Source of the DNA: Bacteroidales bacterium
GTDB taxonomy: Bacteria > Bacteroidota > Bacteroidia > Bacteroidales > P3
Reading direction: 5' to 3'
Assembly: GCA_017477025.1 (NCBI GenBank)
Contig: JAFUYA010000044.1
Span: 1-52,725 of the forward strand
Length of the DNA: 52,725 bases
In this document: piece after piece, positions 1 to 52,725 of the stretch
How the letters are laid out: each line of letters starts with the position of its first letter
Numbering within the stretch: position 1 is the first letter of the stretch
Position numbers and translations under genes: made by a program
The notes under the pieces: generated by a model
Seen by the model: only the letters and a program-made list of their open reading frames with translations
Told to the model about the DNA's origin: nothing
Database searches by the model: none

Positions 1-100
1 AATATGAGTTTAATTCTTGCTGTGTTAGAAATAAAAAAGGAGTTGAAACATGTTTCAACTCCTTTTTTATTTCTAACACAGCAAGAATTAAACTCATATT
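1..100. repeat. Perfect 100-bp palindrome (two 50-bp arms, no spacer)
   Basis: Bases 51-100 are the exact reverse complement of bases 1-50. The centre (about 35-66) looks like a bidirectional intrinsic terminator: an A-tract, a stem beginning GGAGTTG, and a T-tract. The perfect symmetry runs well beyond that stem, through 30 or more further bases on each side. Because it begins exactly at base 1 it may be a fold-back artefact at a contig end. However, a similar over-long palindrome inside the window (18321-18380) cannot be explained that way. Confidence 0.9.
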
Positions 101-236
101 TGCCGAAAAGAATCAGTAAACAAAGCGAGAATAATTAATCGTTCTAATATTACAGGGCATTTTGTCGTCCTTAACGAATACTCTGAACAGTTCTAAAAGA
201 CCTTTGTAACTATCTATAATAAAACATTTTAAAAAT

Positions 237-311
237 GTGCGTGATTTCATCCGAAATCAGTGTAAAAACTGCAGAAATCTCACACTTTTTGTCAGAAATC
301 TCACTATTTTT
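237..311 (+). repeat. Dispersed structured intergenic repeat, copy C1
   Basis: It starts GTGCGTGATTTC, has a near-complementary GAAATCTCACAC at about 274-285, then a T-tract, a second GTCAGAAATCTCAC block and a run of T. It aligns almost end to end with copy C2 at 7361. The remaining bases of the 101-442 gap show no gene. They contain only a small palindrome, ACATTTT/AAAATGT, at about 224-238 and the promoter near 409. Confidence 0.7.
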
Positions 312-385
312 TTCGCTCTCTTAATTAATTAGTTACTATCAGTTACATTTTATGTCCGTTGAAACTAAAAAACATCTCTGTCAAT

Positions 386-416
386 ATTGTCATAATCAAA
401 AAAAGTTGTAATATTG
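386..416 (+). promoter_or_regulatory. Probable Bacteroidota promoter for the C25 protease operon
   Basis: ATTG at 386-389 and TAATATTG at 409-416 are separated by 19 bp. This is one mismatch from consensus in each element (TTTG and TAnnTTTG). The expected start of transcription is around 421, giving a leader of about 20 nt before the ATG at 443. Confidence 0.5.
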
Positions 417-442
417 CAAATTGAAATTTTCAGTTTTTATCA

Positions 443-3400
443 ATGAAGTCAAGATATATCGCATTTGTAGTTTATCTTTTGCTTTCAATTGCAATTCATG
501 CCCAACAGAAGGAAGAGTTTATATTGGAATTTAACGATTTTGCCTTAAATCGGACCGAAATCGGCAATAAACCGTTTTACTTGATTGATATGGGGGAAGA
601 TTTTTCCAAATCCACCTCTTTGGGTCAGGCTGTACTTCCTTGTTTAAATCGTGTAATAACCTCATCCGCAACAGAAAACATACAAGTTAAATACACGGTC
701 ATACAGAAAGATACGATTTTCATTAAGGACGGTATTCAGATTGCACCTTTGCAAAAATCAAAGATAAAAAAAGATACTGCTTATAATGTCTGTATGGATG
801 AAAAGTATTATTCGGAAAACGATTTTTCGGGAGATAATACGGTCAGTATAACAAGTATCGGAAAAAAAGGAGAAAAGAACATTTCGGTATTAAAAGTTTC
901 TCCGTTGCGATATAACCCTGTCAAAAATGCTATAGAAAGAATCACAAAACTTAAAGTAGAACTCTATTTCAATAATGAGAAACAAACCGATAATACTTTA
1001 AAAAGCAATATCTACACAGGTATCGCAGCCGCAGTCAGCACTGCAGATCTTCATCGCCCGTACAAAATGGTTATTCTGACCGACGAAACATTCAAAAACA
1101 ACCTATCCCCTTTCGTTAAATGGAAAACCGAGCAGGGATTTGATATTACCTTACTTACCACGTCGGAAACGGGAAAGACAACTGAAGAAATCAAATCATA
1201 TTTGCAGGACATATATCAAAATACAACACCTTTAAATCCTCCTTTTGACTATCTTTTCATTGTCGGCGATACGGATATTGTACCGACTTTTAAAGGATAT
1301 TACACAATAGACAATTATCCTGCTCATTACACCGACTTATACTATGCAGAATATACTTCGGACATTTTGCCGGACGTATTTTACGGCAGAATTTCTGTTT
1401 CCGACACACAACAACTTAATAATGTAATAGAAAAAACCGTTTTATACGAGAAAGGATATTTTTCCGATGCCGACTATCTTAATAATTCTCTCCTTATTGC
1501 GGGCAAAGAGACCGGAGATAACGCACCAACCTTTACCAACGGCCAAATGAATTACGCAAAACAATATCTTAAAGATCTGACTGATACAAGTGTTTTTTAC
1601 AATCCTTCGAGTGCCGAAGAAAATAATCAAAAGTTGATAAACGAAAGATTGAATAACGGCAATAGTTGGATAAATTATTCCGGACACGGAAGTTATTCGG
1701 GGTGGGAAAATCCCAAATTTAAAATTTCAAATATTGAAAACGATCTTCTCAATACTGATAAATTCGGAATCTTCATCAGCAATTGCTGTCATGCAGGTAA
1801 ATATGACGAGAAAGCTTGTTTTACCGAGGCTGTCGTACAGGCAAAACTCAAAGGAGCCGTGGCAGCTGTAGGTGCATCCGATTATACTCTATGGGATGAA
1901 GACTATTATTGGGCTGTAGGCAGTAAGAATATAACGACTTCTCCTAAATATGACGCAAGAAAACTCGGTATGTACGACAGATTCTTCCATACTCACAATG
2001 AAAATTTGTCCAATCAATACACCTCTATGGGACAATTAGTGCAAGCAGGATGTCTTTCCGTAACTCAATCCTTATCTGACTACTCGCCTCATTATTGGGA
2101 AATGTACAACCTGCAAGGAGATCCTTCTCTTATTCCTTTTGTAGGTATTCCAAAGAAGATTCAACACAATTTACCGCAAACACTGCTATTAGGAACTAAT
2201 AATTGGGAAATCAATACCGTACCTTTCTCATACGTTGCTGTAAGTTGCGGAGATTTACTGATAGATGCTCGTATGACAGATTCACTTGGTAAGGCTGTCT
2301 TTGATTTGTCCGACATTACATCCGAACAAACTTTATCCGTAGTTATTACAAAACAATTCTACTACCCTCTTATTGACTCCGTGAAACTTGTTACTCCCGA
2401 TAACCCTTTGATTACACTGCAAAATATCAAAATCACAGATAAGATTTCCGGACAAAAAGCAGACCATTTGACGGAAGGCGGAGAATACTATATAGATTTG
2501 GACATTATAAACACAGGCAAGCACAACCTTAACGAAAAAAACAATACCGTTCGCCTTATAGCAGAAAATAACGTTACCGTACAAAAGGATAATTTACATT
2601 TTTCAACAATAAATTCAAACGCAAGACATCATTTCTCCAATGCTTTTGAGTTCAGAATACCGCAAGGCGTGAAAAATTTTGACGTTGCAGAATTGAACTT
2701 TATTATATCTATCGGAAACGAAGAAATACGTACGAAAAAAATCCTTAAAGAAATCTTTGCTCCTGATGTTGTTATCATGTCATCATCAATTACTATTAAT
2801 AAAGATACGGTTAATCTTGCAGTCTGTCTTAAAAACCAAGGAAAGAAAGCAATTGCGGAGGGATATTTGTCGTTGGACAATCCGTCTTACGGGTTGAATG
2901 TACTGAATTCCGTTAATCCTGTAAAGGCACTAACGGAGAGTGAATACGACACTGTGATATTTACCATGGCAACTGAAACACAAAATACGGAAAATATGTA
3001 TTTTGACATCACATATAAGGCAGGTGAATACGAGATATTAAAAAACTACAATGTTTCTCTTGAAACAATAACTGAAAATTTTGAAAAAGGCTTCAGTGCT
3101 TTTGAATGGCAGAACGACGAAGACAATCCTTGGTTCATTGATACACTGATTTCAGTGAGCGGAAAACAATGTGCAAGAAGTAAGAATAATCTTGCCGATA
3201 ATAAAAAATCACGTCTTAACCTTATAGTTGATAACGATGTATCTTCAACATTATCTTTTTTTGCAAAAGTTTCAAGCGAGAGAGATTATGATAATTTCAA
3301 ATTCTATATAGATAATGATCCGAAATTAGTTCTTACGTTCGGTTATGATGAGTTCGGCAATATGAAAGATTGGAAAAAATATACATTTGACATTCCTGAC

Positions 3401-3769
3401 GGACGTCATGCTCTCTGTTTTTCTTATGAAAAAGATCAGAACGGTGCTTTCGGCAGTGATTGTGCATGGATAGATGATGTGGTTATACAAACGGGAACGG
3501 AGAATATTATCTTTTCTGCCGAAGATTTATTGAAAAATAATATCATCATATACCCCAATCCGACAAAAACAAAAGCCCGTATTGACAATGTCCCTCCTAA
3601 CTCCGATATATACATAATAAATAACAACGGTAAGGTCGTTTCATATCAGAATCATGCCGAACGAAATAATGATATTGACGTTTCTTTCTTGGAAACGGGT
3701 GTTTATTATGTAGTAGTTATAAAAGACAACGTTAAAATAAGGGAAGATAAACTTATCATAAAACGATAG
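443..3769 (+). CDS. Gingipain-like C25 cysteine peptidase with T9SS sorting domain
   Basis: A secreted cysteine protease of family C25. Residues 1-21 form a signal peptide ending in AHAQQ. A propeptide-like region runs to about 200. The caspase-like catalytic domain starts near PYKMVILTDE. The catalytic His is in NYSGHG (His415) and the catalytic Cys in NCCHAG (Cys449 by alignment to the gingipain ACVNG motif); their 34-residue spacing matches the gingipain dyad. Ig-like and jelly-roll-like segments follow, with a MAM or adhesin-like block near 880-1010. The last ~75 residues, with IYPNP and a final basic KLIIKR, form a type A T9SS C-terminal domain, so the mature enzyme is expected on the cell surface or in the medium. 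Substrate specificity (Arg or Lys) cannot be read from sequence. The next gene starts one base after its stop codon. Confidence 0.9.
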   Translation: MKSRYIAFVVYLLLSIAIHAQQKEEFILEFNDFALNRTEIGNKPFYLIDMGEDFSKSTSLGQAVLPCLNRVITSSATENIQVKYTVIQKDTIFIKDGIQIAPLQKSKIKKDTAYNVCMDEKYYSENDFSGDNTVSITSIGKKGEKNISVLKVSPLRYNPVKNAIERITKLKVELYFNNEKQTDNTLKSNIYTGIAAAVSTADLHRPYKMVILTDETFKNNLSPFVKWKTEQGFDITLLTTSETGKTTEEIKSYLQDIYQNTTPLNPPFDYLFIVGDTDIVPTFKGYYTIDNYPAHYTDLYYAEYTSDILPDVFYGRISVSDTQQLNNVIEKTVLYEKGYFSDADYLNNSLLIAGKETGDNAPTFTNGQMNYAKQYLKDLTDTSVFYNPSSAEENNQKLINERLNNGNSWINYSGHGSYSGWENPKFKISNIENDLLNTDKFGIFISNCCHAGKYDEKACFTEAVVQAKLKGAVAAVGASDYTLWDEDYYWAVGSKNITTSPKYDARKLGMYDRFFHTHNENLSNQYTSMGQLVQAGCLSVTQSLSDYSPHYWEMYNLQGDPSLIPFVGIPKKIQHNLPQTLLLGTNNWEINTVPFSYVAVSCGDLLIDARMTDSLGKAVFDLSDITSEQTLSVVITKQFYYPLIDSVKLVTPDNPLITLQNIKITDKISGQKADHLTEGGEYYIDLDIINTGKHNLNEKNNTVRLIAENNVTVQKDNLHFSTINSNARHHFSNAFEFRIPQGVKNFDVAELNFIISIGNEEIRTKKILKEIFAPDVVIMSSSITINKDTVNLAVCLKNQGKKAIAEGYLSLDNPSYGLNVLNSVNPVKALTESEYDTVIFTMATETQNTENMYFDITYKAGEYEILKNYNVSLETITENFEKGFSAFEWQNDEDNPWFIDTLISVSGKQCARSKNNLADNKKSRLNLIVDNDVSSTLSFFAKVSSERDYDNFKFYIDNDPKLVLTFGYDEFGNMKDWKKYTFDIPDGRHALCFSYEKDQNGAFGSDCAWIDDVVIQTGTENIIFSAEDLLKNNIIIYPNPTKTKARIDNVPPNSDIYIINNNGKVVSYQNHAERNNDIDVSFLETGVYYVVVIKDNVKIREDKLIIKR

Positions 3770-3770
3770 G

Positions 3771-4715
3771 ATGACTATGTTGTTGAACGATACGATAAAT
3801 ACTACAGTAAAAATTACTCACGATACCGCAAAATCAACTGAAGATTCTGTCTTCGAACCTAAATATATAAAGGTGAATCCCGAATATATAAACATATCCG
3901 GAGAGAATAATATAACATGCAAGGAATATATTCTCTACGGTATAGAAAATTCGGAAGTAAAACAAACGGAAAGACCTACGATGTTTAAAGAAAGAACGGA
4001 AGTGCCGCATAATACGGACGTCCGATTAAGAAACACAGGTATAACACATGATTGGGTCTTTGGAATCTTTTTGTTTATCATTTTTTTGACCGCAATGCTG
4101 TTACGCTTCGGCGGAAATATTATCTTTTCTTTTCTGCAAGGCTGTTTTTCTTCATCTGCACTCAATGTCAATACAAAGAACGGTTCAACAATACATTCAC
4201 TGACATTATTACCTGTTATGCTTATCCTTTTGCCGTGCATTACTTTCTTATTATTTTTCACCGTTAATAATTTCAACTTAACAGAATATCTCACGGATTA
4301 CTCGCAACAATCGGATTTTGTCCGCAAATCCCCTTTCCTGCTTTGGTTAATAATCTACATTTGCACAATAATAGTCTATTTTTTCAAAGTTGGTCTTATC
4401 AAATTCTTTGCATGGGTATTTAAAGCAGGAAGAATCTCAAACTATTATGTGCAAATAATGCTGAATTTTGGAATTTTGGCCGGATTTTGTCTCATTTTAC
4501 CGGTTCTTTTTGTCGCATATTCATCCAATTCCATTGGAGAAATTATGCTTGTTTTATCTTTGTTTATCATTGTTTTTCTGTTTATTACAAGATTGATAAG
4601 ATGTTTTTCGGTAATTATTAATGCTTTTAAATTTTCTCATATATATCTTTTTTTCTATCTTTGCGTGCTGGAAATATTACCAATAATAGTTATATTAAAA
4701 CTACTGTTTTGTTAG
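3771..4715 (+). CDS. DUF4271 multi-pass membrane protein
   Basis: A Bacteroidota-specific membrane protein of unknown function. About 95 hydrophilic N-terminal residues are followed by six to seven hydrophobic helices (for example near residues 98-115, 148-168, 190-212, 235-258, 262-282 and 293-312). The family was recognised from this architecture and from its conserved position directly upstream of a HemD-like gene and rnpA. The ATG lies one base after the protease stop, so translation may be coupled. A second in-frame ATG two codons later is an alternative start. The protease, DUF4271 and hemD appear to share a transcript. Confidence 0.75.
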   Translation: MTMLLNDTINTTVKITHDTAKSTEDSVFEPKYIKVNPEYINISGENNITCKEYILYGIENSEVKQTERPTMFKERTEVPHNTDVRLRNTGITHDWVFGIFLFIIFLTAMLLRFGGNIIFSFLQGCFSSSALNVNTKNGSTIHSLTLLPVMLILLPCITFLLFFTVNNFNLTEYLTDYSQQSDFVRKSPFLLWLIIYICTIIVYFFKVGLIKFFAWVFKAGRISNYYVQIMLNFGILAGFCLILPVLFVAYSSNSIGEIMLVLSLFIIVFLFITRLIRCFSVIINAFKFSHIYLFFYLCVLEILPIIVILKLLFC

Positions 4716-4733
4716 CGATAAGCGAGGAATTTT

Positions 4734-5720
4734 ATGGCAAAAAGTATAAAGAATATTCTGATTTCACAGAATGCCCCGGCAGAAAAGGAACAATCTCAGT
4801 ACAATGTTCTTGCACAAAAATATAATCTTAATCTCACTTTTAATAAATTTTTTGAGGTTGTAAGGATCAGCAATAAAGAATACAGAGCTCAAAGGATTAA
4901 TTTGTTGGATTATCCTGCCGTTATTATGACAAGTAAAATGGCTGTTGATAATTATTTTCATTTTGCAAACGAAATGCGTTTGAAAATTCCTGATGACATG
5001 AAATTCTTTTGCATAACCGACTCCATTGCAAATTACTTGCAGACGTATATTCAGTACCGCAAACGCAAAATATTCTACGGAAAACTCACTTTTGACGAAT
5101 TAATAACAGTGATTCAAAAGCATAAGGAGGAGAAATATTTGTTCCCGTGTGCCGAAGATGCCTCTCCTTCTAATTTCAAAAAATTAGAAGCTGCAAAAAT
5201 TAATTATACAAAAATAGTAATGCACCGTTCGGAGCCGAAAGACTTATCCAAGATTAATATAAAAAAGTTTGATATGGTGGTTATGTTCGCTCCGATAGGA
5301 GTGAAGTCTTTCATACAAAATTTTCCCGATGTAACTTCGGATGACATTACTATTGCCGCTTTCGGAAAACCGACTCAAACTGCTTTGCAGAGAGCGAAAC
5401 TCAAAGTAACCGTGTCAGCACCTACCGTAAAATGTCCTTCAATGATAATGGCCTTGGAAAACTTCTTTGAGGAAGGAACAAATCTTAAGGCGAAGAAAGA
5501 AACAAACAAAAAAGTAGAAGAAAAGAATACGGTAAAAAAGGCATCGTCATCTGAAACCAAGAAGACGACAACAAAATCGGTTAAAGTTTCTTCGGCAAAA
5601 AAAACAGCCCCCGTTGCAAAAGAAACCAAAACTACGGTAAAGAAAACCACCTCTGCTGCAAAGGCAACCAAAACTACAGCAAAGAAAGCAACGGCAAAAA
5701 AGAAAAATGCTGCAAAATAA
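4734..5720 (+). CDS. hemD: Uroporphyrinogen-III synthase (HemD) family protein with lysine-rich C-terminal tail
   Basis: Residues 1 to about 250 match the HemD fold family, which cyclises hydroxymethylbilane to uroporphyrinogen III. Recognisable segments are YPAVIMTSKMAVDN, FDMVVMFAPIGVKSF and IAAFGKPTQTAL. The last ~75 residues are an unusual low-complexity tail of Lys, Thr, Ala and Ser with AKK, KTT and TKTT repeats, like histone H1-type tails. Such a tail is not part of the HemD fold and could bind nucleic acid or other polyanions. No other haem-biosynthesis gene is in the window, so an authentic role in tetrapyrrole synthesis is unproven. The gene lies 18 bases after DUF4271, and its end overlaps the annotated rnpA start. 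Confidence 0.75.
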   Translation: MAKSIKNILISQNAPAEKEQSQYNVLAQKYNLNLTFNKFFEVVRISNKEYRAQRINLLDYPAVIMTSKMAVDNYFHFANEMRLKIPDDMKFFCITDSIANYLQTYIQYRKRKIFYGKLTFDELITVIQKHKEEKYLFPCAEDASPSNFKKLEAAKINYTKIVMHRSEPKDLSKINIKKFDMVVMFAPIGVKSFIQNFPDVTSDDITIAAFGKPTQTALQRAKLKVTVSAPTVKCPSMIMALENFFEEGTNLKAKKETNKKVEEKNTVKKASSSETKKTTTKSVKVSSAKKTAPVAKETKTTVKKTTSAAKATKTTAKKATAKKKNAAK

Positions 5721-6114
5721 GAAAATGTTTACTTTTGGTAAGAATCAAAGATTGTGTTCAAAAAAAAAGATAGAAACTCTTTTCAGACAAGGAAAGAGTT
5801 TTCTTGTATTTCCCATATCTGTCCGTTGCATAACTGAACCCGGTGAAGGAAATATCAGAACTTTGATTGTATGCCCTAAACGTTATCAAAGAAAGGCTGT
5901 CTGTCGCAACAGAATAAAAAGACTGATAAGGGAGAATTACAGGCTGAATTCCACAAATCTGAAACGAATTGCAAAAGAAAACTCAGTAAATATAGACTTT
6001 TCCATGTCGTACGTCCACAAACAGACTGTTGATTACTCCGTTATACAAAAGACAGTAACGGAAATATTGAGCAAATTGGAACTAACTGTATCCTCCTTAC
6101 AGAAACAATTATGA
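5707..6114 (+). CDS. rnpA: Ribonuclease P protein component
   Basis: A small basic protein that assists the RNase P RNA in maturing tRNA 5' ends. Diagnostic features are the N-terminal FTFGKNQRLCSKKKIETLF block and the basic RNR helix segment CRNRIKRLIREN. The length of about 130 residues is normal. The start at 5707 overlaps the end of hemD by 14 bases. An ATG at 5725 would give a protein beginning MFTFGK and is equally plausible. The order DUF4271-hemD-rnpA-yidD is a familiar Bacteroidota arrangement. Confidence 0.92.
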   Translation: MLQNKKMFTFGKNQRLCSKKKIETLFRQGKSFLVFPISVRCITEPGEGNIRTLIVCPKRYQRKAVCRNRIKRLIRENYRLNSTNLKRIAKENSVNIDFSMSYVHKQTVDYSVIQKTVTEILSKLELTVSSLQKQL

Positions 6115-6132
6115 CACAACGTGCATTGTGAT

Positions 6133-6384
6133 ATGAAAACAATAAAAAAATTATCAGAATTACCTTTTAAATTGCTGCAATATCTGATAATAGCCTTGAT
6201 AAGATTCTATCAGACTTGCATTTCTCCGCTGACTCCCGCTGCGTGTCGTTTTACACCTACCTGTTCTCAATATGCACTACAAGCAGTTAGAAAATACGGC
6301 CCGTTAAAAGGCTCATGGTTGGCTTTTAAACGCATCTTACGATGCAATCCTTGGGGCGGAAGCGGATATGATCCCGTTCCGTAA
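6133..6384 (+). CDS. yidD: Membrane protein insertion efficiency factor YidD
   Basis: A short membrane-associated protein (83 residues from the ATG at 6133) thought to help YidC-dependent membrane insertion. The signature motifs are all present: [18 protein letters not shown], the AVRKYG segment, and the C-terminal [14 protein letters not shown]. An upstream GTG at 6121 would add four residues, but the ATG gives the usual family N-terminus MKTIKKL. It follows rnpA as in most bacteria. No yidC is nearby. Confidence 0.93.
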
Positions 6385-6420
6385 GTTTGTTATGTAATAT
6401 ATTCCGAACAAAATCAAGAT

Positions 6421-7323
6421 ATGATAATACCAGAAACTTTACACAGCGGAGATAACGTAGCAATTATTTCCTCCGCAAGGGCAATCGACCGTAAAGAAGT
6501 AGCCACAGCCAAACTCTTGTTTGAATCATGGGGACTGAACGTTACTTTAGGACGAACAATAGGAGCGAAAGATAATCAATTTGCAGGCAATGACTGTTTG
6601 AGAGCGGAAGATTTGCAGGCAATGATTGACGACGATTCGATAAAAGCCGTATTCTTTGCTCGCGGAGGTTACGGCAGTGTCAGAATCTTGGACAAAATAA
6701 ACTGGAACAGACTAAGAACGAATCCGAAATGGCTTATCGGCTATTCGGATGTAACTGCAATCCTGATGCATACTTATTACAATGTCGGGATTTCATGTAT
6801 TCACGGTACAATGCCGATAAATATGCAAACATTATCCGAATGCACGGCAACGAAAAGCCTGAAAAATCTGTTGTTTTCAAAAAAGAATTTCTTACAATGT
6901 AAGTCTCATCCGCTGAATAAACAAGGTGTTGCCGAAGGCATAATGATAGGCGGAAATCTATCTGTTATCTATTCATTATTAGGAAGTAACAGTTTTAAAG
7001 ATACAGACAATCTGGTATTATTCATTGAAGATTTGGACGAATATCTTTACCATATTGACAGAATGTTGCAGGCCCTGAAACGCAGTGGTAAACTAAAAAA
7101 TCTGAAAGCCCTTTTAGTAGGACAAATGTCCGATATGCACGACAATATCGTCCCGTTCGGTAAAACGGCATTTGAAATCATAGAAGAAAGTGTAAAAAAT
7201 TATGATTTTCCTTATGCTTTCAATCTTCCGATCGGGCATACAGGCAATGACAATCACGCATTTTTTCACGGTAAAACAACCAAAATCATAATCTCTGACA
7301 ACTCAACGGTTTTAGAACAATAG
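6421..7323 (+). CDS. ldcA: LD-carboxypeptidase, peptidase family S66
   Basis: A muramoyltetrapeptide carboxypeptidase of the S66 family, which removes the terminal D-Ala from the peptidoglycan tetrapeptide during recycling. The Ser-Glu-His triad is visible: Ser109 in GYSDVTA, Glu203 in FIEDLDEY and His273 in IGHTGN, close to the E. coli LdcA numbering. The conserved ARGGYGS block is also present. The 300-residue length is normal and there is no signal peptide, consistent with cytoplasmic recycling. It probably ends the operon; repeat copy C2 starts 33 bases after the stop. Confidence 0.92.
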   Translation: MIIPETLHSGDNVAIISSARAIDRKEVATAKLLFESWGLNVTLGRTIGAKDNQFAGNDCLRAEDLQAMIDDDSIKAVFFARGGYGSVRILDKINWNRLRTNPKWLIGYSDVTAILMHTYYNVGISCIHGTMPINMQTLSECTATKSLKNLLFSKKNFLQCKSHPLNKQGVAEGIMIGGNLSVIYSLLGSNSFKDTDNLVLFIEDLDEYLYHIDRMLQALKRSGKLKNLKALLVGQMSDMHDNIVPFGKTAFEIIEESVKNYDFPYAFNLPIGHTGNDNHAFFHGKTTKIIISDNSTVLEQ

Positions 7324-7355
7324 ATAATCATAACCAATTGTCAATAAATGAATTA

Positions 7356-7439
7356 AAAAAGTGCGTGATTTTCATGGAAATCATTAAGAAAACTTCGGAA
7401 ATCACGCACTTTTTGAGCAAAATCATTAAAGAAATTTCC
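7356..7439 (+). repeat. Dispersed structured intergenic repeat, copy C2
   Basis: A perfect 16-bp inverted repeat is formed by 7356-7371 and 7399-7414, with A- and T-tracts at its outer edges like a bidirectional terminator. Inside is GAAATCATTAAGAAAACTT. A tail with CAAAATCATTAAAGAAATTTCC-like sequence follows and is shared with C5. The remainder of the 7324-7652 gap holds only the promoter at 7599. A 74-codon open frame across the repeat looks spurious. Confidence 0.75.
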
Positions 7440-7598
7440 AAACTTACAACAATAAGAACGACAATACATAAAAACAATGTAATCAGTGTGTTTTTTCAGG
7501 TAATTATTACACAGAATAATCAAACCGATGCAAAAATACCTTTCTATGCCGTATATAATTAATTTACAGTCTTACCCTGTGAGTTCAAAAAAAATATT

Positions 7599-7606
7599 TA
7601 TCTTTG
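7599..7606 (+). promoter_or_regulatory. -7 promoter element (TATCTTTG) for the flavodiiron gene
   Basis: An exact TAnnTTTG match 46 bases before the ATG at 7653. No clear TTTG -33 element is found at the expected distance. Confidence 0.6.
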
Positions 7607-7652
7607 CAACTTCGAAAGGAATATGTATACTAACAAAAAATAAATTGACAAA

Positions 7653-8840
7653 ATGGGAAAACAAATTACGCCTAAAGTTACATGGGTAGGCAAAATAGAT
7701 TGGGAATTGAAGTCTTTTCACGGAGACGAACTTTCTACACACAAAGGTTCGTCCTACAATTCTTATTTGATAAAAGACGAAAAAACAGCTTTGATTGATA
7801 CATCATGGATTCCTTACGATAAAGAGTTTGTTGCAAATTTGAAACAAGAAATCGATTTGAATAAAATTGATTATGTTATCATGCAACATAACGAATGCGA
7901 CCATTCAGGTGCATTGGTGGAGTTGATGCGTGAGATTCCCGACGTTCCTATTTACTGCACGGCAAAAGGAGAAGCCATAATAAGAGGTCATTATCACAAA
8001 GATTGGAACTTCGTTAATGTAAAAACGGGTGATACTTTGGATTTAGGAACAACTAAACTGACATTTATCGAGGCTCCTATGCTACATTGGCCGGACACAA
8101 TGTTTACATATATGTCCGAAGAGAATATATTATTCTCGAATGACGGTTTCGGCCAACACTATGCAACAGAATCGCTGTTCAACGATGCTGTTGATTCTTC
8201 TGAAGTATATACAGAGGCAATGAAGTATTACTGCAATATTCTGAATCCTTTTTCTCCTATGGCGTTAAAAAAGATAAAAGAAATTCTTGCAATGAATCTT
8301 CCTCTTGATATGATTTGTCCTTCTCACGGTATTATATGGAAAGAGAATCCTTCACAGATTGTTGAGAAATATTTGCAATGGGCGGATTCTTATCAAGAGA
8401 ATCAGATTACGGTAATTTACGACACGATGTGGCAGTCTACAAGATTGATGGCTCAAGCAATTGCAAAAGGCATACAAGACGCAGACAATAGTGTTACGGT
8501 CAAAATAATGAATGCCGTTAAAGATGATAAAAATGACATACTGACTGAAATATTCAAGTCGAAAGCATTCCTTATCGGCTCTCCTACAATAAACAACGGT
8601 TATTCTTTTGCAATAGCAGGATTGTTGGAAATGATAAAAGGGCTGAAGTTTAAAAAGAAAAAAGCGGCTGCATTCGGTTCTTACGGATGGAGCGGAGATG
8701 CCAACAAACTTATTACTGAAAAACTACAGGAAGCAAAGATTGAAATCGTCAATGAAGGTATCCGCAAATTGTGGGTCCCTGATCAGTCAATGCTTGAGGA
8801 ATGTCGTCAGTACGGAAGAGAATTTGTAAAATCATTATAA
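7653..8840 (+). CDS. Flavodiiron protein (FprA / A-type flavoprotein)
   Basis: A cytoplasmic oxygen or nitric-oxide reductase with an N-terminal metallo-beta-lactamase-like diiron domain and a C-terminal flavodoxin domain. All diiron ligands are present: His79, Glu81, Asp83 and His84 in QHNECDHSG, then His145 (MLHWPD), Asp164 (SNDGFG) and His225 (PSHGI). The flavodoxin half begins near residue 255 (VIYDTMWQSTRLMAQ), with FMN-contact segments GSPTINNGYS and GSYGWSG. At 395 residues it is the basic two-domain class A form without a rubredoxin or flavin-reductase fusion, so it needs an external electron donor. It is transcribed alone and likely protects an anaerobe from O2 or NO. Confidence 0.95.
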   Translation: MGKQITPKVTWVGKIDWELKSFHGDELSTHKGSSYNSYLIKDEKTALIDTSWIPYDKEFVANLKQEIDLNKIDYVIMQHNECDHSGALVELMREIPDVPIYCTAKGEAIIRGHYHKDWNFVNVKTGDTLDLGTTKLTFIEAPMLHWPDTMFTYMSEENILFSNDGFGQHYATESLFNDAVDSSEVYTEAMKYYCNILNPFSPMALKKIKEILAMNLPLDMICPSHGIIWKENPSQIVEKYLQWADSYQENQITVIYDTMWQSTRLMAQAIAKGIQDADNSVTVKIMNAVKDDKNDILTEIFKSKAFLIGSPTINNGYSFAIAGLLEMIKGLKFKKKKAAAFGSYGWSGDANKLITEKLQEAKIEIVNEGIRKLWVPDQSMLEECRQYGREFVKSL

Positions 8841-8850
8841 TACAAATGTA

Positions 8851-8901
8851 ACGGGCAGTACGAAGAATACACGATTAAGTATTCCGGGTACTGCTCGTTT
8901 T
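8851..8901 (+). terminator. Intrinsic terminator after the flavodiiron gene
   Basis: The arm at 8851-8870 (ACGGGCAGTAC...GAATAC) pairs imperfectly with 8880-8899 (GTATTC...GTACTGCTCGT) and is followed by TTTTC. It lies just after the stop at 8840. Confidence 0.7.
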
Positions 8902-8912
8902 CTATATATTGT

Positions 8913-10049
8913 ATGAAAACAACGGTAAGTGTAAGTAATGATTTATATAATGACAACCGCGTTTTAAAGATTTGCGAGAGTCTTCATTCATACGGTTGGG
9001 AGGTTACCGTTGTCTGCAAGAATGCAACAAAGAAAAGACAAAATAACAACACGGATTTTACAGATATTCATCCTTTTTTAAAAACCAAACGGCTGAAATT
9101 CCTGTTTAAAAAGAATGTTTGGTATTATGCCGAATTGAATTTACGGTTGTTTTTCAGTTTATTATTTACAAAATCCGATATTCTGTGGGCTAATGATCTG
9201 GATACTCTGCCGGCAAACTATTTAGTTTCTATACTGAAACATAAACCTTTGGTATTTGATTCTCACGAAATGTTTTGCTATGTGGCGGAACTTAAGCCCG
9301 ATTCCATACAACAGAAAGTTTGGCTTAAAGTTGAGGGTTGGATTGTCCCCAAATTGAAATATATCGTTACCGTTTGCGATCCTATCCGAGAATATTTCGC
9401 AAAAAAATACGGAGTAAATAGTCTTGTTATCAGAAATATTCCACCGAAATCTGCATATTCACAAGAGCAAACCGATATATATAAGAACGAAAAATACATA
9501 ATATGGCAAGGATCTGTCAATATAGACAGAGGATTGGAGGAATTGGTGGAAGCAATGCAATATGTGAATTGCAAATTATTGATATGCGGACAAGGAGATA
9601 TATTCTGCAATATTCAATTGCTGATAAAAGAAAAGGATTTGCAGGACAAAGTAAAATTAATCGGGAGATTACCGTATGATAACATGATGTCTCTGACACA
9701 AAATGCCGTATTAGGAATATCTATAGACAAACCGACTAACGGAAATTATGCGATTTCCCTTCCCAACAAGATATTCGAGTACATAAATGCCTGCTTACCT
9801 GTACTATACTCTCCTTTAAGTGAAATAAAGAAAATAGAAGATCAGTTTCACTGCGGACTTGAACTGAAAAGTTATGATATTTCCGAATTGTCATCACAAA
9901 TTAACGAAATCATATCGGACGATAATCTTTTGAAAAGACTTGCCGATAATTGTTTAAAGGCTCAAAGTATATTGAATTGGCACAATGAAGAAATGATTTT
10001 GCATGATTTAGCAAAAAAAATTGAATCCGAAGAATTTGCATCCGCTTAA
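8913..10049 (+). CDS. Glycosyltransferase family 4 protein
   Basis: A GT4-like, GT-B fold glycosyltransferase of 378 residues. The N-terminal half binds the acceptor (SNDLYNDNRVLKICESL, ILWANDLDTLPA, VFDSHEMF). The C-terminal nucleotide-sugar half begins near YIIWQGSVNIDRGLEE and contains LLICGQGD, KLIGRLPYDNM and SLPNKIFEYINACLPVL. The last block carries the family's conserved Glu region for the sugar nucleotide. It has no transmembrane segment and is probably peripheral on the inner membrane, building envelope glycan. Donor and acceptor cannot be told from sequence. An exosortase-family gene follows 140 bases later, a pairing seen between exosortases and polysaccharide genes. Confidence 0.85.
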   Translation: MKTTVSVSNDLYNDNRVLKICESLHSYGWEVTVVCKNATKKRQNNNTDFTDIHPFLKTKRLKFLFKKNVWYYAELNLRLFFSLLFTKSDILWANDLDTLPANYLVSILKHKPLVFDSHEMFCYVAELKPDSIQQKVWLKVEGWIVPKLKYIVTVCDPIREYFAKKYGVNSLVIRNIPPKSAYSQEQTDIYKNEKYIIWQGSVNIDRGLEELVEAMQYVNCKLLICGQGDIFCNIQLLIKEKDLQDKVKLIGRLPYDNMMSLTQNAVLGISIDKPTNGNYAISLPNKIFEYINACLPVLYSPLSEIKKIEDQFHCGLELKSYDISELSSQINEIISDDNLLKRLADNCLKAQSILNWHNEEMILHDLAKKIESEEFASA

Positions 10050-10189
10050 CTACGGCTGATATTTAACATCAGACTTATGAGTACATATTTTTCTGCCTGC
10101 TTTGAAAATAATTCGGTTTTATATAGATTTATTGAATAATCTTTGTTCGGGAAATAATAATAAAATACACACTAAATTTTTGACAAACC

Positions 10190-10831
10190 ATGACGGACTT
10201 TTTTATTAATACTATAAACAGAGTGAAGAAAGAACTACTTGCCATCTGGAAAATAGAAAAAAACAGACAGATTATTAAAGATGTCGCCTTGCTTGCGATT
10301 GCTACTGTCGTTTTTCACTTTATCTACTGGCATACTAATATGAACGAGTGGATCTTCGGTCCGTTTTCGCAGACCGTCTATGATTTTTTCCGACATCTTG
10401 CCTTTAATTTGTCTGAAATCCCATGCCGTGCCTTTATTAAAACTCCTTTCGATATAAAGGATACAACATATTATTTTTATATCATTCAACCTAACGGTAT
10501 GAAATTTTATAATCTCATTATGGAGGTTAATATTGACTGCTCGGGTGTTAAACAATTGTTGCAATTTTTATTGATAATGCTGTTGTGCAGAGGCTCTTGG
10601 AAAAAGAAAACCGTATATTACATTGCAGGTTGTATAATAATCCTGTTCTTCAATGTAGTGAGAATATTCCTTCTAACCGCATTGTTTGTAGATCATCCCG
10701 ATTTGTTCCAACCTGTTCATGATTGGATTGCAAGACCTATGATGTACATAATAATCTTTTCTCTTTGGTTGATATGGATTACATATTTTACAACTAATAA
10801 GAAAGAAAATAAGTCCGAAACTAAAGCATAA
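10190..10831 (+). CDS. Exosortase/archaeosortase-family membrane protein
   Basis: A 213-residue integral membrane protein with about five hydrophobic helices. The exosortase catalytic triad is visible: Cys117 in DCSGVKQLLQF, Arg158 in NVVRIF and His177 in PVHDW, each in the usual transmembrane context. Exosortases are transpeptidase-like enzymes that process short C-terminal sorting signals on exported proteins. The short form resembles the Bacteroidota Xrt types (XrtF, XrtN and relatives), but I cannot assign the subtype. Residues 1-35 are a charged cytoplasmic N-terminus. No matching substrate (a short motif, one helix and a basic end at a C-terminus) is in the window. It is convergent with the downstream subtilase gene. 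Confidence 0.8.
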   Translation: MTDFFINTINRVKKELLAIWKIEKNRQIIKDVALLAIATVVFHFIYWHTNMNEWIFGPFSQTVYDFFRHLAFNLSEIPCRAFIKTPFDIKDTTYYFYIIQPNGMKFYNLIMEVNIDCSGVKQLLQFLLIMLLCRGSWKKKTVYYIAGCIIILFFNVVRIFLLTALFVDHPDLFQPVHDWIARPMMYIIIFSLWLIWITYFTTNKKENKSETKA

Positions 10832-10934
10832 TCCTATTGCTTGTCAAAAGAAACTAAGATAAGATTTGCTTCTATTTTTCGTACAACTCTTAACTTCGCA
10901 GAAAAGAGAGGTGATGTTTATATGATTACACAAC

Positions 10935-13166
10935 TCACAATCTGATTAACGTGGAACCCGTGGTCAGTTTTGAGTCGGTTGAAAGTTGAATTGCATATAT
11001 TCCGCTCGGTAGAGAAGAAAGATTAACGGACTTTTCTCCATTTTGTACCAATACTTTAGAGCCTTGAAGTGAATAAACACTAAAAACAATCTTCTTCGGT
11101 TGATTCACTCCGAAGTCTGCATACAATATCTTATCTTCCAGACGAAATTTAACTTGCTCGGGCTGTTTCTCACTCAAATCTTCTATACTTTGCGGCAGAT
11201 TTAACACATAAAGTAATCCTTTATACACATCTATTTGCCCGTAGCCGTAAGTATTGTTGGGATACTGCAATGATGCATCGGGATAAGTTACTGCGTGATG
11301 AATAACATCCAAAACTTGTTGCGGTGTCAATGAAGGATTGGCTTGTAACCACAAAGCTATTGTACCTGCAACCACAGGAGAAGCCATGGATGTCCCGGAC
11401 TCGGCCAAATAATAATAGTCTTTACCGTTATATGTAACCTTATCCGTCAGCGACTTTCTTATACCGTCGAAATCATTGTGAAAACTGCAATAAGCAGCAT
11501 TGATATTGAGTCCAGGAGCAACGACATCGGGTTTCAGATTTCCACCGATTGCAGGTCCGCATGAAGAAAACTTAGTTATCAGTCCGTTTTTGTCCGGAGC
11601 AAAAGAGAGCATATCCATATTTGTTTCACCGTCAATATTGGTAAATGTGGATTTGTAGCCTGTAGCTCCGACGGCAATAATATCAGGCATACTTGCTGGC
11701 CAGGAAACAGAATGACCGCTTTGAGCATAACAATATTCCGGTACGTTTTCTATGTTGATAAACGGCGAACGAAGAATATCACTATACATATAAGCCGCAC
11801 CTTCACCGGAAATTAAAACACTGGCCCCGCAAAGTACCAAATAAGCCAAATGAGGCATTTTACCACTTATATGATATACTTTGCCCCTTGGATCCTGCCA
11901 ATCGGTAAGATAAACGAACAAAGAAACTTCTCCCATACTTACCGTTGTTGTGAAGTGATTGCCGTCTATAGTATCAATATCCTTAGTATTAAATATTATA
12001 GTACCTTCTATACCTCCAGCAGCCAACTTCATTCCGAAAAAATCAAAACGAACATTCTGATCTTTTTCAACAAGAAGGTCTATATCTATAATCTCCCCGC
12101 TTGCTATGCCGTTAATAATCCCTGTACCTGCTTGTTGTACATCGGCAGGTTTTTCAAAATAAGAAGAGCGGAAGCCTTCATTTCCTGCAGCTGCTACAAT
12201 TATTTTACCTTCTCCTATAAGGGAATTCAAAGCCTCCCCTTCCAAGATTCTTTGCTTTGTAAGTGTAAGACTCTCACAACTGCTGAAATTAACAACACAA
12301 GGTTTGCCCTCTTTCTCCGCTTTATCAAAGATATATTTAAATCCTAAAACAGCAGTAGCAGAAGTTTGAATGTCAGGATTCCCGAAATCTTCCCAAGCAG
12401 AACGAAAATCTGCAAGATATATATCACTTTTAGGAGCCATACCCTGATATTTTCCTTCTACGGATGAGCCTGCCATGATACCCGTTACATGAGTTCCGTG
12501 TATTCCGTTGCCGACATTCTGCGAATGTTCCAGTTGTTTTATGTCCTCTATTTCATCAAAAGCCTTCCCTTTGCTACCGTCTTCATTAAGCCATTCAAAA
12601 TCATAATAATATTTAATTCTTGAATTACCTTCGGAATCCATAAATGCAGGATGAGTGAAATCATAATAACAATCGAATACCCCGCTGACTACCCCGTTTC
12701 CGTCAAAAGCTTGAGGTAAATCCTCCCCTGTGTATATTTTTTCAGCGTTTATCTGTTCCAAAGTTACATCCATAGAGTTAAACGGCATACGCTCGGCTTC
12801 AATCCTGTCTATCGTATCATTATCGGATAATGATGTAATGCTGTCTAAAGGTATTTTTACAATATAAATAGTTCTTGATTGATTATCTTCACTATTGTTT
12901 TGGCTTGATTTTGTTATAATACTGTCAATTACCTTACAAGAGTGTGATTCAAAGAAACTTTCTCCGATATGTCTTTCGGTAAGAGTAACCAAAGCTGAAA
13001 CTGACAATTCTCTACCCTTGGTATCGGCTTTTTTGACGGTTTGCAAGTCGTTTTCCATTACTAATGACACTAAGTAATTCGATACTTTATGTTTGTCAAT
13101 CCGTACTTGTGCCGCACAAATAGTACATAACATTATTGATAATGTTATAAACGCAACTTTCTTCAT
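10935..13166 (-). CDS. Subtilisin-like S8 serine peptidase with T9SS sorting domain
   Basis: A secreted subtilase of 743 residues. The signal peptide is residues 1-19 (ending CAAQ), followed by a propeptide-like region to about 130. The catalytic triad is Asp165 (VFDCYYD), His223 (GIHGTHVTG) and Ser593 (SGTSMASP). The oxyanion Asn is probably in AAAGNEG. The Asp motif is D-C-Y instead of the usual D-S/T-G. A long insertion between His and Ser (about 330-480) probably forms a beta-rich protease-associated domain. The last ~75 residues (ILYADFGV to LIRL) look like a type A T9SS C-terminal domain, so it is likely cell-surface or released. No strong promoter was found upstream. It may be read from the PorE-like gene 147 bases upstream. 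Confidence 0.9.
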   Translation of the reverse strand: MKKVAFITLSIMLCTICAAQVRIDKHKVSNYLVSLVMENDLQTVKKADTKGRELSVSALVTLTERHIGESFFESHSCKVIDSIITKSSQNNSEDNQSRTIYIVKIPLDSITSLSDNDTIDRIEAERMPFNSMDVTLEQINAEKIYTGEDLPQAFDGNGVVSGVFDCYYDFTHPAFMDSEGNSRIKYYYDFEWLNEDGSKGKAFDEIEDIKQLEHSQNVGNGIHGTHVTGIMAGSSVEGKYQGMAPKSDIYLADFRSAWEDFGNPDIQTSATAVLGFKYIFDKAEKEGKPCVVNFSSCESLTLTKQRILEGEALNSLIGEGKIIVAAAGNEGFRSSYFEKPADVQQAGTGIINGIASGEIIDIDLLVEKDQNVRFDFFGMKLAAGGIEGTIIFNTKDIDTIDGNHFTTTVSMGEVSLFVYLTDWQDPRGKVYHISGKMPHLAYLVLCGASVLISGEGAAYMYSDILRSPFINIENVPEYCYAQSGHSVSWPASMPDIIAVGATGYKSTFTNIDGETNMDMLSFAPDKNGLITKFSSCGPAIGGNLKPDVVAPGLNINAAYCSFHNDFDGIRKSLTDKVTYNGKDYYYLAESGTSMASPVVAGTIALWLQANPSLTPQQVLDVIHHAVTYPDASLQYPNNTYGYGQIDVYKGLLYVLNLPQSIEDLSEKQPEQVKFRLEDKILYADFGVNQPKKIVFSVYSLQGSKVLVQNGEKSVNLSSLPSGIYAIQLSTDSKLTTGSTLIRL

Positions 13167-13207
13167 GATTCTGTTTGTTTTAATTAATTTTATTTTTTAC
13201 AAAATCA

Positions 13208-13241
13208 CCGATGTACCCTCCTTATTGAAGTAATACATCGG
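13208..13241 (-). promoter_or_regulatory. Hairpin between the PorE-like gene and the subtilase
   Basis: CCGATGTA (13208-13215) and TACATCGG (13234-13241) form a perfect 8-bp stem with an 18-nt loop. On the minus strand it is followed by TGATTTTGT. It could be a weak terminator of the upstream gene or a leader structure of the subtilase mRNA. No TAnnTTTG element was found in this gap. Confidence 0.35.
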
Positions 13242-13313
13242 CTATACTATAAATAATACTTAAAATATTTTCCTGATATTAATCACAAATACTGAATCTG
13301 TCACAAATATCCA

Positions 13314-15926
13314 CTAATTCTCAAAAACAATCTCACCCGTACCTTTATCAAAGATAAAAGGTCCGAAATCTTTCAGTCCGTTTTTATTAAGAATCATTGT
13401 GTATTCCATACCGGATTTTACGATAACCTCAAATTTCTCTGCAGAATATTGTCCTATGGAAGCATTCTTGAACACGAGCACTGCATTCTCCAATATTTCT
13501 CCTTTGGAATTAAATGCCCTGTCTTTGTCTTTAAAGTTGTCTTTTGTAATTCTGCCTGTCTTCAAAAACTTCATCGCCTGATCCCAATCCAAAACAGCAG
13601 CATCTTTATGTCTTTCATCGTATATTGCAGGTACTGCTGCTCCATTCAATATAACGTAAATCTGTGCTTTATCGCCGTCAATCATAGTTACGGGTATTCT
13701 ATTGGTCTTATACACAATAGGGATATCCACCTCAGTTTGAGGTTTATTGCCACTGACAATATCTACAACCGTTGAGTTCAATGCCGCATCTGCCAAAGAA
13801 TCTTTCACGTATTGAGGAACAAAATCCGTTCTCAAAATACGAAACTCCGTACGTCTGTTCAATTGGTGTGCAGCTTTTCTTTCTTCTCTTGTCTTTAACG
13901 AGTTAATATATTCATCCGTCAAAGTTATTCCTTTAGGAAATTGATACGTTCTTTTGCCCATAGTCACAAAAGCCTCCCGCTTTAATGTCCTCGGCACTCT
14001 GTCTCCATAGCCTTTAGCAACCAAACGTTCCGGTTCAATACCTCGTGCAACCAAAAAATCAACGACACTCTCCGCTCTTCTTTGGCTAAGCGTGTCATTA
14101 GTCAATGCCGGATAAGGACGTGAATCCGTATGCGAACCGAGTTCAATAACATAGGTCGGATTATTAACCAAGATTACTAAAAGATCAGAAAGTGAATCCT
14201 GATATTGGTCCAACAATTCCCAACGAGATAAATCATATCGAATTTCAGGTAAAACTATAGGCTCTTTCGGAATAGGTATCAAACGGAAATTATGGACCAA
14301 ATCCTTAGAAGTTGTAAGACCGACAGTAGTCTCTTTTCCCTCCGCATTCATGTAATCTATTTGTGATACCTTCAAAGTATAATTCACATTATATCTGATC
14401 TGTTCATTATTGAAGGCATATTTACCCTCTGCATCCGTACGAGTTTCAATTTGAGTATTGTCATCACCTATAAGTTTTATTTTGGCTCCGGCAACAGATT
14501 GCATACTTTTGTCATCTCTAACCTCTCCGCTAAGGGTGTACAACAACGGTGCTCTGTAAAACGAGTAAATATCATACCCGCCGACGCCGCCTTCACGATT
14601 AGATGAGAAATAACCGCTTTCTTCCGAAGCAAGATTATCATCACTATTACAATTAAAGATAATTCCTATTTCATCGGACGGAGTATTTATCGGATAGCCT
14701 AAATTCACAGGATCGCTCCAGCCGTCATCCAATAACTCTGTCATAAATATGTCATAACCACCTATTCCTTTCAATCCGTCAGAAGAATAATACAAACGAT
14801 TGCCGCGTAAAGACGGAAACTCTTCTTTACCTTCAGTATTAATGCGGTTACCTAAGTTGGTTACATTCCCAAACGGTTCATTAACACTGCTTCGAGTAGC
14901 CATCCAGATATCATAATCTCCATGTCCTCCGGGACGATTAGACGAAAAATAAATTGTCAATTCATCTTCTGTCACAGCAGGATGAAAATAATTATAAGCC
15001 GTATCTCCAAGATCCAACATTACCCAACTATCCGCAGATGTTTCTGAATCTTTACTATTCTTCTTATTATTCCTATCAGAGGATTTTTTTGCAGAAGTTC
15101 CGCTCTTTCCTTCTAACGGTTGTATTGGTGAAGAATATATGGCACAATTCAAAGTAAGATTTTTTTTGACATTACAACGGGAAAAATAATAGTGAGAAGT
15201 TTTGCCGTTAGTTATTTTGACTAATTCTCCTTCGTTAGCTTCTGTATTAATGCCTGCAACACCGAGATTGCCCGCCTCACCGAACAATCCGCTCTTCAAT
15301 TTAGTTGCCGTATAAATATCCGAGAAATATTCTCCCGTCCAAGCATCTTTATCTTTACTCTCCTCGTTATTACGTGAAGAAGAAAACGTTATGGAATTGC
15401 ATCCTTCTTCATTCCATGAAGGTTTCCAGTCGTTCCATTCCGTATTCAGATTCTTTTCATTGCGAATATCATACTTATTGGGATTTGCCATACTTTTCTT
15501 TGCAAATTCTATACTTTCCAATCGTCGTTTTGCTAAAGGATCATCAGGAACCAATTTCAAGTATTCCTTGTAATTATATTCCGCATTATCCCAATCAGTC
15601 AAGTAACGTTGAAAGTCTGCCATATAAAGATAGAGTTTAGGTTGAACCTGGTAATACTTAGCTTTAACAAGTCTCTGATAAGTCTTTATCGCACGCTCCT
15701 TATCATCAAGGAATCTGTAGCATTCCGACTTCTGCCATAATATTCTATTTTTCTCTTGACGATTATTCTTAACTTTTGAATAAGCTTTATCATAAAGCTC
15801 GACTGCAGCTATGTATTGCTGAGCATTAAATGCCTCGTCCGCTTTTTTTGTTAAAGAATTTGTCTGGGCAAACACACCAAAACTCATCGCCGTAAGGACA
15901 ATAAAAATTACTTTCCTGATATTCAT
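13314..15926 (-). CDS. PorE-like OmpA-family protein (TPR, WD40/PD40, CRD, OmpA_C)
   Basis: An 870-residue envelope protein with a signal peptide (residues 1-20, ending VFAQ). TPR-type helices occupy about 22-165. PD40/WD40 beta-propeller blades occupy about 175-480 (repeated YYFSR, YFSSNRPGGHGDYDIW, YYSSDGLKGIGGYDIF, YFSSNREGGVGGYDIY). A carboxypeptidase regulatory-like domain lies near 485-565. An OmpA-type peptidoglycan-binding domain lies near 585-720 (ELGSHTDSRPYPA, SQRRAESVVDFL). This domain order is that of PorE, which links the T9SS to peptidoglycan, and T9SS cargo occurs nearby. Odd features are a Ser/Lys-rich insertion near 290-310 and about 150 extra residues after the OmpA domain. 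Other OmpA/PD40 proteins share the architecture, so PorE identity is likely but not certain. Confidence 0.75.
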   Translation of the reverse strand: MNIRKVIFIVLTAMSFGVFAQTNSLTKKADEAFNAQQYIAAVELYDKAYSKVKNNRQEKNRILWQKSECYRFLDDKERAIKTYQRLVKAKYYQVQPKLYLYMADFQRYLTDWDNAEYNYKEYLKLVPDDPLAKRRLESIEFAKKSMANPNKYDIRNEKNLNTEWNDWKPSWNEEGCNSITFSSSRNNEESKDKDAWTGEYFSDIYTATKLKSGLFGEAGNLGVAGINTEANEGELVKITNGKTSHYYFSRCNVKKNLTLNCAIYSSPIQPLEGKSGTSAKKSSDRNNKKNSKDSETSADSWVMLDLGDTAYNYFHPAVTEDELTIYFSSNRPGGHGDYDIWMATRSSVNEPFGNVTNLGNRINTEGKEEFPSLRGNRLYYSSDGLKGIGGYDIFMTELLDDGWSDPVNLGYPINTPSDEIGIIFNCNSDDNLASEESGYFSSNREGGVGGYDIYSFYRAPLLYTLSGEVRDDKSMQSVAGAKIKLIGDDNTQIETRTDAEGKYAFNNEQIRYNVNYTLKVSQIDYMNAEGKETTVGLTTSKDLVHNFRLIPIPKEPIVLPEIRYDLSRWELLDQYQDSLSDLLVILVNNPTYVIELGSHTDSRPYPALTNDTLSQRRAESVVDFLVARGIEPERLVAKGYGDRVPRTLKREAFVTMGKRTYQFPKGITLTDEYINSLKTREERKAAHQLNRRTEFRILRTDFVPQYVKDSLADAALNSTVVDIVSGNKPQTEVDIPIVYKTNRIPVTMIDGDKAQIYVILNGAAVPAIYDERHKDAAVLDWDQAMKFLKTGRITKDNFKDKDRAFNSKGEILENAVLVFKNASIGQYSAEKFEVIVKSGMEYTMILNKNGLKDFGPFIFDKGTGEIVFEN

Positions 15927-15990
15927 ATTACTACTATGTTGTTTTATCTTTCACACACCAATGCACCACTATGCACTATAATACCAACCG

Positions 15991-15998
15991 CAAAGTTA
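15991..15998 (-). promoter_or_regulatory. -7 promoter element (TAACTTTG, minus strand) for the PorE-like gene
   Basis: On the minus strand this reads TAACTTTG, an exact TAnnTTTG match, giving a leader of about 60 nt before the start at 15926. The rest of the 15927-16290 gap holds the opposing promoter at 16138 and no gene. Confidence 0.6.
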
Positions 15999-16137
15999 CG
16001 AATATTTTCTTTAATAACATTTGTTTTTTAGTTTTTTTCTCACGAATTACTGAAATTATACAAACTATAAGATGCTGTCCCTTGTCAACATACATAAAAA
16101 TCAATGTTTTTCTTATAAATAATCGCTAATATTTTTG

Positions 16138-16145
16138 TATCTTTG
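16138..16145 (+). promoter_or_regulatory. -7 promoter element (TATCTTTG) upstream of the DUF3109 gene
   Basis: An exact TAnnTTTG match. The predicted leader is about 140 nt to the ATG at 16291, longer than at most genes here. No riboswitch fold was recognised in it. Confidence 0.55.
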
Positions 16146-16290
16146 CAACCGGTATTGGAACGAATACCATATTGCTTTCGGGAAAACTTCAAAACACAGA
16201 CAGACTCGGCACAACTCTCATAAATGGCTTATAAATACATAAATACAACCAATATTATATCTAAACCTCATCTTATAAATAAAAAATAAT

Positions 16291-16857
16291 ATGTTAATAG
16301 TCGGAAACAGTATAATAAGTGATGATATAATACACAACTATTTTTGTTGCAATATTGAACAATGCAACGGTATGTGCTGTGTTGAGGGAGATTTCGGAGC
16401 TCCCATTACTCACGAAGAAAAACGAATCATAAAAAAACTTCTTCCTAAAATAATCCCTCATCTGCCTTTGAAAGCACAACAAACCATCAAAGATAAAAAC
16501 TTCTTCACTTATGATGATGAAGGTAATCTTGTAACTCAAATTATTGACGGTAAAGATTGTGTATTCGCATTCAAGTCGCCGGAAAACTATACTTATTGCA
16601 TCTTTCAGAAACTTTATATAGAAAAAAAGTCTGACTTTATCAAACCTATTTCATGTCACTTGTACCCAATACGCATAAGTGAATATGACGAAATGACTGC
16701 ATTAAATTTTCATCAATGGGATGTTTGTCAGAGTGCATTATTAAGAGGAAGAGAAAAAAACATTCGCATATACGAGAATTGCAAAGAGGCTCTTATTCGC
16801 CGTTTTGGTCAAAAATGGTACGATGAACTTTTGGATGAGATCAATAAAATGAAATAG
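16291..16857 (+). CDS. DUF3109 family cysteine-rich protein
   Basis: A 188-residue cytoplasmic protein of unknown function, common in Bacteroidota. Conserved cysteines suggest an iron-sulphur or zinc site of the YkgJ type: CNIEQCNGMCC near residues 18-28, then Cys in DGKDCVF, YTYCIF, ISCHLYPIRI and WDVCQSA. The PISCHLYPIR block is a family hallmark. It is monocistronic, with about 210 bases separating it from the phosphofructokinase gene. Confidence 0.85.
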   Translation: MLIVGNSIISDDIIHNYFCCNIEQCNGMCCVEGDFGAPITHEEKRIIKKLLPKIIPHLPLKAQQTIKDKNFFTYDDEGNLVTQIIDGKDCVFAFKSPENYTYCIFQKLYIEKKSDFIKPISCHLYPIRISEYDEMTALNFHQWDVCQSALLRGREKNIRIYENCKEALIRRFGQKWYDELLDEINKMK

Positions 16858-17024
16858 TTCTACCATACAATCTGACACATCTTGTATAACCCTAAAAACA
16901 AAAACTATATCGCCATTTCAAATAGCACTCGGAACATGAGAATAGTATAACTTACAGCATAATAGCCGATAAAGTCATATACAAAATTTTCGGTTTCAGC
17001 AATGGTTTTATCATTAAATTGTAG

Positions 17025-17032
17025 TAATTTTG
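17025..17032 (+). promoter_or_regulatory. -7 promoter element (TAATTTTG) for phosphofructokinase
   Basis: An exact TAnnTTTG match, 38 bases before the ATG at 17071. It argues against any start upstream of 17071, because an in-frame start at 17002 would lie before the transcript start. Confidence 0.65.
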
Positions 17033-17070
17033 CAAACCTCATATTTTATAAAGAAATAATTTTATTTACC

Positions 17071-18306
17071 ATGAAACAGGAAAAACTTTTTGCAGGTAAA
17101 ACTCTTGCAATATTATCCGGCGGCGGAGATACTCCTGCTATCAATTCAAGTATTGAAAGTGTGAGAAACCGTGCTTTAATGTTAGGATTCAAGGTTTACG
17201 GCATCCGTACGGGATGGAAAGGACTATTAGGTGATGGTGATATCGTAGACTTAACTAATCGCCCTTACAACGGTCTGTATGGAGGTACAGCTTTACGCTC
17301 ATCTCGTACAAATCCGTTCCCGTCAAAAAAGAATCCAGAAGACAGAGTGCCTCAGGTAATGAAGAATCTCAAACGATACAAGATAGATGTCTTAGTAACG
17401 ATAGGTGGTGATGATACAAACGGTGCTGCAAAACGTTTATATGAACAGGAAGGTATTCCTGTTATCGGATTTCCGAAGACAATAGACAATGATCTACGAA
17501 CTCTGACCATGCATTCTTTCAACGGAAAAGAAACAGATGCTGTTATATGTCCGGGATTTCCTTCTGCAGCCAAATCAATAGCGGAATTTGCCACTAGATT
17601 AAAAACTACTGCAGAATCTCACCAAAGAATAATGGTCATGGAAGTTATGGGTAGAGATGCAGGATGGCTCACAGGAGCCGGAACATTCGGAGGTAGTACA
17701 ATTAGTCTTATTCCGGAGTTGGAAATGACAAAAGAAAGAAAAGAGAGATTCTTTGATGCTGTTGCCGATACCTATAAGAATAATCAGAATAAGAGCCTTA
17801 TCATACCTGTATCCGAAGGCGTACGCTGGTACAACGAAAAAACAGGAACATGTGATGTTGTATATGCATCCACTGAACAAGATGAATACGGACATGCAAG
17901 ACTGGGCGGAGTGTGCGGTACAATTGCAAGCGAGATTTCTGCAAAACTTAAAATAGACGCAAGAGCACAAATGACGGGATATTATCCTCGCTCAGGGATG
18001 TGTAATGCTTATGACAGAAGATTAACGCAAGCTTTAGCAGATAAAGCAGTTGACTTACTATTGAGAGAAGAATACGGACAAATGCCTGTTCTTAAAAAAG
18101 TTTGCTCTTACGGAGAGTTGGAGGAATTTAACTGCGGTTCAATCGACATGGGAAAAATAGGAAATCGTCCTTTACCTACGGAATACTTTGATGAAACCAA
18201 ATTTGTATTTACTGATATGTACAAAGACTTTTTGGAGCATATCATAGGTAAGCCTGAATTTGAAACCTTCTGTACAGATTTTCCGAAGGTGCATCCGATT
18301 GATTAA
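17071..18306 (+). CDS. 6-phosphofructokinase, probably pyrophosphate-dependent
   Basis: A PfkA-superfamily enzyme of 411 residues that phosphorylates fructose 6-phosphate. The N-terminal LSGGGDTPAINSS phosphate-binding loop is present. Two positions separate donor types. In ATP enzymes they are Gly (GGDG and GTIDND), whereas here they are Asp115 in GGDDTN and Lys136 in PKTIDND, the residues typical of PPi-dependent enzymes. The substrate-binding MEVMGRDAGWL segment is intact. I therefore read this as a PPi-type enzyme, reversible and ATP-sparing, though automated annotation may call it ATP-dependent. The ATG at 17071 follows the promoter and gives the normal N-terminus. It ends at a strong bidirectional terminator. 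Confidence 0.9.
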   Translation: MKQEKLFAGKTLAILSGGGDTPAINSSIESVRNRALMLGFKVYGIRTGWKGLLGDGDIVDLTNRPYNGLYGGTALRSSRTNPFPSKKNPEDRVPQVMKNLKRYKIDVLVTIGGDDTNGAAKRLYEQEGIPVIGFPKTIDNDLRTLTMHSFNGKETDAVICPGFPSAAKSIAEFATRLKTTAESHQRIMVMEVMGRDAGWLTGAGTFGGSTISLIPELEMTKERKERFFDAVADTYKNNQNKSLIIPVSEGVRWYNEKTGTCDVVYASTEQDEYGHARLGGVCGTIASEISAKLKIDARAQMTGYYPRSGMCNAYDRRLTQALADKAVDLLLREEYGQMPVLKKVCSYGELEEFNCGSIDMGKIGNRPLPTEYFDETKFVFTDMYKDFLEHIIGKPEFETFCTDFPKVHPID

Positions 18307-18320
18307 TTGAGAACTCTTCA

Positions 18321-18380
18321 ATTATATTGTAAAAAGGTGTATGTTTCATGTATAAAACATACACCTTTTTACAATATAAT
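18321..18380. terminator. Bidirectional terminator with 26-bp perfect arms
   Basis: 18321-18346 and 18355-18380 are exact reverse complements around an 8-nt loop. The GGTGTATG stem is framed by A5 and T5 tracts, so it should terminate both the phosphofructokinase (+) and the histidine kinase (-). The symmetry continues another 10 bp outside the tracts, more than termination needs. Confidence 0.9.
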
Positions 18381-18385
18381 TATTT

Positions 18386-21382
18386 CTACAGTTTTTCAAA
18401 GTCTATAAAAAATACTGTACCGACATTTTCTTTACTTCTAAATGAAATCTGTGCATTGTAATTTTCCAATATTGTCTTGACTATCGTCAGCCCTATACCG
18501 TTACCATTAGTCTTTGTTGTAAACTGTGTGTTAAAAATTTTGTCTTTATCATTATCTTTTATCCCGCAACCGTTGTCCTCTACAGAAACGATATATCTGT
18601 TTTCATTCTCTTTAATAGCAATATTGATCTGTCCGTTAGATTTATTATATAATGCCTGCATAGAATTTTTAATTAAATTATTAAATATCCTGATAAACAA
18701 TTTTTCATCTCCCGACACAAAACAATTCTCTTTGGAAGAATACACAATTCTGACATCATTAACATTATTAAACAAGTTAATTGCAGACAAAATACAACTA
18801 TCCAAGTTTACTTTTTCTTTTTTGGCAACAGGTTTTGAATAAGAATTCAATTCCTGAGTGATTGTACTTAAAGTTTCTATTTGAGAAATCAGAGAAGAAG
18901 TAATATCTTGCCATTTGTTTTCAAATAAAGCGGCAGCCTTTTCGTTACCTTGCTTTTTTGCATCGAACAATCGTTGCAAATATTGAATGGACAGTTTCAT
19001 AGGAGTTAATGGATTCTTAATATCATGTGCAACTTGCTTTGCCAACTCACGCCAAGAAGATTGTCTTTCCTGCTGTTGTAACAAAACTGCACTTTCTTCA
19101 ATCTTATCCAACATGGAATTGTATGATTTTATCAACTGACCCATCTCATCATTCTTCTGCCATACAATCTTATCATTTCGAACATTTAGATTAATTCTTG
19201 ACATTCTGTCCTTTACTAATTCTAACGGCTTAGTTATAATGTTACTTAAGAAAACAAATATCAAAACTGCAACATTAACCCAAAATAGGAACATATTTGC
19301 AAAATTGCTTATCAACTCATCAATATTATCATTCATTATCTTTTGTTGATTAATGAAAGGAAGATTTACTATATATGCAGTGGAATGATTCATATCAAAG
19401 ACTTTTATGTAGGATGCCAGAAATCTTCCGTTACATATTGATTCTTCCTGCCAAAACAATGTATCAGGATTTTCATTTATTATTTCCAATGCATGCGGAT
19501 TTATCCTGTCAGAAATAATACCTCTGTTGAAAATATCTTCTTGAGAACAAACTACAAGTTTTCCTTCTTCATCAAAAATATTGACGTCAGATAAAAATGT
19601 ATTGGATATTTCTATTAAATCCAGATTTGTAATAGTATCGCTAATGTTTAGAATCTTTCCTGTTTCCAATGCAATACTTTGAGTTTTTTCTTTTAGAATA
19701 TTTTCATTATATCGCTTATTCAGATTCATTGTACTTCTTATTCCGAATATTCCCAAGACTACTACACTTACAACAAAAGAACCTAATAACGATGCCAATA
19801 TTTTTGACTTGATACTCAATGTCCTTTTTCTGTAATCTGATAAGGATGCAACGAACCGTTGAATCCCGAACAATAAACATAGTAAAAAGAAAATCAAAGA
19901 CACTCCCGATAAAGAGGAATAAAGAGTGCGAGATTCAGAATGCAATTCTCTGCTTTCTGTTACAGGAGAACTTTCCAAAAAAAGGGAATAATTCATATTC
20001 TCATTATTATGCTTATGAAGACACTCTGCAAAAACATACGCATCTTTTATCTTAAAAAAGTAAAGATAAGTAGGAATATCCTGTTCTGAAAATTCCGTAA
20101 ATGCATAAGACATGGAGTCCGACTGCTCAGAATTATTTATTCTGTTTTTTATATAATGTAACGTTTTAACACTTCTTTTGTCAGGTTGCAATATAACCGA
20201 ATCTTTTTCGTCAAAGACCAAAACACTTGTATGATTAGTCTGTTTTATAAGAGATAAATAATATTTCTCTATATAATTTTCTGCCTTAACATAATCGTTA
20301 TTAACAATATAATTGCATATAACGGAATCTTTTGCAACAGCATCCATTAAAAGATAGAAATTTCTTGAATCCGACGGTTTATTAACTGTTACGGACTCTT
20401 CTTCAATAACAGGTAGTCTGTCCGTTCCTGAGAATACTCGCATAACAATGCCTGTAAGAACTGCAATAATCATCAATATAGCAAACTTTCTGACCAAAAT
20501 GTATCCTGTTTTACTCTTATCTCTATTATTATCTAAAGGTAAGATTTTACATGCACATATAAAAACTAAATATCCGAATAATGTGATAGTCAATAAATCC
20601 AGAATACTTTCGTAATTTACAGAAGATATACAAAAACTAAGAATTCTTTCCGTATTGTTTCTTACCAGTAATACGCATATAACTAAATATACAATACAAA
20701 GCAATAAACAAAGCAGAACCTTGCAGATTGTTGATGATTTTTCCTTTATATCAGAACCGGCAAATATGACATTTATTATAAGTAAAATAATGAAGAAAAT
20801 ATTGACAATCAACCATGCATGAAAAATAAAAGAACTCTTTTCACTTTTTTCAAAACATTCGGGAGATGCATCTAAATAACAAACTGTTTTACCGTTCCAA
20901 ATGATAGGATAATCCGTCCTGTAATCTACTATTTCTATATTTTTATCTAATGAAAATGCTTCTGAGAATGTATTTTGCAGGTAATCATTCTCAATCTCAT
21001 AATTGTGTTTAATCAAGTATAAATAATGAACGGTTTTGCCTTTGCCCAAGGCTGTACTTTTATGTACAAAAAATCCGTTTCGCAATTCCGTAACTATCTT
21101 ATCACCTCCTATATCACACAAATTATATCCGTCAAAAGATATTGTATTATCAGTACGCTCAATAATACTGTCTTTTTCGCAAACAAACCTTTCTCCTTTT
21201 CTTTCTATGTCATTATAGATTCGAGTAAGTGTGCTTGTAAAACGTGTTTGTATATCACGGGAATAAATATCCGAAAGATAGTAAAACATTATATTGCCTA
21301 CTACCGAACAAAATAACAGCAAGATAAAAAATCGTGTTTGTTTTGATCGCCTTATACGATAAAATAAAAGAATTGACTTCAT
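18386..21382 (-). CDS. NtrY-like membrane sensor histidine kinase
   Basis: A 998-residue sensor kinase. A cluster of hydrophobic helices in the N-terminal half and two large extracytoplasmic segments precede a HAMP domain (NIITKPLELVKDRM) near 705-760. The HisKA H-box is VAHDIKNPLTPMKL with the phospho-acceptor His786. The HATPase domain has N-box NNLIKNSMQAL, G1 DNGCGI and G2 GNGIGL. This arrangement resembles NtrY-type kinases. No response regulator is adjacent, so it is an orphan kinase here. The start was set at the ATG at 21382 because the minus-strand TATTTTTG promoter element ends 6 bases upstream of it. An in-frame extension to 21436 would read through that promoter. Confidence 0.9.
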   Translation of the reverse strand: MKSILLFYRIRRSKQTRFFILLLFCSVVGNIMFYYLSDIYSRDIQTRFTSTLTRIYNDIERKGERFVCEKDSIIERTDNTISFDGYNLCDIGGDKIVTELRNGFFVHKSTALGKGKTVHYLYLIKHNYEIENDYLQNTFSEAFSLDKNIEIVDYRTDYPIIWNGKTVCYLDASPECFEKSEKSSFIFHAWLIVNIFFIILLIINVIFAGSDIKEKSSTICKVLLCLLLCIVYLVICVLLVRNNTERILSFCISSVNYESILDLLTITLFGYLVFICACKILPLDNNRDKSKTGYILVRKFAILMIIAVLTGIVMRVFSGTDRLPVIEEESVTVNKPSDSRNFYLLMDAVAKDSVICNYIVNNDYVKAENYIEKYYLSLIKQTNHTSVLVFDEKDSVILQPDKRSVKTLHYIKNRINNSEQSDSMSYAFTEFSEQDIPTYLYFFKIKDAYVFAECLHKHNNENMNYSLFLESSPVTESRELHSESRTLYSSLSGVSLIFFLLCLLFGIQRFVASLSDYRKRTLSIKSKILASLLGSFVVSVVVLGIFGIRSTMNLNKRYNENILKEKTQSIALETGKILNISDTITNLDLIEISNTFLSDVNIFDEEGKLVVCSQEDIFNRGIISDRINPHALEIINENPDTLFWQEESICNGRFLASYIKVFDMNHSTAYIVNLPFINQQKIMNDNIDELISNFANMFLFWVNVAVLIFVFLSNIITKPLELVKDRMSRINLNVRNDKIVWQKNDEMGQLIKSYNSMLDKIEESAVLLQQQERQSSWRELAKQVAHDIKNPLTPMKLSIQYLQRLFDAKKQGNEKAAALFENKWQDITSSLISQIETLSTITQELNSYSKPVAKKEKVNLDSCILSAINLFNNVNDVRIVYSSKENCFVSGDEKLFIRIFNNLIKNSMQALYNKSNGQINIAIKENENRYIVSVEDNGCGIKDNDKDKIFNTQFTTKTNGNGIGLTIVKTILENYNAQISFRSKENVGTVFFIDFEKL

Positions 21383-21388
21383 AACCTG

Positions 21389-21396
21389 CAAAAATA
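21389..21396 (-). promoter_or_regulatory. -7 promoter element (TATTTTTG, minus strand) for the histidine kinase
   Basis: Only 6 bases separate the element from the ATG at 21382, so the transcript should have almost no leader. It sits 13 bp from the opposing QueD element. Confidence 0.55.
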
Positions 21397-21409
21397 CAAA
21401 AATTCTTTG

Positions 21410-21417
21410 TAATTTTG
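21410..21417 (+). promoter_or_regulatory. -7 promoter element (TAATTTTG) for queD
   Basis: An exact TAnnTTTG match. Only 5 bases separate its final G from the ATG at 21423, predicting a leaderless or nearly leaderless mRNA. Confidence 0.6.
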
Positions 21418-21422
21418 CAACT

Positions 21423-21863
21423 ATGAAAATACGCATTACAAAAGAGTTTCATTTTGAAATGAGCCATTGTCTTAACAATTACGACGGATTGTGTTACAAT
21501 ATACACGGCCATAGTTATAAATTGTTTATTTGTCTGAGAGGCGAACCTGATCAAGATAAGAATTCGTCTTCGTACGGCATGGTAATGGATTTTTCAAAAC
21601 TGAAAACAATTGTAAAAACTTCCATTTTGGACAAGTTCGACCATTCTTTGGTCATAGAACAACACTCTCCGTTTATCGAACAAATCAAAAAATTAGACAC
21701 AAAAAAAGAAATAGTAGATTTTCAGCCTACATGCGAAAATTTAGTCTTGTATATCAAAGATATTATCTCTCCACTCTTACCGAAGGAGGTGGAATTATTC
21801 AGTATAAAATTGTATGAAACGGCATCTTCTCATGCAGAATGGAATATTACGGACAATGTATAA
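21423..21863 (+). CDS. queD: 6-carboxytetrahydropterin synthase / 6-pyruvoyl-tetrahydropterin synthase family
   Basis: A 146-residue QueD/PTPS-family enzyme, most likely making 6-carboxy-tetrahydropterin for queuosine. Zinc ligands and the catalytic Cys are seen in MSHCLNN and CYNIHGHSY (the CxxxHGH pattern). FDHSLV provides the conserved Asp-His pair, PTCENLVLYI the substrate-binding Glu region, and ETASSHAEW the C-terminal motif. Length is normal. It is alone after its promoter, with 63 bases before the next start. Other queuosine genes are not in the window, so a role in pterin synthesis cannot be excluded. Confidence 0.88.
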   Translation: MKIRITKEFHFEMSHCLNNYDGLCYNIHGHSYKLFICLRGEPDQDKNSSSYGMVMDFSKLKTIVKTSILDKFDHSLVIEQHSPFIEQIKKLDTKKEIVDFQPTCENLVLYIKDIISPLLPKEVELFSIKLYETASSHAEWNITDNV

Positions 21864-21926
21864 TTAGGTTATAATATTATTCTGCACTACTCACCGTAAA
21901 AGAATAACTTAGTTTTGATAGGAAAT

Positions 21927-23042
21927 ATGGACGAAAGATATAGCATTAATTCTGTTATTAAATGGATTCTTATTATAGTAGGAGTAGGTATTGTATTATA
22001 CGCTCTTTGGTATTTCCGATTCATCGTATTGTGTATCTTTATTGCATTGATTCTATCTATTATCGGACAACCTTTGATGAATCTTTTGGATAAAATCAAA
22101 GTAGGTTCGTTCCGTTTCAATAAATCCTTATGCTCAGCCGTAACATTAATAGTCGAATTCGGTATTATATCGTCCGTTGTATATTTACTTGTCCCGTTGA
22201 TAATATCCCAAGCACAAGACTTTTCTTCCATTGACGTCAATGTACTTGAAAGATCTTATGCTGCACCTTTAAAGGAGGTAAATGAATTCATCGCAAAGTA
22301 CAATCTTTTACCTGATAATCTGAATCTTGAAGAATACATCAGCAACAGTGTAATGAGTGTATTAAATACAATAAAACTACCTCAAATTGCACAAGTGGCA
22401 TTATCTTTGGTGGGAAAACTAGGTATGGGTATTTTGATTATTGCATTCATTACATTCTTCTTTTTAAAAGATTCTCACATAGTAACCAAATTTATTGATG
22501 CGGTTACTCCTGATAAATATCTTAACGAGGTACATAATATAATTAAAAATTCAAGGCACTTGATAACACGTTACTTCATTGGTGTTTTCTGTGAAATTAT
22601 GCTTATGATTATCATGTTGAGTATAGGTTTTTCCATAGCAGGTTTCACAAATGCCATACTGATTGCATGCATTTGCGGAATTATGGTTATACTACCTTAC
22701 ATAGGTGTGATTATCGGCGGCGGTATAGGACTGATTATTCTTGTTACAGGTACGCTTGCAACAGATCCGAATGCAAACATACTTGTCATAGTTATAACGT
22801 ATATATGCATTTTTATAGGTGTTAAATTGATTGATGACTTTTTACTTCAACCTTCCATATATTCTAAGAGCGTTAAAGCAAAGCCGTTGGAGATATTTCT
22901 CATTATTTTAATGGCAGGGGAAATAGGAGGTATAGTAGGCATGATACTTGCCATTCCTGTTTATACTTTTTTGAGAATCATTGCAAAGGAATTCTTCAGC
23001 AAATGGAAATTCATCAGAAGTTTGACTAAAGGCATAGAATAA
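21927..23042 (+). CDS. AI-2E family transporter
   Basis: A polytopic membrane protein of 371 residues of the AI-2E/PerM family. Hydrophobic helices lie near residues 12-55, 66-90, 150-175, 210-245, 250-285 and 300-345. Family-typical segments are LNTIKLPQIAQVALSLVGKL, FFFLKDSH and MVILPYIGVIIGGGIG. Members export varied small molecules; AI-2 export is known for only a few, so the substrate here is open. The ATG at 21927 was chosen over an upstream TTG at 21915. It is probably co-transcribed with queD and is convergent with ispG (19-base gap, no obvious terminator). Confidence 0.88.
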   Translation: MDERYSINSVIKWILIIVGVGIVLYALWYFRFIVLCIFIALILSIIGQPLMNLLDKIKVGSFRFNKSLCSAVTLIVEFGIISSVVYLLVPLIISQAQDFSSIDVNVLERSYAAPLKEVNEFIAKYNLLPDNLNLEEYISNSVMSVLNTIKLPQIAQVALSLVGKLGMGILIIAFITFFFLKDSHIVTKFIDAVTPDKYLNEVHNIIKNSRHLITRYFIGVFCEIMLMIIMLSIGFSIAGFTNAILIACICGIMVILPYIGVIIGGGIGLIILVTGTLATDPNANILVIVITYICIFIGVKLIDDFLLQPSIYSKSVKAKPLEIFLIILMAGEIGGIVGMILAIPVYTFLRIIAKEFFSKWKFIRSLTKGIE

Positions 23043-23061
23043 GACCGATATCATACAAGAT

Positions 23062-24396
23062 TTATTGCCATTTACCGTCCTGCTTTATGATCTTTATCAA
23101 CTCTTCTACGGCATTTTTCTCGTCGATATGCGACATAACCAACTCTTTACCTCTGTACAGATTTACCGTGTTATTTCCTGCTCCGATGTATCCGTAATCC
23201 GCATCTGCCATTTCACCCGGTCCGTTAACTATACAACCCATAACCGCTATTTTCAATCCTTTCAGCCCGGACAACGCACTTTTCACTTTTTCAAGTGCTG
23301 ATTCTATATCATATTTTGTTCTTCCGCAGGACGGACATGCTACAAATTCAGCCTTATATCTTTCTATTCCCAAAGCCTGTAATACATCTTTTGCTTGTTG
23401 GTCTGAAAGGAAAGTTCTCCCTTGTTTTACCTCATCCTTACTAACTTTGTTCTCCAATAAGTCAAAAGCCGTTTTTGCAGTGTTATATATAATATGAGTT
23501 TCTACATCTGATTCGTCAAAAGTTTTTCCTAACATATTTTGCTCAATATTTTTCAATGCGGCAATCTGTTTTGCAACAGGAATTTCGTTTTCAGGCTTTT
23601 CTGTCAAAGAAACGCGAATCGTATCTCCTATTCCTTGCAAAAGCAACGGAGCAATACCGCAAATACTTTTGATTCTTCCGTCCGTGCCGTTACCTGCTTC
23701 GGTTACACCAAGATGCAACGGATAGTACATGTCCTCCTTTTGCATCATATCCACCAAAAGTTTATTGGCTCTGTACATAACTCCGACATCACTTGCTTTC
23801 ATTGAGACAACAATTCTGTCAAAATCCATTTCTTTAAACATACGTAAAAACTCCATTGCACTTACAGCCATTGCTTGAGGAGTATTACCGTATTTAAAAA
23901 GTACTCTCTCACTCAAAGAACCGTGATTTACTCCTATACGGATTGCAGTATTATGCTTTTTGCAAATATCTATCAACGGAAATATATTATCGTATGCTTT
24001 TTCCAAAGTATTATAATAATCCTTTTCAGTAAAATTCGGATTCCATTTTCTATCTACATAGTTGCCCGGATTGATTCGTATTTTTTCAACAATTCCTGCA
24101 CTGATTTCAGCCGCCTTAGGGTTAAAGTGAATATCGGCTATCAAAGGAACCTCCACATTCCTTTTTATCAACTCATTCTTTATGTTGTACAAGTTCTCCG
24201 CCTGTGATATGTCGGCAGCCGTTATACGTACCATCTGACATCCCTGTTCCGTTAATCTTAGAATCTGTTGCACTGTTGCAGAAGTATCCAAAGTATCGGT
24301 ATTTGTCATTGACTGAACGACAACAGGATTACCTGCTCCGATAACTACATTGCCTATTTGTACCGCCGTTGATTTATTTACTCTCATTTTTATCAT
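23062..24396 (-). CDS. ispG: 4-hydroxy-3-methylbut-2-enyl diphosphate synthase, compact form
   Basis: The MEP-pathway enzyme that converts MEcPP to HMBPP using a 4Fe-4S cluster. The TIM-barrel half (about 1-280) is of the plant/Bacteroidota type: QSMTNTDTLDT, PLIADIHFNP, RIGVNHGSLSERV, YPLHLGVTEAGNGTDGRIKS, GDTIRVSLTEKPE. The cluster-binding half (about 340-444) has VACPSCGRT and GCIVNGPGEMADADYGYIG. Enzymes of this type, as I recall them, are about 600 residues with a middle domain of roughly 250. Here only about 60 residues join the halves. The frame is unbroken, so it is a compact natural form. Starts at 24396 or 24387 (ATG) are possible. An upstream TTG overlaps the promoter. Confidence 0.93.
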   Translation of the reverse strand: MIKMRVNKSTAVQIGNVVIGAGNPVVVQSMTNTDTLDTSATVQQILRLTEQGCQMVRITAADISQAENLYNIKNELIKRNVEVPLIADIHFNPKAAEISAGIVEKIRINPGNYVDRKWNPNFTEKDYYNTLEKAYDNIFPLIDICKKHNTAIRIGVNHGSLSERVLFKYGNTPQAMAVSAMEFLRMFKEMDFDRIVVSMKASDVGVMYRANKLLVDMMQKEDMYYPLHLGVTEAGNGTDGRIKSICGIAPLLLQGIGDTIRVSLTEKPENEIPVAKQIAALKNIEQNMLGKTFDESDVETHIIYNTAKTAFDLLENKVSKDEVKQGRTFLSDQQAKDVLQALGIERYKAEFVACPSCGRTKYDIESALEKVKSALSGLKGLKIAVMGCIVNGPGEMADADYGYIGAGNNTVNLYRGKELVMSHIDEKNAVEELIKIIKQDGKWQ

Positions 24397-24408
24397 ATCT
24401 TTAAACTG

Positions 24409-24416
24409 CAAATATA
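24409..24416 (-). promoter_or_regulatory. -7 promoter element (TATATTTG, minus strand) for ispG
   Basis: An exact TAnnTTTG match on the minus strand, 12 bases before the ATG at 24396, giving a leader of only a few bases. Confidence 0.55.
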
Positions 24417-24514
24417 CGATATTTCTCTTTCTTCACACTTGACGGAGTAAAAAATACAAAGCATGCACGTGTAAAAAAATCAATACCTTTTCATAACAAA
24501 TAAATAAAAATATG

Positions 24515-24522
24515 TAATTTTG
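24515..24522 (+). promoter_or_regulatory. -7 promoter element (TAATTTTG) for asparaginase
   Basis: An exact TAnnTTTG match with an expected leader of about 40 nt to the ATG at 24568. An in-frame TTG at 24520 lies inside the element and cannot be the start. Confidence 0.6.
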
Positions 24523-24567
24523 CAGGCAGAACGCTTTTTCATGCAATATAAAATCTACAAAGAGATA

Positions 24568-25575
24568 ATGAAAAATATTCTTGTCATATATACCGGCGGA
24601 ACTATAGGAATGGTGAAAGACAGTGTATCGGGAGCATTGAAACCTTTTGATATGCACAGAATATACGAGGTTCTGCCCGTCTTAAAAAAAATAAACTGCA
24701 ATATAGAAACTTTTCAATGCGACCCCATCATAGACTCCTCGGACATGAATGCGGACAAATGGCTTTTGTTCGCATCACTTATAAGGGATAATTACGAAAA
24801 ATATGACGGTTTTGTAATTTTACACGGAACGGATACTATGTCTTATACGGCTTCGGCTTTGAGTTTTCTGTTGAACAATCTGGGGAAGCCCGTTATTATC
24901 ACAGGCAGTCAGTTACCTTTGGGCGTGATAAGGACTGACGGAAGAGACAACATTATTTCTGCAGTGGAGATTGCCGCCAACAATGATGTATCCATTCCCG
25001 AAGTGTGTATTTTCTTCGACAACAAACTCTATCGCGGAAACCGTACCACCAAAATTAATGCAGAGTTTTTCGAGGCTTTTTATTCAGGAAATTTGCCTTC
25101 TTTGGCAAAAGTCGGAATAAACATTTCTTACAAACAGCACTTGATATTACCCGTTCCCTCAAATAAATTCAAAGTATATGACAAGCTTTGTACGGATGTG
25201 ATAATTATGAAGATTCATCCTGCCATAAGCAAGGAATATCTGAATGCTGTAAGCAGTATTCCTAATCTTAAAGGTATTGTAATGGAAACTTACGGCTCGG
25301 GCAATGCTCCTACTGATAAATGGTTCTTGAAAGGAATTAAGAATATCATAGATAAAGGCATACTTATAATGAATGTAACGCAGTGCAAAGCAGGAAGCGT
25401 TGAGATGGGACATTATCAAGCCAGTTGTGCTTTAAGGGATATGGGAGTTATCAGCGGAAAGGATATTACTACCGAAGCGGCGTTGGCCAAGATGATGTTT
25501 GTACTGGGTAATTTCAGCGATAAGAAAACTCAAACGGAATTGTTGAATCGTAACATCTGCGGTGAAATATCATAA
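24568..25575 (+). CDS. ansA: Type I L-asparaginase
   Basis: A cytoplasmic asparaginase of 335 residues that hydrolyses asparagine to aspartate and ammonia. The two catalytic threonine regions are clear: VIYTGGTIGM at the N-terminus and VILHGTDTMSYTASAL near residue 88. DSSDMNADKW and TGSQLPLGVIRTDGRDN are also conserved. The lack of a signal peptide marks the type I form. The ATG at 24568 gives the usual MKNILVIYTGGT start; an ATG at 24541 would add nine residues. The PfkB kinase follows 25 bases downstream, probably in the same transcript. Confidence 0.92.
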   Translation: MKNILVIYTGGTIGMVKDSVSGALKPFDMHRIYEVLPVLKKINCNIETFQCDPIIDSSDMNADKWLLFASLIRDNYEKYDGFVILHGTDTMSYTASALSFLLNNLGKPVIITGSQLPLGVIRTDGRDNIISAVEIAANNDVSIPEVCIFFDNKLYRGNRTTKINAEFFEAFYSGNLPSLAKVGINISYKQHLILPVPSNKFKVYDKLCTDVIIMKIHPAISKEYLNAVSSIPNLKGIVMETYGSGNAPTDKWFLKGIKNIIDKGILIMNVTQCKAGSVEMGHYQASCALRDMGVISGKDITTEAALAKMMFVLGNFSDKKTQTELLNRNICGEIS

Positions 25576-25600
25576 CAATATCAGATACCGAACAATTATC

Positions 25601-26593
25601 ATGGATTACAAATCAATATTCGAACAATTCAATCAATTAAACATACTTATTGTAGGCGATGTTATGATTGACTCCTATCAATGGGGCAAAGTTGAACGCA
25701 TATCTCCCGAGGCTCCCGTACCTATTTGCTCGGTTACAAAAACCGAACATCGTTTGGGCGGAGCAGGTAATGTTGCGTTGAATATATCTGCAATGGGTGC
25801 AACGCCTGTTCTTTGCAGTGTGATAGGCAATGACACCAATGAAGAAATATTGTTAAACTTGCTGAACAAACATAATATGACAACCGACGGTATTGTCATC
25901 AGCAACGAAAGACCTACAACCATTAAGACAAGAATAATAGGTAACAACGCACAAATGCTTCGTATTGATAACGAGACAACAAAAGAATTGTCCGAGTCTG
26001 AAACGAATGCTTTACTATGCAAGATAAACGATATTCTTAATAAGAAGAAGATAGATGCCATAGTTTTTCAGGACTATGATAAAGGAGTTATCACCGCTGA
26101 AATAATCAATCAGACGGTCAAACTTGCAAAACAAAAAAATATTCCTACAACCGTTGATCCGAAACATCGAAATTTTACGCTGTATAAAGACGTTACACTA
26201 TTCAAACCTAATCTTAAAGAACTGAAAGAGGGTTTAAAAATAGAGTTTGAAGAACCGAATCTGCAAAACTTAACTGATGCGGCTTTGTTGTTACACTGCA
26301 AACAGAATATAACACAAGTTTTTATAACACTCAGCGAGAACGGTGTTTTCATTGCGGATTATACCTCAAAAGATGCACAAATAAGTCTTTTGCCTGCTCG
26401 GTTGAGAAAAATAGCAGACGTAAGCGGTGCCGGCGATACGGTTATCAGTGTTGCGACATTATGTCTGGCATTAGGATTACCTGCAATGCTTACGGCAAAA
26501 ATAAGCAACATTGCCGGAGGATTGGTTTGTGAAACGGTAGGTGTTGTACCTATTGATAAACAACGCCTGTATAAAGAAGTTATATCCGAATAA
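25601..26593 (+). CDS. rfaE1: PfkB-family carbohydrate kinase, RfaE1/HldE kinase-domain type
   Basis: A ribokinase-fold sugar kinase of 330 residues, closest in motifs to the heptose-7-phosphate 1-kinase half of HldE. The N-terminal block DVMIDSYQWGKVERISPEAP and the HRLGGAGNVALN sugar-binding loop are present. The ATP/anion-hole motif is DVSGAGDTVIS near residue 275, and DPKHRNFTLYKDV is conserved. It would phosphorylate D-glycero-D-manno-heptose 7-phosphate for lipopolysaccharide core synthesis. The cytidylyltransferase-like half found in fused HldE is absent, so a separate partner is required. The ATG at 25601 is preferred over an in-frame upstream start inside the asparaginase gene. Confidence 0.85.
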   Translation: MDYKSIFEQFNQLNILIVGDVMIDSYQWGKVERISPEAPVPICSVTKTEHRLGGAGNVALNISAMGATPVLCSVIGNDTNEEILLNLLNKHNMTTDGIVISNERPTTIKTRIIGNNAQMLRIDNETTKELSESETNALLCKINDILNKKKIDAIVFQDYDKGVITAEIINQTVKLAKQKNIPTTVDPKHRNFTLYKDVTLFKPNLKELKEGLKIEFEEPNLQNLTDAALLLHCKQNITQVFITLSENGVFIADYTSKDAQISLLPARLRKIADVSGAGDTVISVATLCLALGLPAMLTAKISNIAGGLVCETVGVVPIDKQRLYKEVISE

Positions 26594-26661
26594 AATCATT
26601 TACTTCGACTATGACGGGGGCTGTCCATACTAATCCGTAAGTTTTTGTAAATAATACAGTT

Positions 26662-26743
26662 AAAAAATAGTGAGATTTCCCGAATTTTTTTAATGATTTT
26701 GTCAGAAATCATTAAAAAAACTTACAAAATCTCACTATTTTTT
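26662..26743 (+). repeat. Dispersed structured intergenic repeat, copy C3 (nested double hairpin)
   Basis: The outer arms 26662-26678 and 26727-26743 are 17-bp perfect complements ending in A- and T-tracts. Nested inside is a second perfect 15-bp stem (TTTTTTTAATGATTT with its complement) around a 6-nt loop. It shares GTCAGAAATC and AAATCATTAAAAAAACTT with the other copies. The rest of the 26594-27176 gap holds AT-rich tracts, a small hairpin AACGGTT/AACCGTT at 26903-26920, and the promoter at 27079-27109. Confidence 0.75.
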
Positions 26744-27078
26744 TTCAGCAATAATAATATCAGTTTTTTCATCTGAAACTTTCTTTGCAATTTATCATCG
26801 TAGGATTTTTTCAAACGTCGTATAATTGCAAAAAAATGCAAAAAATGACTAAAAAATTCAATATTGAAATTTTTTTTTACAACAACATTTGCCATTAACT
26901 GCAACGGTTGAGAAACCGTTTATAACGTTTGAGAAAAACTAAAAAACAACTCGGAGCCGTAATTTGCAAAAACTCTCCTTTTTTTCGTTTTTTTGCCTTA
27001 AATTCTGTTATAAATCATTTTTTATCATTGATTTCCAAATATTTAGTTTCTATGAAAAAACAAAAAGTAATCTTTTTT

Positions 27079-27109
27079 TTTGTTTTTTTTATTAAACTAT
27101 TTATCTTTG
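27079..27109 (+). promoter_or_regulatory. Consensus Bacteroidota promoter for the giant adhesin
   Basis: TTTG at 27079-27082 and TATCTTTG at 27102-27109 are spaced by 19 bp and match both consensus elements exactly. The leader would be about 60 nt. This is the best promoter match in the window. Confidence 0.8.
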
Positions 27110-27176
27110 CGACAACTTATTACAGAGTTTGTATAACAAATAAAATAATTATGTAAAACTTAAAACCTCTTTTAAA

Positions 27177-30100
27177 ATGAAAATGCGAATCGGTTTTTTA
27201 CTTGCGGCAATCCTCCTTCTGTCTGCAAGAAGTTTTTCTCAAAACATGGATGTAGGAGCAGACGGGAAACTTATCCTCCCGTATGAAACCAACTTCGATG
27301 ATGCCACAGATATAAACATGTGGACTATTCACACTTCTTATACGGATAAGAATTTGACGAAACCGTCCACTTATCCTACAAACATATATACATCCGGTGC
27401 TGAATATAAACACAATGGTTCCGCCGGCGCACTGAGATTTACATATTACGGCAGTGGTTATGCTGTAATGCCTGCAATTTCAAATGATACAGACATAAAG
27501 AAGCTCCGCCTGTCATTTTATGCCTATCCGAGAGGAGTGTCAAATATCAGTCAGGTAGGTACATTTGAAATAGGATTAATGACCAATCCGAATGATATCA
27601 GTACTTTTACATCTATCTATACTGTCACTCCTACGGCCAATAAAACTTGGCAACTTGAAACAGTAACATTCGAAAATGTAGACGCAACAAAAGGGAAACA
27701 TATCGCCTTCAAAAGAACACAGGCAGAAAATCTCGGAGGCACTTCCTATGGTTGGTCTATTGATGATCTTTTATTAGAAGAGATTGCCGATTGCGAAGCT
27801 ATAGACAAAAATTCTTTGGTCATCAGCAATATTGAGAACACTTCTGCTGTTGTATCTTTTACAGATTCGCACTCAAATTCCTCATGGAATATTTACTACA
27901 GAAAGAAAGGCTATGATGGACAATGGGATAAATATGCTACAACAACAAAGACAACTTCTTTACCAAACCTTGAAGCAGCAACAGCATACGAGTTATATGT
28001 TGCTGCTGATTGCGGAGCAAAAGGAGAATCCGCTCCATCTTCTGTTGTTACATTCTTTACCAAAGCATACAATAATAACGTAAGCGGTGAATTCATTTTT
28101 GACTTGTCAGATACGGACAATATTGAAGATCATTGGTTATCTGTTTCTACATCTGCCAATAAATGGATTATAGGGTCTCAGGTAGACGGAGCGGACAATG
28201 CTTTGTACATTTCCAATGACGGCAGTCAGAATCTATATTCTGACGTTATAACGCAAGCCTATGCTTCCATTCCTTTAACATTTGACGATAAAAGTGTTTC
28301 TTCCATTTCTTTCGACTACAAGGTAAACGGAGCATCTATTTCTGCATACACATCTTTCTCTGCTTTTGTTATTGACGGCGGGAAGGCTTTACCTGAAAGC
28401 GGCATTCCTTTGGAAGCAGACATCATTGTCAATAAAGTTTCCCAAGTTACTGATTGGACTACCGCAACCTTTGCAACAGACAAGTATTCCGGTACATCAA
28501 AACAGTTGGTTTTCTACTGGGAAGTTGCAAGTACTAACTCTGCATATCATGAAGACCCTCCTGCTGCAGTCAGAGATATAATCATTCGTACCTCAAATTG
28601 TAGCATACCTGCAAATATTGCAAAAGTATCTTCCACGCAAACATCGGCAACAATTAAATGGGATCAGGAAGGAACGGTGGATTCTTGGAAAATATTCTAT
28701 AAAGAAAAGGAGGCTGCTGAAGATCAATGGACATATACGGAAATTGAAGGTTCATCGGAAAAGCAATATACGATAAACGGATTGTATGCCGATGAATTCT
28801 ATTATGTTTATGTTACAGCCGTATGCGAAGGTCAGGATGTCGGCTCCACGCAAAGAATACTTATTCATACGGATTGCAGTACAATAAGTGAATTGGAATG
28901 GAATGACGACTTTGATAATTTTGATGATTTTACTTGTTGGAAAGTTGTAACGAACGATTTCGAATATCCGAAAGTAACATCGGATAACAACATTGCCTAT
29001 TCGGGCAGTAATTTCGCTGAATTCGCAAACAACAACGGTCTTATTGTTTCTCCTGCTATCGGCGAAAATATAGAAAAGTTACGTTTCTCCGCAATGTTTC
29101 GCAGTACTTCATTATCATCGGAGGCAACCGTAGAAATCGGAGTAATGAGCAACACAAACGATGCTTCATCTTTTTCTGCAATAGGTACGGTTCCAAATCC
29201 CGACAATACGGAATGGTTCAGATATTCCGTAGATTTTGAACAATCAGAAATAAAAGGAGCAAATAATTACATTGCAATCAGATATTCCTCAAATAACACC
29301 GATATTAAATGGTATATGGATGATGTTACTATCGGATATGGTGTTAGCGACTGCAGAGCCCCGGAATTTAATTCGTTGGTTGCAACGAATCCTACACAGA
29401 CAACCGTTAATATAGCCTTTACGGATAATGATGAAACGCACAATGCATGGAAATTCTATTACAAGAATATTAATGCCAATGCAAAAATGCCATGGAACAG
29501 TTTCAATCTATCTTCACAAAGTGCTACCGTTACAGGATTATCGGCTCTGACAACATACGAAGCATACGTTTCAACTATTTGCGAAGGTACTGAAGTAGAA
29601 GATTCTACAAAACATATATTCTTTACAACAACTTGTGGCAAATTGACTGAAAGCGGTTTCCCTTACAGAAATGATTTCTCTGACACTCTGAATAAAGTAG
29701 GTCCTGATTGTTGGCAAATAGTACAATTACCACATTATGCAGACCAAGACGGTTCTGACGGAGAAATATACCCTTCCTATGGATATAGAGATGATTTCAG
29801 AGAAGAGGCATTAATGTTTTTCCGTGGCAATTGCGGTATTGTAACTCCGCAATTAGGAGTTGATATAAGAAAGGTTGAATTGTCATTCGACTACTGGGAA
29901 AATGCCGTTTATTGGAATAAATTAGGGGGCGAATTAAAAATAGGAACAATGTCCGACCCTAATAATATGGATACTTGGGAGGAAATAACTTCTATTACAG
30001 ACATTCAATTCACGGCACAAAAGGCATACGTTAGTTTTGCAGACGCATTAGAAAATATCGGCACTGACAACTATATCGCTTTCAGATTCTATCCTGATAA

Positions 30101-33100
30101 AGACATCAATGCCGGTGATTATCGTTATCACGGATGGTATATTGACAATGTTGAAATTTCAGTTGTTGGAGATTGTGCTTCTCCTGTAAAAAACAGCGTA
30201 AAAGTAACAAATATTACGGAAGTTTCTGCTGAAGTTTCTTTTAGTGATAATAATGAGAATCACGATAAGTGGATGGTTTACTATCAACAGGAAGGCTCAA
30301 AGGAGGTTGATAGCATAGAAACAAGTTCAACACAAATTACACTCACTAAATTAATTCCTTCTACATCCTATACAGTATGGGTACGTACATTATGTGAATC
30401 GGAAGGAGAAGAAATAACAGGTACTGATAGTACATCCGCACACGTATTCTTTACAAGAGGCTTTGCCGTTACCCCTGATGTAACAATAAACTTTGAAGAT
30501 GCTTCTGCATCTCAATATATTGCAACATCTTCCAATTGCATCAATAAGTGGATTATTTCGTCTGCAGTAGCGAATAAACAGACAGGAGAAAGTACTGCAA
30601 ATTCCTTGTATATATCTAATGACGGCAATTCTCACTCTGCAACAAAATCAACATCCGAAAATGACGGTTGGTATGCTTACGCTATAATCAATATTGACTT
30701 CGGTTCTGCTTCTGAATACAATCTTTCTTTTGATTATCAATGCGAAGGACAACTGAAAAGAGGTGTGTTGTATGCATATCTGCTTGATAAAGATACAGAA
30801 ATTCCTTTTGCCGGACTACCTGATATTACGAACGGAATGGATTTATTGGGTACTGCAGGTTATAACAGACCTAATTGGGTAAAATATTCAAACAAGATAA
30901 GCGGAGTCAAGAATTCTTCTAAACAGCTCGTGTTTGTTTGGTTTAACGACGGTAATTTCACAGAAAATTCTAAACCGGCTGCAATTGACAACATTTCAAT
31001 CACAGCTGTTCCGTGCAGTGCTCCTGTTATTAAGATTAAATCTATCGAACCTGAACAAGCAACATTCTACTGGGAAGATAACGGAGGTGACTTTTGGACA
31101 GCAAGTTATGTGAAAACCGGAGAAAGCGACTATACTGTTCAAACTGTAAATGATACTTTTGTAACAATTACAAACTTGGAAAAGAACACCTCTTATAAAA
31201 TAGTGGTTGCATCAGACTGCGGAGAAAACGGAAAACAAACATCCGTTGCCGTTGAATTTACTACACCTAAATCTATTGCTGTTGTAGGAAAAGACGGATA
31301 CTTTAATGACCTTGAAGATAGTGAAAAGAATGACGTATTCTCTTACAAGTCCAACAACTACGAACAAGAATATCACAATGCATGGACTATAGGTAAGGCT
31401 GCACATGAATATTTGGGGCAGGACGGACATGCTCTGTATATATCCAAAGACAAAAATCAATATGAATACGAATATACTACCACAAGTGCATGCTTTGCAA
31501 CATTTCCTGTCAAATTTGGAGAGTTTGAAGAATATCAACTGCAGTTTGATTATATGTTCCCTGGCGGAGGAGGAAACACCAACACTAAACTTGAGGTATA
31601 TGTTATGCCTTCCGATTTTAAAATGCCTGCGAGTCTGACTGATGGTCACGAACTATCTACATTCAAATACGATGATGCACGTCTAACGGTCATCAACAGC
31701 GGAACGGAGTGGACTGAATTTTTCTCAGGACCTATCAAAAATGTTCAAAATGAAACCCGTCAAATTGTATTCTATTGGTATAACTACGGAATTAAGAATT
31801 CTACAGAATATAATTTTAATCCTCCTATTGCTATTGACAATATAAGAATTGTAGGAAGCAATTGTCCTCAGAATATTAACTTGACTGTAAGTGATATCAA
31901 AGACGAAAATGTCAAATTATCTTGGCAATCAAACAATGATGTCAATGCATGGGATATTACTTACACAGAAGCAAGTAGCAAAACTAAATTTACAAAATCC
32001 ATTACTCGTGAAGAGGTTACCGTTGAGAAGAATAAAAACGCTGATACTGTACATACTTATGTATTGTATAACAACCTTCTTGCAGGACATAGATATAGCA
32101 TACAAATAACGAGTAAATGTGATGATAACACATTATCCAATCCTTCTAATTTGGTTAAATTCTCCACTTTAGGCAAAACGGTGAAGACATTCCCGTTCGA
32201 GCAAACCTTTGAAGATGCGGAAAAGAATAATACATTTTCTTTCTCCGGTGTTGGAAACAATCAGTGGTATATAGGAGAAGCCGTTGGAGTTAATGACGGA
32301 TTAGGTGAAGGACAGAGCCATTCCATGTATATTTCTTCAGACCAGGGAGAAACGCAATCTTACAACCCGCATTCTTCTTCATACGCATACGCTGCAATGA
32401 ATATCCTGTTTGGTGAAAAGTCTGAATATAACATTGAATTCGATTATTTCGTAGGAGGTAGGGAAAGTGCAGACAACTTCAATGTATTTTTAATCCCGAT
32501 TGATCAGGAAATTCCTGTAAAGGGCTACATAAATGCAAATGATACCATGATTCTTTACTCCTATGGCGTAAATTCATTTAAACATGTATCATTCAAATTA
32601 GATACCGTACAAGGTAAGCATTACCAATTGGTATTTATGTGGAAAAATACAAGTGTTGCAGCTTCTTTACCGGCTCCTGCAGTTGATAATATACGTATTA
32701 CCGAATCGGATTGTTGGTCTGTCAACAATTTGAGAAGTGAAGGTCGGAAACAAACTACATCCATTGCTTTAAAATGGGAAAATAATTCTGAGGCTGATCC
32801 GCAGTATTACACAGTATATTATCGTCCGAGATCTGAATACTCTTTACCATGGGAAAGCACGACTACCGAACAAACAAGTATTGTTTTGGAGAATTTGGCT
32901 CCCGGTACAAATTATTCAATCAAGGTTACAGCAAATTGTTCTGATAAAGATGAATCAGTTATCACATATATGGAAGAAAGCACTATATGCGATCCTGTTC
33001 CTGACGGAGAGTTCTGGAGCGAATCTTTTGAATTGAATGAATATGTGGAGAACCGCTCTATGCCTTTATGCTGGATCAGACTGAAAGCAGAACCTGCTTT

Positions 33101-35924
33101 AGACGGTCTTACAAAAAGATACATATATTTCCCGAGTGTTGTTACTTACGGTAATGAGGGATACAATGAAGGAGCAGCTGCTTTGGAATTCAGAGGCGGT
33201 GAACAAGTGATAGCCACAAGGAGTTTTGCTTCAAAGATAGAAAACACAACACTTACATTCTATGCAAAAACAAACTATACCGGACAGTCTTCTGCCGGAT
33301 TGTTCGGAAACAATGATTATGCTTTCGGAGGTACTCTAAATATATACATTGCTTCTGATATTTACGACACACTTACCTGGGAGCTTGCTCATACTATGAG
33401 AGCCTCGGATCTTAAACCGGAATATGATGAATTCAGGATTCCTTTCCAGAACGTAGTAAACAGAGGTCGTAACAAATCTATTGTTTTCTCTTATGCGGAT
33501 ACGACTGTTTATTCTCTGTATATTGATGACATAAGATTGGAGTCTGCTCCTGACGATGATATCATTGATGCATGTGATAATACTCTTACAATCAGTGTAA
33601 AGAATGCCGTAGCAATTGACGGAATTCTTACTACACCTGAAACGGAGTCTGCAACTATAGAATGGACAACTACAGGTTTGGAGACTCATTGGGATTATGC
33701 CTTAGGTTTGAATACAATGGTTACAACAACCAATCAAAGTGTTGCTTTCTCCAACTTAATACCCGGTCAGGAATATACAGTCTCCGTACGTTTGCATTGC
33801 GTGGATGAGGACGGAAAAGAGACAGGAGAAGTTTCTCCTTGGAAAGATATTACTTTCAAAACTTCCGGTTCTACTCCTCAATGCGATCCTGTAACTTCTT
33901 TAGAAGTTGTTTCCGTAACCGAAAATACCGTAAAAGTTTCATGGGAAGGCGATGTTTCCGACGGGACTAACTACGAAGTAGCTATAGCTAAGGATAAAAA
34001 TTCCGATGAGTTACTTTCTTCCGAAATAAAGACAGTATCGGTTAATGAAGCTTCTTTCAACGGACTGACAGACGGAACAACATACAAAGTATTTGTTCGC
34101 AAAGTTTGTCAATTTAACTCCTCAGAATGGACGGAACTGGAAGTAACCACAGTAATGGCATGGAAGAAACCTGTTGTAACGACAAAGACTGCAACTTCCA
34201 TAACGGCAATTTCTGCAAAATTGAACGGCACGGTTACTGCCTATACGGAAACAATTCAAGAAAGAGGATTTGAAGTAAGGTTGTCCAAAGAAGATATAAC
34301 CAAAGCCGTTAAATATCAGTCAACTTCCAATGAATCATCTTTCTCCTATATAATTGATAACTTAGATCCTCAAACTGAATACAGCTACAGGGCTTATGTT
34401 ATATCAATAAAAGATACGCAATACAGCGGAGCATGGGAAAAATTTAAGACATTGGAATGGAATCCGACAAAACCTACAGTAACAACATATCCTGTAGATA
34501 TAACTACATTAGATTCCGTTTCCGTTACTCTGAAAGGTAAGGTTATTGAAGGTGAAGAGAACATTACGAAGAAAGGATTCATATACAAATCTGCATCGTT
34601 GGGTGATGTAGAAATAGATATGACTTCTGCAGGGGAAGATTTCTCGTATAACCTTACTGGTCTGCAATACGAAACAAGATACACATTCTATGCATTTGCA
34701 GAAACGGATACTTACAAAGGAGCAACAATGATCAAAGGCGAAGAAGAAGCTTTCACCACATTGAGCGGTCCGATTACTCCTGCAGAAGTAGTAACGTTGG
34801 ATGCTGAAAATATTGAGTATGATAAAGCAACCTTAAAAGGAAGCGTTACTAAAGGAAGTGAAGATATTACGGAAAGAGGATTTAAGTATGTTACAAAAGG
34901 CAACTACGACACAGTGACGGTTAAAGTCAATACTTCCGACGATGACCTGACATCAGTTATAACAAATCTTAATGCATCAACAGAGTATATTTATTACGCG
35001 TATGTTAAAACGGCAAAGAACCTGTACAGAGGAGAAGACGTTACGTTTACAACGGCAAATCCTCCTGCAGTAAATCCTACGGTAACGACACAAGATGCTG
35101 AAAACATTACGTACAATTCCGCTTCTTTACGCGGAACAGTACAAGAAGGTAATGTTGAGATTACAGAATATGGATTTGCATACAAAGTTGCCGATACCGA
35201 AACATTTACGTTTGTTGATGCTAACGTATCGGGTAAAAACATGGTTGCATCAGCTATTAATCTATCCGCAAATACAGAATACGTCTATTATGCATTTGTA
35301 AAAACAGCAACGGAAACAATCAGCGGAGAAACTCTTTCTTTCACAACAAAAGAAGCTCCGGTAAAGGTTGATCCTGAAATAACCTTGAATGATGCAAGTG
35401 CGGATATTACAACTGCAACATTAAGTGCTGTAATTGTAAAAGGAAGTGAAGATATAATCAAATCAGGTTTCAGATACAGAATGGCAGAGGAAGATACTTG
35501 GAGTGATGATATTGAGGCTTCTATAGGTGGAAACGGACTGATGACTTGTGAAATCAATGGTTTAGTCCCTGAAACTAAGTATGAATTTACAGCATTTGTT
35601 ACAACTGAAAGCGGAGAATTCGTATGTAAGGAGAACAAACTATTTACAACTAAACCTGCAAGTCTATCCGATGCTGAATCCGCTTTGATGATTGCGGTAT
35701 ATCCTAACCCTGTTACGGACAAAGTTACAATAGATATGGACGGTTCTGCTAACGACGTAAGAATCATGATAACGGATGTAAGCGGAAAAGTGATTTTCAA
35801 AGACAACTCGTTCAAGGATATGCACAATATAACAATTAACACAAGAAACTTTGTTGCAGGAGTCTATTATTTGACGGTAACTACCGATAAAGCAACGACA
35901 ACCAAGAAATTGATTAAACAATAA
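27177..35924 (+). CDS. Giant T9SS-exported modular adhesin (2915 aa)
   Basis: A very large secreted protein. The signal peptide is residues 1-21. About eight modules follow, each a jelly-roll 'choice-of-anchor J' or cleaved-adhesin-like domain (for example NFDDATDINMW, NDDFDNFDDFTCW, RNDFSDTLNKVGPDCW), most with DNI or DDI motifs, plus a Cys-started fibronectin type III-like domain. A ninth fibronectin domain (CDPVTSLEV) leads into five tandem ~97-residue repeats at about 2332-2828. The last ~75 residues (AVYPNPVTDKV to KKLIKQ) are a type A T9SS C-terminal domain. No catalytic domain is apparent. The likely role is attachment to host glycans, matrix or other cells. The open frame is unbroken over 8.7 kb. 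Confidence 0.9.
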   Translation: MKMRIGFLLAAILLLSARSFSQNMDVGADGKLILPYETNFDDATDINMWTIHTSYTDKNLTKPSTYPTNIYTSGAEYKHNGSAGALRFTYYGSGYAVMPAISNDTDIKKLRLSFYAYPRGVSNISQVGTFEIGLMTNPNDISTFTSIYTVTPTANKTWQLETVTFENVDATKGKHIAFKRTQAENLGGTSYGWSIDDLLLEEIADCEAIDKNSLVISNIENTSAVVSFTDSHSNSSWNIYYRKKGYDGQWDKYATTTKTTSLPNLEAATAYELYVAADCGAKGESAPSSVVTFFTKAYNNNVSGEFIFDLSDTDNIEDHWLSVSTSANKWIIGSQVDGADNALYISNDGSQNLYSDVITQAYASIPLTFDDKSVSSISFDYKVNGASISAYTSFSAFVIDGGKALPESGIPLEADIIVNKVSQVTDWTTATFATDKYSGTSKQLVFYWEVASTNSAYHEDPPAAVRDIIIRTSNCSIPANIAKVSSTQTSATIKWDQEGTVDSWKIFYKEKEAAEDQWTYTEIEGSSEKQYTINGLYADEFYYVYVTAVCEGQDVGSTQRILIHTDCSTISELEWNDDFDNFDDFTCWKVVTNDFEYPKVTSDNNIAYSGSNFAEFANNNGLIVSPAIGENIEKLRFSAMFRSTSLSSEATVEIGVMSNTNDASSFSAIGTVPNPDNTEWFRYSVDFEQSEIKGANNYIAIRYSSNNTDIKWYMDDVTIGYGVSDCRAPEFNSLVATNPTQTTVNIAFTDNDETHNAWKFYYKNINANAKMPWNSFNLSSQSATVTGLSALTTYEAYVSTICEGTEVEDSTKHIFFTTTCGKLTESGFPYRNDFSDTLNKVGPDCWQIVQLPHYADQDGSDGEIYPSYGYRDDFREEALMFFRGNCGIVTPQLGVDIRKVELSFDYWENAVYWNKLGGELKIGTMSDPNNMDTWEEITSITDIQFTAQKAYVSFADALENIGTDNYIAFRFYPDKDINAGDYRYHGWYIDNVEISVVGDCASPVKNSVKVTNITEVSAEVSFSDNNENHDKWMVYYQQEGSKEVDSIETSSTQITLTKLIPSTSYTVWVRTLCESEGEEITGTDSTSAHVFFTRGFAVTPDVTINFEDASASQYIATSSNCINKWIISSAVANKQTGESTANSLYISNDGNSHSATKSTSENDGWYAYAIINIDFGSASEYNLSFDYQCEGQLKRGVLYAYLLDKDTEIPFAGLPDITNGMDLLGTAGYNRPNWVKYSNKISGVKNSSKQLVFVWFNDGNFTENSKPAAIDNISITAVPCSAPVIKIKSIEPEQATFYWEDNGGDFWTASYVKTGESDYTVQTVNDTFVTITNLEKNTSYKIVVASDCGENGKQTSVAVEFTTPKSIAVVGKDGYFNDLEDSEKNDVFSYKSNNYEQEYHNAWTIGKAAHEYLGQDGHALYISKDKNQYEYEYTTTSACFATFPVKFGEFEEYQLQFDYMFPGGGGNTNTKLEVYVMPSDFKMPASLTDGHELSTFKYDDARLTVINSGTEWTEFFSGPIKNVQNETRQIVFYWYNYGIKNSTEYNFNPPIAIDNIRIVGSNCPQNINLTVSDIKDENVKLSWQSNNDVNAWDITYTEASSKTKFTKSITREEVTVEKNKNADTVHTYVLYNNLLAGHRYSIQITSKCDDNTLSNPSNLVKFSTLGKTVKTFPFEQTFEDAEKNNTFSFSGVGNNQWYIGEAVGVNDGLGEGQSHSMYISSDQGETQSYNPHSSSYAYAAMNILFGEKSEYNIEFDYFVGGRESADNFNVFLIPIDQEIPVKGYINANDTMILYSYGVNSFKHVSFKLDTVQGKHYQLVFMWKNTSVAASLPAPAVDNIRITESDCWSVNNLRSEGRKQTTSIALKWENNSEADPQYYTVYYRPRSEYSLPWESTTTEQTSIVLENLAPGTNYSIKVTANCSDKDESVITYMEESTICDPVPDGEFWSESFELNEYVENRSMPLCWIRLKAEPALDGLTKRYIYFPSVVTYGNEGYNEGAAALEFRGGEQVIATRSFASKIENTTLTFYAKTNYTGQSSAGLFGNNDYAFGGTLNIYIASDIYDTLTWELAHTMRASDLKPEYDEFRIPFQNVVNRGRNKSIVFSYADTTVYSLYIDDIRLESAPDDDIIDACDNTLTISVKNAVAIDGILTTPETESATIEWTTTGLETHWDYALGLNTMVTTTNQSVAFSNLIPGQEYTVSVRLHCVDEDGKETGEVSPWKDITFKTSGSTPQCDPVTSLEVVSVTENTVKVSWEGDVSDGTNYEVAIAKDKNSDELLSSEIKTVSVNEASFNGLTDGTTYKVFVRKVCQFNSSEWTELEVTTVMAWKKPVVTTKTATSITAISAKLNGTVTAYTETIQERGFEVRLSKEDITKAVKYQSTSNESSFSYIIDNLDPQTEYSYRAYVISIKDTQYSGAWEKFKTLEWNPTKPTVTTYPVDITTLDSVSVTLKGKVIEGEENITKKGFIYKSASLGDVEIDMTSAGEDFSYNLTGLQYETRYTFYAFAETDTYKGATMIKGEEEAFTTLSGPITPAEVVTLDAENIEYDKATLKGSVTKGSEDITERGFKYVTKGNYDTVTVKVNTSDDDLTSVITNLNASTEYIYYAYVKTAKNLYRGEDVTFTTANPPAVNPTVTTQDAENITYNSASLRGTVQEGNVEITEYGFAYKVADTETFTFVDANVSGKNMVASAINLSANTEYVYYAFVKTATETISGETLSFTTKEAPVKVDPEITLNDASADITTATLSAVIVKGSEDIIKSGFRYRMAEEDTWSDDIEASIGGNGLMTCEINGLVPETKYEFTAFVTTESGEFVCKENKLFTTKPASLSDAESALMIAVYPNPVTDKVTIDMDGSANDVRIMITDVSGKVIFKDNSFKDMHNITINTRNFVAGVYYLTVTTDKATTTKKLIKQ
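34170..35660 (+). repeat. Five tandem ~97-residue protein repeats in the adhesin
   Basis: Units begin near 34170, 34470, 34786, 35077 and 35371. Each has the pattern P-x-V-T-T, then a segment like ATLKGSV, ITERGFKY, LNASTEYIYYAYVKT and FTT. Units 3 and 4 are closest (both contain DAENI). The nucleotide sequences have diverged enough that assembly collapse is unlikely. Confidence 0.85.
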
Positions 35925-35950
35925 TTAATCAAAAATTGTAATTATTACTA

Positions 35951-35982
35951 ACGGAAGGAAAATTCTTTTCCTTCCGTTTTTT
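35951..35982 (+). terminator. Intrinsic terminator after the adhesin
   Basis: A perfect 12-bp stem (ACGGAAGGAAAA with its complement) around a TTC loop is followed by a T-tract, 27 bases after the stop codon. Confidence 0.9.
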
Positions 35983-36138
35983 CATAGTTTTAATTGCAAT
36001 AAGGAATCTCTTTCATAAACTGATATTTTCATTTTGTTGATTCCTTTGAAATGTCAATTATAACATTGTTGATTTCTTTGTTCTTTGCATACCGACAAGT
36101 TTAAATTGATAAGTAACGGATAATTAAAATAAAATATG

Positions 36139-36146
36139 TATCTTTG
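36139..36146 (+). promoter_or_regulatory. -7 promoter element (TATCTTTG) for the sugar-activation operon
   Basis: An exact TAnnTTTG match, 47 bases before the ATG at 36194. No TTTG lies at the expected -33 position. Confidence 0.6.
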
Positions 36147-36193
36147 CCGTCAAAATAACAGCATTAGAATAATAAGATTAAGTAAGAACAGAT

Positions 36194-37198
36194 ATGAATA
36201 TTATAATTCCTATGGCCGGTATGGGCAAGAGACTTCGCCCGCACACTCTTACAACGGCAAAACCTTTAATCAAAGTCTGCGGACAAGAAATTGTTAAAAT
36301 TCTCTGCAATGAGATTGTCAAAACTTGCAATTCCAAAGTTGATAATATAGGCTTTGTTGTCGGAAATTTCGGCAAACAAGTTGAGGATGATCTGATTCAA
36401 GTAGCACGGTCTTTAGGTGCTGAAGGCAGAATTTATCATCAGGACATTCCGTTAGGAACTGCGGATGCCATCTGGCAGGCAAGAGAAATTCTTCATGGAA
36501 ATACGGTCATTGCTTTTGCGGATACGCTTTTTGATGCATCTTTTACAATGGATTTAACACAAGAAGGTATCATTTGGACTTCGTATGTTGAAGATCCTTC
36601 CGCTTTCGGTGTTGTAAAAAAAGACGAACAGAGCGGGAAAATAACCGCTTTTGTTGAAAAACCGAAAGAATATGTAAGTAATGAGGCTATTATAGGTATA
36701 TATTATTTCCGTGAAGCAGAAAAGTTGTACAAAGAAATTAAGCGATTGATTGACGAAAGTATTATGCACTCGGGAGAGTATCAATTGACCGATTGTCTTG
36801 AAAATATGTTGCAACAAGGTTTCTCTTTTAAAACTGAAACCGTTAAGGAATGGTTGGACTGTGGAAATAAAAATGCCGTAGTCAATACCAATCAAAGACT
36901 ACTGTGTCTTGAAATGGGATTGGATAAAATTCACCGTAGCGTAAAAAGTAACAATTCCCGAATCATCGAGCCTTGCTATATAGGAGAAAATGTTGTAATT
37001 GACAATTCTGTAATAGGTCCTTATGTTTCATTGGAAGATAACACTATTGTAAGAAACTCGGTGATTAGAAATTCCATAATAGCACATGACTCAAAAGTAG
37101 AAAATGCCGTAATAGAAAACTCAATGATAGGAAACAATACCTTATACAAGAAAAATGCAGATGAGTTGTCTTTGGGGGCATTTACGGTAGTGGAATAA
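36194..37198 (+). CDS. Sugar-phosphate nucleotidyltransferase with left-handed beta-helix
   Basis: A 334-residue NTP-transferase-family protein. The N-terminal Rossmann-like domain has the nucleotide-binding signature MAGMGKRLRPHTLTTAKPL, the PLGTADAIW segment, FADTLFD as the metal-binding Asp region, and VEKPKEY for sugar-phosphate contacts. The C-terminal ~80 residues show hexapeptide repeats (IGENVVI, DNSVIGP, RNSVIRN, ENAVIEN) of a left-handed beta-helix. It should join a sugar 1-phosphate to an NMP; base and sugar are not readable. It is the first gene of an apparent operon with the cytidylyltransferase-kinase fusion (16-base gap) and a mutarotase. Confidence 0.85.
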   Translation: MNIIIPMAGMGKRLRPHTLTTAKPLIKVCGQEIVKILCNEIVKTCNSKVDNIGFVVGNFGKQVEDDLIQVARSLGAEGRIYHQDIPLGTADAIWQAREILHGNTVIAFADTLFDASFTMDLTQEGIIWTSYVEDPSAFGVVKKDEQSGKITAFVEKPKEYVSNEAIIGIYYFREAEKLYKEIKRLIDESIMHSGEYQLTDCLENMLQQGFSFKTETVKEWLDCGNKNAVVNTNQRLLCLEMGLDKIHRSVKSNNSRIIEPCYIGENVVIDNSVIGPYVSLEDNTIVRNSVIRNSIIAHDSKVENAVIENSMIGNNTLYKKNADELSLGAFTVVE

Positions 37199-37214
37199 AA
37201 CAGTCAATAAAATT

Positions 37215-38369
37215 ATGCCAAAAAAGGTATTTGTTTCGGGATGCTATGACATGCTGCACAGCGGTCATGTAGCATTTTTTAAAGCCGCTTCCGCATACGG
37301 AGATCTTTATGTCGGAATCGGAAGCGATAAAACAATCTTGGAATTAAAAAAAAGAAGAACCATTAATTCGGAGAAAGAACGTCTGTACATGGTAAAAGCA
37401 ATACGCTACGTAAAGGACGCATGTATAAACAGCGGAAGTGGAATGATGGATTTCATCGGTAGCATAGACAAGTTTTCTCCGGACATTTTCGTGGTAAATT
37501 CTGACGGAGCCACCAAAGAAAAAGAAGATTTCTGCAGACAACGCGGTATTGAGTATGTAGTTTTGGACAGAATACCCGAAAACGGCCTTCAAGCAAGGAG
37601 TACTACTTCTTTACGCTCCACTATCGGCTCACAAATTCCTTATAGGTTAGATTTAGCGGGTACATGGATTGATCAACCTTACGTATCCGAACACCATGAC
37701 GGATGGGCTTTAACAATTTCAATAGAACCTACACAAGAATTTGAGGAGAGAAGCGGAATGAGTACCTCAACTCGCAATGCAATAAAGAAATTATTCCCTC
37801 AACGTCTTCCCGATTATGATCCTGAATTATTGGCCAAACTGATTTTCTGTTTTGAAAATTTCCCTTCTCTGAACAACTATGTATCCGGAGCTCAGGATGC
37901 AATAGGTATCTGCATGCCTGGACTTGTCCGCCACCACTACAACGGCAACTACTGGCCGGACAAAACGGAAAGTTGCTTTGATGAAGAAATTTTATCATGG
38001 CTGGAAGATCATCTGTGTTTGATACATACATTCAATCGCCCGGATGATACACATGTTGATAAAGATACCCGTATAAACTCAGACACCGTAAAAAAACTGA
38101 CACTTGCAGCAGAAAACTGCTGGCAGGCAATAATGAACAGAGATCTGAATTCATTTGCTGCTTGTTTCAATGATTCTTTTAATGCACAGACTGAAATGTT
38201 TCCTCACATGCTTTCCCCGAAAATCAATGACTATATTGCAAAATATAAAGACAAGTGTCTTGCCCTGAAACTCAGTGGTGCAGGCGGAGGCGGTTATTTA
38301 ATACTTGTCGTGGAGAAACCTTTACCAGATAGTATCAAAATAAGAATAAGACGTAAAGACAGTTTGTAA
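37215..38369 (+). CDS. Fusion of HxGH cytidylyltransferase domain and GHMP sugar kinase
   Basis: A 384-residue bifunctional protein. Residues 1 to about 136 form a cytidylyltransferase-like domain with GCYDMLHSGH (His15, His18) and the C-terminal RSTTSLR motif (128-134), equivalent to the ISTT(x)IR signature of TagD and HldE-C. Residues from about 140 form a compact GHMP kinase: motif 1 PYRLDLAGTWIDQP (142-155), motif 2 SGMSTSTRN (180-188), the Gln-Asp motif SGAQDAIG (224-231, compare GWQD in HddA-like kinases) and motif 3 SGAGGGGYL (354-362). Both active sites look intact. It should phosphorylate a sugar at C1 and nucleotidylate it. Fucose is suggested only by neighbours; heptose or another sugar is possible. 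Confidence 0.85.
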   Translation: MPKKVFVSGCYDMLHSGHVAFFKAASAYGDLYVGIGSDKTILELKKRRTINSEKERLYMVKAIRYVKDACINSGSGMMDFIGSIDKFSPDIFVVNSDGATKEKEDFCRQRGIEYVVLDRIPENGLQARSTTSLRSTIGSQIPYRLDLAGTWIDQPYVSEHHDGWALTISIEPTQEFEERSGMSTSTRNAIKKLFPQRLPDYDPELLAKLIFCFENFPSLNNYVSGAQDAIGICMPGLVRHHYNGNYWPDKTESCFDEEILSWLEDHLCLIHTFNRPDDTHVDKDTRINSDTVKKLTLAAENCWQAIMNRDLNSFAACFNDSFNAQTEMFPHMLSPKINDYIAKYKDKCLALKLSGAGGGGYLILVVEKPLPDSIKIRIRRKDSL

Positions 38370-38391
38370 TTTATCAATACCGAAAAGTATT

Positions 38392-38721
38392 ATGAAACGT
38401 TATTGCAGAACATTGGAATTAAGAAACGATAAAGATATGATTGCGGATTATATAGAACTGCATTCACACGTTTGGCCCGAAGTAAAGGAGGGAATCAAAA
38501 GCGTAGGTATTTTGGATATGCAGATTTATATAAAAGACAACGAAATCTTTATGATAATGGATACGGTAGATAGTTTCGATTTTGACAGGGATATGGAACT
38601 TTTGTCCCGACTTCCCCGCCAAAAAGAATGGGAAGCCTGTGTTTCCGTAGTACAAGGTGTTGAACCTGATACACCTGCTACAGAAAAATGGAAACTAATG
38701 GAAAAGATTTTCCAACTGTAA
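38392..38721 (+). CDS. L-rhamnose/L-fucose mutarotase family protein (COG3254)
   Basis: A 109-residue protein of the RhaM-like family, which interconverts alpha and beta anomers of 6-deoxyhexoses. Family-typical features are RYCRTLELRND near the N-terminus, YIELHSHVWPEV with the conserved His residues, and IFMIMDTVD. Members of this COG are associated with L-rhamnose or L-fucose catabolism. It lies 22 bases after the kinase fusion, so it probably supplies the kinase with the correct anomer. Repeat copy C4 follows 104 bases after the stop. Confidence 0.85.
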   Translation: MKRYCRTLELRNDKDMIADYIELHSHVWPEVKEGIKSVGILDMQIYIKDNEIFMIMDTVDSFDFDRDMELLSRLPRQKEWEACVSVVQGVEPDTPATEKWKLMEKIFQL

Positions 38722-38824
38722 GTTTCTACAAGTCCGGTTTCTTTGGACAGAGTCGGGTCTATTAATATTACAAATAAAGAAATTCAGCAAAACTGACAAT
38801 AAACAATAAATACATAGAAAAAAA

Positions 38825-38900
38825 GTCCGTGATTTTTGAGAAAATGTGTGTGATTTTCGACAAAATCATTAAAAAAATGTCAGAAATCACGCTGATTTTT
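38825..38900 (+). repeat. Dispersed structured intergenic repeat, copy C4
   Basis: It contains GTCCGTGATTT, then GTGTGATTTTCGACAAAATC, ATTAAAAAAATGTCAGAAATC and ACGCTGATTTTT. The GTGTGATTT arm (38848-38856) pairs with AAATCACGC (38884-38892) apart from one G-T pair. The rest of the 38722-39139 gap has the permease promoter and no gene. Confidence 0.65.
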
Positions 38901-39075
38901 AATACTTTTATTTACAATGGATTAGAAACGCATAAAATGACATATCCAAAAGAGCGGAAACTCAAAAATTCTGCTCTTTTCAGTAAAAAACATTGTCCTT
39001 TCCAATTGATAAATTCCGAAATTAAATCTAATTTTAAGGAAATTTCACAACACCCACTTCGGAAAAAACATAAGA

Positions 39076-39108
39076 CTTGCATAAAATGAACTTTTTTTCG
39101 TAAATTTG
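39076..39108 (+). promoter_or_regulatory. Promoter for the FucP-type permease and clpX
   Basis: CTTG at 39076-39079 and TAAATTTG at 39101-39108 are spaced by 21 bp. The leader would be about 27 nt to the ATG at 39140. Confidence 0.6.
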
Positions 39109-39139
39109 CACATTGTTTTAACGAAAAAATACTCAGAAT

Positions 39140-40393
39140 ATGAAAAAACATAGTTATGCATTCAGTCTTACCATCATCGGTATTCTGTATTTTACTTTCG
39201 GATTCATTACTTGGTTGAACAACCAATTGATACCATTCCTTAAAACAGCTTGTCAGTTGTCTGATACTCAAGCTTATTTGGTTACATTCGCCTTTTACAT
39301 ATCCTATTTTGTGATGGCACTGCCTTCTGCGGGCATCTTAAAAAAGACAGGTTTTGCAAAAGGAATGTCTTTAGGTTTATTAGTGATGGCTTTGGGCTGT
39401 GTGATATTCATTCCTGCCGCAATGAGCAGAAACTATCTTGTATTTCTGATAGGCTTATTTGTACAGGGAACAGGATTGGCACTATTACAAACGGCAGCCA
39501 ACCCGTATGTTACAATATTAGGACCTATCGAATCGGCAACCCAACGAATGTGCATAATGGGATTATTTAACAAAATAGCAGGAATTGTAGGTATATACAT
39601 TTTCTCAAAAGCACTGTTGAGTAATTTTGACATCGTTTCACACAATATAGAAAATGCCGTTGGCGATACACAGATCATGCTACTCAATGACCTGGCACAC
39701 AGAATTATATTACCGTATATTATCATGGCATGCGGATTGGTATTGATAGCGTTAATGGTCTATTTGGCAAAATTACCCGATATCAACTCAACTGATGACA
39801 ATGATATATCAACGAAAGATAACGGCAAGACAAAATTACCTGCATACTTGTGGTTAGGTGTATTGGCATTATTCTTCTATGAAGGAGCAGAGGTAATGGC
39901 AATAGATACCCTTGTGCCTTACAGCAAGAGTATAGGTTTGCCGGACACCGTATATTCAAAAATAGGAATGTTTGCCCTGGCAGCACTATTAGTCGGCTAT
40001 ATTTCAACAATCATTTTGATACCTAAATATTTAAGTCAAACTAAAGCATTAATTTACTGCAATATATTGTCATTAATATTTGTTGTTATTGCTCTTTTGA
40101 CAAGCGGTGTAACATCTTTAGTTTTCCTTATCTTACTTTCATTCTCTAATTCCGTAATGTGGGGAGCAATTTGGGCATTGGCTATTGACAAATTGGGTAA
40201 AAATACATCCTTTGCTTCAGCTCTGTTGATTATGGCAATTGTCGGCGGTGCTTTAATCCCGCTTCTTTACGGCGGTTTGTCCGATGCCTTAAATAATACT
40301 CACATTCCTTATTTGCTGTTCTTACCTTGCTATGCGTTTATCTTATGGTATGCAGTCAAAGGACATAAAATCGGATTGCCGAAATCCAAATAA
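39140..40393 (+). CDS. FucP-type sugar:proton symporter (MFS)
   Basis: A 417-residue major-facilitator transporter with about 12 membrane helices. Motifs of the FucP/glucose-galactose transporter family are FGFITWLNNQLIPFLK in helix 1, LQTAANPYVTILGP in the first half, and MGLFNKIAG. The family imports L-fucose, galactose, glucose or GlcNAc with protons. The nearby fucosidase and mutarotase favour L-fucose, but sequence alone does not fix the substrate. clpX begins 16 bases after the stop, so the two are probably co-transcribed. Confidence 0.88.
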   Translation: MKKHSYAFSLTIIGILYFTFGFITWLNNQLIPFLKTACQLSDTQAYLVTFAFYISYFVMALPSAGILKKTGFAKGMSLGLLVMALGCVIFIPAAMSRNYLVFLIGLFVQGTGLALLQTAANPYVTILGPIESATQRMCIMGLFNKIAGIVGIYIFSKALLSNFDIVSHNIENAVGDTQIMLLNDLAHRIILPYIIMACGLVLIALMVYLAKLPDINSTDDNDISTKDNGKTKLPAYLWLGVLALFFYEGAEVMAIDTLVPYSKSIGLPDTVYSKIGMFALAALLVGYISTIILIPKYLSQTKALIYCNILSLIFVVIALLTSGVTSLVFLILLSFSNSVMWGAIWALAIDKLGKNTSFASALLIMAIVGGALIPLLYGGLSDALNNTHIPYLLFLPCYAFILWYAVKGHKIGLPKSK

Positions 40394-40409
40394 CCCGACA
40401 TAACTAATC

Positions 40410-41663
40410 ATGGCTGAACAAAAAAATAACAAAATAAAAGAAGTATGTGCATTTTGCGGACGTGATGTTTCTCAAGTCAAGACATTTGTTCCTGCAATGT
40501 TTCAGGGAATCGGCATTTGTAATGATTGCCTAAGAGAAATCAATAAAGTAATGGCGGAAGAACATCGCCACAATACAAAAACGACCGGTGAGAATATTGA
40601 TTTGAAAACTCCGCATGAGATATTTGACTTTCTTAATCAATACGTAATCGGACAGGAAAGAGCAAAGAAAATACTGTCCGTTGCAGTTTATAATCATTAT
40701 AAAAGATTGAATTATCTCAACAGCGGCAAGAGCGTAGATGATGTTGAATTGGATAAATCCAACATTATTATGATAGGAGAAACAGGCACAGGGAAAACTC
40801 TGCTTGCAAGAACTATAGCCAATCTTTTAAACGTTCCTTTCTGTATTGCTGATGCTACTACCCTTACACAGGCCGGTTATGTGGGAGAAGACGTAGAAAA
40901 CATCCTGACTCGTTTATTACAAAATGCGGATTATGACGTTGAAAAGGCACAAAAAGGTATTGTTTTTATAGACGAAATTGACAAAATTGCCCGTAAGGGA
41001 GACAACCCGTCAATAACAAGAGATGTCAGTGGAGAAGGTGTTCAACAATCTTTACTGAAAATATTGGAAGGCACGCTTGTCAATGTTCCTCCTGAGGGAG
41101 GAAGAAAACATCCTGAACAAAAGTTTATCCAAGTGGATACGCGTAATATTCTTTTTATTGCAGCAGGTGCATTTGACGGCATAGAAAAAAACATTGCTTC
41201 AAGAATGAATTCATACACCATAGGTTTTTCCCAAAGTCTGGAAAGAGAAAACATTGATTCGGAAGAATTTCTTAAATACGCTCAACCTCAAGACTTGAAA
41301 AAATTCGGATTAATCCCCGAACTGATAGGACGTTTCCCTGTACTGACGGCTCTTAATAAGTTGGATGCACAGGCTTTGAGAAGAATCCTTGTCGAACCTA
41401 AGAATGCCATAACAAAACAATATCAAAAATTGTTTGAAATGGACGGTAAGAAGCTCGTATTTGATGATGACGCTTTGGATTATTTTGTTCAAACGGCTCT
41501 GGATTATTCTTTGGGTGCAAGAGGATTAAGAAGTATAATGGAAAACGTTATGAACGATTTGATGTTCTCCATCCCCGACGACAGGAAACGTAAAGAAATC
41601 AGGATAACTAAACAATATGCGGAGAAAATTCTGAACAAAGACGTATTAGGATTAAAAGATTAG
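40410..41663 (+). CDS. clpX: ClpX, ATP-dependent unfoldase subunit of ClpXP
   Basis: An AAA+ unfoldase of 417 residues that feeds proteins into ClpP. The N-terminal zinc-binding domain has CAFCGRDV and CNDCL. The AAA+ module has Walker [14 protein letters not shown], pore loop 1 GYVGEDV, Walker [11 protein letters not shown], an IGF-type ClpP-binding loop (TIGFSQ), arginine-finger region [10 protein letters not shown] and sensor 2 [10 protein letters not shown]. Length is normal. It does not follow clpP as it does in many bacteria. Here it trails a sugar permease. Confidence 0.97.
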
Positions 41664-41704
41664 GGATTCAATCATAAATTCGATTACAAATACAACATAA
41701 GTAT

Positions 41705-42292
41705 ATGAAAAGATTTTTTGTTTTAGCGATATTTGTATGTGCTTTCATGCTCACAAAAGCCCAAACGGGAGGAGGAATTACCGTATTCGGAACCATATAT
41801 CAAGGAGATACCATTCCTTTATCTTATCTTGAACCGATAATCGTAAAAGGTTACATTTCTCCGTTAACGGATAAGGAACAACAAAAGTATTCCAAATTGA
41901 TCCGTAACGTAAAAAAAACCTATCCTCTGGCTAAACAGGCTCAGCAATTGTTTAATGCATATTCTTCCATGATAGATAAGGCCGTCAGTGAGGCACAACA
42001 GGACAAAATAAAGAAACAGGCGTTTGCCGACATTAAGAACAAATTTGAAAGTAAGACAAAACATCTGAACAAAGAGCAAAGTAAACTGCTTTCAAAGTTA
42101 ATCTACCGACAGACAGGTTATTCTTCATACAATCTTATCAAGACTTTCGGCGGTGGAGTAAAAGCAACCATGGCGGCCGCTACAACAAAAGCGATGGGAA
42201 TTGATCTGAAAGGGACATTCGATCCGCAAAATAATGAAGAAGACAGCATTATAGACCGTATAATCTATTGTATTGAAGCCGGAAAATTATGA
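41705..42292 (+). CDS. DUF4294 domain-containing exported protein
   Basis: A 195-residue Bacteroidota protein of unknown function. The signal peptide is residues 1-19 (ending TKAQ). The family region begins GDTIPLSYLEPIIVKG and continues with a charged helical part (KYSKLIRNVKKTYPLAKQA) and a C-terminal RQTGYSSYNLIKTFGGG block. It is probably periplasmic or outer-membrane associated. Its stop overlaps the start of the NlpC/P60 gene (ATGA), indicating translational coupling and perhaps a shared cell-wall role. Confidence 0.85.
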   Translation: MKRFFVLAIFVCAFMLTKAQTGGGITVFGTIYQGDTIPLSYLEPIIVKGYISPLTDKEQQKYSKLIRNVKKTYPLAKQAQQLFNAYSSMIDKAVSEAQQDKIKKQAFADIKNKFESKTKHLNKEQSKLLSKLIYRQTGYSSYNLIKTFGGGVKATMAAATTKAMGIDLKGTFDPQNNEEDSIIDRIIYCIEAGKL

Positions 42293-43068
42293 TACAATAC
42301 GGTTTTATCTATCTCGGTGTTGTCCCTGTCAGAAAAGAACCGAAAAGTTCTTCTGAACAAATATCTCAATTGTTATTCGGCGATGTAGCGGAGATATTGG
42401 ATTATCATGTCGGTACAAATAGATTCTCGGATTCGTGGCTGAAAATACGCAATTTATATGATAACTATGAAGGGTGGATAGATAAACGTAATATTTTATT
42501 ATCTTTTGCAACGAAAAATACTCAACATCAATACATTGTCTCCTCTCCTATCGCCAAAATCAAAATGGATGACGACGTGATCATTGTACCCATGTCATCC
42601 GTACTGCCTGATAAACAACCGTTTTTTATAGACAATCACCGTTTTTCCCTTATTGAAGGCAGTGTAATTCCTTTGGATAAATGCAATCCTTTATTAATCA
42701 ACGCCGTCAGCCTTCTTTACCTTAATTGTCCTTATCAATGGGGAGGTAAATCAATATTAGGAATTGATTGCTCTGGATTTACACAGAATGTTTTTAAGTT
42801 TGCGGGAATTAAGTTACCTCGCGATGCCTCACAACAAGCAAATGTCGGACAGGATAATTGCTTTGAGAATATAAAAAACGGAGATTTATGCTTCTTTGAT
42901 AATAAAGACAACAAAATAACGCATGTCGGTATTTATTTGGGACAGAATAAAATAATTCATTGCAGCGGTAGAGTACGTATAGATGATATAGATGCAACGG
43001 GTATAAAAATAAAAGGCGACAATCAAGAATATTCCCACCGCCTTTGCAAGATAAAGACTTACTTTTAA
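42289..43068 (+). CDS. NlpC/P60 family cell-wall peptidase with SH3-like domain
   Basis: A 259-residue cysteine endopeptidase that cleaves peptidoglycan stem peptides. Residues 1 to about 70 form a bacterial SH3-like domain (VVPVRKEPKSSSEQ, EGWIDKRN). The NlpC/P60 domain covers about 130-259 with catalytic Cys161 (GIDCSGFTQ), His212 (THVGIY) and His224 (IIHCSG). No signal peptide is visible, so it may act on recycled muropeptides in the cytoplasm, like YkfC-type enzymes. Its start overlaps the DUF4294 stop by 4 bases. Repeat copy C5 lies after it. Confidence 0.9.
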   Translation: MIQYGFIYLGVVPVRKEPKSSSEQISQLLFGDVAEILDYHVGTNRFSDSWLKIRNLYDNYEGWIDKRNILLSFATKNTQHQYIVSSPIAKIKMDDDVIIVPMSSVLPDKQPFFIDNHRFSLIEGSVIPLDKCNPLLINAVSLLYLNCPYQWGGKSILGIDCSGFTQNVFKFAGIKLPRDASQQANVGQDNCFENIKNGDLCFFDNKDNKITHVGIYLGQNKIIHCSGRVRIDDIDATGIKIKGDNQEYSHRLCKIKTYF

Positions 43069-43164
43069 AGCATTCGATTTTCTTATAGTGCAACCTGCAA
43101 ATATTTGAATCCGACATTTTTTCTACAACTTAAATACTTACAAAACAAACTATAAATGAAGTAG

Positions 43165-43250
43165 TTAAAATTCTCTATGATTTTGTGAATTTTTATTAAG
43201 AAAATCCAAGAATTCACAGACATTTTCGCCAAAATCATTGAGAAAATTTC
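43165..43250 (+). repeat. Dispersed structured intergenic repeat, copy C5 (most diverged)
   Basis: It aligns with C2 across its length: TTATTAAGAAAATCC, then AATTCACAGACATTTTC, then CCAAAATCATTGAGAAAATTTCC. Its arms, GTGAATT and AATTCAC, still pair. The rest of the 43069-43426 gap shows no gene and no clear TAnnTTTG promoter. A 77-codon frame there looks spurious. Confidence 0.6.
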
Positions 43251-43426
43251 CGCAATTAATAATCTTTGTTTTCACTACTCCGTCATTAGGTTGGTAAATC
43301 GAATACATACAACTGTGTTTTTTGTGAAATTATCAATTATTTTCGTACAACCAATCGGCAAGAATCCAAAAACATTCACTTTTACAATAAATTACGCATT
43401 ATTTCGTTTAAATGTAAAACGATGTA

Positions 43427-45151
43427 ATGAAAAAGTCTGTAAAAATACTGCTGTTTTTAACTATTGTTTCAATAAACAATCTTTCGTATTCCCAACAATC
43501 GGAGAATTTTCCGTCGTGGTTTGACAGTGTAAAATTGGGAATAATGATTCACTACGGATTGTATTCAGTCCCTTCCTATTCTGATAAGGAGCAATATGCA
43601 GAATGGTTTTACAAAGGATTGATTTCGGGAGATTCTTTGAGAATAAATTTTCAGAAACATACTTACGGAGAGAATTTTTCTTACTTTGATTACATGCACC
43701 TTTTCAAATCAGAGTTGTTTGATGCGGATTCATGGCTTTCTTTATTCAAAAAATCAGGTGCAAAATATATCGTTTTCAGTTCAAAGCATCATGACGGTTT
43801 CTGTTTGTGGGATACCAAGACAACGAATAAGAATTCCATGCATACCCCTGCCGGCAGGGATTTTTTGAAAGAATTGAAACAGGCATGCACATTGCATGAC
43901 ATTCGTTTCGGTGTGTATTATTCACTTATGGAATGGGACAATCCGTATTTTCGATGGACAATTGATTCTGAAGGATTGGATGATTACGTGGATAAATACA
44001 TGCTTGTACAGTTTAAAGAGTTAGTTGATTTGTATCAACCGTCCATTGTCTTCGCTGACGGCGATTGGGACTTTGATTACAAGGCTCTTCGCAGCAGTGA
44101 AATGATTGACTATTTGGAAAAGAAGGTCGGGCGAAATGAAGTTATAGTGAATAATCGCTGGGGTATCGGAAATCCGTACGGTTTTTTGACTCCCGAGTAT
44201 TCTGACGGCATAAAAGAGAAAAATCGTCCGTGGAGTGAGTGCAGAAGTTTAGGAAGAAGTTTCGGTTTGAACAGAAATTCTTCACTGGAAGATTATCTGT
44301 CTGCAGAAGAACTCATAAAACATTTTATTAAACTCGTAAGTCTTGGCGGCGGGCTGATGCTTAATGTTGCTCCTGCCGCTGACGGTCAAATTCCTTTGTT
44401 ACAACAGGAACGATTGTTGCAATTAGGCGAATGGATTGACATAAACAAACAAGCCGTATACGGCTCTAAGCCGTGGTACAAATCCATTGACATGACTCCG
44501 AAAACTGAATATATATACAGTCCCTTTATTGACTTTGATTGGGTCAGAAATTCTCCTGTCAAACATTGCACGGAGGATAATTTTTCCATAGATTGGGAAA
44601 ACGAATACACTCCTCAAAAAAATGAAACATTGACTTTCATTCTCAATGCCGATGACGAAGCGGAAATTTCCATATTTGAAAGTAAAAAACTGAAATACAA
44701 CGGCAAAGCCGTTAAGGATAAGGAGTTAGAATTCAGTTTTGACTTTCAGAAGAGTAAAGTCTATACATTCGTTATCAATTATAAAGAAAAAGATGTTGAT
44801 GCTCACCTGCACTTTATGATTAAAGACAAAAAAGGTAACACTTCTGCATTCACTACGAATAAACAATGGAAAGGAAATCTTTCATGGCAACAACCTGTTG
44901 TCTGCTACACGACTAACGGAAACAACCTTTATGCAATCTGTTTGGAAGAATTGTCAGACAATTTCTCATTTCCGTTGGAAAAAGAACCTCAACGAAACAT
45001 GAATATTACTCTTTTGGGAAGTGATGTCAGAAACTTACCTTGGCAATATCACAATGGAATACTGACAATTGACTTATCACATCTGACTTTAAAGGATGTA
45101 AAATGCAAGTATGCTTGTGTATTCAGGTTGGAGAACTATTTGAAAGAATAA
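43427..45151 (+). CDS. GH29 alpha-L-fucosidase
   Basis: A secreted glycoside hydrolase of 574 residues that removes terminal L-fucose. The signal peptide is residues 1-22. The (beta/alpha)8 catalytic domain covers about 28-345, with family motifs LGIMIHYGLYSVPSY, EWFYKGL, YIVFSSKHHDGFCLWD and FGVYYSLMEWDNP. The predicted nucleophile is Asp211 in VFADGDWDF, and NNRWG and LGGGLMLNVAPAADG are also conserved. A beta-sandwich domain fills the C-terminus. No T9SS sorting domain and no lipobox are present, so it is probably periplasmic. It lies in the same neighbourhood as the FucP-type permease and the mutarotase. The acid/base Glu was not identified with confidence. Confidence 0.92.
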   Translation: MKKSVKILLFLTIVSINNLSYSQQSENFPSWFDSVKLGIMIHYGLYSVPSYSDKEQYAEWFYKGLISGDSLRINFQKHTYGENFSYFDYMHLFKSELFDADSWLSLFKKSGAKYIVFSSKHHDGFCLWDTKTTNKNSMHTPAGRDFLKELKQACTLHDIRFGVYYSLMEWDNPYFRWTIDSEGLDDYVDKYMLVQFKELVDLYQPSIVFADGDWDFDYKALRSSEMIDYLEKKVGRNEVIVNNRWGIGNPYGFLTPEYSDGIKEKNRPWSECRSLGRSFGLNRNSSLEDYLSAEELIKHFIKLVSLGGGLMLNVAPAADGQIPLLQQERLLQLGEWIDINKQAVYGSKPWYKSIDMTPKTEYIYSPFIDFDWVRNSPVKHCTEDNFSIDWENEYTPQKNETLTFILNADDEAEISIFESKKLKYNGKAVKDKELEFSFDFQKSKVYTFVINYKEKDVDAHLHFMIKDKKGNTSAFTTNKQWKGNLSWQQPVVCYTTNGNNLYAICLEELSDNFSFPLEKEPQRNMNITLLGSDVRNLPWQYHNGILTIDLSHLTLKDVKCKYACVFRLENYLKE

Positions 45152-45187
45152 TATCAGACATTATATTCCATAATAAAAAAAACAATA

Positions 45188-45220
45188 TTTGCATGAAATA
45201 ATATTTTTTTTGTACATTTG
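45188..45220 (+). promoter_or_regulatory. Promoter for the putative metal-uptake operon
   Basis: TTTG at 45188-45191 and TACATTTG at 45213-45220 are spaced by 21 bp. The predicted transcript start is only a few bases before the ATG at 45230, so the leader is very short. Confidence 0.65.
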
Positions 45221-45229
45221 CACTCGGAT

Positions 45230-45580
45230 ATGATATTGAAACTCTTGAGAAAAATAGGAGCAGGATTACTTTTAGCGATCTTTACAACGATGATTGTCTT
45301 CACGGATTTTCACCGCCACAGAATCGTATCCCACGTTGATATTTGTACTTTCTGCGAACATAATCTGCCACATCCTAATCATTTCTCTCAAAGTTATTCT
45401 TCTCAAGACATTTGTCCGTTATGCCACTTCACAAGTGAGTCTTTCAAAAAAGAACAACAATGGAATATTTCCTGTATAAACGAAAAGGGTGTATCGTTGT
45501 ATGTCAATGACGATGCAGACCGTCGTTCCGATTTTATAAAACACTTTTCCGACAGGGCTCCTCCTTTCAATATTGCATGA
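45230..45580 (+). CDS. Small exported Cys/His-rich protein, putative metal-binding
   Basis: A protein of 116 residues with one N-terminal hydrophobic segment (signal or anchor, about 10-24) and a polar domain rich in possible metal ligands: HRHRIVSH, CTFC, HNLPHPNH and CPLCH. I do not recognise the family with certainty; DUF2946-like proteins with similar ligands are a possibility. The start was set at the ATG at 45230. An in-frame TTG at 45218 lies inside the promoter. The TonB-dependent receptor follows in the same direction, which suggests periplasmic metal handling. Confidence 0.65.
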   Translation: MILKLLRKIGAGLLLAIFTTMIVFTDFHRHRIVSHVDICTFCEHNLPHPNHFSQSYSSQDICPLCHFTSESFKKEQQWNISCINEKGVSLYVNDDADRRSDFIKHFSDRAPPFNIA

Positions 45581-45589
45581 TTGAAGGGT

Positions 45590-45626
45590 TTCCGTTTTCT
45601 GCATACTATTTTCGCAGAATACGGAA
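45590..45626 (+). promoter_or_regulatory. Strong hairpin without T-tract between the Cys/His protein and the TonB receptor
   Basis: The arms 45590-45602 and 45614-45626 pair at 12 of 13 positions around an 11-nt loop and are followed by TTAAAAGG. Lacking a T-tract, it is more likely an mRNA-processing, stability or attenuation element than a full terminator. Confidence 0.5.
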
Positions 45627-45664
45627 TTAAAAGGTCAAAGTGTTAATATAAGCAAAGAAAATAT

Positions 45665-47833
45665 ATGTTAGCTACAATATTAGCGACAGTCGCTGTGTCG
45701 TTAAGTTTGTATGGTGCAATGCCGTTACAGGACAGAGTTGTGCCGTGTGAAGCGGATACGTTTTTTGTAGTAGATACCGTCTCAAAATATGACAGCATTG
45801 TTTTACTGGATGATGTGAAGATATCAGGACACTCTGAAAAAGATTTCCAAATGACATCATCACAGAACAAAGTGCAAGTTAATAGAGAGTATCTCGAAGA
45901 CAACTTCACAGGTTCCTTATCTCAGACTTTGGAAATCGTACCCGGAGTGAAGGCTATCAGTATCGGCTCTTCCCAATCCAAACCCACGATAAGAGGTATG
46001 GGGTTTAACCGAATGGCAGTTGCAGAAAACGGCATCAAACACTCTTCTCAACAGTGGGGAGATGATCACGGCTTGGAGATTAATCAGTTTGAAGTGGATA
46101 AAGTCGAAATAATAAAAGGACCTTCGGCACTTCAATTCGGCAGTGATGCTATAGGCGGAGTAATGAACTTATTTACCAATTATGCTCCGTTGAAAGATTT
46201 TGAAGGTTCTTTTCTTTTGACAGGCAGAAGCAATAATCAGCATTTGGGATTGTCTGCCAAGATCGGCGGCAGGAGTAATAAGTTGTTCTACAAGGCAGGA
46301 ATCTCCGTTGCCGATTATGCCGATTATAAAGTTACTGCAGACAGTATCCAGTACTATTCTTATTGGATAAAACTTAAGGATAAACGTCTGCGAAACACGG
46401 CAGGAAAAGAATATGACGCTGATATTATGTTAGGTTATATCGGGAAAAGGTTTCATACTGACATAAAAATAAGCGATAACTTTTCCAAAAGCGGATTTTT
46501 TGCGGATGCTCACGGCTTGGAGGTAAGACTTTCTAACATTGATTATGACAAAAGTAAGAGAGACATCTGTCTTCCTTATCAACAAGTCAATCATTTGAAG
46601 ATTCTTTCCCATAGTGTTCTGTCTGTGGACAAAATTAATCTGGAAGCTAACGTTGCTTATCAAAATAATTTACGTGAAGAACACTCCGAACCTATATCTC
46701 ACGGCTATATGCCTACTCCCGACAACACGAAAGAAAGAATGTTCAACAAGAATACCTATACCGCTAACATAGGTCTGTCTGCTTTCATTAGTGAAAACAA
46801 TACACTGCAAGGTGGAATTAATACTGAATTGCAGAAAAATGACATTGACGGATGGGGATTCATTATTCCGACTTTCAGCACATTATCTCTTGGCGGATAT
46901 TTATTTGATAAACACACGATAAAGGAAAACTTTATTATCAACGGCGGAATACGTTATGATTATGCTTCAACTCACATACACGGTTATAGTGATTGGTACA
47001 AAACACCCGTCGGTTGGAATGACAGTGTGTATAAGCAAAGAAGTGAGGATATAAAAAGGAATTTCAACTCCTTGACATATTCTTTCGGACTGGATTATAA
47101 TATAGATGAATGGATATTTAAGGTCAATATGGGCAAAAGTTTCCGCATTCCGATTGCAAAAGAATTGGGTGCCGATGGAATCAATTATCATATTTTCAGA
47201 TATGAGAAGGGTAATTCCTCTCTTGACGCAGAACAATCTTATCAATTGGATGCCGGAATAAAATACACCGATAGCAGAATTGCATTTCAGGCAGACCCGT
47301 ATGTTAATTACTTTCCTAACTATATATATCTTAATCCTACCGCTGCTTATACGGAGGGGTTGCAAACTTATTATTACACACAAGCCGAAGTTTTCAGATA
47401 CGGATTTGAACTGCAAGTCTCATATTTGATAACTTCGTATCTGCAAGCAGAATTCCAAACGGAATATTTGTCAAGTAAGCAACTCTCAGGTCCTAAAAAA
47501 GGCTATTCCTTACCATTCTCCGTACCTTGGAGTATGGATTGCGGTCTGAGATATACATTTGACAAAAACAAAAGCGGATTCATTGCAATAAACATTCATG
47601 TTGTAGGGGATCAGAACGAAATAGTCCCGCCTGAAAAAACCACTGAAGGCTATTGGATTCTGAATATGCAGGCTTCAAAACGCTTTAGAATCGGGAAAAA
47701 TGATATGAAAGTAGCTTTGCAGATAAAAAACATTTTAGACAAACGTTACTTTGACCATACGAGTTATTACCGCTTAATTGATGTTCCTGAACCTTCAAGG
47801 AATATATCATTAAGTATAGGTTATAATTTTTAA
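45665..47833 (+). CDS. TonB-dependent receptor, ZnuD-like
   Basis: A 722-residue outer-membrane receptor. The signal peptide (about 1-18) is followed by a TonB-box-like segment (IVLLDDVKISG) and a plug domain (TLEIVPGVKAI, IRGMGFNRM, VEIIKGPSALQFGSDAIGG). A 22-stranded barrel follows, ending in an aromatic-rich LSIGYNF. In the plug, GIKHSSQQWGDDHGLEI places an Asp-Asp-His where ZnuD-type zinc receptors carry His/Asp ligands. There is no N-terminal carboxypeptidase-like domain and no SusD partner, so a metal or small chelate is more likely than a glycan. It sits between a Cys/His-rich protein and two DUF4625 lipoproteins, in an apparent operon. Confidence 0.85.
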   Translation: MLATILATVAVSLSLYGAMPLQDRVVPCEADTFFVVDTVSKYDSIVLLDDVKISGHSEKDFQMTSSQNKVQVNREYLEDNFTGSLSQTLEIVPGVKAISIGSSQSKPTIRGMGFNRMAVAENGIKHSSQQWGDDHGLEINQFEVDKVEIIKGPSALQFGSDAIGGVMNLFTNYAPLKDFEGSFLLTGRSNNQHLGLSAKIGGRSNKLFYKAGISVADYADYKVTADSIQYYSYWIKLKDKRLRNTAGKEYDADIMLGYIGKRFHTDIKISDNFSKSGFFADAHGLEVRLSNIDYDKSKRDICLPYQQVNHLKILSHSVLSVDKINLEANVAYQNNLREEHSEPISHGYMPTPDNTKERMFNKNTYTANIGLSAFISENNTLQGGINTELQKNDIDGWGFIIPTFSTLSLGGYLFDKHTIKENFIINGGIRYDYASTHIHGYSDWYKTPVGWNDSVYKQRSEDIKRNFNSLTYSFGLDYNIDEWIFKVNMGKSFRIPIAKELGADGINYHIFRYEKGNSSLDAEQSYQLDAGIKYTDSRIAFQADPYVNYFPNYIYLNPTAAYTEGLQTYYYTQAEVFRYGFELQVSYLITSYLQAEFQTEYLSSKQLSGPKKGYSLPFSVPWSMDCGLRYTFDKNKSGFIAINIHVVGDQNEIVPPEKTTEGYWILNMQASKRFRIGKNDMKVALQIKNILDKRYFDHTSYYRLIDVPEPSRNISLSIGYNF

Positions 47834-47878
47834 GAAAAATAAAGTAGAATTGTTTAACAATATAAAATTAAAACAAAA

Positions 47879-48301
47879 ATGAAAAAAAACATAGTAAAAT
47901 ATATATTAACGGTTATAGTATCAACCGTTATATTTGCAGGATGCGGTAACAAAAACGATATTGCTAAACCGCAAATAGTATTAACTGAAGTCGGAGAAAA
48001 CAACAGCAAGATTGCAGAATGCGGTGAAGAATTGCACTTGGAGGCTGATATCATTGCAGAAGGTCTAATCAAAAGCATTAATATAGAGATTCATCAAGAG
48101 AAAGAAGGCGGAAGAGAAATAGAGAAATCCTATACTTCTGGGAAATATATCGGTCTTAAGAACACTGTATTTCATGAACATATTGATATTCCTGCAGATA
48201 TGCCTGTCGGTGAATATCATCTGCATTTTACCGTTGTAGATAAAGAAAACCAGACTGCAATGAAAGAAGCACATATTAACATCGTAGCAAAATCAAAGTA
48301 A
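47879..48301 (+). CDS. DUF4625 lipoprotein (first copy)
   Basis: A 140-residue lipoprotein with lipobox VIFAGC (Cys22), so it is membrane-anchored on the periplasmic or outer face. The rest is a beta-sandwich-like DUF4625 domain ending VGEYHLHFTVVDKENQ. Function is unknown. The family often lies beside TonB receptors. A possible ligand cluster is FHEHI and EYHLHF. It lies 45 bases after the receptor and 26 bases before its paralogue. Confidence 0.8.
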   Translation: MKKNIVKYILTVIVSTVIFAGCGNKNDIAKPQIVLTEVGENNSKIAECGEELHLEADIIAEGLIKSINIEIHQEKEGGREIEKSYTSGKYIGLKNTVFHEHIDIPADMPVGEYHLHFTVVDKENQTAMKEAHINIVAKSK

Positions 48302-48327
48302 TAATAAATAATCAAAGCAAATAAAAA

Positions 48328-48801
48328 ATGAAAAAACTGCTTTATTTAAGCACGGCTATAAGTCTTATATTCATGGCATGCGGAGATAAGGATGACGAAA
48401 AGAGAGATATGCAAAGACCTTCAATAACAGACAAAGGTATCGAAGTAAGTCCTTCAAATTGTCAGTCATTTAAACGTGGAGACAGCATACCTTTCAGATA
48501 TGTTTTTACGGATAATGAAGAACTGGGTGCGTATAATATTGAAATCCACAATAATTTCACACATCACACTCATTCTACCGCAAAAGAAGATTGCGATCTT
48601 GATACGGAAAAACATCCCGTAAACCCATGGGTATATAATCATGACTTTGCTATTCCGCAAAATAGTACCGAATATACGGCAGATTTTAACATACCTGTCC
48701 CAAAAGACAAAGATGTCGGCGATTATCACTTTATGATACGTCTTACCGACAAAGCCGGTTGGCAGGAAATCAAAAGTGTTGAAATTAAAATTACGGAATA
48801 G
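48328..48801 (+). CDS. DUF4625 lipoprotein (second copy, with His-rich insertion)
   Basis: A 157-residue lipoprotein with lipobox LIFMAC (Cys18). It has the same domain as the preceding gene, ending VGDYHFMIRLTDKAGW. It differs by an acidic and His-rich stretch, HNNFTHHTHSTAKEDCD, near residues 73-89, a plausible site for Zn, Cu or similar ions. It is the last gene of the operon, with a terminator 13 bases after the stop. Confidence 0.8.
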   Translation: MKKLLYLSTAISLIFMACGDKDDEKRDMQRPSITDKGIEVSPSNCQSFKRGDSIPFRYVFTDNEELGAYNIEIHNNFTHHTHSTAKEDCDLDTEKHPVNPWVYNHDFAIPQNSTEYTADFNIPVPKDKDVGDYHFMIRLTDKAGWQEIKSVEIKITE

Positions 48802-48813
48802 ATGACAACCATT

Positions 48814-48852
48814 AGGCAGGTTTCTCTTTATATTGAGAAGCCTGTCTTTTTA
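48814..48852 (+). terminator. Intrinsic terminator of the metal-uptake operon
   Basis: The stem AGGCAGGTTTCTC with GAGAAGCCTGTCT (two G-T pairs) and an 8-nt loop is followed by T5. Confidence 0.85.
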
Positions 48853-48907
48853 ACATCAAGTAAAAATTAAATGAAATACCATACAAGTCTGAATTCCCAA
48901 ACCTGTC

Positions 48908-49552
48908 CTAACGTTGTTTATCTTTCAGCATCGGTACAAACTTGAAATTCCCGAATTGCTCGGAAATTATCTCTTTATCACTTATTTTCGTTATCTTATA
49001 CATCGTTTGCTTTTCATCTCCGACCGGGATAACCATAACACCGCCTGTTTTAAGTTGATCAACCAAATCTTGAGGAACAAACGGAGCTCCGCAGGTTACT
49101 AAAATTTTATCAAAAGGTGCAAAGCCGGGCAATCCTTTGTAGCCGTCACCGAAAAAACAATTAGGATGAATGTTGAGCCTTTCAAATATTCTCAAAGCCG
49201 CATCGTACAAGGGCTTCTGCCTTTCTATTGTATATATGCGTGATGTTAGTCTATAAAGTATAGCCGTCTGATAACCGCTCCCCGTCCCTATTTCTAATAT
49301 TTTCTCTCTATTCTTAACATCTAATAATTGCGTTTGAAAAGCTACGGTAGATGGCTGAGAGATAGTTTGATTACAAAGAATTTCAATTGCTCTGTCCTCA
49401 TACGCAACACGCTCCAAAGACAAATCCATGAATAAATGTCGAGGAACCGTTCTGAAAGCATCTAATACTTGAGGATTCGTTATTCCTTTTAGTTTGAGAT
49501 TCTCAACTAATTTATTTCTCATTCCTTGAAGTAACAATGATTCCTGTATCAT
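48908..49552 (-). CDS. pcm: Protein-L-isoaspartate O-methyltransferase
   Basis: A 214-residue SAM-dependent repair methyltransferase acting on isoaspartyl residues of damaged proteins. Motif I is ILEIGTGSGYQTAIL. The family motifs PRHLF, NQTISQP, FFGDGYKGLPGFAPFD and GGVMVIPVG are present. Length and start (RNKLVENLKLKGI after a short leader) are typical. It is convergent with the metal-uptake operon and 20 bases downstream of an unknown secreted-protein gene. Confidence 0.94.
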   Translation of the reverse strand: MIQESLLLQGMRNKLVENLKLKGITNPQVLDAFRTVPRHLFMDLSLERVAYEDRAIEILCNQTISQPSTVAFQTQLLDVKNREKILEIGTGSGYQTAILYRLTSRIYTIERQKPLYDAALRIFERLNIHPNCFFGDGYKGLPGFAPFDKILVTCGAPFVPQDLVDQLKTGGVMVIPVGDEKQTMYKITKISDKEIISEQFGNFKFVPMLKDKQR

Positions 49553-49572
49553 AAGACTATATTTTGAAGATA

Positions 49573-50058
49573 TTAATTTTCGTAATTATGAATATCTATA
49601 GATTGTGGCATAATCAATCCGTAAAGATTTTTCGTCTCAAGAATTGTTTCATTCGCCCTATCCGGATTTATAACAATAAACTGACACTCAAAAGACAATA
49701 CCGTTCTTTGTCCAGCCTGACAAATTGAGATATAAGGAAGGATACTATTATAATTCATTCTCCCACTCTCGTCTTTGGTATAAGCTGCAACAGGGAAATA
49801 ATCCATATTAATTCTTTGGCCGTTTTCCTCTTTGTATAACTCACACCCCAAAGATATATCACTCCTTTTTTCCGTGAATACATAGGAAACGGCTTTTGTT
49901 TTTTTTCCTTTTATTGAATACGGTTGAGTGAATATCCTGCACCTTTGACCCTGACTGTTTATAGAGTCAGATATGATATACATCTGTGCATAAATACTCT
50001 CTCCAAAATTAAAAAAGAAAAACAAAAATAATACTATTATATGAATATAATTCTTCAT
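49573..50058 (-). CDS. Hypothetical exported protein
   Basis: A 161-residue protein not recognised as a known family. A hydrophobic signal sequence (1-24, ending IYAQ) predicts export. The mature part alternates beta-strand-like segments and has three cysteines (QRCRIF, LGCELY, FECQFI) plus one in ISICQAG, so disulphides are possible. It lies 8 bases after the YwqK-type lipoprotein gene on the same strand, which suggests a shared transcript and perhaps joint function in the periplasm. Confidence 0.6.
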   Translation of the reverse strand: MKNYIHIIVLFLFFFFNFGESIYAQMYIISDSINSQGQRCRIFTQPYSIKGKKTKAVSYVFTEKRSDISLGCELYKEENGQRINMDYFPVAAYTKDESGRMNYNSILPYISICQAGQRTVLSFECQFIVINPDRANETILETKNLYGLIMPQSIDIHNYEN

Positions 50059-50066
50059 GATAAGAT

Positions 50067-50840
50067 TTATTCTTTAGTACGAGAAGACGGTTCCGTGGAA
50101 TACTTCAATCCTTGATTATCAACTGAAGCTAATTTTGTTCCGTCCGTATCATATATTTCATATCCTAATGGTTTTCCCTCAGAAGAGAAATACTCCCATT
50201 TACCGACCTTTATGCCTTTGCGATATTGCCCGCTTAGTATTTTTGATCCTGATTGAGAATATACAATATACGAGGAATCTTGCATACCATCAATATAGTA
50301 GTGAATAGAATTAATACTCCCGTCTTCATACCAGGACATTGCTTCTCCTTGCGGTATATTCCCTTTAAGGAAGACTCTCTCCATTATACCAAAGGAATTG
50401 AAGAAACGATAAAATATTTCCTGCCCTCTTCTTTTTACCTTAATCGAAACAGGGACTCCTTCAGTAGAAAAACCGATACTTTGAAGTTCATCATCTTTAT
50501 CCACTAATAATGAATCCTTATTTAAATAAACCAACCAAGAATTTCCTTCTTTCGAATCTGTAAAATCAGTTTTTGCAAATAAAGAGCCGTTCTCATAATA
50601 AAACTTCCATATACCATCCTTCCGATTTTCGGAAAACTTTCCTTCTAATCGCTTTTTACCATTGGGATAGTAATGTTCTTCATAAGTCTTTACCGATTTG
50701 CCTCCATTATTTTTTACATACTCAACTATAAACGGTTTTCCGTCATCATATTTTGCTACAATCTTTTTATCTCCTTTCGAACAGGATATAAAAAATATCA
50801 GCAAGAAACAAACACAAAATATTTTACTTAATTTAACCAT
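50067..50840 (-). CDS. YwqK/MORN-variant repeat lipoprotein
   Basis: A 257-residue lipoprotein with lipobox FFISC (about residue 19) and several MORN-like YwqK repeats: YYPNGKKRLEGKFSENRKDGIW, YYENGSLFAKTDF, WYEDGSINS, and LSGQYRKGIKVGKWEYFSSEG. Databases often label such proteins 'YwqK antitoxin', but no toxin gene is adjacent and a lipoprotein antitoxin is implausible. Function is unknown, probably structural or binding on the envelope. The ATG at 50840 gives a normal lipoprotein signal; in-frame starts up to 50885 would extend into the expected transcript start. Confidence 0.75.
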   Translation of the reverse strand: MVKLSKIFCVCFLLIFFISCSKGDKKIVAKYDDGKPFIVEYVKNNGGKSVKTYEEHYYPNGKKRLEGKFSENRKDGIWKFYYENGSLFAKTDFTDSKEGNSWLVYLNKDSLLVDKDDELQSIGFSTEGVPVSIKVKRRGQEIFYRFFNSFGIMERVFLKGNIPQGEAMSWYEDGSINSIHYYIDGMQDSSYIVYSQSGSKILSGQYRKGIKVGKWEYFSSEGKPLGYEIYDTDGTKLASVDNQGLKYSTEPSSRTKE

Positions 50841-50890
50841 AGAAATCATTTCAAAAGTTAATATATATATCATCCGAAAATTCAAGATTG

Positions 50891-50898
50891 CAAAGATA
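50891..50898 (-). promoter_or_regulatory. -7 promoter element (TATCTTTG, minus strand) for the YwqK-type gene
   Basis: An exact TAnnTTTG match on the minus strand, between the radical SAM stop and the lipoprotein start, giving a leader of about 45 nt. Confidence 0.6.
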
Positions 50899-50911
50899 GT
50901 AAAACTTTTTA

Positions 50912-51880
50912 TTATAACTTCTCCTTGTCCGGAAAATATAAACGTCCCTGATAGGTTTTCATAGAAATCATTTTTTGCTCTATTTTTTGAACTATCTGTT
51001 CATTGCGAATACTTCCCCAACTCTGTCCTATATTGTATCGAGGAGGAACTTCCGATGCAAATCTTTCAATGATAATGTCAGGATTTAACCGTTCAAGAAA
51101 ACTGATAATAAACTCTACATATTCATCAAAAGAAAAAAATTTGTAGTTTTCTTTATTATAAAGATAATCTTCATTCATCGGTGTATTATCAAGAATCTGC
51201 AATTGATGAAACTTTAGATTATCAATAGGGAGCGATGATAAAATATCAGCTTCTGCCAACATATCTTTTCTGCTCTCACATGGGAACCCGAATATCAAAT
51301 GCCCTCCTGTTTCCAATCCTCTTTTGTGAGTCTCTTCTATCGCTTTAACGGTTTTGGCAAAAGTATGACCACGATTAATCCATTTTAAAGTTGCATCATA
51401 ACAAGATTCTATCCCGTATTCTACAACTATGTGATACTTCTCATTAAGTTCAGCCAGATAATCCAACTTCTCATCATCTACACAATCAGGACGTGTCCCG
51501 ATAACTAAACCTACAATTTTAGGATGTGCTAATGCCTCTTCGTATCTTGCTTTCAATACATCCAAGGATGCATACGTATTTGAATAGGGCTGAAAGTAGG
51601 CAAGATATTTATCAACATTCTTATATCTCCAGGAATGAAATTTTATTCCTTCTTCGATTTGTACGGTAATACTTTCATATCTTCGACAATAGGATGGATT
51701 AAATGCATCATTGGAACAGAAAGTACAACCTTGCTTTGATAATTTTCCGTCTCTGTTCGGACAAGTAAAGCCTGCATCTATGGACAATTTTTGTATGCGT
51801 TCGGAAAAAACTTTACGCATATAATTGGAATATGCATTAAATGGTCTGTTATGTCCCCAGGTGTATAATATATCAGCCAT
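50912..51880 (-). CDS. TIGR01212-family radical SAM protein (YhcC-like)
   Basis: A 322-residue radical SAM enzyme of unknown substrate. The 4Fe-4S cluster cysteines are in AGFTCPNRDGKLSKQGCTFC. This is a long-spaced CxxxxxxxxxCxxC-type arrangement, characteristic of this family rather than the classical CxxxCxxC. Other family features are YFQPYSNTYA, VGLVIGTRPDCVD, VEYGIESCYD and GGHLIFGFPCE. The N-terminus overlaps the end of the upstream Fe-S protein gene by 8 bases, so the two are translationally coupled. Confidence 0.9.
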   Translation of the reverse strand: MADILYTWGHNRPFNAYSNYMRKVFSERIQKLSIDAGFTCPNRDGKLSKQGCTFCSNDAFNPSYCRRYESITVQIEEGIKFHSWRYKNVDKYLAYFQPYSNTYASLDVLKARYEEALAHPKIVGLVIGTRPDCVDDEKLDYLAELNEKYHIVVEYGIESCYDATLKWINRGHTFAKTVKAIEETHKRGLETGGHLIFGFPCESRKDMLAEADILSSLPIDNLKFHQLQILDNTPMNEDYLYNKENYKFFSFDEYVEFIISFLERLNPDIIIERFASEVPPRYNIGQSWGSIRNEQIVQKIEQKMISMKTYQGRLYFPDKEKL

Positions 51881-52610
51881 TTCGTTTGCTGCTGTAACGC
51901 AATAATGAGACGATGTGAATAGTTTTCAGGTCTATGCCGTGTTTATCAATATAATTTTGCAACCGAAGCAGACACGAACAGTCTGTAGACGTAATATATT
52001 CCGCTCCCGAACTCAAGGCATATTCTATTTTTCTTTTTGCTAACTCATCACTCACAGGCTTATTGTACATTTCAAGCATACTACCTGCTCCGCAGCAAAA
52101 ATTATTGCCTTTATCATTGACAAGAGTCAATCCTTTAACTTTTTGAAGAATCAGACGCGTCTCCTCTTCTACATTATATTCATTAAGAGAGCGACAATTA
52201 TTATGAAGAAAAACCTTAAAAGGAAATTCCGCTCCTAAATCGCAATCAGGACGAACACAATGTATGAACTCGGTAATGTCCATTATTCGTTCGGATAAAG
52301 ATTTATGAGAATTATGATTAGAGGTATTATGAAAAAGAACTACACTTTTAGTTTTTATATAACCTACACACGAAGTTGAACACCCAACAACTGTATTTGT
52401 ACCTTTGAAATCATTTATAAATTTCTCACTAACCTCTTTTGCTTCTTCCCAATTACCATTATCATAAAGAACACGTCCGCAACATGTTTGATTTTCATTA
52501 TATATTGCCGTGAATCCCAAACTTTCCACCAATTCTATCAAATCAAATCCTACATCAGGAGAGAACTGATCAACACTGCAAGGAATAAATATATCAACCT
52601 CTTTTTTCAT
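51873..52610 (-). CDS. LutA/GlpC-like (Fe-S)-binding oxidoreductase subunit
   Basis: A 245-residue cytoplasmic protein with two cysteine-rich CCG domains: IPCSVDQF and NQTCCGRV with VGCSTSCVGYI in the first half, and HNNCRSLNEY and NNFCCGAGSM with STDCSCLLRL in the second. These bind iron-sulphur or heterodisulphide-type centres, as in LutA of the lactate-utilisation system or GlpC. No lutB or lutC is visible; the neighbour upstream lies outside the window. The ATG at 52610 gives the usual N-terminus (VDIFIPC). An ATG at 52646 would add 12 atypical residues. Confidence 0.88.
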   Translation of the reverse strand: MKKEVDIFIPCSVDQFSPDVGFDLIELVESLGFTAIYNENQTCCGRVLYDNGNWEEAKEVSEKFINDFKGTNTVVGCSTSCVGYIKTKSVVLFHNTSNHNSHKSLSERIMDITEFIHCVRPDCDLGAEFPFKVFLHNNCRSLNEYNVEEETRLILQKVKGLTLVNDKGNNFCCGAGSMLEMYNKPVSDELAKRKIEYALSSGAEYITSTDCSCLLRLQNYIDKHGIDLKTIHIVSLLRYSSKRNG

Positions 52611-52678
52611 CTCAATACTTCCGCTACTTTTTCCCTGAGAATGCATTCTTTTTAATGTTTAAACAGGGATTTATTCCG

Positions 52679-52686
52679 CAAAATTA
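52679..52686 (-). promoter_or_regulatory. -7 promoter element (TAATTTTG, minus strand) for the LutA-like operon
   Basis: An exact TAnnTTTG match on the minus strand, with a leader of about 60 nt to the start at 52610. Confidence 0.6.
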
Positions 52687-52708
52687 GTATAATTTTTTAG
52701 AAATTATG

Positions 52709-52716
52709 TAATTTTG
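52709..52716 (+). promoter_or_regulatory. -7 promoter element (TAATTTTG) reading out of the window
   Basis: An exact TAnnTTTG match on the plus strand, 22 bp from the opposing element. It implies a divergent + strand gene just beyond base 52725. Confidence 0.55.
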
Positions 52717-52725
52717 CACCCTAAA

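Follow-up and report, generated by a model that had tools for sequence, protein, structure and literature searches.

A compact nucleotidyltransferase-GHMP kinase fusion of Bacteroidales as a likely non-homologous replacement for the L-fucose salvage enzyme Fkp

Introduction

Which sugar is activated by a short Bacteroidales protein that joins a nucleotidyltransferase to a GHMP kinase, and could this protein do the work of Fkp? The enzyme known to carry out L-fucose salvage is Fkp, which is bifunctional. The gene in question lies in a contig of a Bacteroidales bacterium (JAFUYA010000044.1), and the whole stretch of 52,725 nucleotides that was analysed is referred to here as the window. In the original prediction the operon was called possibly undescribed, and a search of the open-licence literature on such fusions and on fucose salvage found no description of this fusion. 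Term counts in the main text of a 2025 paper on Fkp evolution gave no instance of the words cytidylyltransferase, GHMP or nucleotidyltransferase. Gut Bacteroides are described as decorating their capsules and glycoproteins with scavenged fucose (PMC8931616). If the fusion does act in salvage, a second, structurally distinct enzyme would explain how species lacking Fkp could salvage L-fucose.

The fusion gene in its window and genome

Table 1. Positions of the window features and the evidence on which each assignment rests.
Feature	Position	Strand	Evidence
NTP transferase/left-handed beta-helix protein, 334 aa	36194..37198	+	ORF; PF00483 4.6e-28, weak hexapeptide-repeat matches
Fusion, 384 aa	37215..38369	+	ORF; PF01467, PF08544; AlphaFold2 model, structural matches
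Fusion N half, HxGH nucleotidyltransferase, residues ~1-135	37215..37619	+	Conservation in 47 relatives; structural matches
Fusion C half, compact GHMP kinase, residues ~139-384	37629..38366	+	Fkp kinase-domain alignment; conservation
Sugar mutarotase, 109 aa	38392..38721	+	PF05336 rhaM 1.5e-27 (COG3254 in the original prediction)
MFS sugar transporter, NagP/GluP-like	39140..40393	+	220 bits against FucP cut-off of 280.4
GH29 alpha-L-fucosidase	43427..45151	+	PF01120, 3.8e-89

The NTP transferase, fusion and mutarotase genes were predicted to be closely spaced, and indeed all three are intact ORFs on the plus strand, with gaps of 16 bp before the fusion and 22 bp after it. With the L-rhamnose mutarotase equivalog the mutarotase scored 23.6 bits, well under the required 99.6. 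The MFS gene was rejected as a FucP on its score (Table 1), and adjoins clpX both here and in a locus of the same genus (L024). The GH29 gene, a possible source of free L-fucose, is found ~5 kb downstream of the fusion, outside its tight cluster. About 0.5 kb further downstream is a gene for a TonB-dependent receptor (45665-47833). Positions 27177-35924 encode a protein of 2915 residues with many repeated modules, whose C-terminal end presumably resembles a type IX secretion sorting domain.

No match to PF07959 (Fkp) was found in the same genome at E<=1e-3. Contig C118 of this genome does encode a true FucP (574 bits), C141 carries gmd-fcl and C59 encodes a fucose isomerase domain, in view of which imported L-fucose may enter catabolism as well. 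The fucose pathway genes are scattered in this genome, whereas they lie together in two loci of the same genus, in the orders gmd-fcl-fusion-FucP (L024) and gmd-fcl-fusion-mutarotase (L025).

Domains and motifs of the fusion

Pfam and structural matches agree with the predicted architecture, a 384-residue fusion of an HxGH nucleotidyltransferase with a compact GHMP kinase. The N half matches PF01467 (1.1e-11, 45.4 bits against a cut-off of 21), and the general domain model TIGR00125 is the sole NCBIfam model that it matches above cut-off. The C half matches the GHMP C-terminal domain PF08544 at 8.4e-4 and 20.1 bits, just below the cut-off of 21, and no match to the GHMP N-terminal domain PF00288 was found at E<=0.1, which is consistent with the missing kinase segment described below. 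The AlphaFold2 model has a mean pLDDT of 91 and a pTM of 0.68, with a low-confidence linker at residues 121-140, and does not fix the arrangement of the domains relative to each other. Residues 1-138 matched cytidylyltransferases, resembling glycerol-3-phosphate cytidylyltransferase, HldC and their relatives, and residues 139-384 matched GHMP kinases; the heptose kinase WcbL was the top structural match of the fusion.

Both halves had been predicted to retain their motifs, and these proved fully or almost fully invariant across 47 diverse relatives. The nucleotidyltransferase half carries GCYDMLHSGH (9-18), K45, N95, R119 and RSTTSLR (128-134), among which H15 and H18 of the HxGH signature and R128-S129-T130-T131 are (nearly) invariant and K45 and R119 are conserved. 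In the kinase half we identified sugar-site residues R144, W151, D153, E214, Q227 and D228, a phosphate loop (G181-R187), GAGGGG (355-360) and a C-terminal R379-R380; here the (nearly) invariant positions are G181-T184-S185, G225-Q227-D228 and G355-A356-G357-G359-G360. The HxGH and S/T-rich signatures and the above-cut-off Pfam match place the fusion in the HxGH superfamily (PF01467), while the fold, phosphate loop and C-terminal Gly-rich motif place it in the GHMP superfamily.

Known enzymes other than Fkp resemble the fusion in part. HldE also joins an HxGH nucleotidyltransferase to a sugar kinase, but that kinase is PfkB-type and the kinase of the fusion is GHMP. Membership of HldE was rejected, with no PfkB match and scores of 52.3 against 181.5 (TIGR02199, the nucleotidyltransferase half) and 36.7 against 521 (NF008454). 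HddA and WcbL are heptose-7-phosphate kinases that make the 1-phosphate; unlike the fusion, their solved chains are lone kinases of ~345 residues without a nucleotidyltransferase, and no heptose gene was seen among the annotated neighbours of the fusion. The HddA model NF049969 gave 16.6 bits against a cut-off of 600, and membership of HddA was likewise rejected. TagD (1coz) and HldC (5xf2) share the fold and HxGH signature of the N half, but are free-standing and use other acceptors, and the fusion scored 39.7 against 165.4 with TIGR01518.

Comparison with Fkp

The fusion had been likened to Fkp in its logic, with a different nucleotidyltransferase fold and a far shorter chain, and the comparison held on each count. 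As in Fkp of B. fragilis (PDB 5yys, 9iip, 9iit), a nucleotidyltransferase and a GHMP sugar kinase occupy one chain. However, the nucleotidyltransferase is of the HxGH type (PF01467) rather than PF07959, which gave no match in the fusion at E<=0.1, and the chain has 384 residues against about 950. Membership of Fkp was accordingly rejected, NF009948 giving 33.2 bits against 721, with a best stretch confined to residues 300-369.

The kinase halves were compared in a MAFFT alignment with 449-aa relatives as a bridge, in a register that depends on the chosen gap settings (--op 2.0, --ep 0.0); in this register nine of 12 mapped Fkp fucose-site or catalytic positions are identical in the fusion and invariant there. 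The other three differ (T602 to Q154, G717 to S183 and S720 to T186, Fkp to fusion). Among the conserved positions, W151 is the counterpart of Fkp W599, which stacks on C4-C6 of fucose in the published account of Fkp. HHalign gave a different register around the phosphate loop. The ~449-residue relatives also have the short kinase spacing, together with a more canonical loop, GSGLSTST, and this supports the MAFFT register.

The kinase is 86 residues shorter than that of Fkp between the first motif and the phosphate loop. Counted from the proline of the first motif to the loop glycine, this stretch has 39 residues in each of the 47 relatives, against 125 in the Fkp of L159 (P590 to G715), and the model of the fusion has in this region a strand (163-170), a loop and a helix (184-193). 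Of the five modelled adenine contacts reported for the Fkp kinase, D644, M645, P666 and I669 all fall in the alignment gap and L722 corresponds to N188. Conversely, all 47 relatives have arginine at R179 and R187 beside the phosphate loop, and none of 20 Fkp loops shows one at either position. As read from the alignment, the sugar site, catalytic aspartate and phosphate loop appear to be retained in the fusion and the nucleoside wall appears to be absent. The family is thereby a natural experiment in how little GHMP kinase suffices, if the kinase is active.

Distribution of the fusion and of Fkp

A protein search restricted to candidates of 0.55-1.75 times the query length listed 120 homologues out of 8000 scored, the limit of the search, and all those listed have 378-402 aa. 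Source names among these matches point to Bacteroidales and, where given, read 'adenylyltransferase/cytidyltransferase family protein' or 'cytidyltransferase-like protein'. Relatives of the fusion were also found at 390 loci when species-representative genomes were scanned, and the best 80 of these were retained. Together, the listed homologues and the genome loci rule out a frameshift or assembly artefact. Three contigs with the fusion are labelled Lachnoclostridium (L045), Lachnospiraceae (L058) and Eggerthellaceae (L079), all other records being labelled Bacteroidota; these three are probably mis-binned metagenome contigs.

A survey for the same fusion and its neighbours found the family in 67 of 392 genomes from an even sample of the order Bacteroidales (E<=1e-30), with fucose genes as recurrent neighbours. 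The compact type, mutarotase-bearing forms included, accounts for 59 of these and a diverged type of ~449 residues for eight. Across the phylum, five of 392 sampled genomes matched at E<=1e-25, one of them the source genome and one only partially. Fkp was present in 28 of the 392 Bacteroidales genomes and co-occurred with the fusion in none, against 4.8 expected (hypergeometric P = 0.004, kinship ignored); for the compact type alone there was again no overlap (59 and 28 genomes, P = 0.009, kinship ignored). Six taxonomic families hold both, in different genomes. Among 61 relatives of the source genome two have Fkp, both already in the larger sample, and neither has the fusion. Of the 67 genomes with the fusion 57 have Gmd, as do 185 of the 325 others. 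Were the compact fusion a salvage enzyme, its 59 genomes would raise the number of carriers from 28 to 87 of 392.

Fucose genes near the fusion

Neighbourhoods were taken from the window and 77 of the best 80 of 390 loci, as L037, L056 and L098 had no usable fusion ORF. At least one fucose-related gene was found within 5 kb in 48 of these 78 loci and none in 30, the window being counted by its mutarotase and by the MFS gene that is no true FucP. The genes comprised gmd (23), fcl (23; gmd or fcl, 27), FucP-like permeases (25, i.e. 24 of the 77 loci besides the window), mutarotase (8) and GH29 (1). A further 26 loci, hand-picked from the order and phylum genome samples and possibly overlapping the first set in species, gave gmd or fcl in 12, any such gene in 18 and none in eight. 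As a control, the ~449-residue relatives had no fucose genes in seven of seven loci. The assignments were checked against curated models: the fucP equivalog was matched by 29 of 32 FucP-like neighbours at E<=1e-90, two FucP representatives scored 408.8 and 508.8 bits against 280.4, and the gmd representative scored 578 against 415; the Fcl representative, at 495.2 against 500, was just below its cut-off.

In some loci the association extends to gene fusion. L138, L139 and L140 encode versions of 592-595 residues with an N-terminal PF05336 mutarotase; the same domain is fused in L143, where the ORF is cut by the contig end, and the four loci span two genera. A GH29 gene lies on the same strand as the mutarotase-fused ORF at 72 bp (L139), 1.7 kb (L140) or ~3 kb (L138), and in L140 a FucP-like gene stands between the two at 370 bp. 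A GH29 gene of L199 shares 4 bp with the start of the fusion. A stretch of ~110 residues without a Pfam match separates the mutarotase from the nucleotidyltransferase in L138:7992-9773, L139:7989-9767 and L140:4277-6064.

Fkp shares this operon slot (gmd, fcl, mutarotase, FucP) in some Bacteroidales. The orders gmd-fcl-Fkp-mutarotase-FucP (L156) and mutarotase-Fkp-FucP (L158) were observed, and FucP adjoins Fkp in L160 and L161. Among the 20 Fkp loci taken in, out of 28 Fkp genomes, gmd and fcl were both near in two, FucP in six and mutarotase in three, with none of these in 13.

Proposed function and alternatives

Domain make-up, conservation, the fucose-site residues, the gene neighbourhoods and the absence of any sampled genome with both the fusion and Fkp together suggest that the fusion is a non-homologous replacement of Fkp that converts L-fucose to GDP-L-fucose, a reading that we consider probable. 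Context and active site both give good support to L-fucose as the predicted sugar. By its defining domain the fusion is not an Fkp, but it likely works like one. In this scheme, phosphorylation of L-fucose at C1 by the kinase half would precede conversion of fucose-1-phosphate to GDP-L-fucose by the nucleotidyltransferase half; we infer this order, and GDP as the carrier. Context suggests GTP as the nucleotide, in preference to CTP or ATP. FucP would import L-fucose freed by alpha-L-fucosidases, the mutarotase may provide the anomer used by the kinase, and the product would enter the GDP-L-fucose pool made de novo by Gmd and Fcl. The protein is a 384-residue candidate catalyst for GDP-fucose production.

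Alternatively, the fusion may activate another sugar that passes through the fucose machinery (D-arabinose, L-galactose or a 6-deoxyheptose), with a GDP- or CDP-linked sugar as the product, destined for capsules or O-antigens. The best structural match, WcbL, is a heptose kinase, and the N half resembles the heptose adenylyltransferase and glycerol-3-phosphate cytidylyltransferase models, although under their cut-offs; Fkp itself also accepts D-arabinose (PMC12732313). Against this, the recurrent neighbours are genes for GDP-fucose and fucose uptake, the fucose-stacking tryptophan is invariant, and no heptose-pathway isomerase was seen among the 18 annotated of 31 listed neighbour clusters. 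We therefore regard another sugar as unlikely. The CDP-linked deoxysugar or heptose first proposed for the locus is likewise less likely than GDP-L-fucose, because gmd, fcl, FucP, mutarotase and alpha-L-fucosidase are the genes that recur.

A variant of the fucose reading, likewise unlikely, concerns the phosphate donor. A kinase half that has no nucleoside-binding lobe might take phosphate from a donor without a base, such as pyrophosphate, with R179 and R187 gripping it. The nucleotidyltransferase would free one pyrophosphate per GDP-fucose, which would close the loop within a single small protein, and the net reaction would be L-fucose + GTP -> GDP-L-fucose + Pi. The open-licence literature on pyrophosphate-dependent GHMP kinases yielded no description of the fusion.

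The same missing segment, which holds the adenine contacts modelled in Fkp, and the lack of a listed PF00288 match could instead mean that the kinase half is a degenerate module for binding sugar-1-phosphate, the fusion being only a pyrophosphorylase supplied with fucose-1-phosphate by another enzyme. This seems improbable, since the catalytic aspartate D228, E214, R144 and S185 of the phosphate loop are invariant in 47 of 47 relatives, something one would not expect of an inactive kinase, and since a search for Fkp, as one possible supplier, found none in the source genome.

It is very improbable that the fusion is an accessory kinase in a dedicated three-gene operon whose real pyrophosphorylase is the NTP transferase at 36194: the spacing is tight in the window, the NTP transferase weakly resembles the PF07959 fucose pyrophosphorylase beta-helix (E 0.093) and in L024 it and the fusion are 3.7 kb apart on opposite strands, but in the relatives scanned each gene occurs without the other, and elsewhere the NTP transferase usually has an unrelated long ORF downstream. 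An NTP transferase match of any kind was found in seven of 93 loci, window included, and most were weak; with this phyletic mismatch the three window genes were rejected as a conserved operon. The pairing of two nucleotidyltransferases with unrelated folds in a single operon had been taken as a clue to the pathway. This is not supported, because the NTP transferase is present in genomes without a strong fusion match (G002, G003, G005, G007, G009, G012, G013, G022, G024) and no match to it turned up in several that have the fusion (G004, G008, G011, G014, G015, G037, G047, of which G008 is 69% and G047 61% complete). In 10 of 11 loci (window 36194-37198; L204-L213) the NTP transferase is followed by a long ORF on the same strand, often with a lipoprotein-like start and with 417-505 aa seen, most being cut by the locus end. 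The two form a separate conserved pair, and the NTP transferase at 36194, like the MFS/clpX pair, is an incidental neighbour of the fusion.

Divergent relatives

Lastly, two groups of more distant relatives were observed. L131-L137 encode a diverged relative of 444-467 residues that is ~30% identical to the fusion and has the short kinase spacing, with no fucose genes within 5 kb in the seven loci. A paralogue of 375-378 residues, ~40% identical to the fusion, is encoded at L191:7998-9125, L193:7979-9115 and L195:7995-9131. In this paralogue D146 is replaced by C, and GAGGGG by SGSGGG or TGSGGG. It may serve another sugar; the L191 copy lies near an L-arabinose isomerase gene, that of L195 beside a mutarotase and that of L193 beside FucP, mutarotase and a ManC-like gene.
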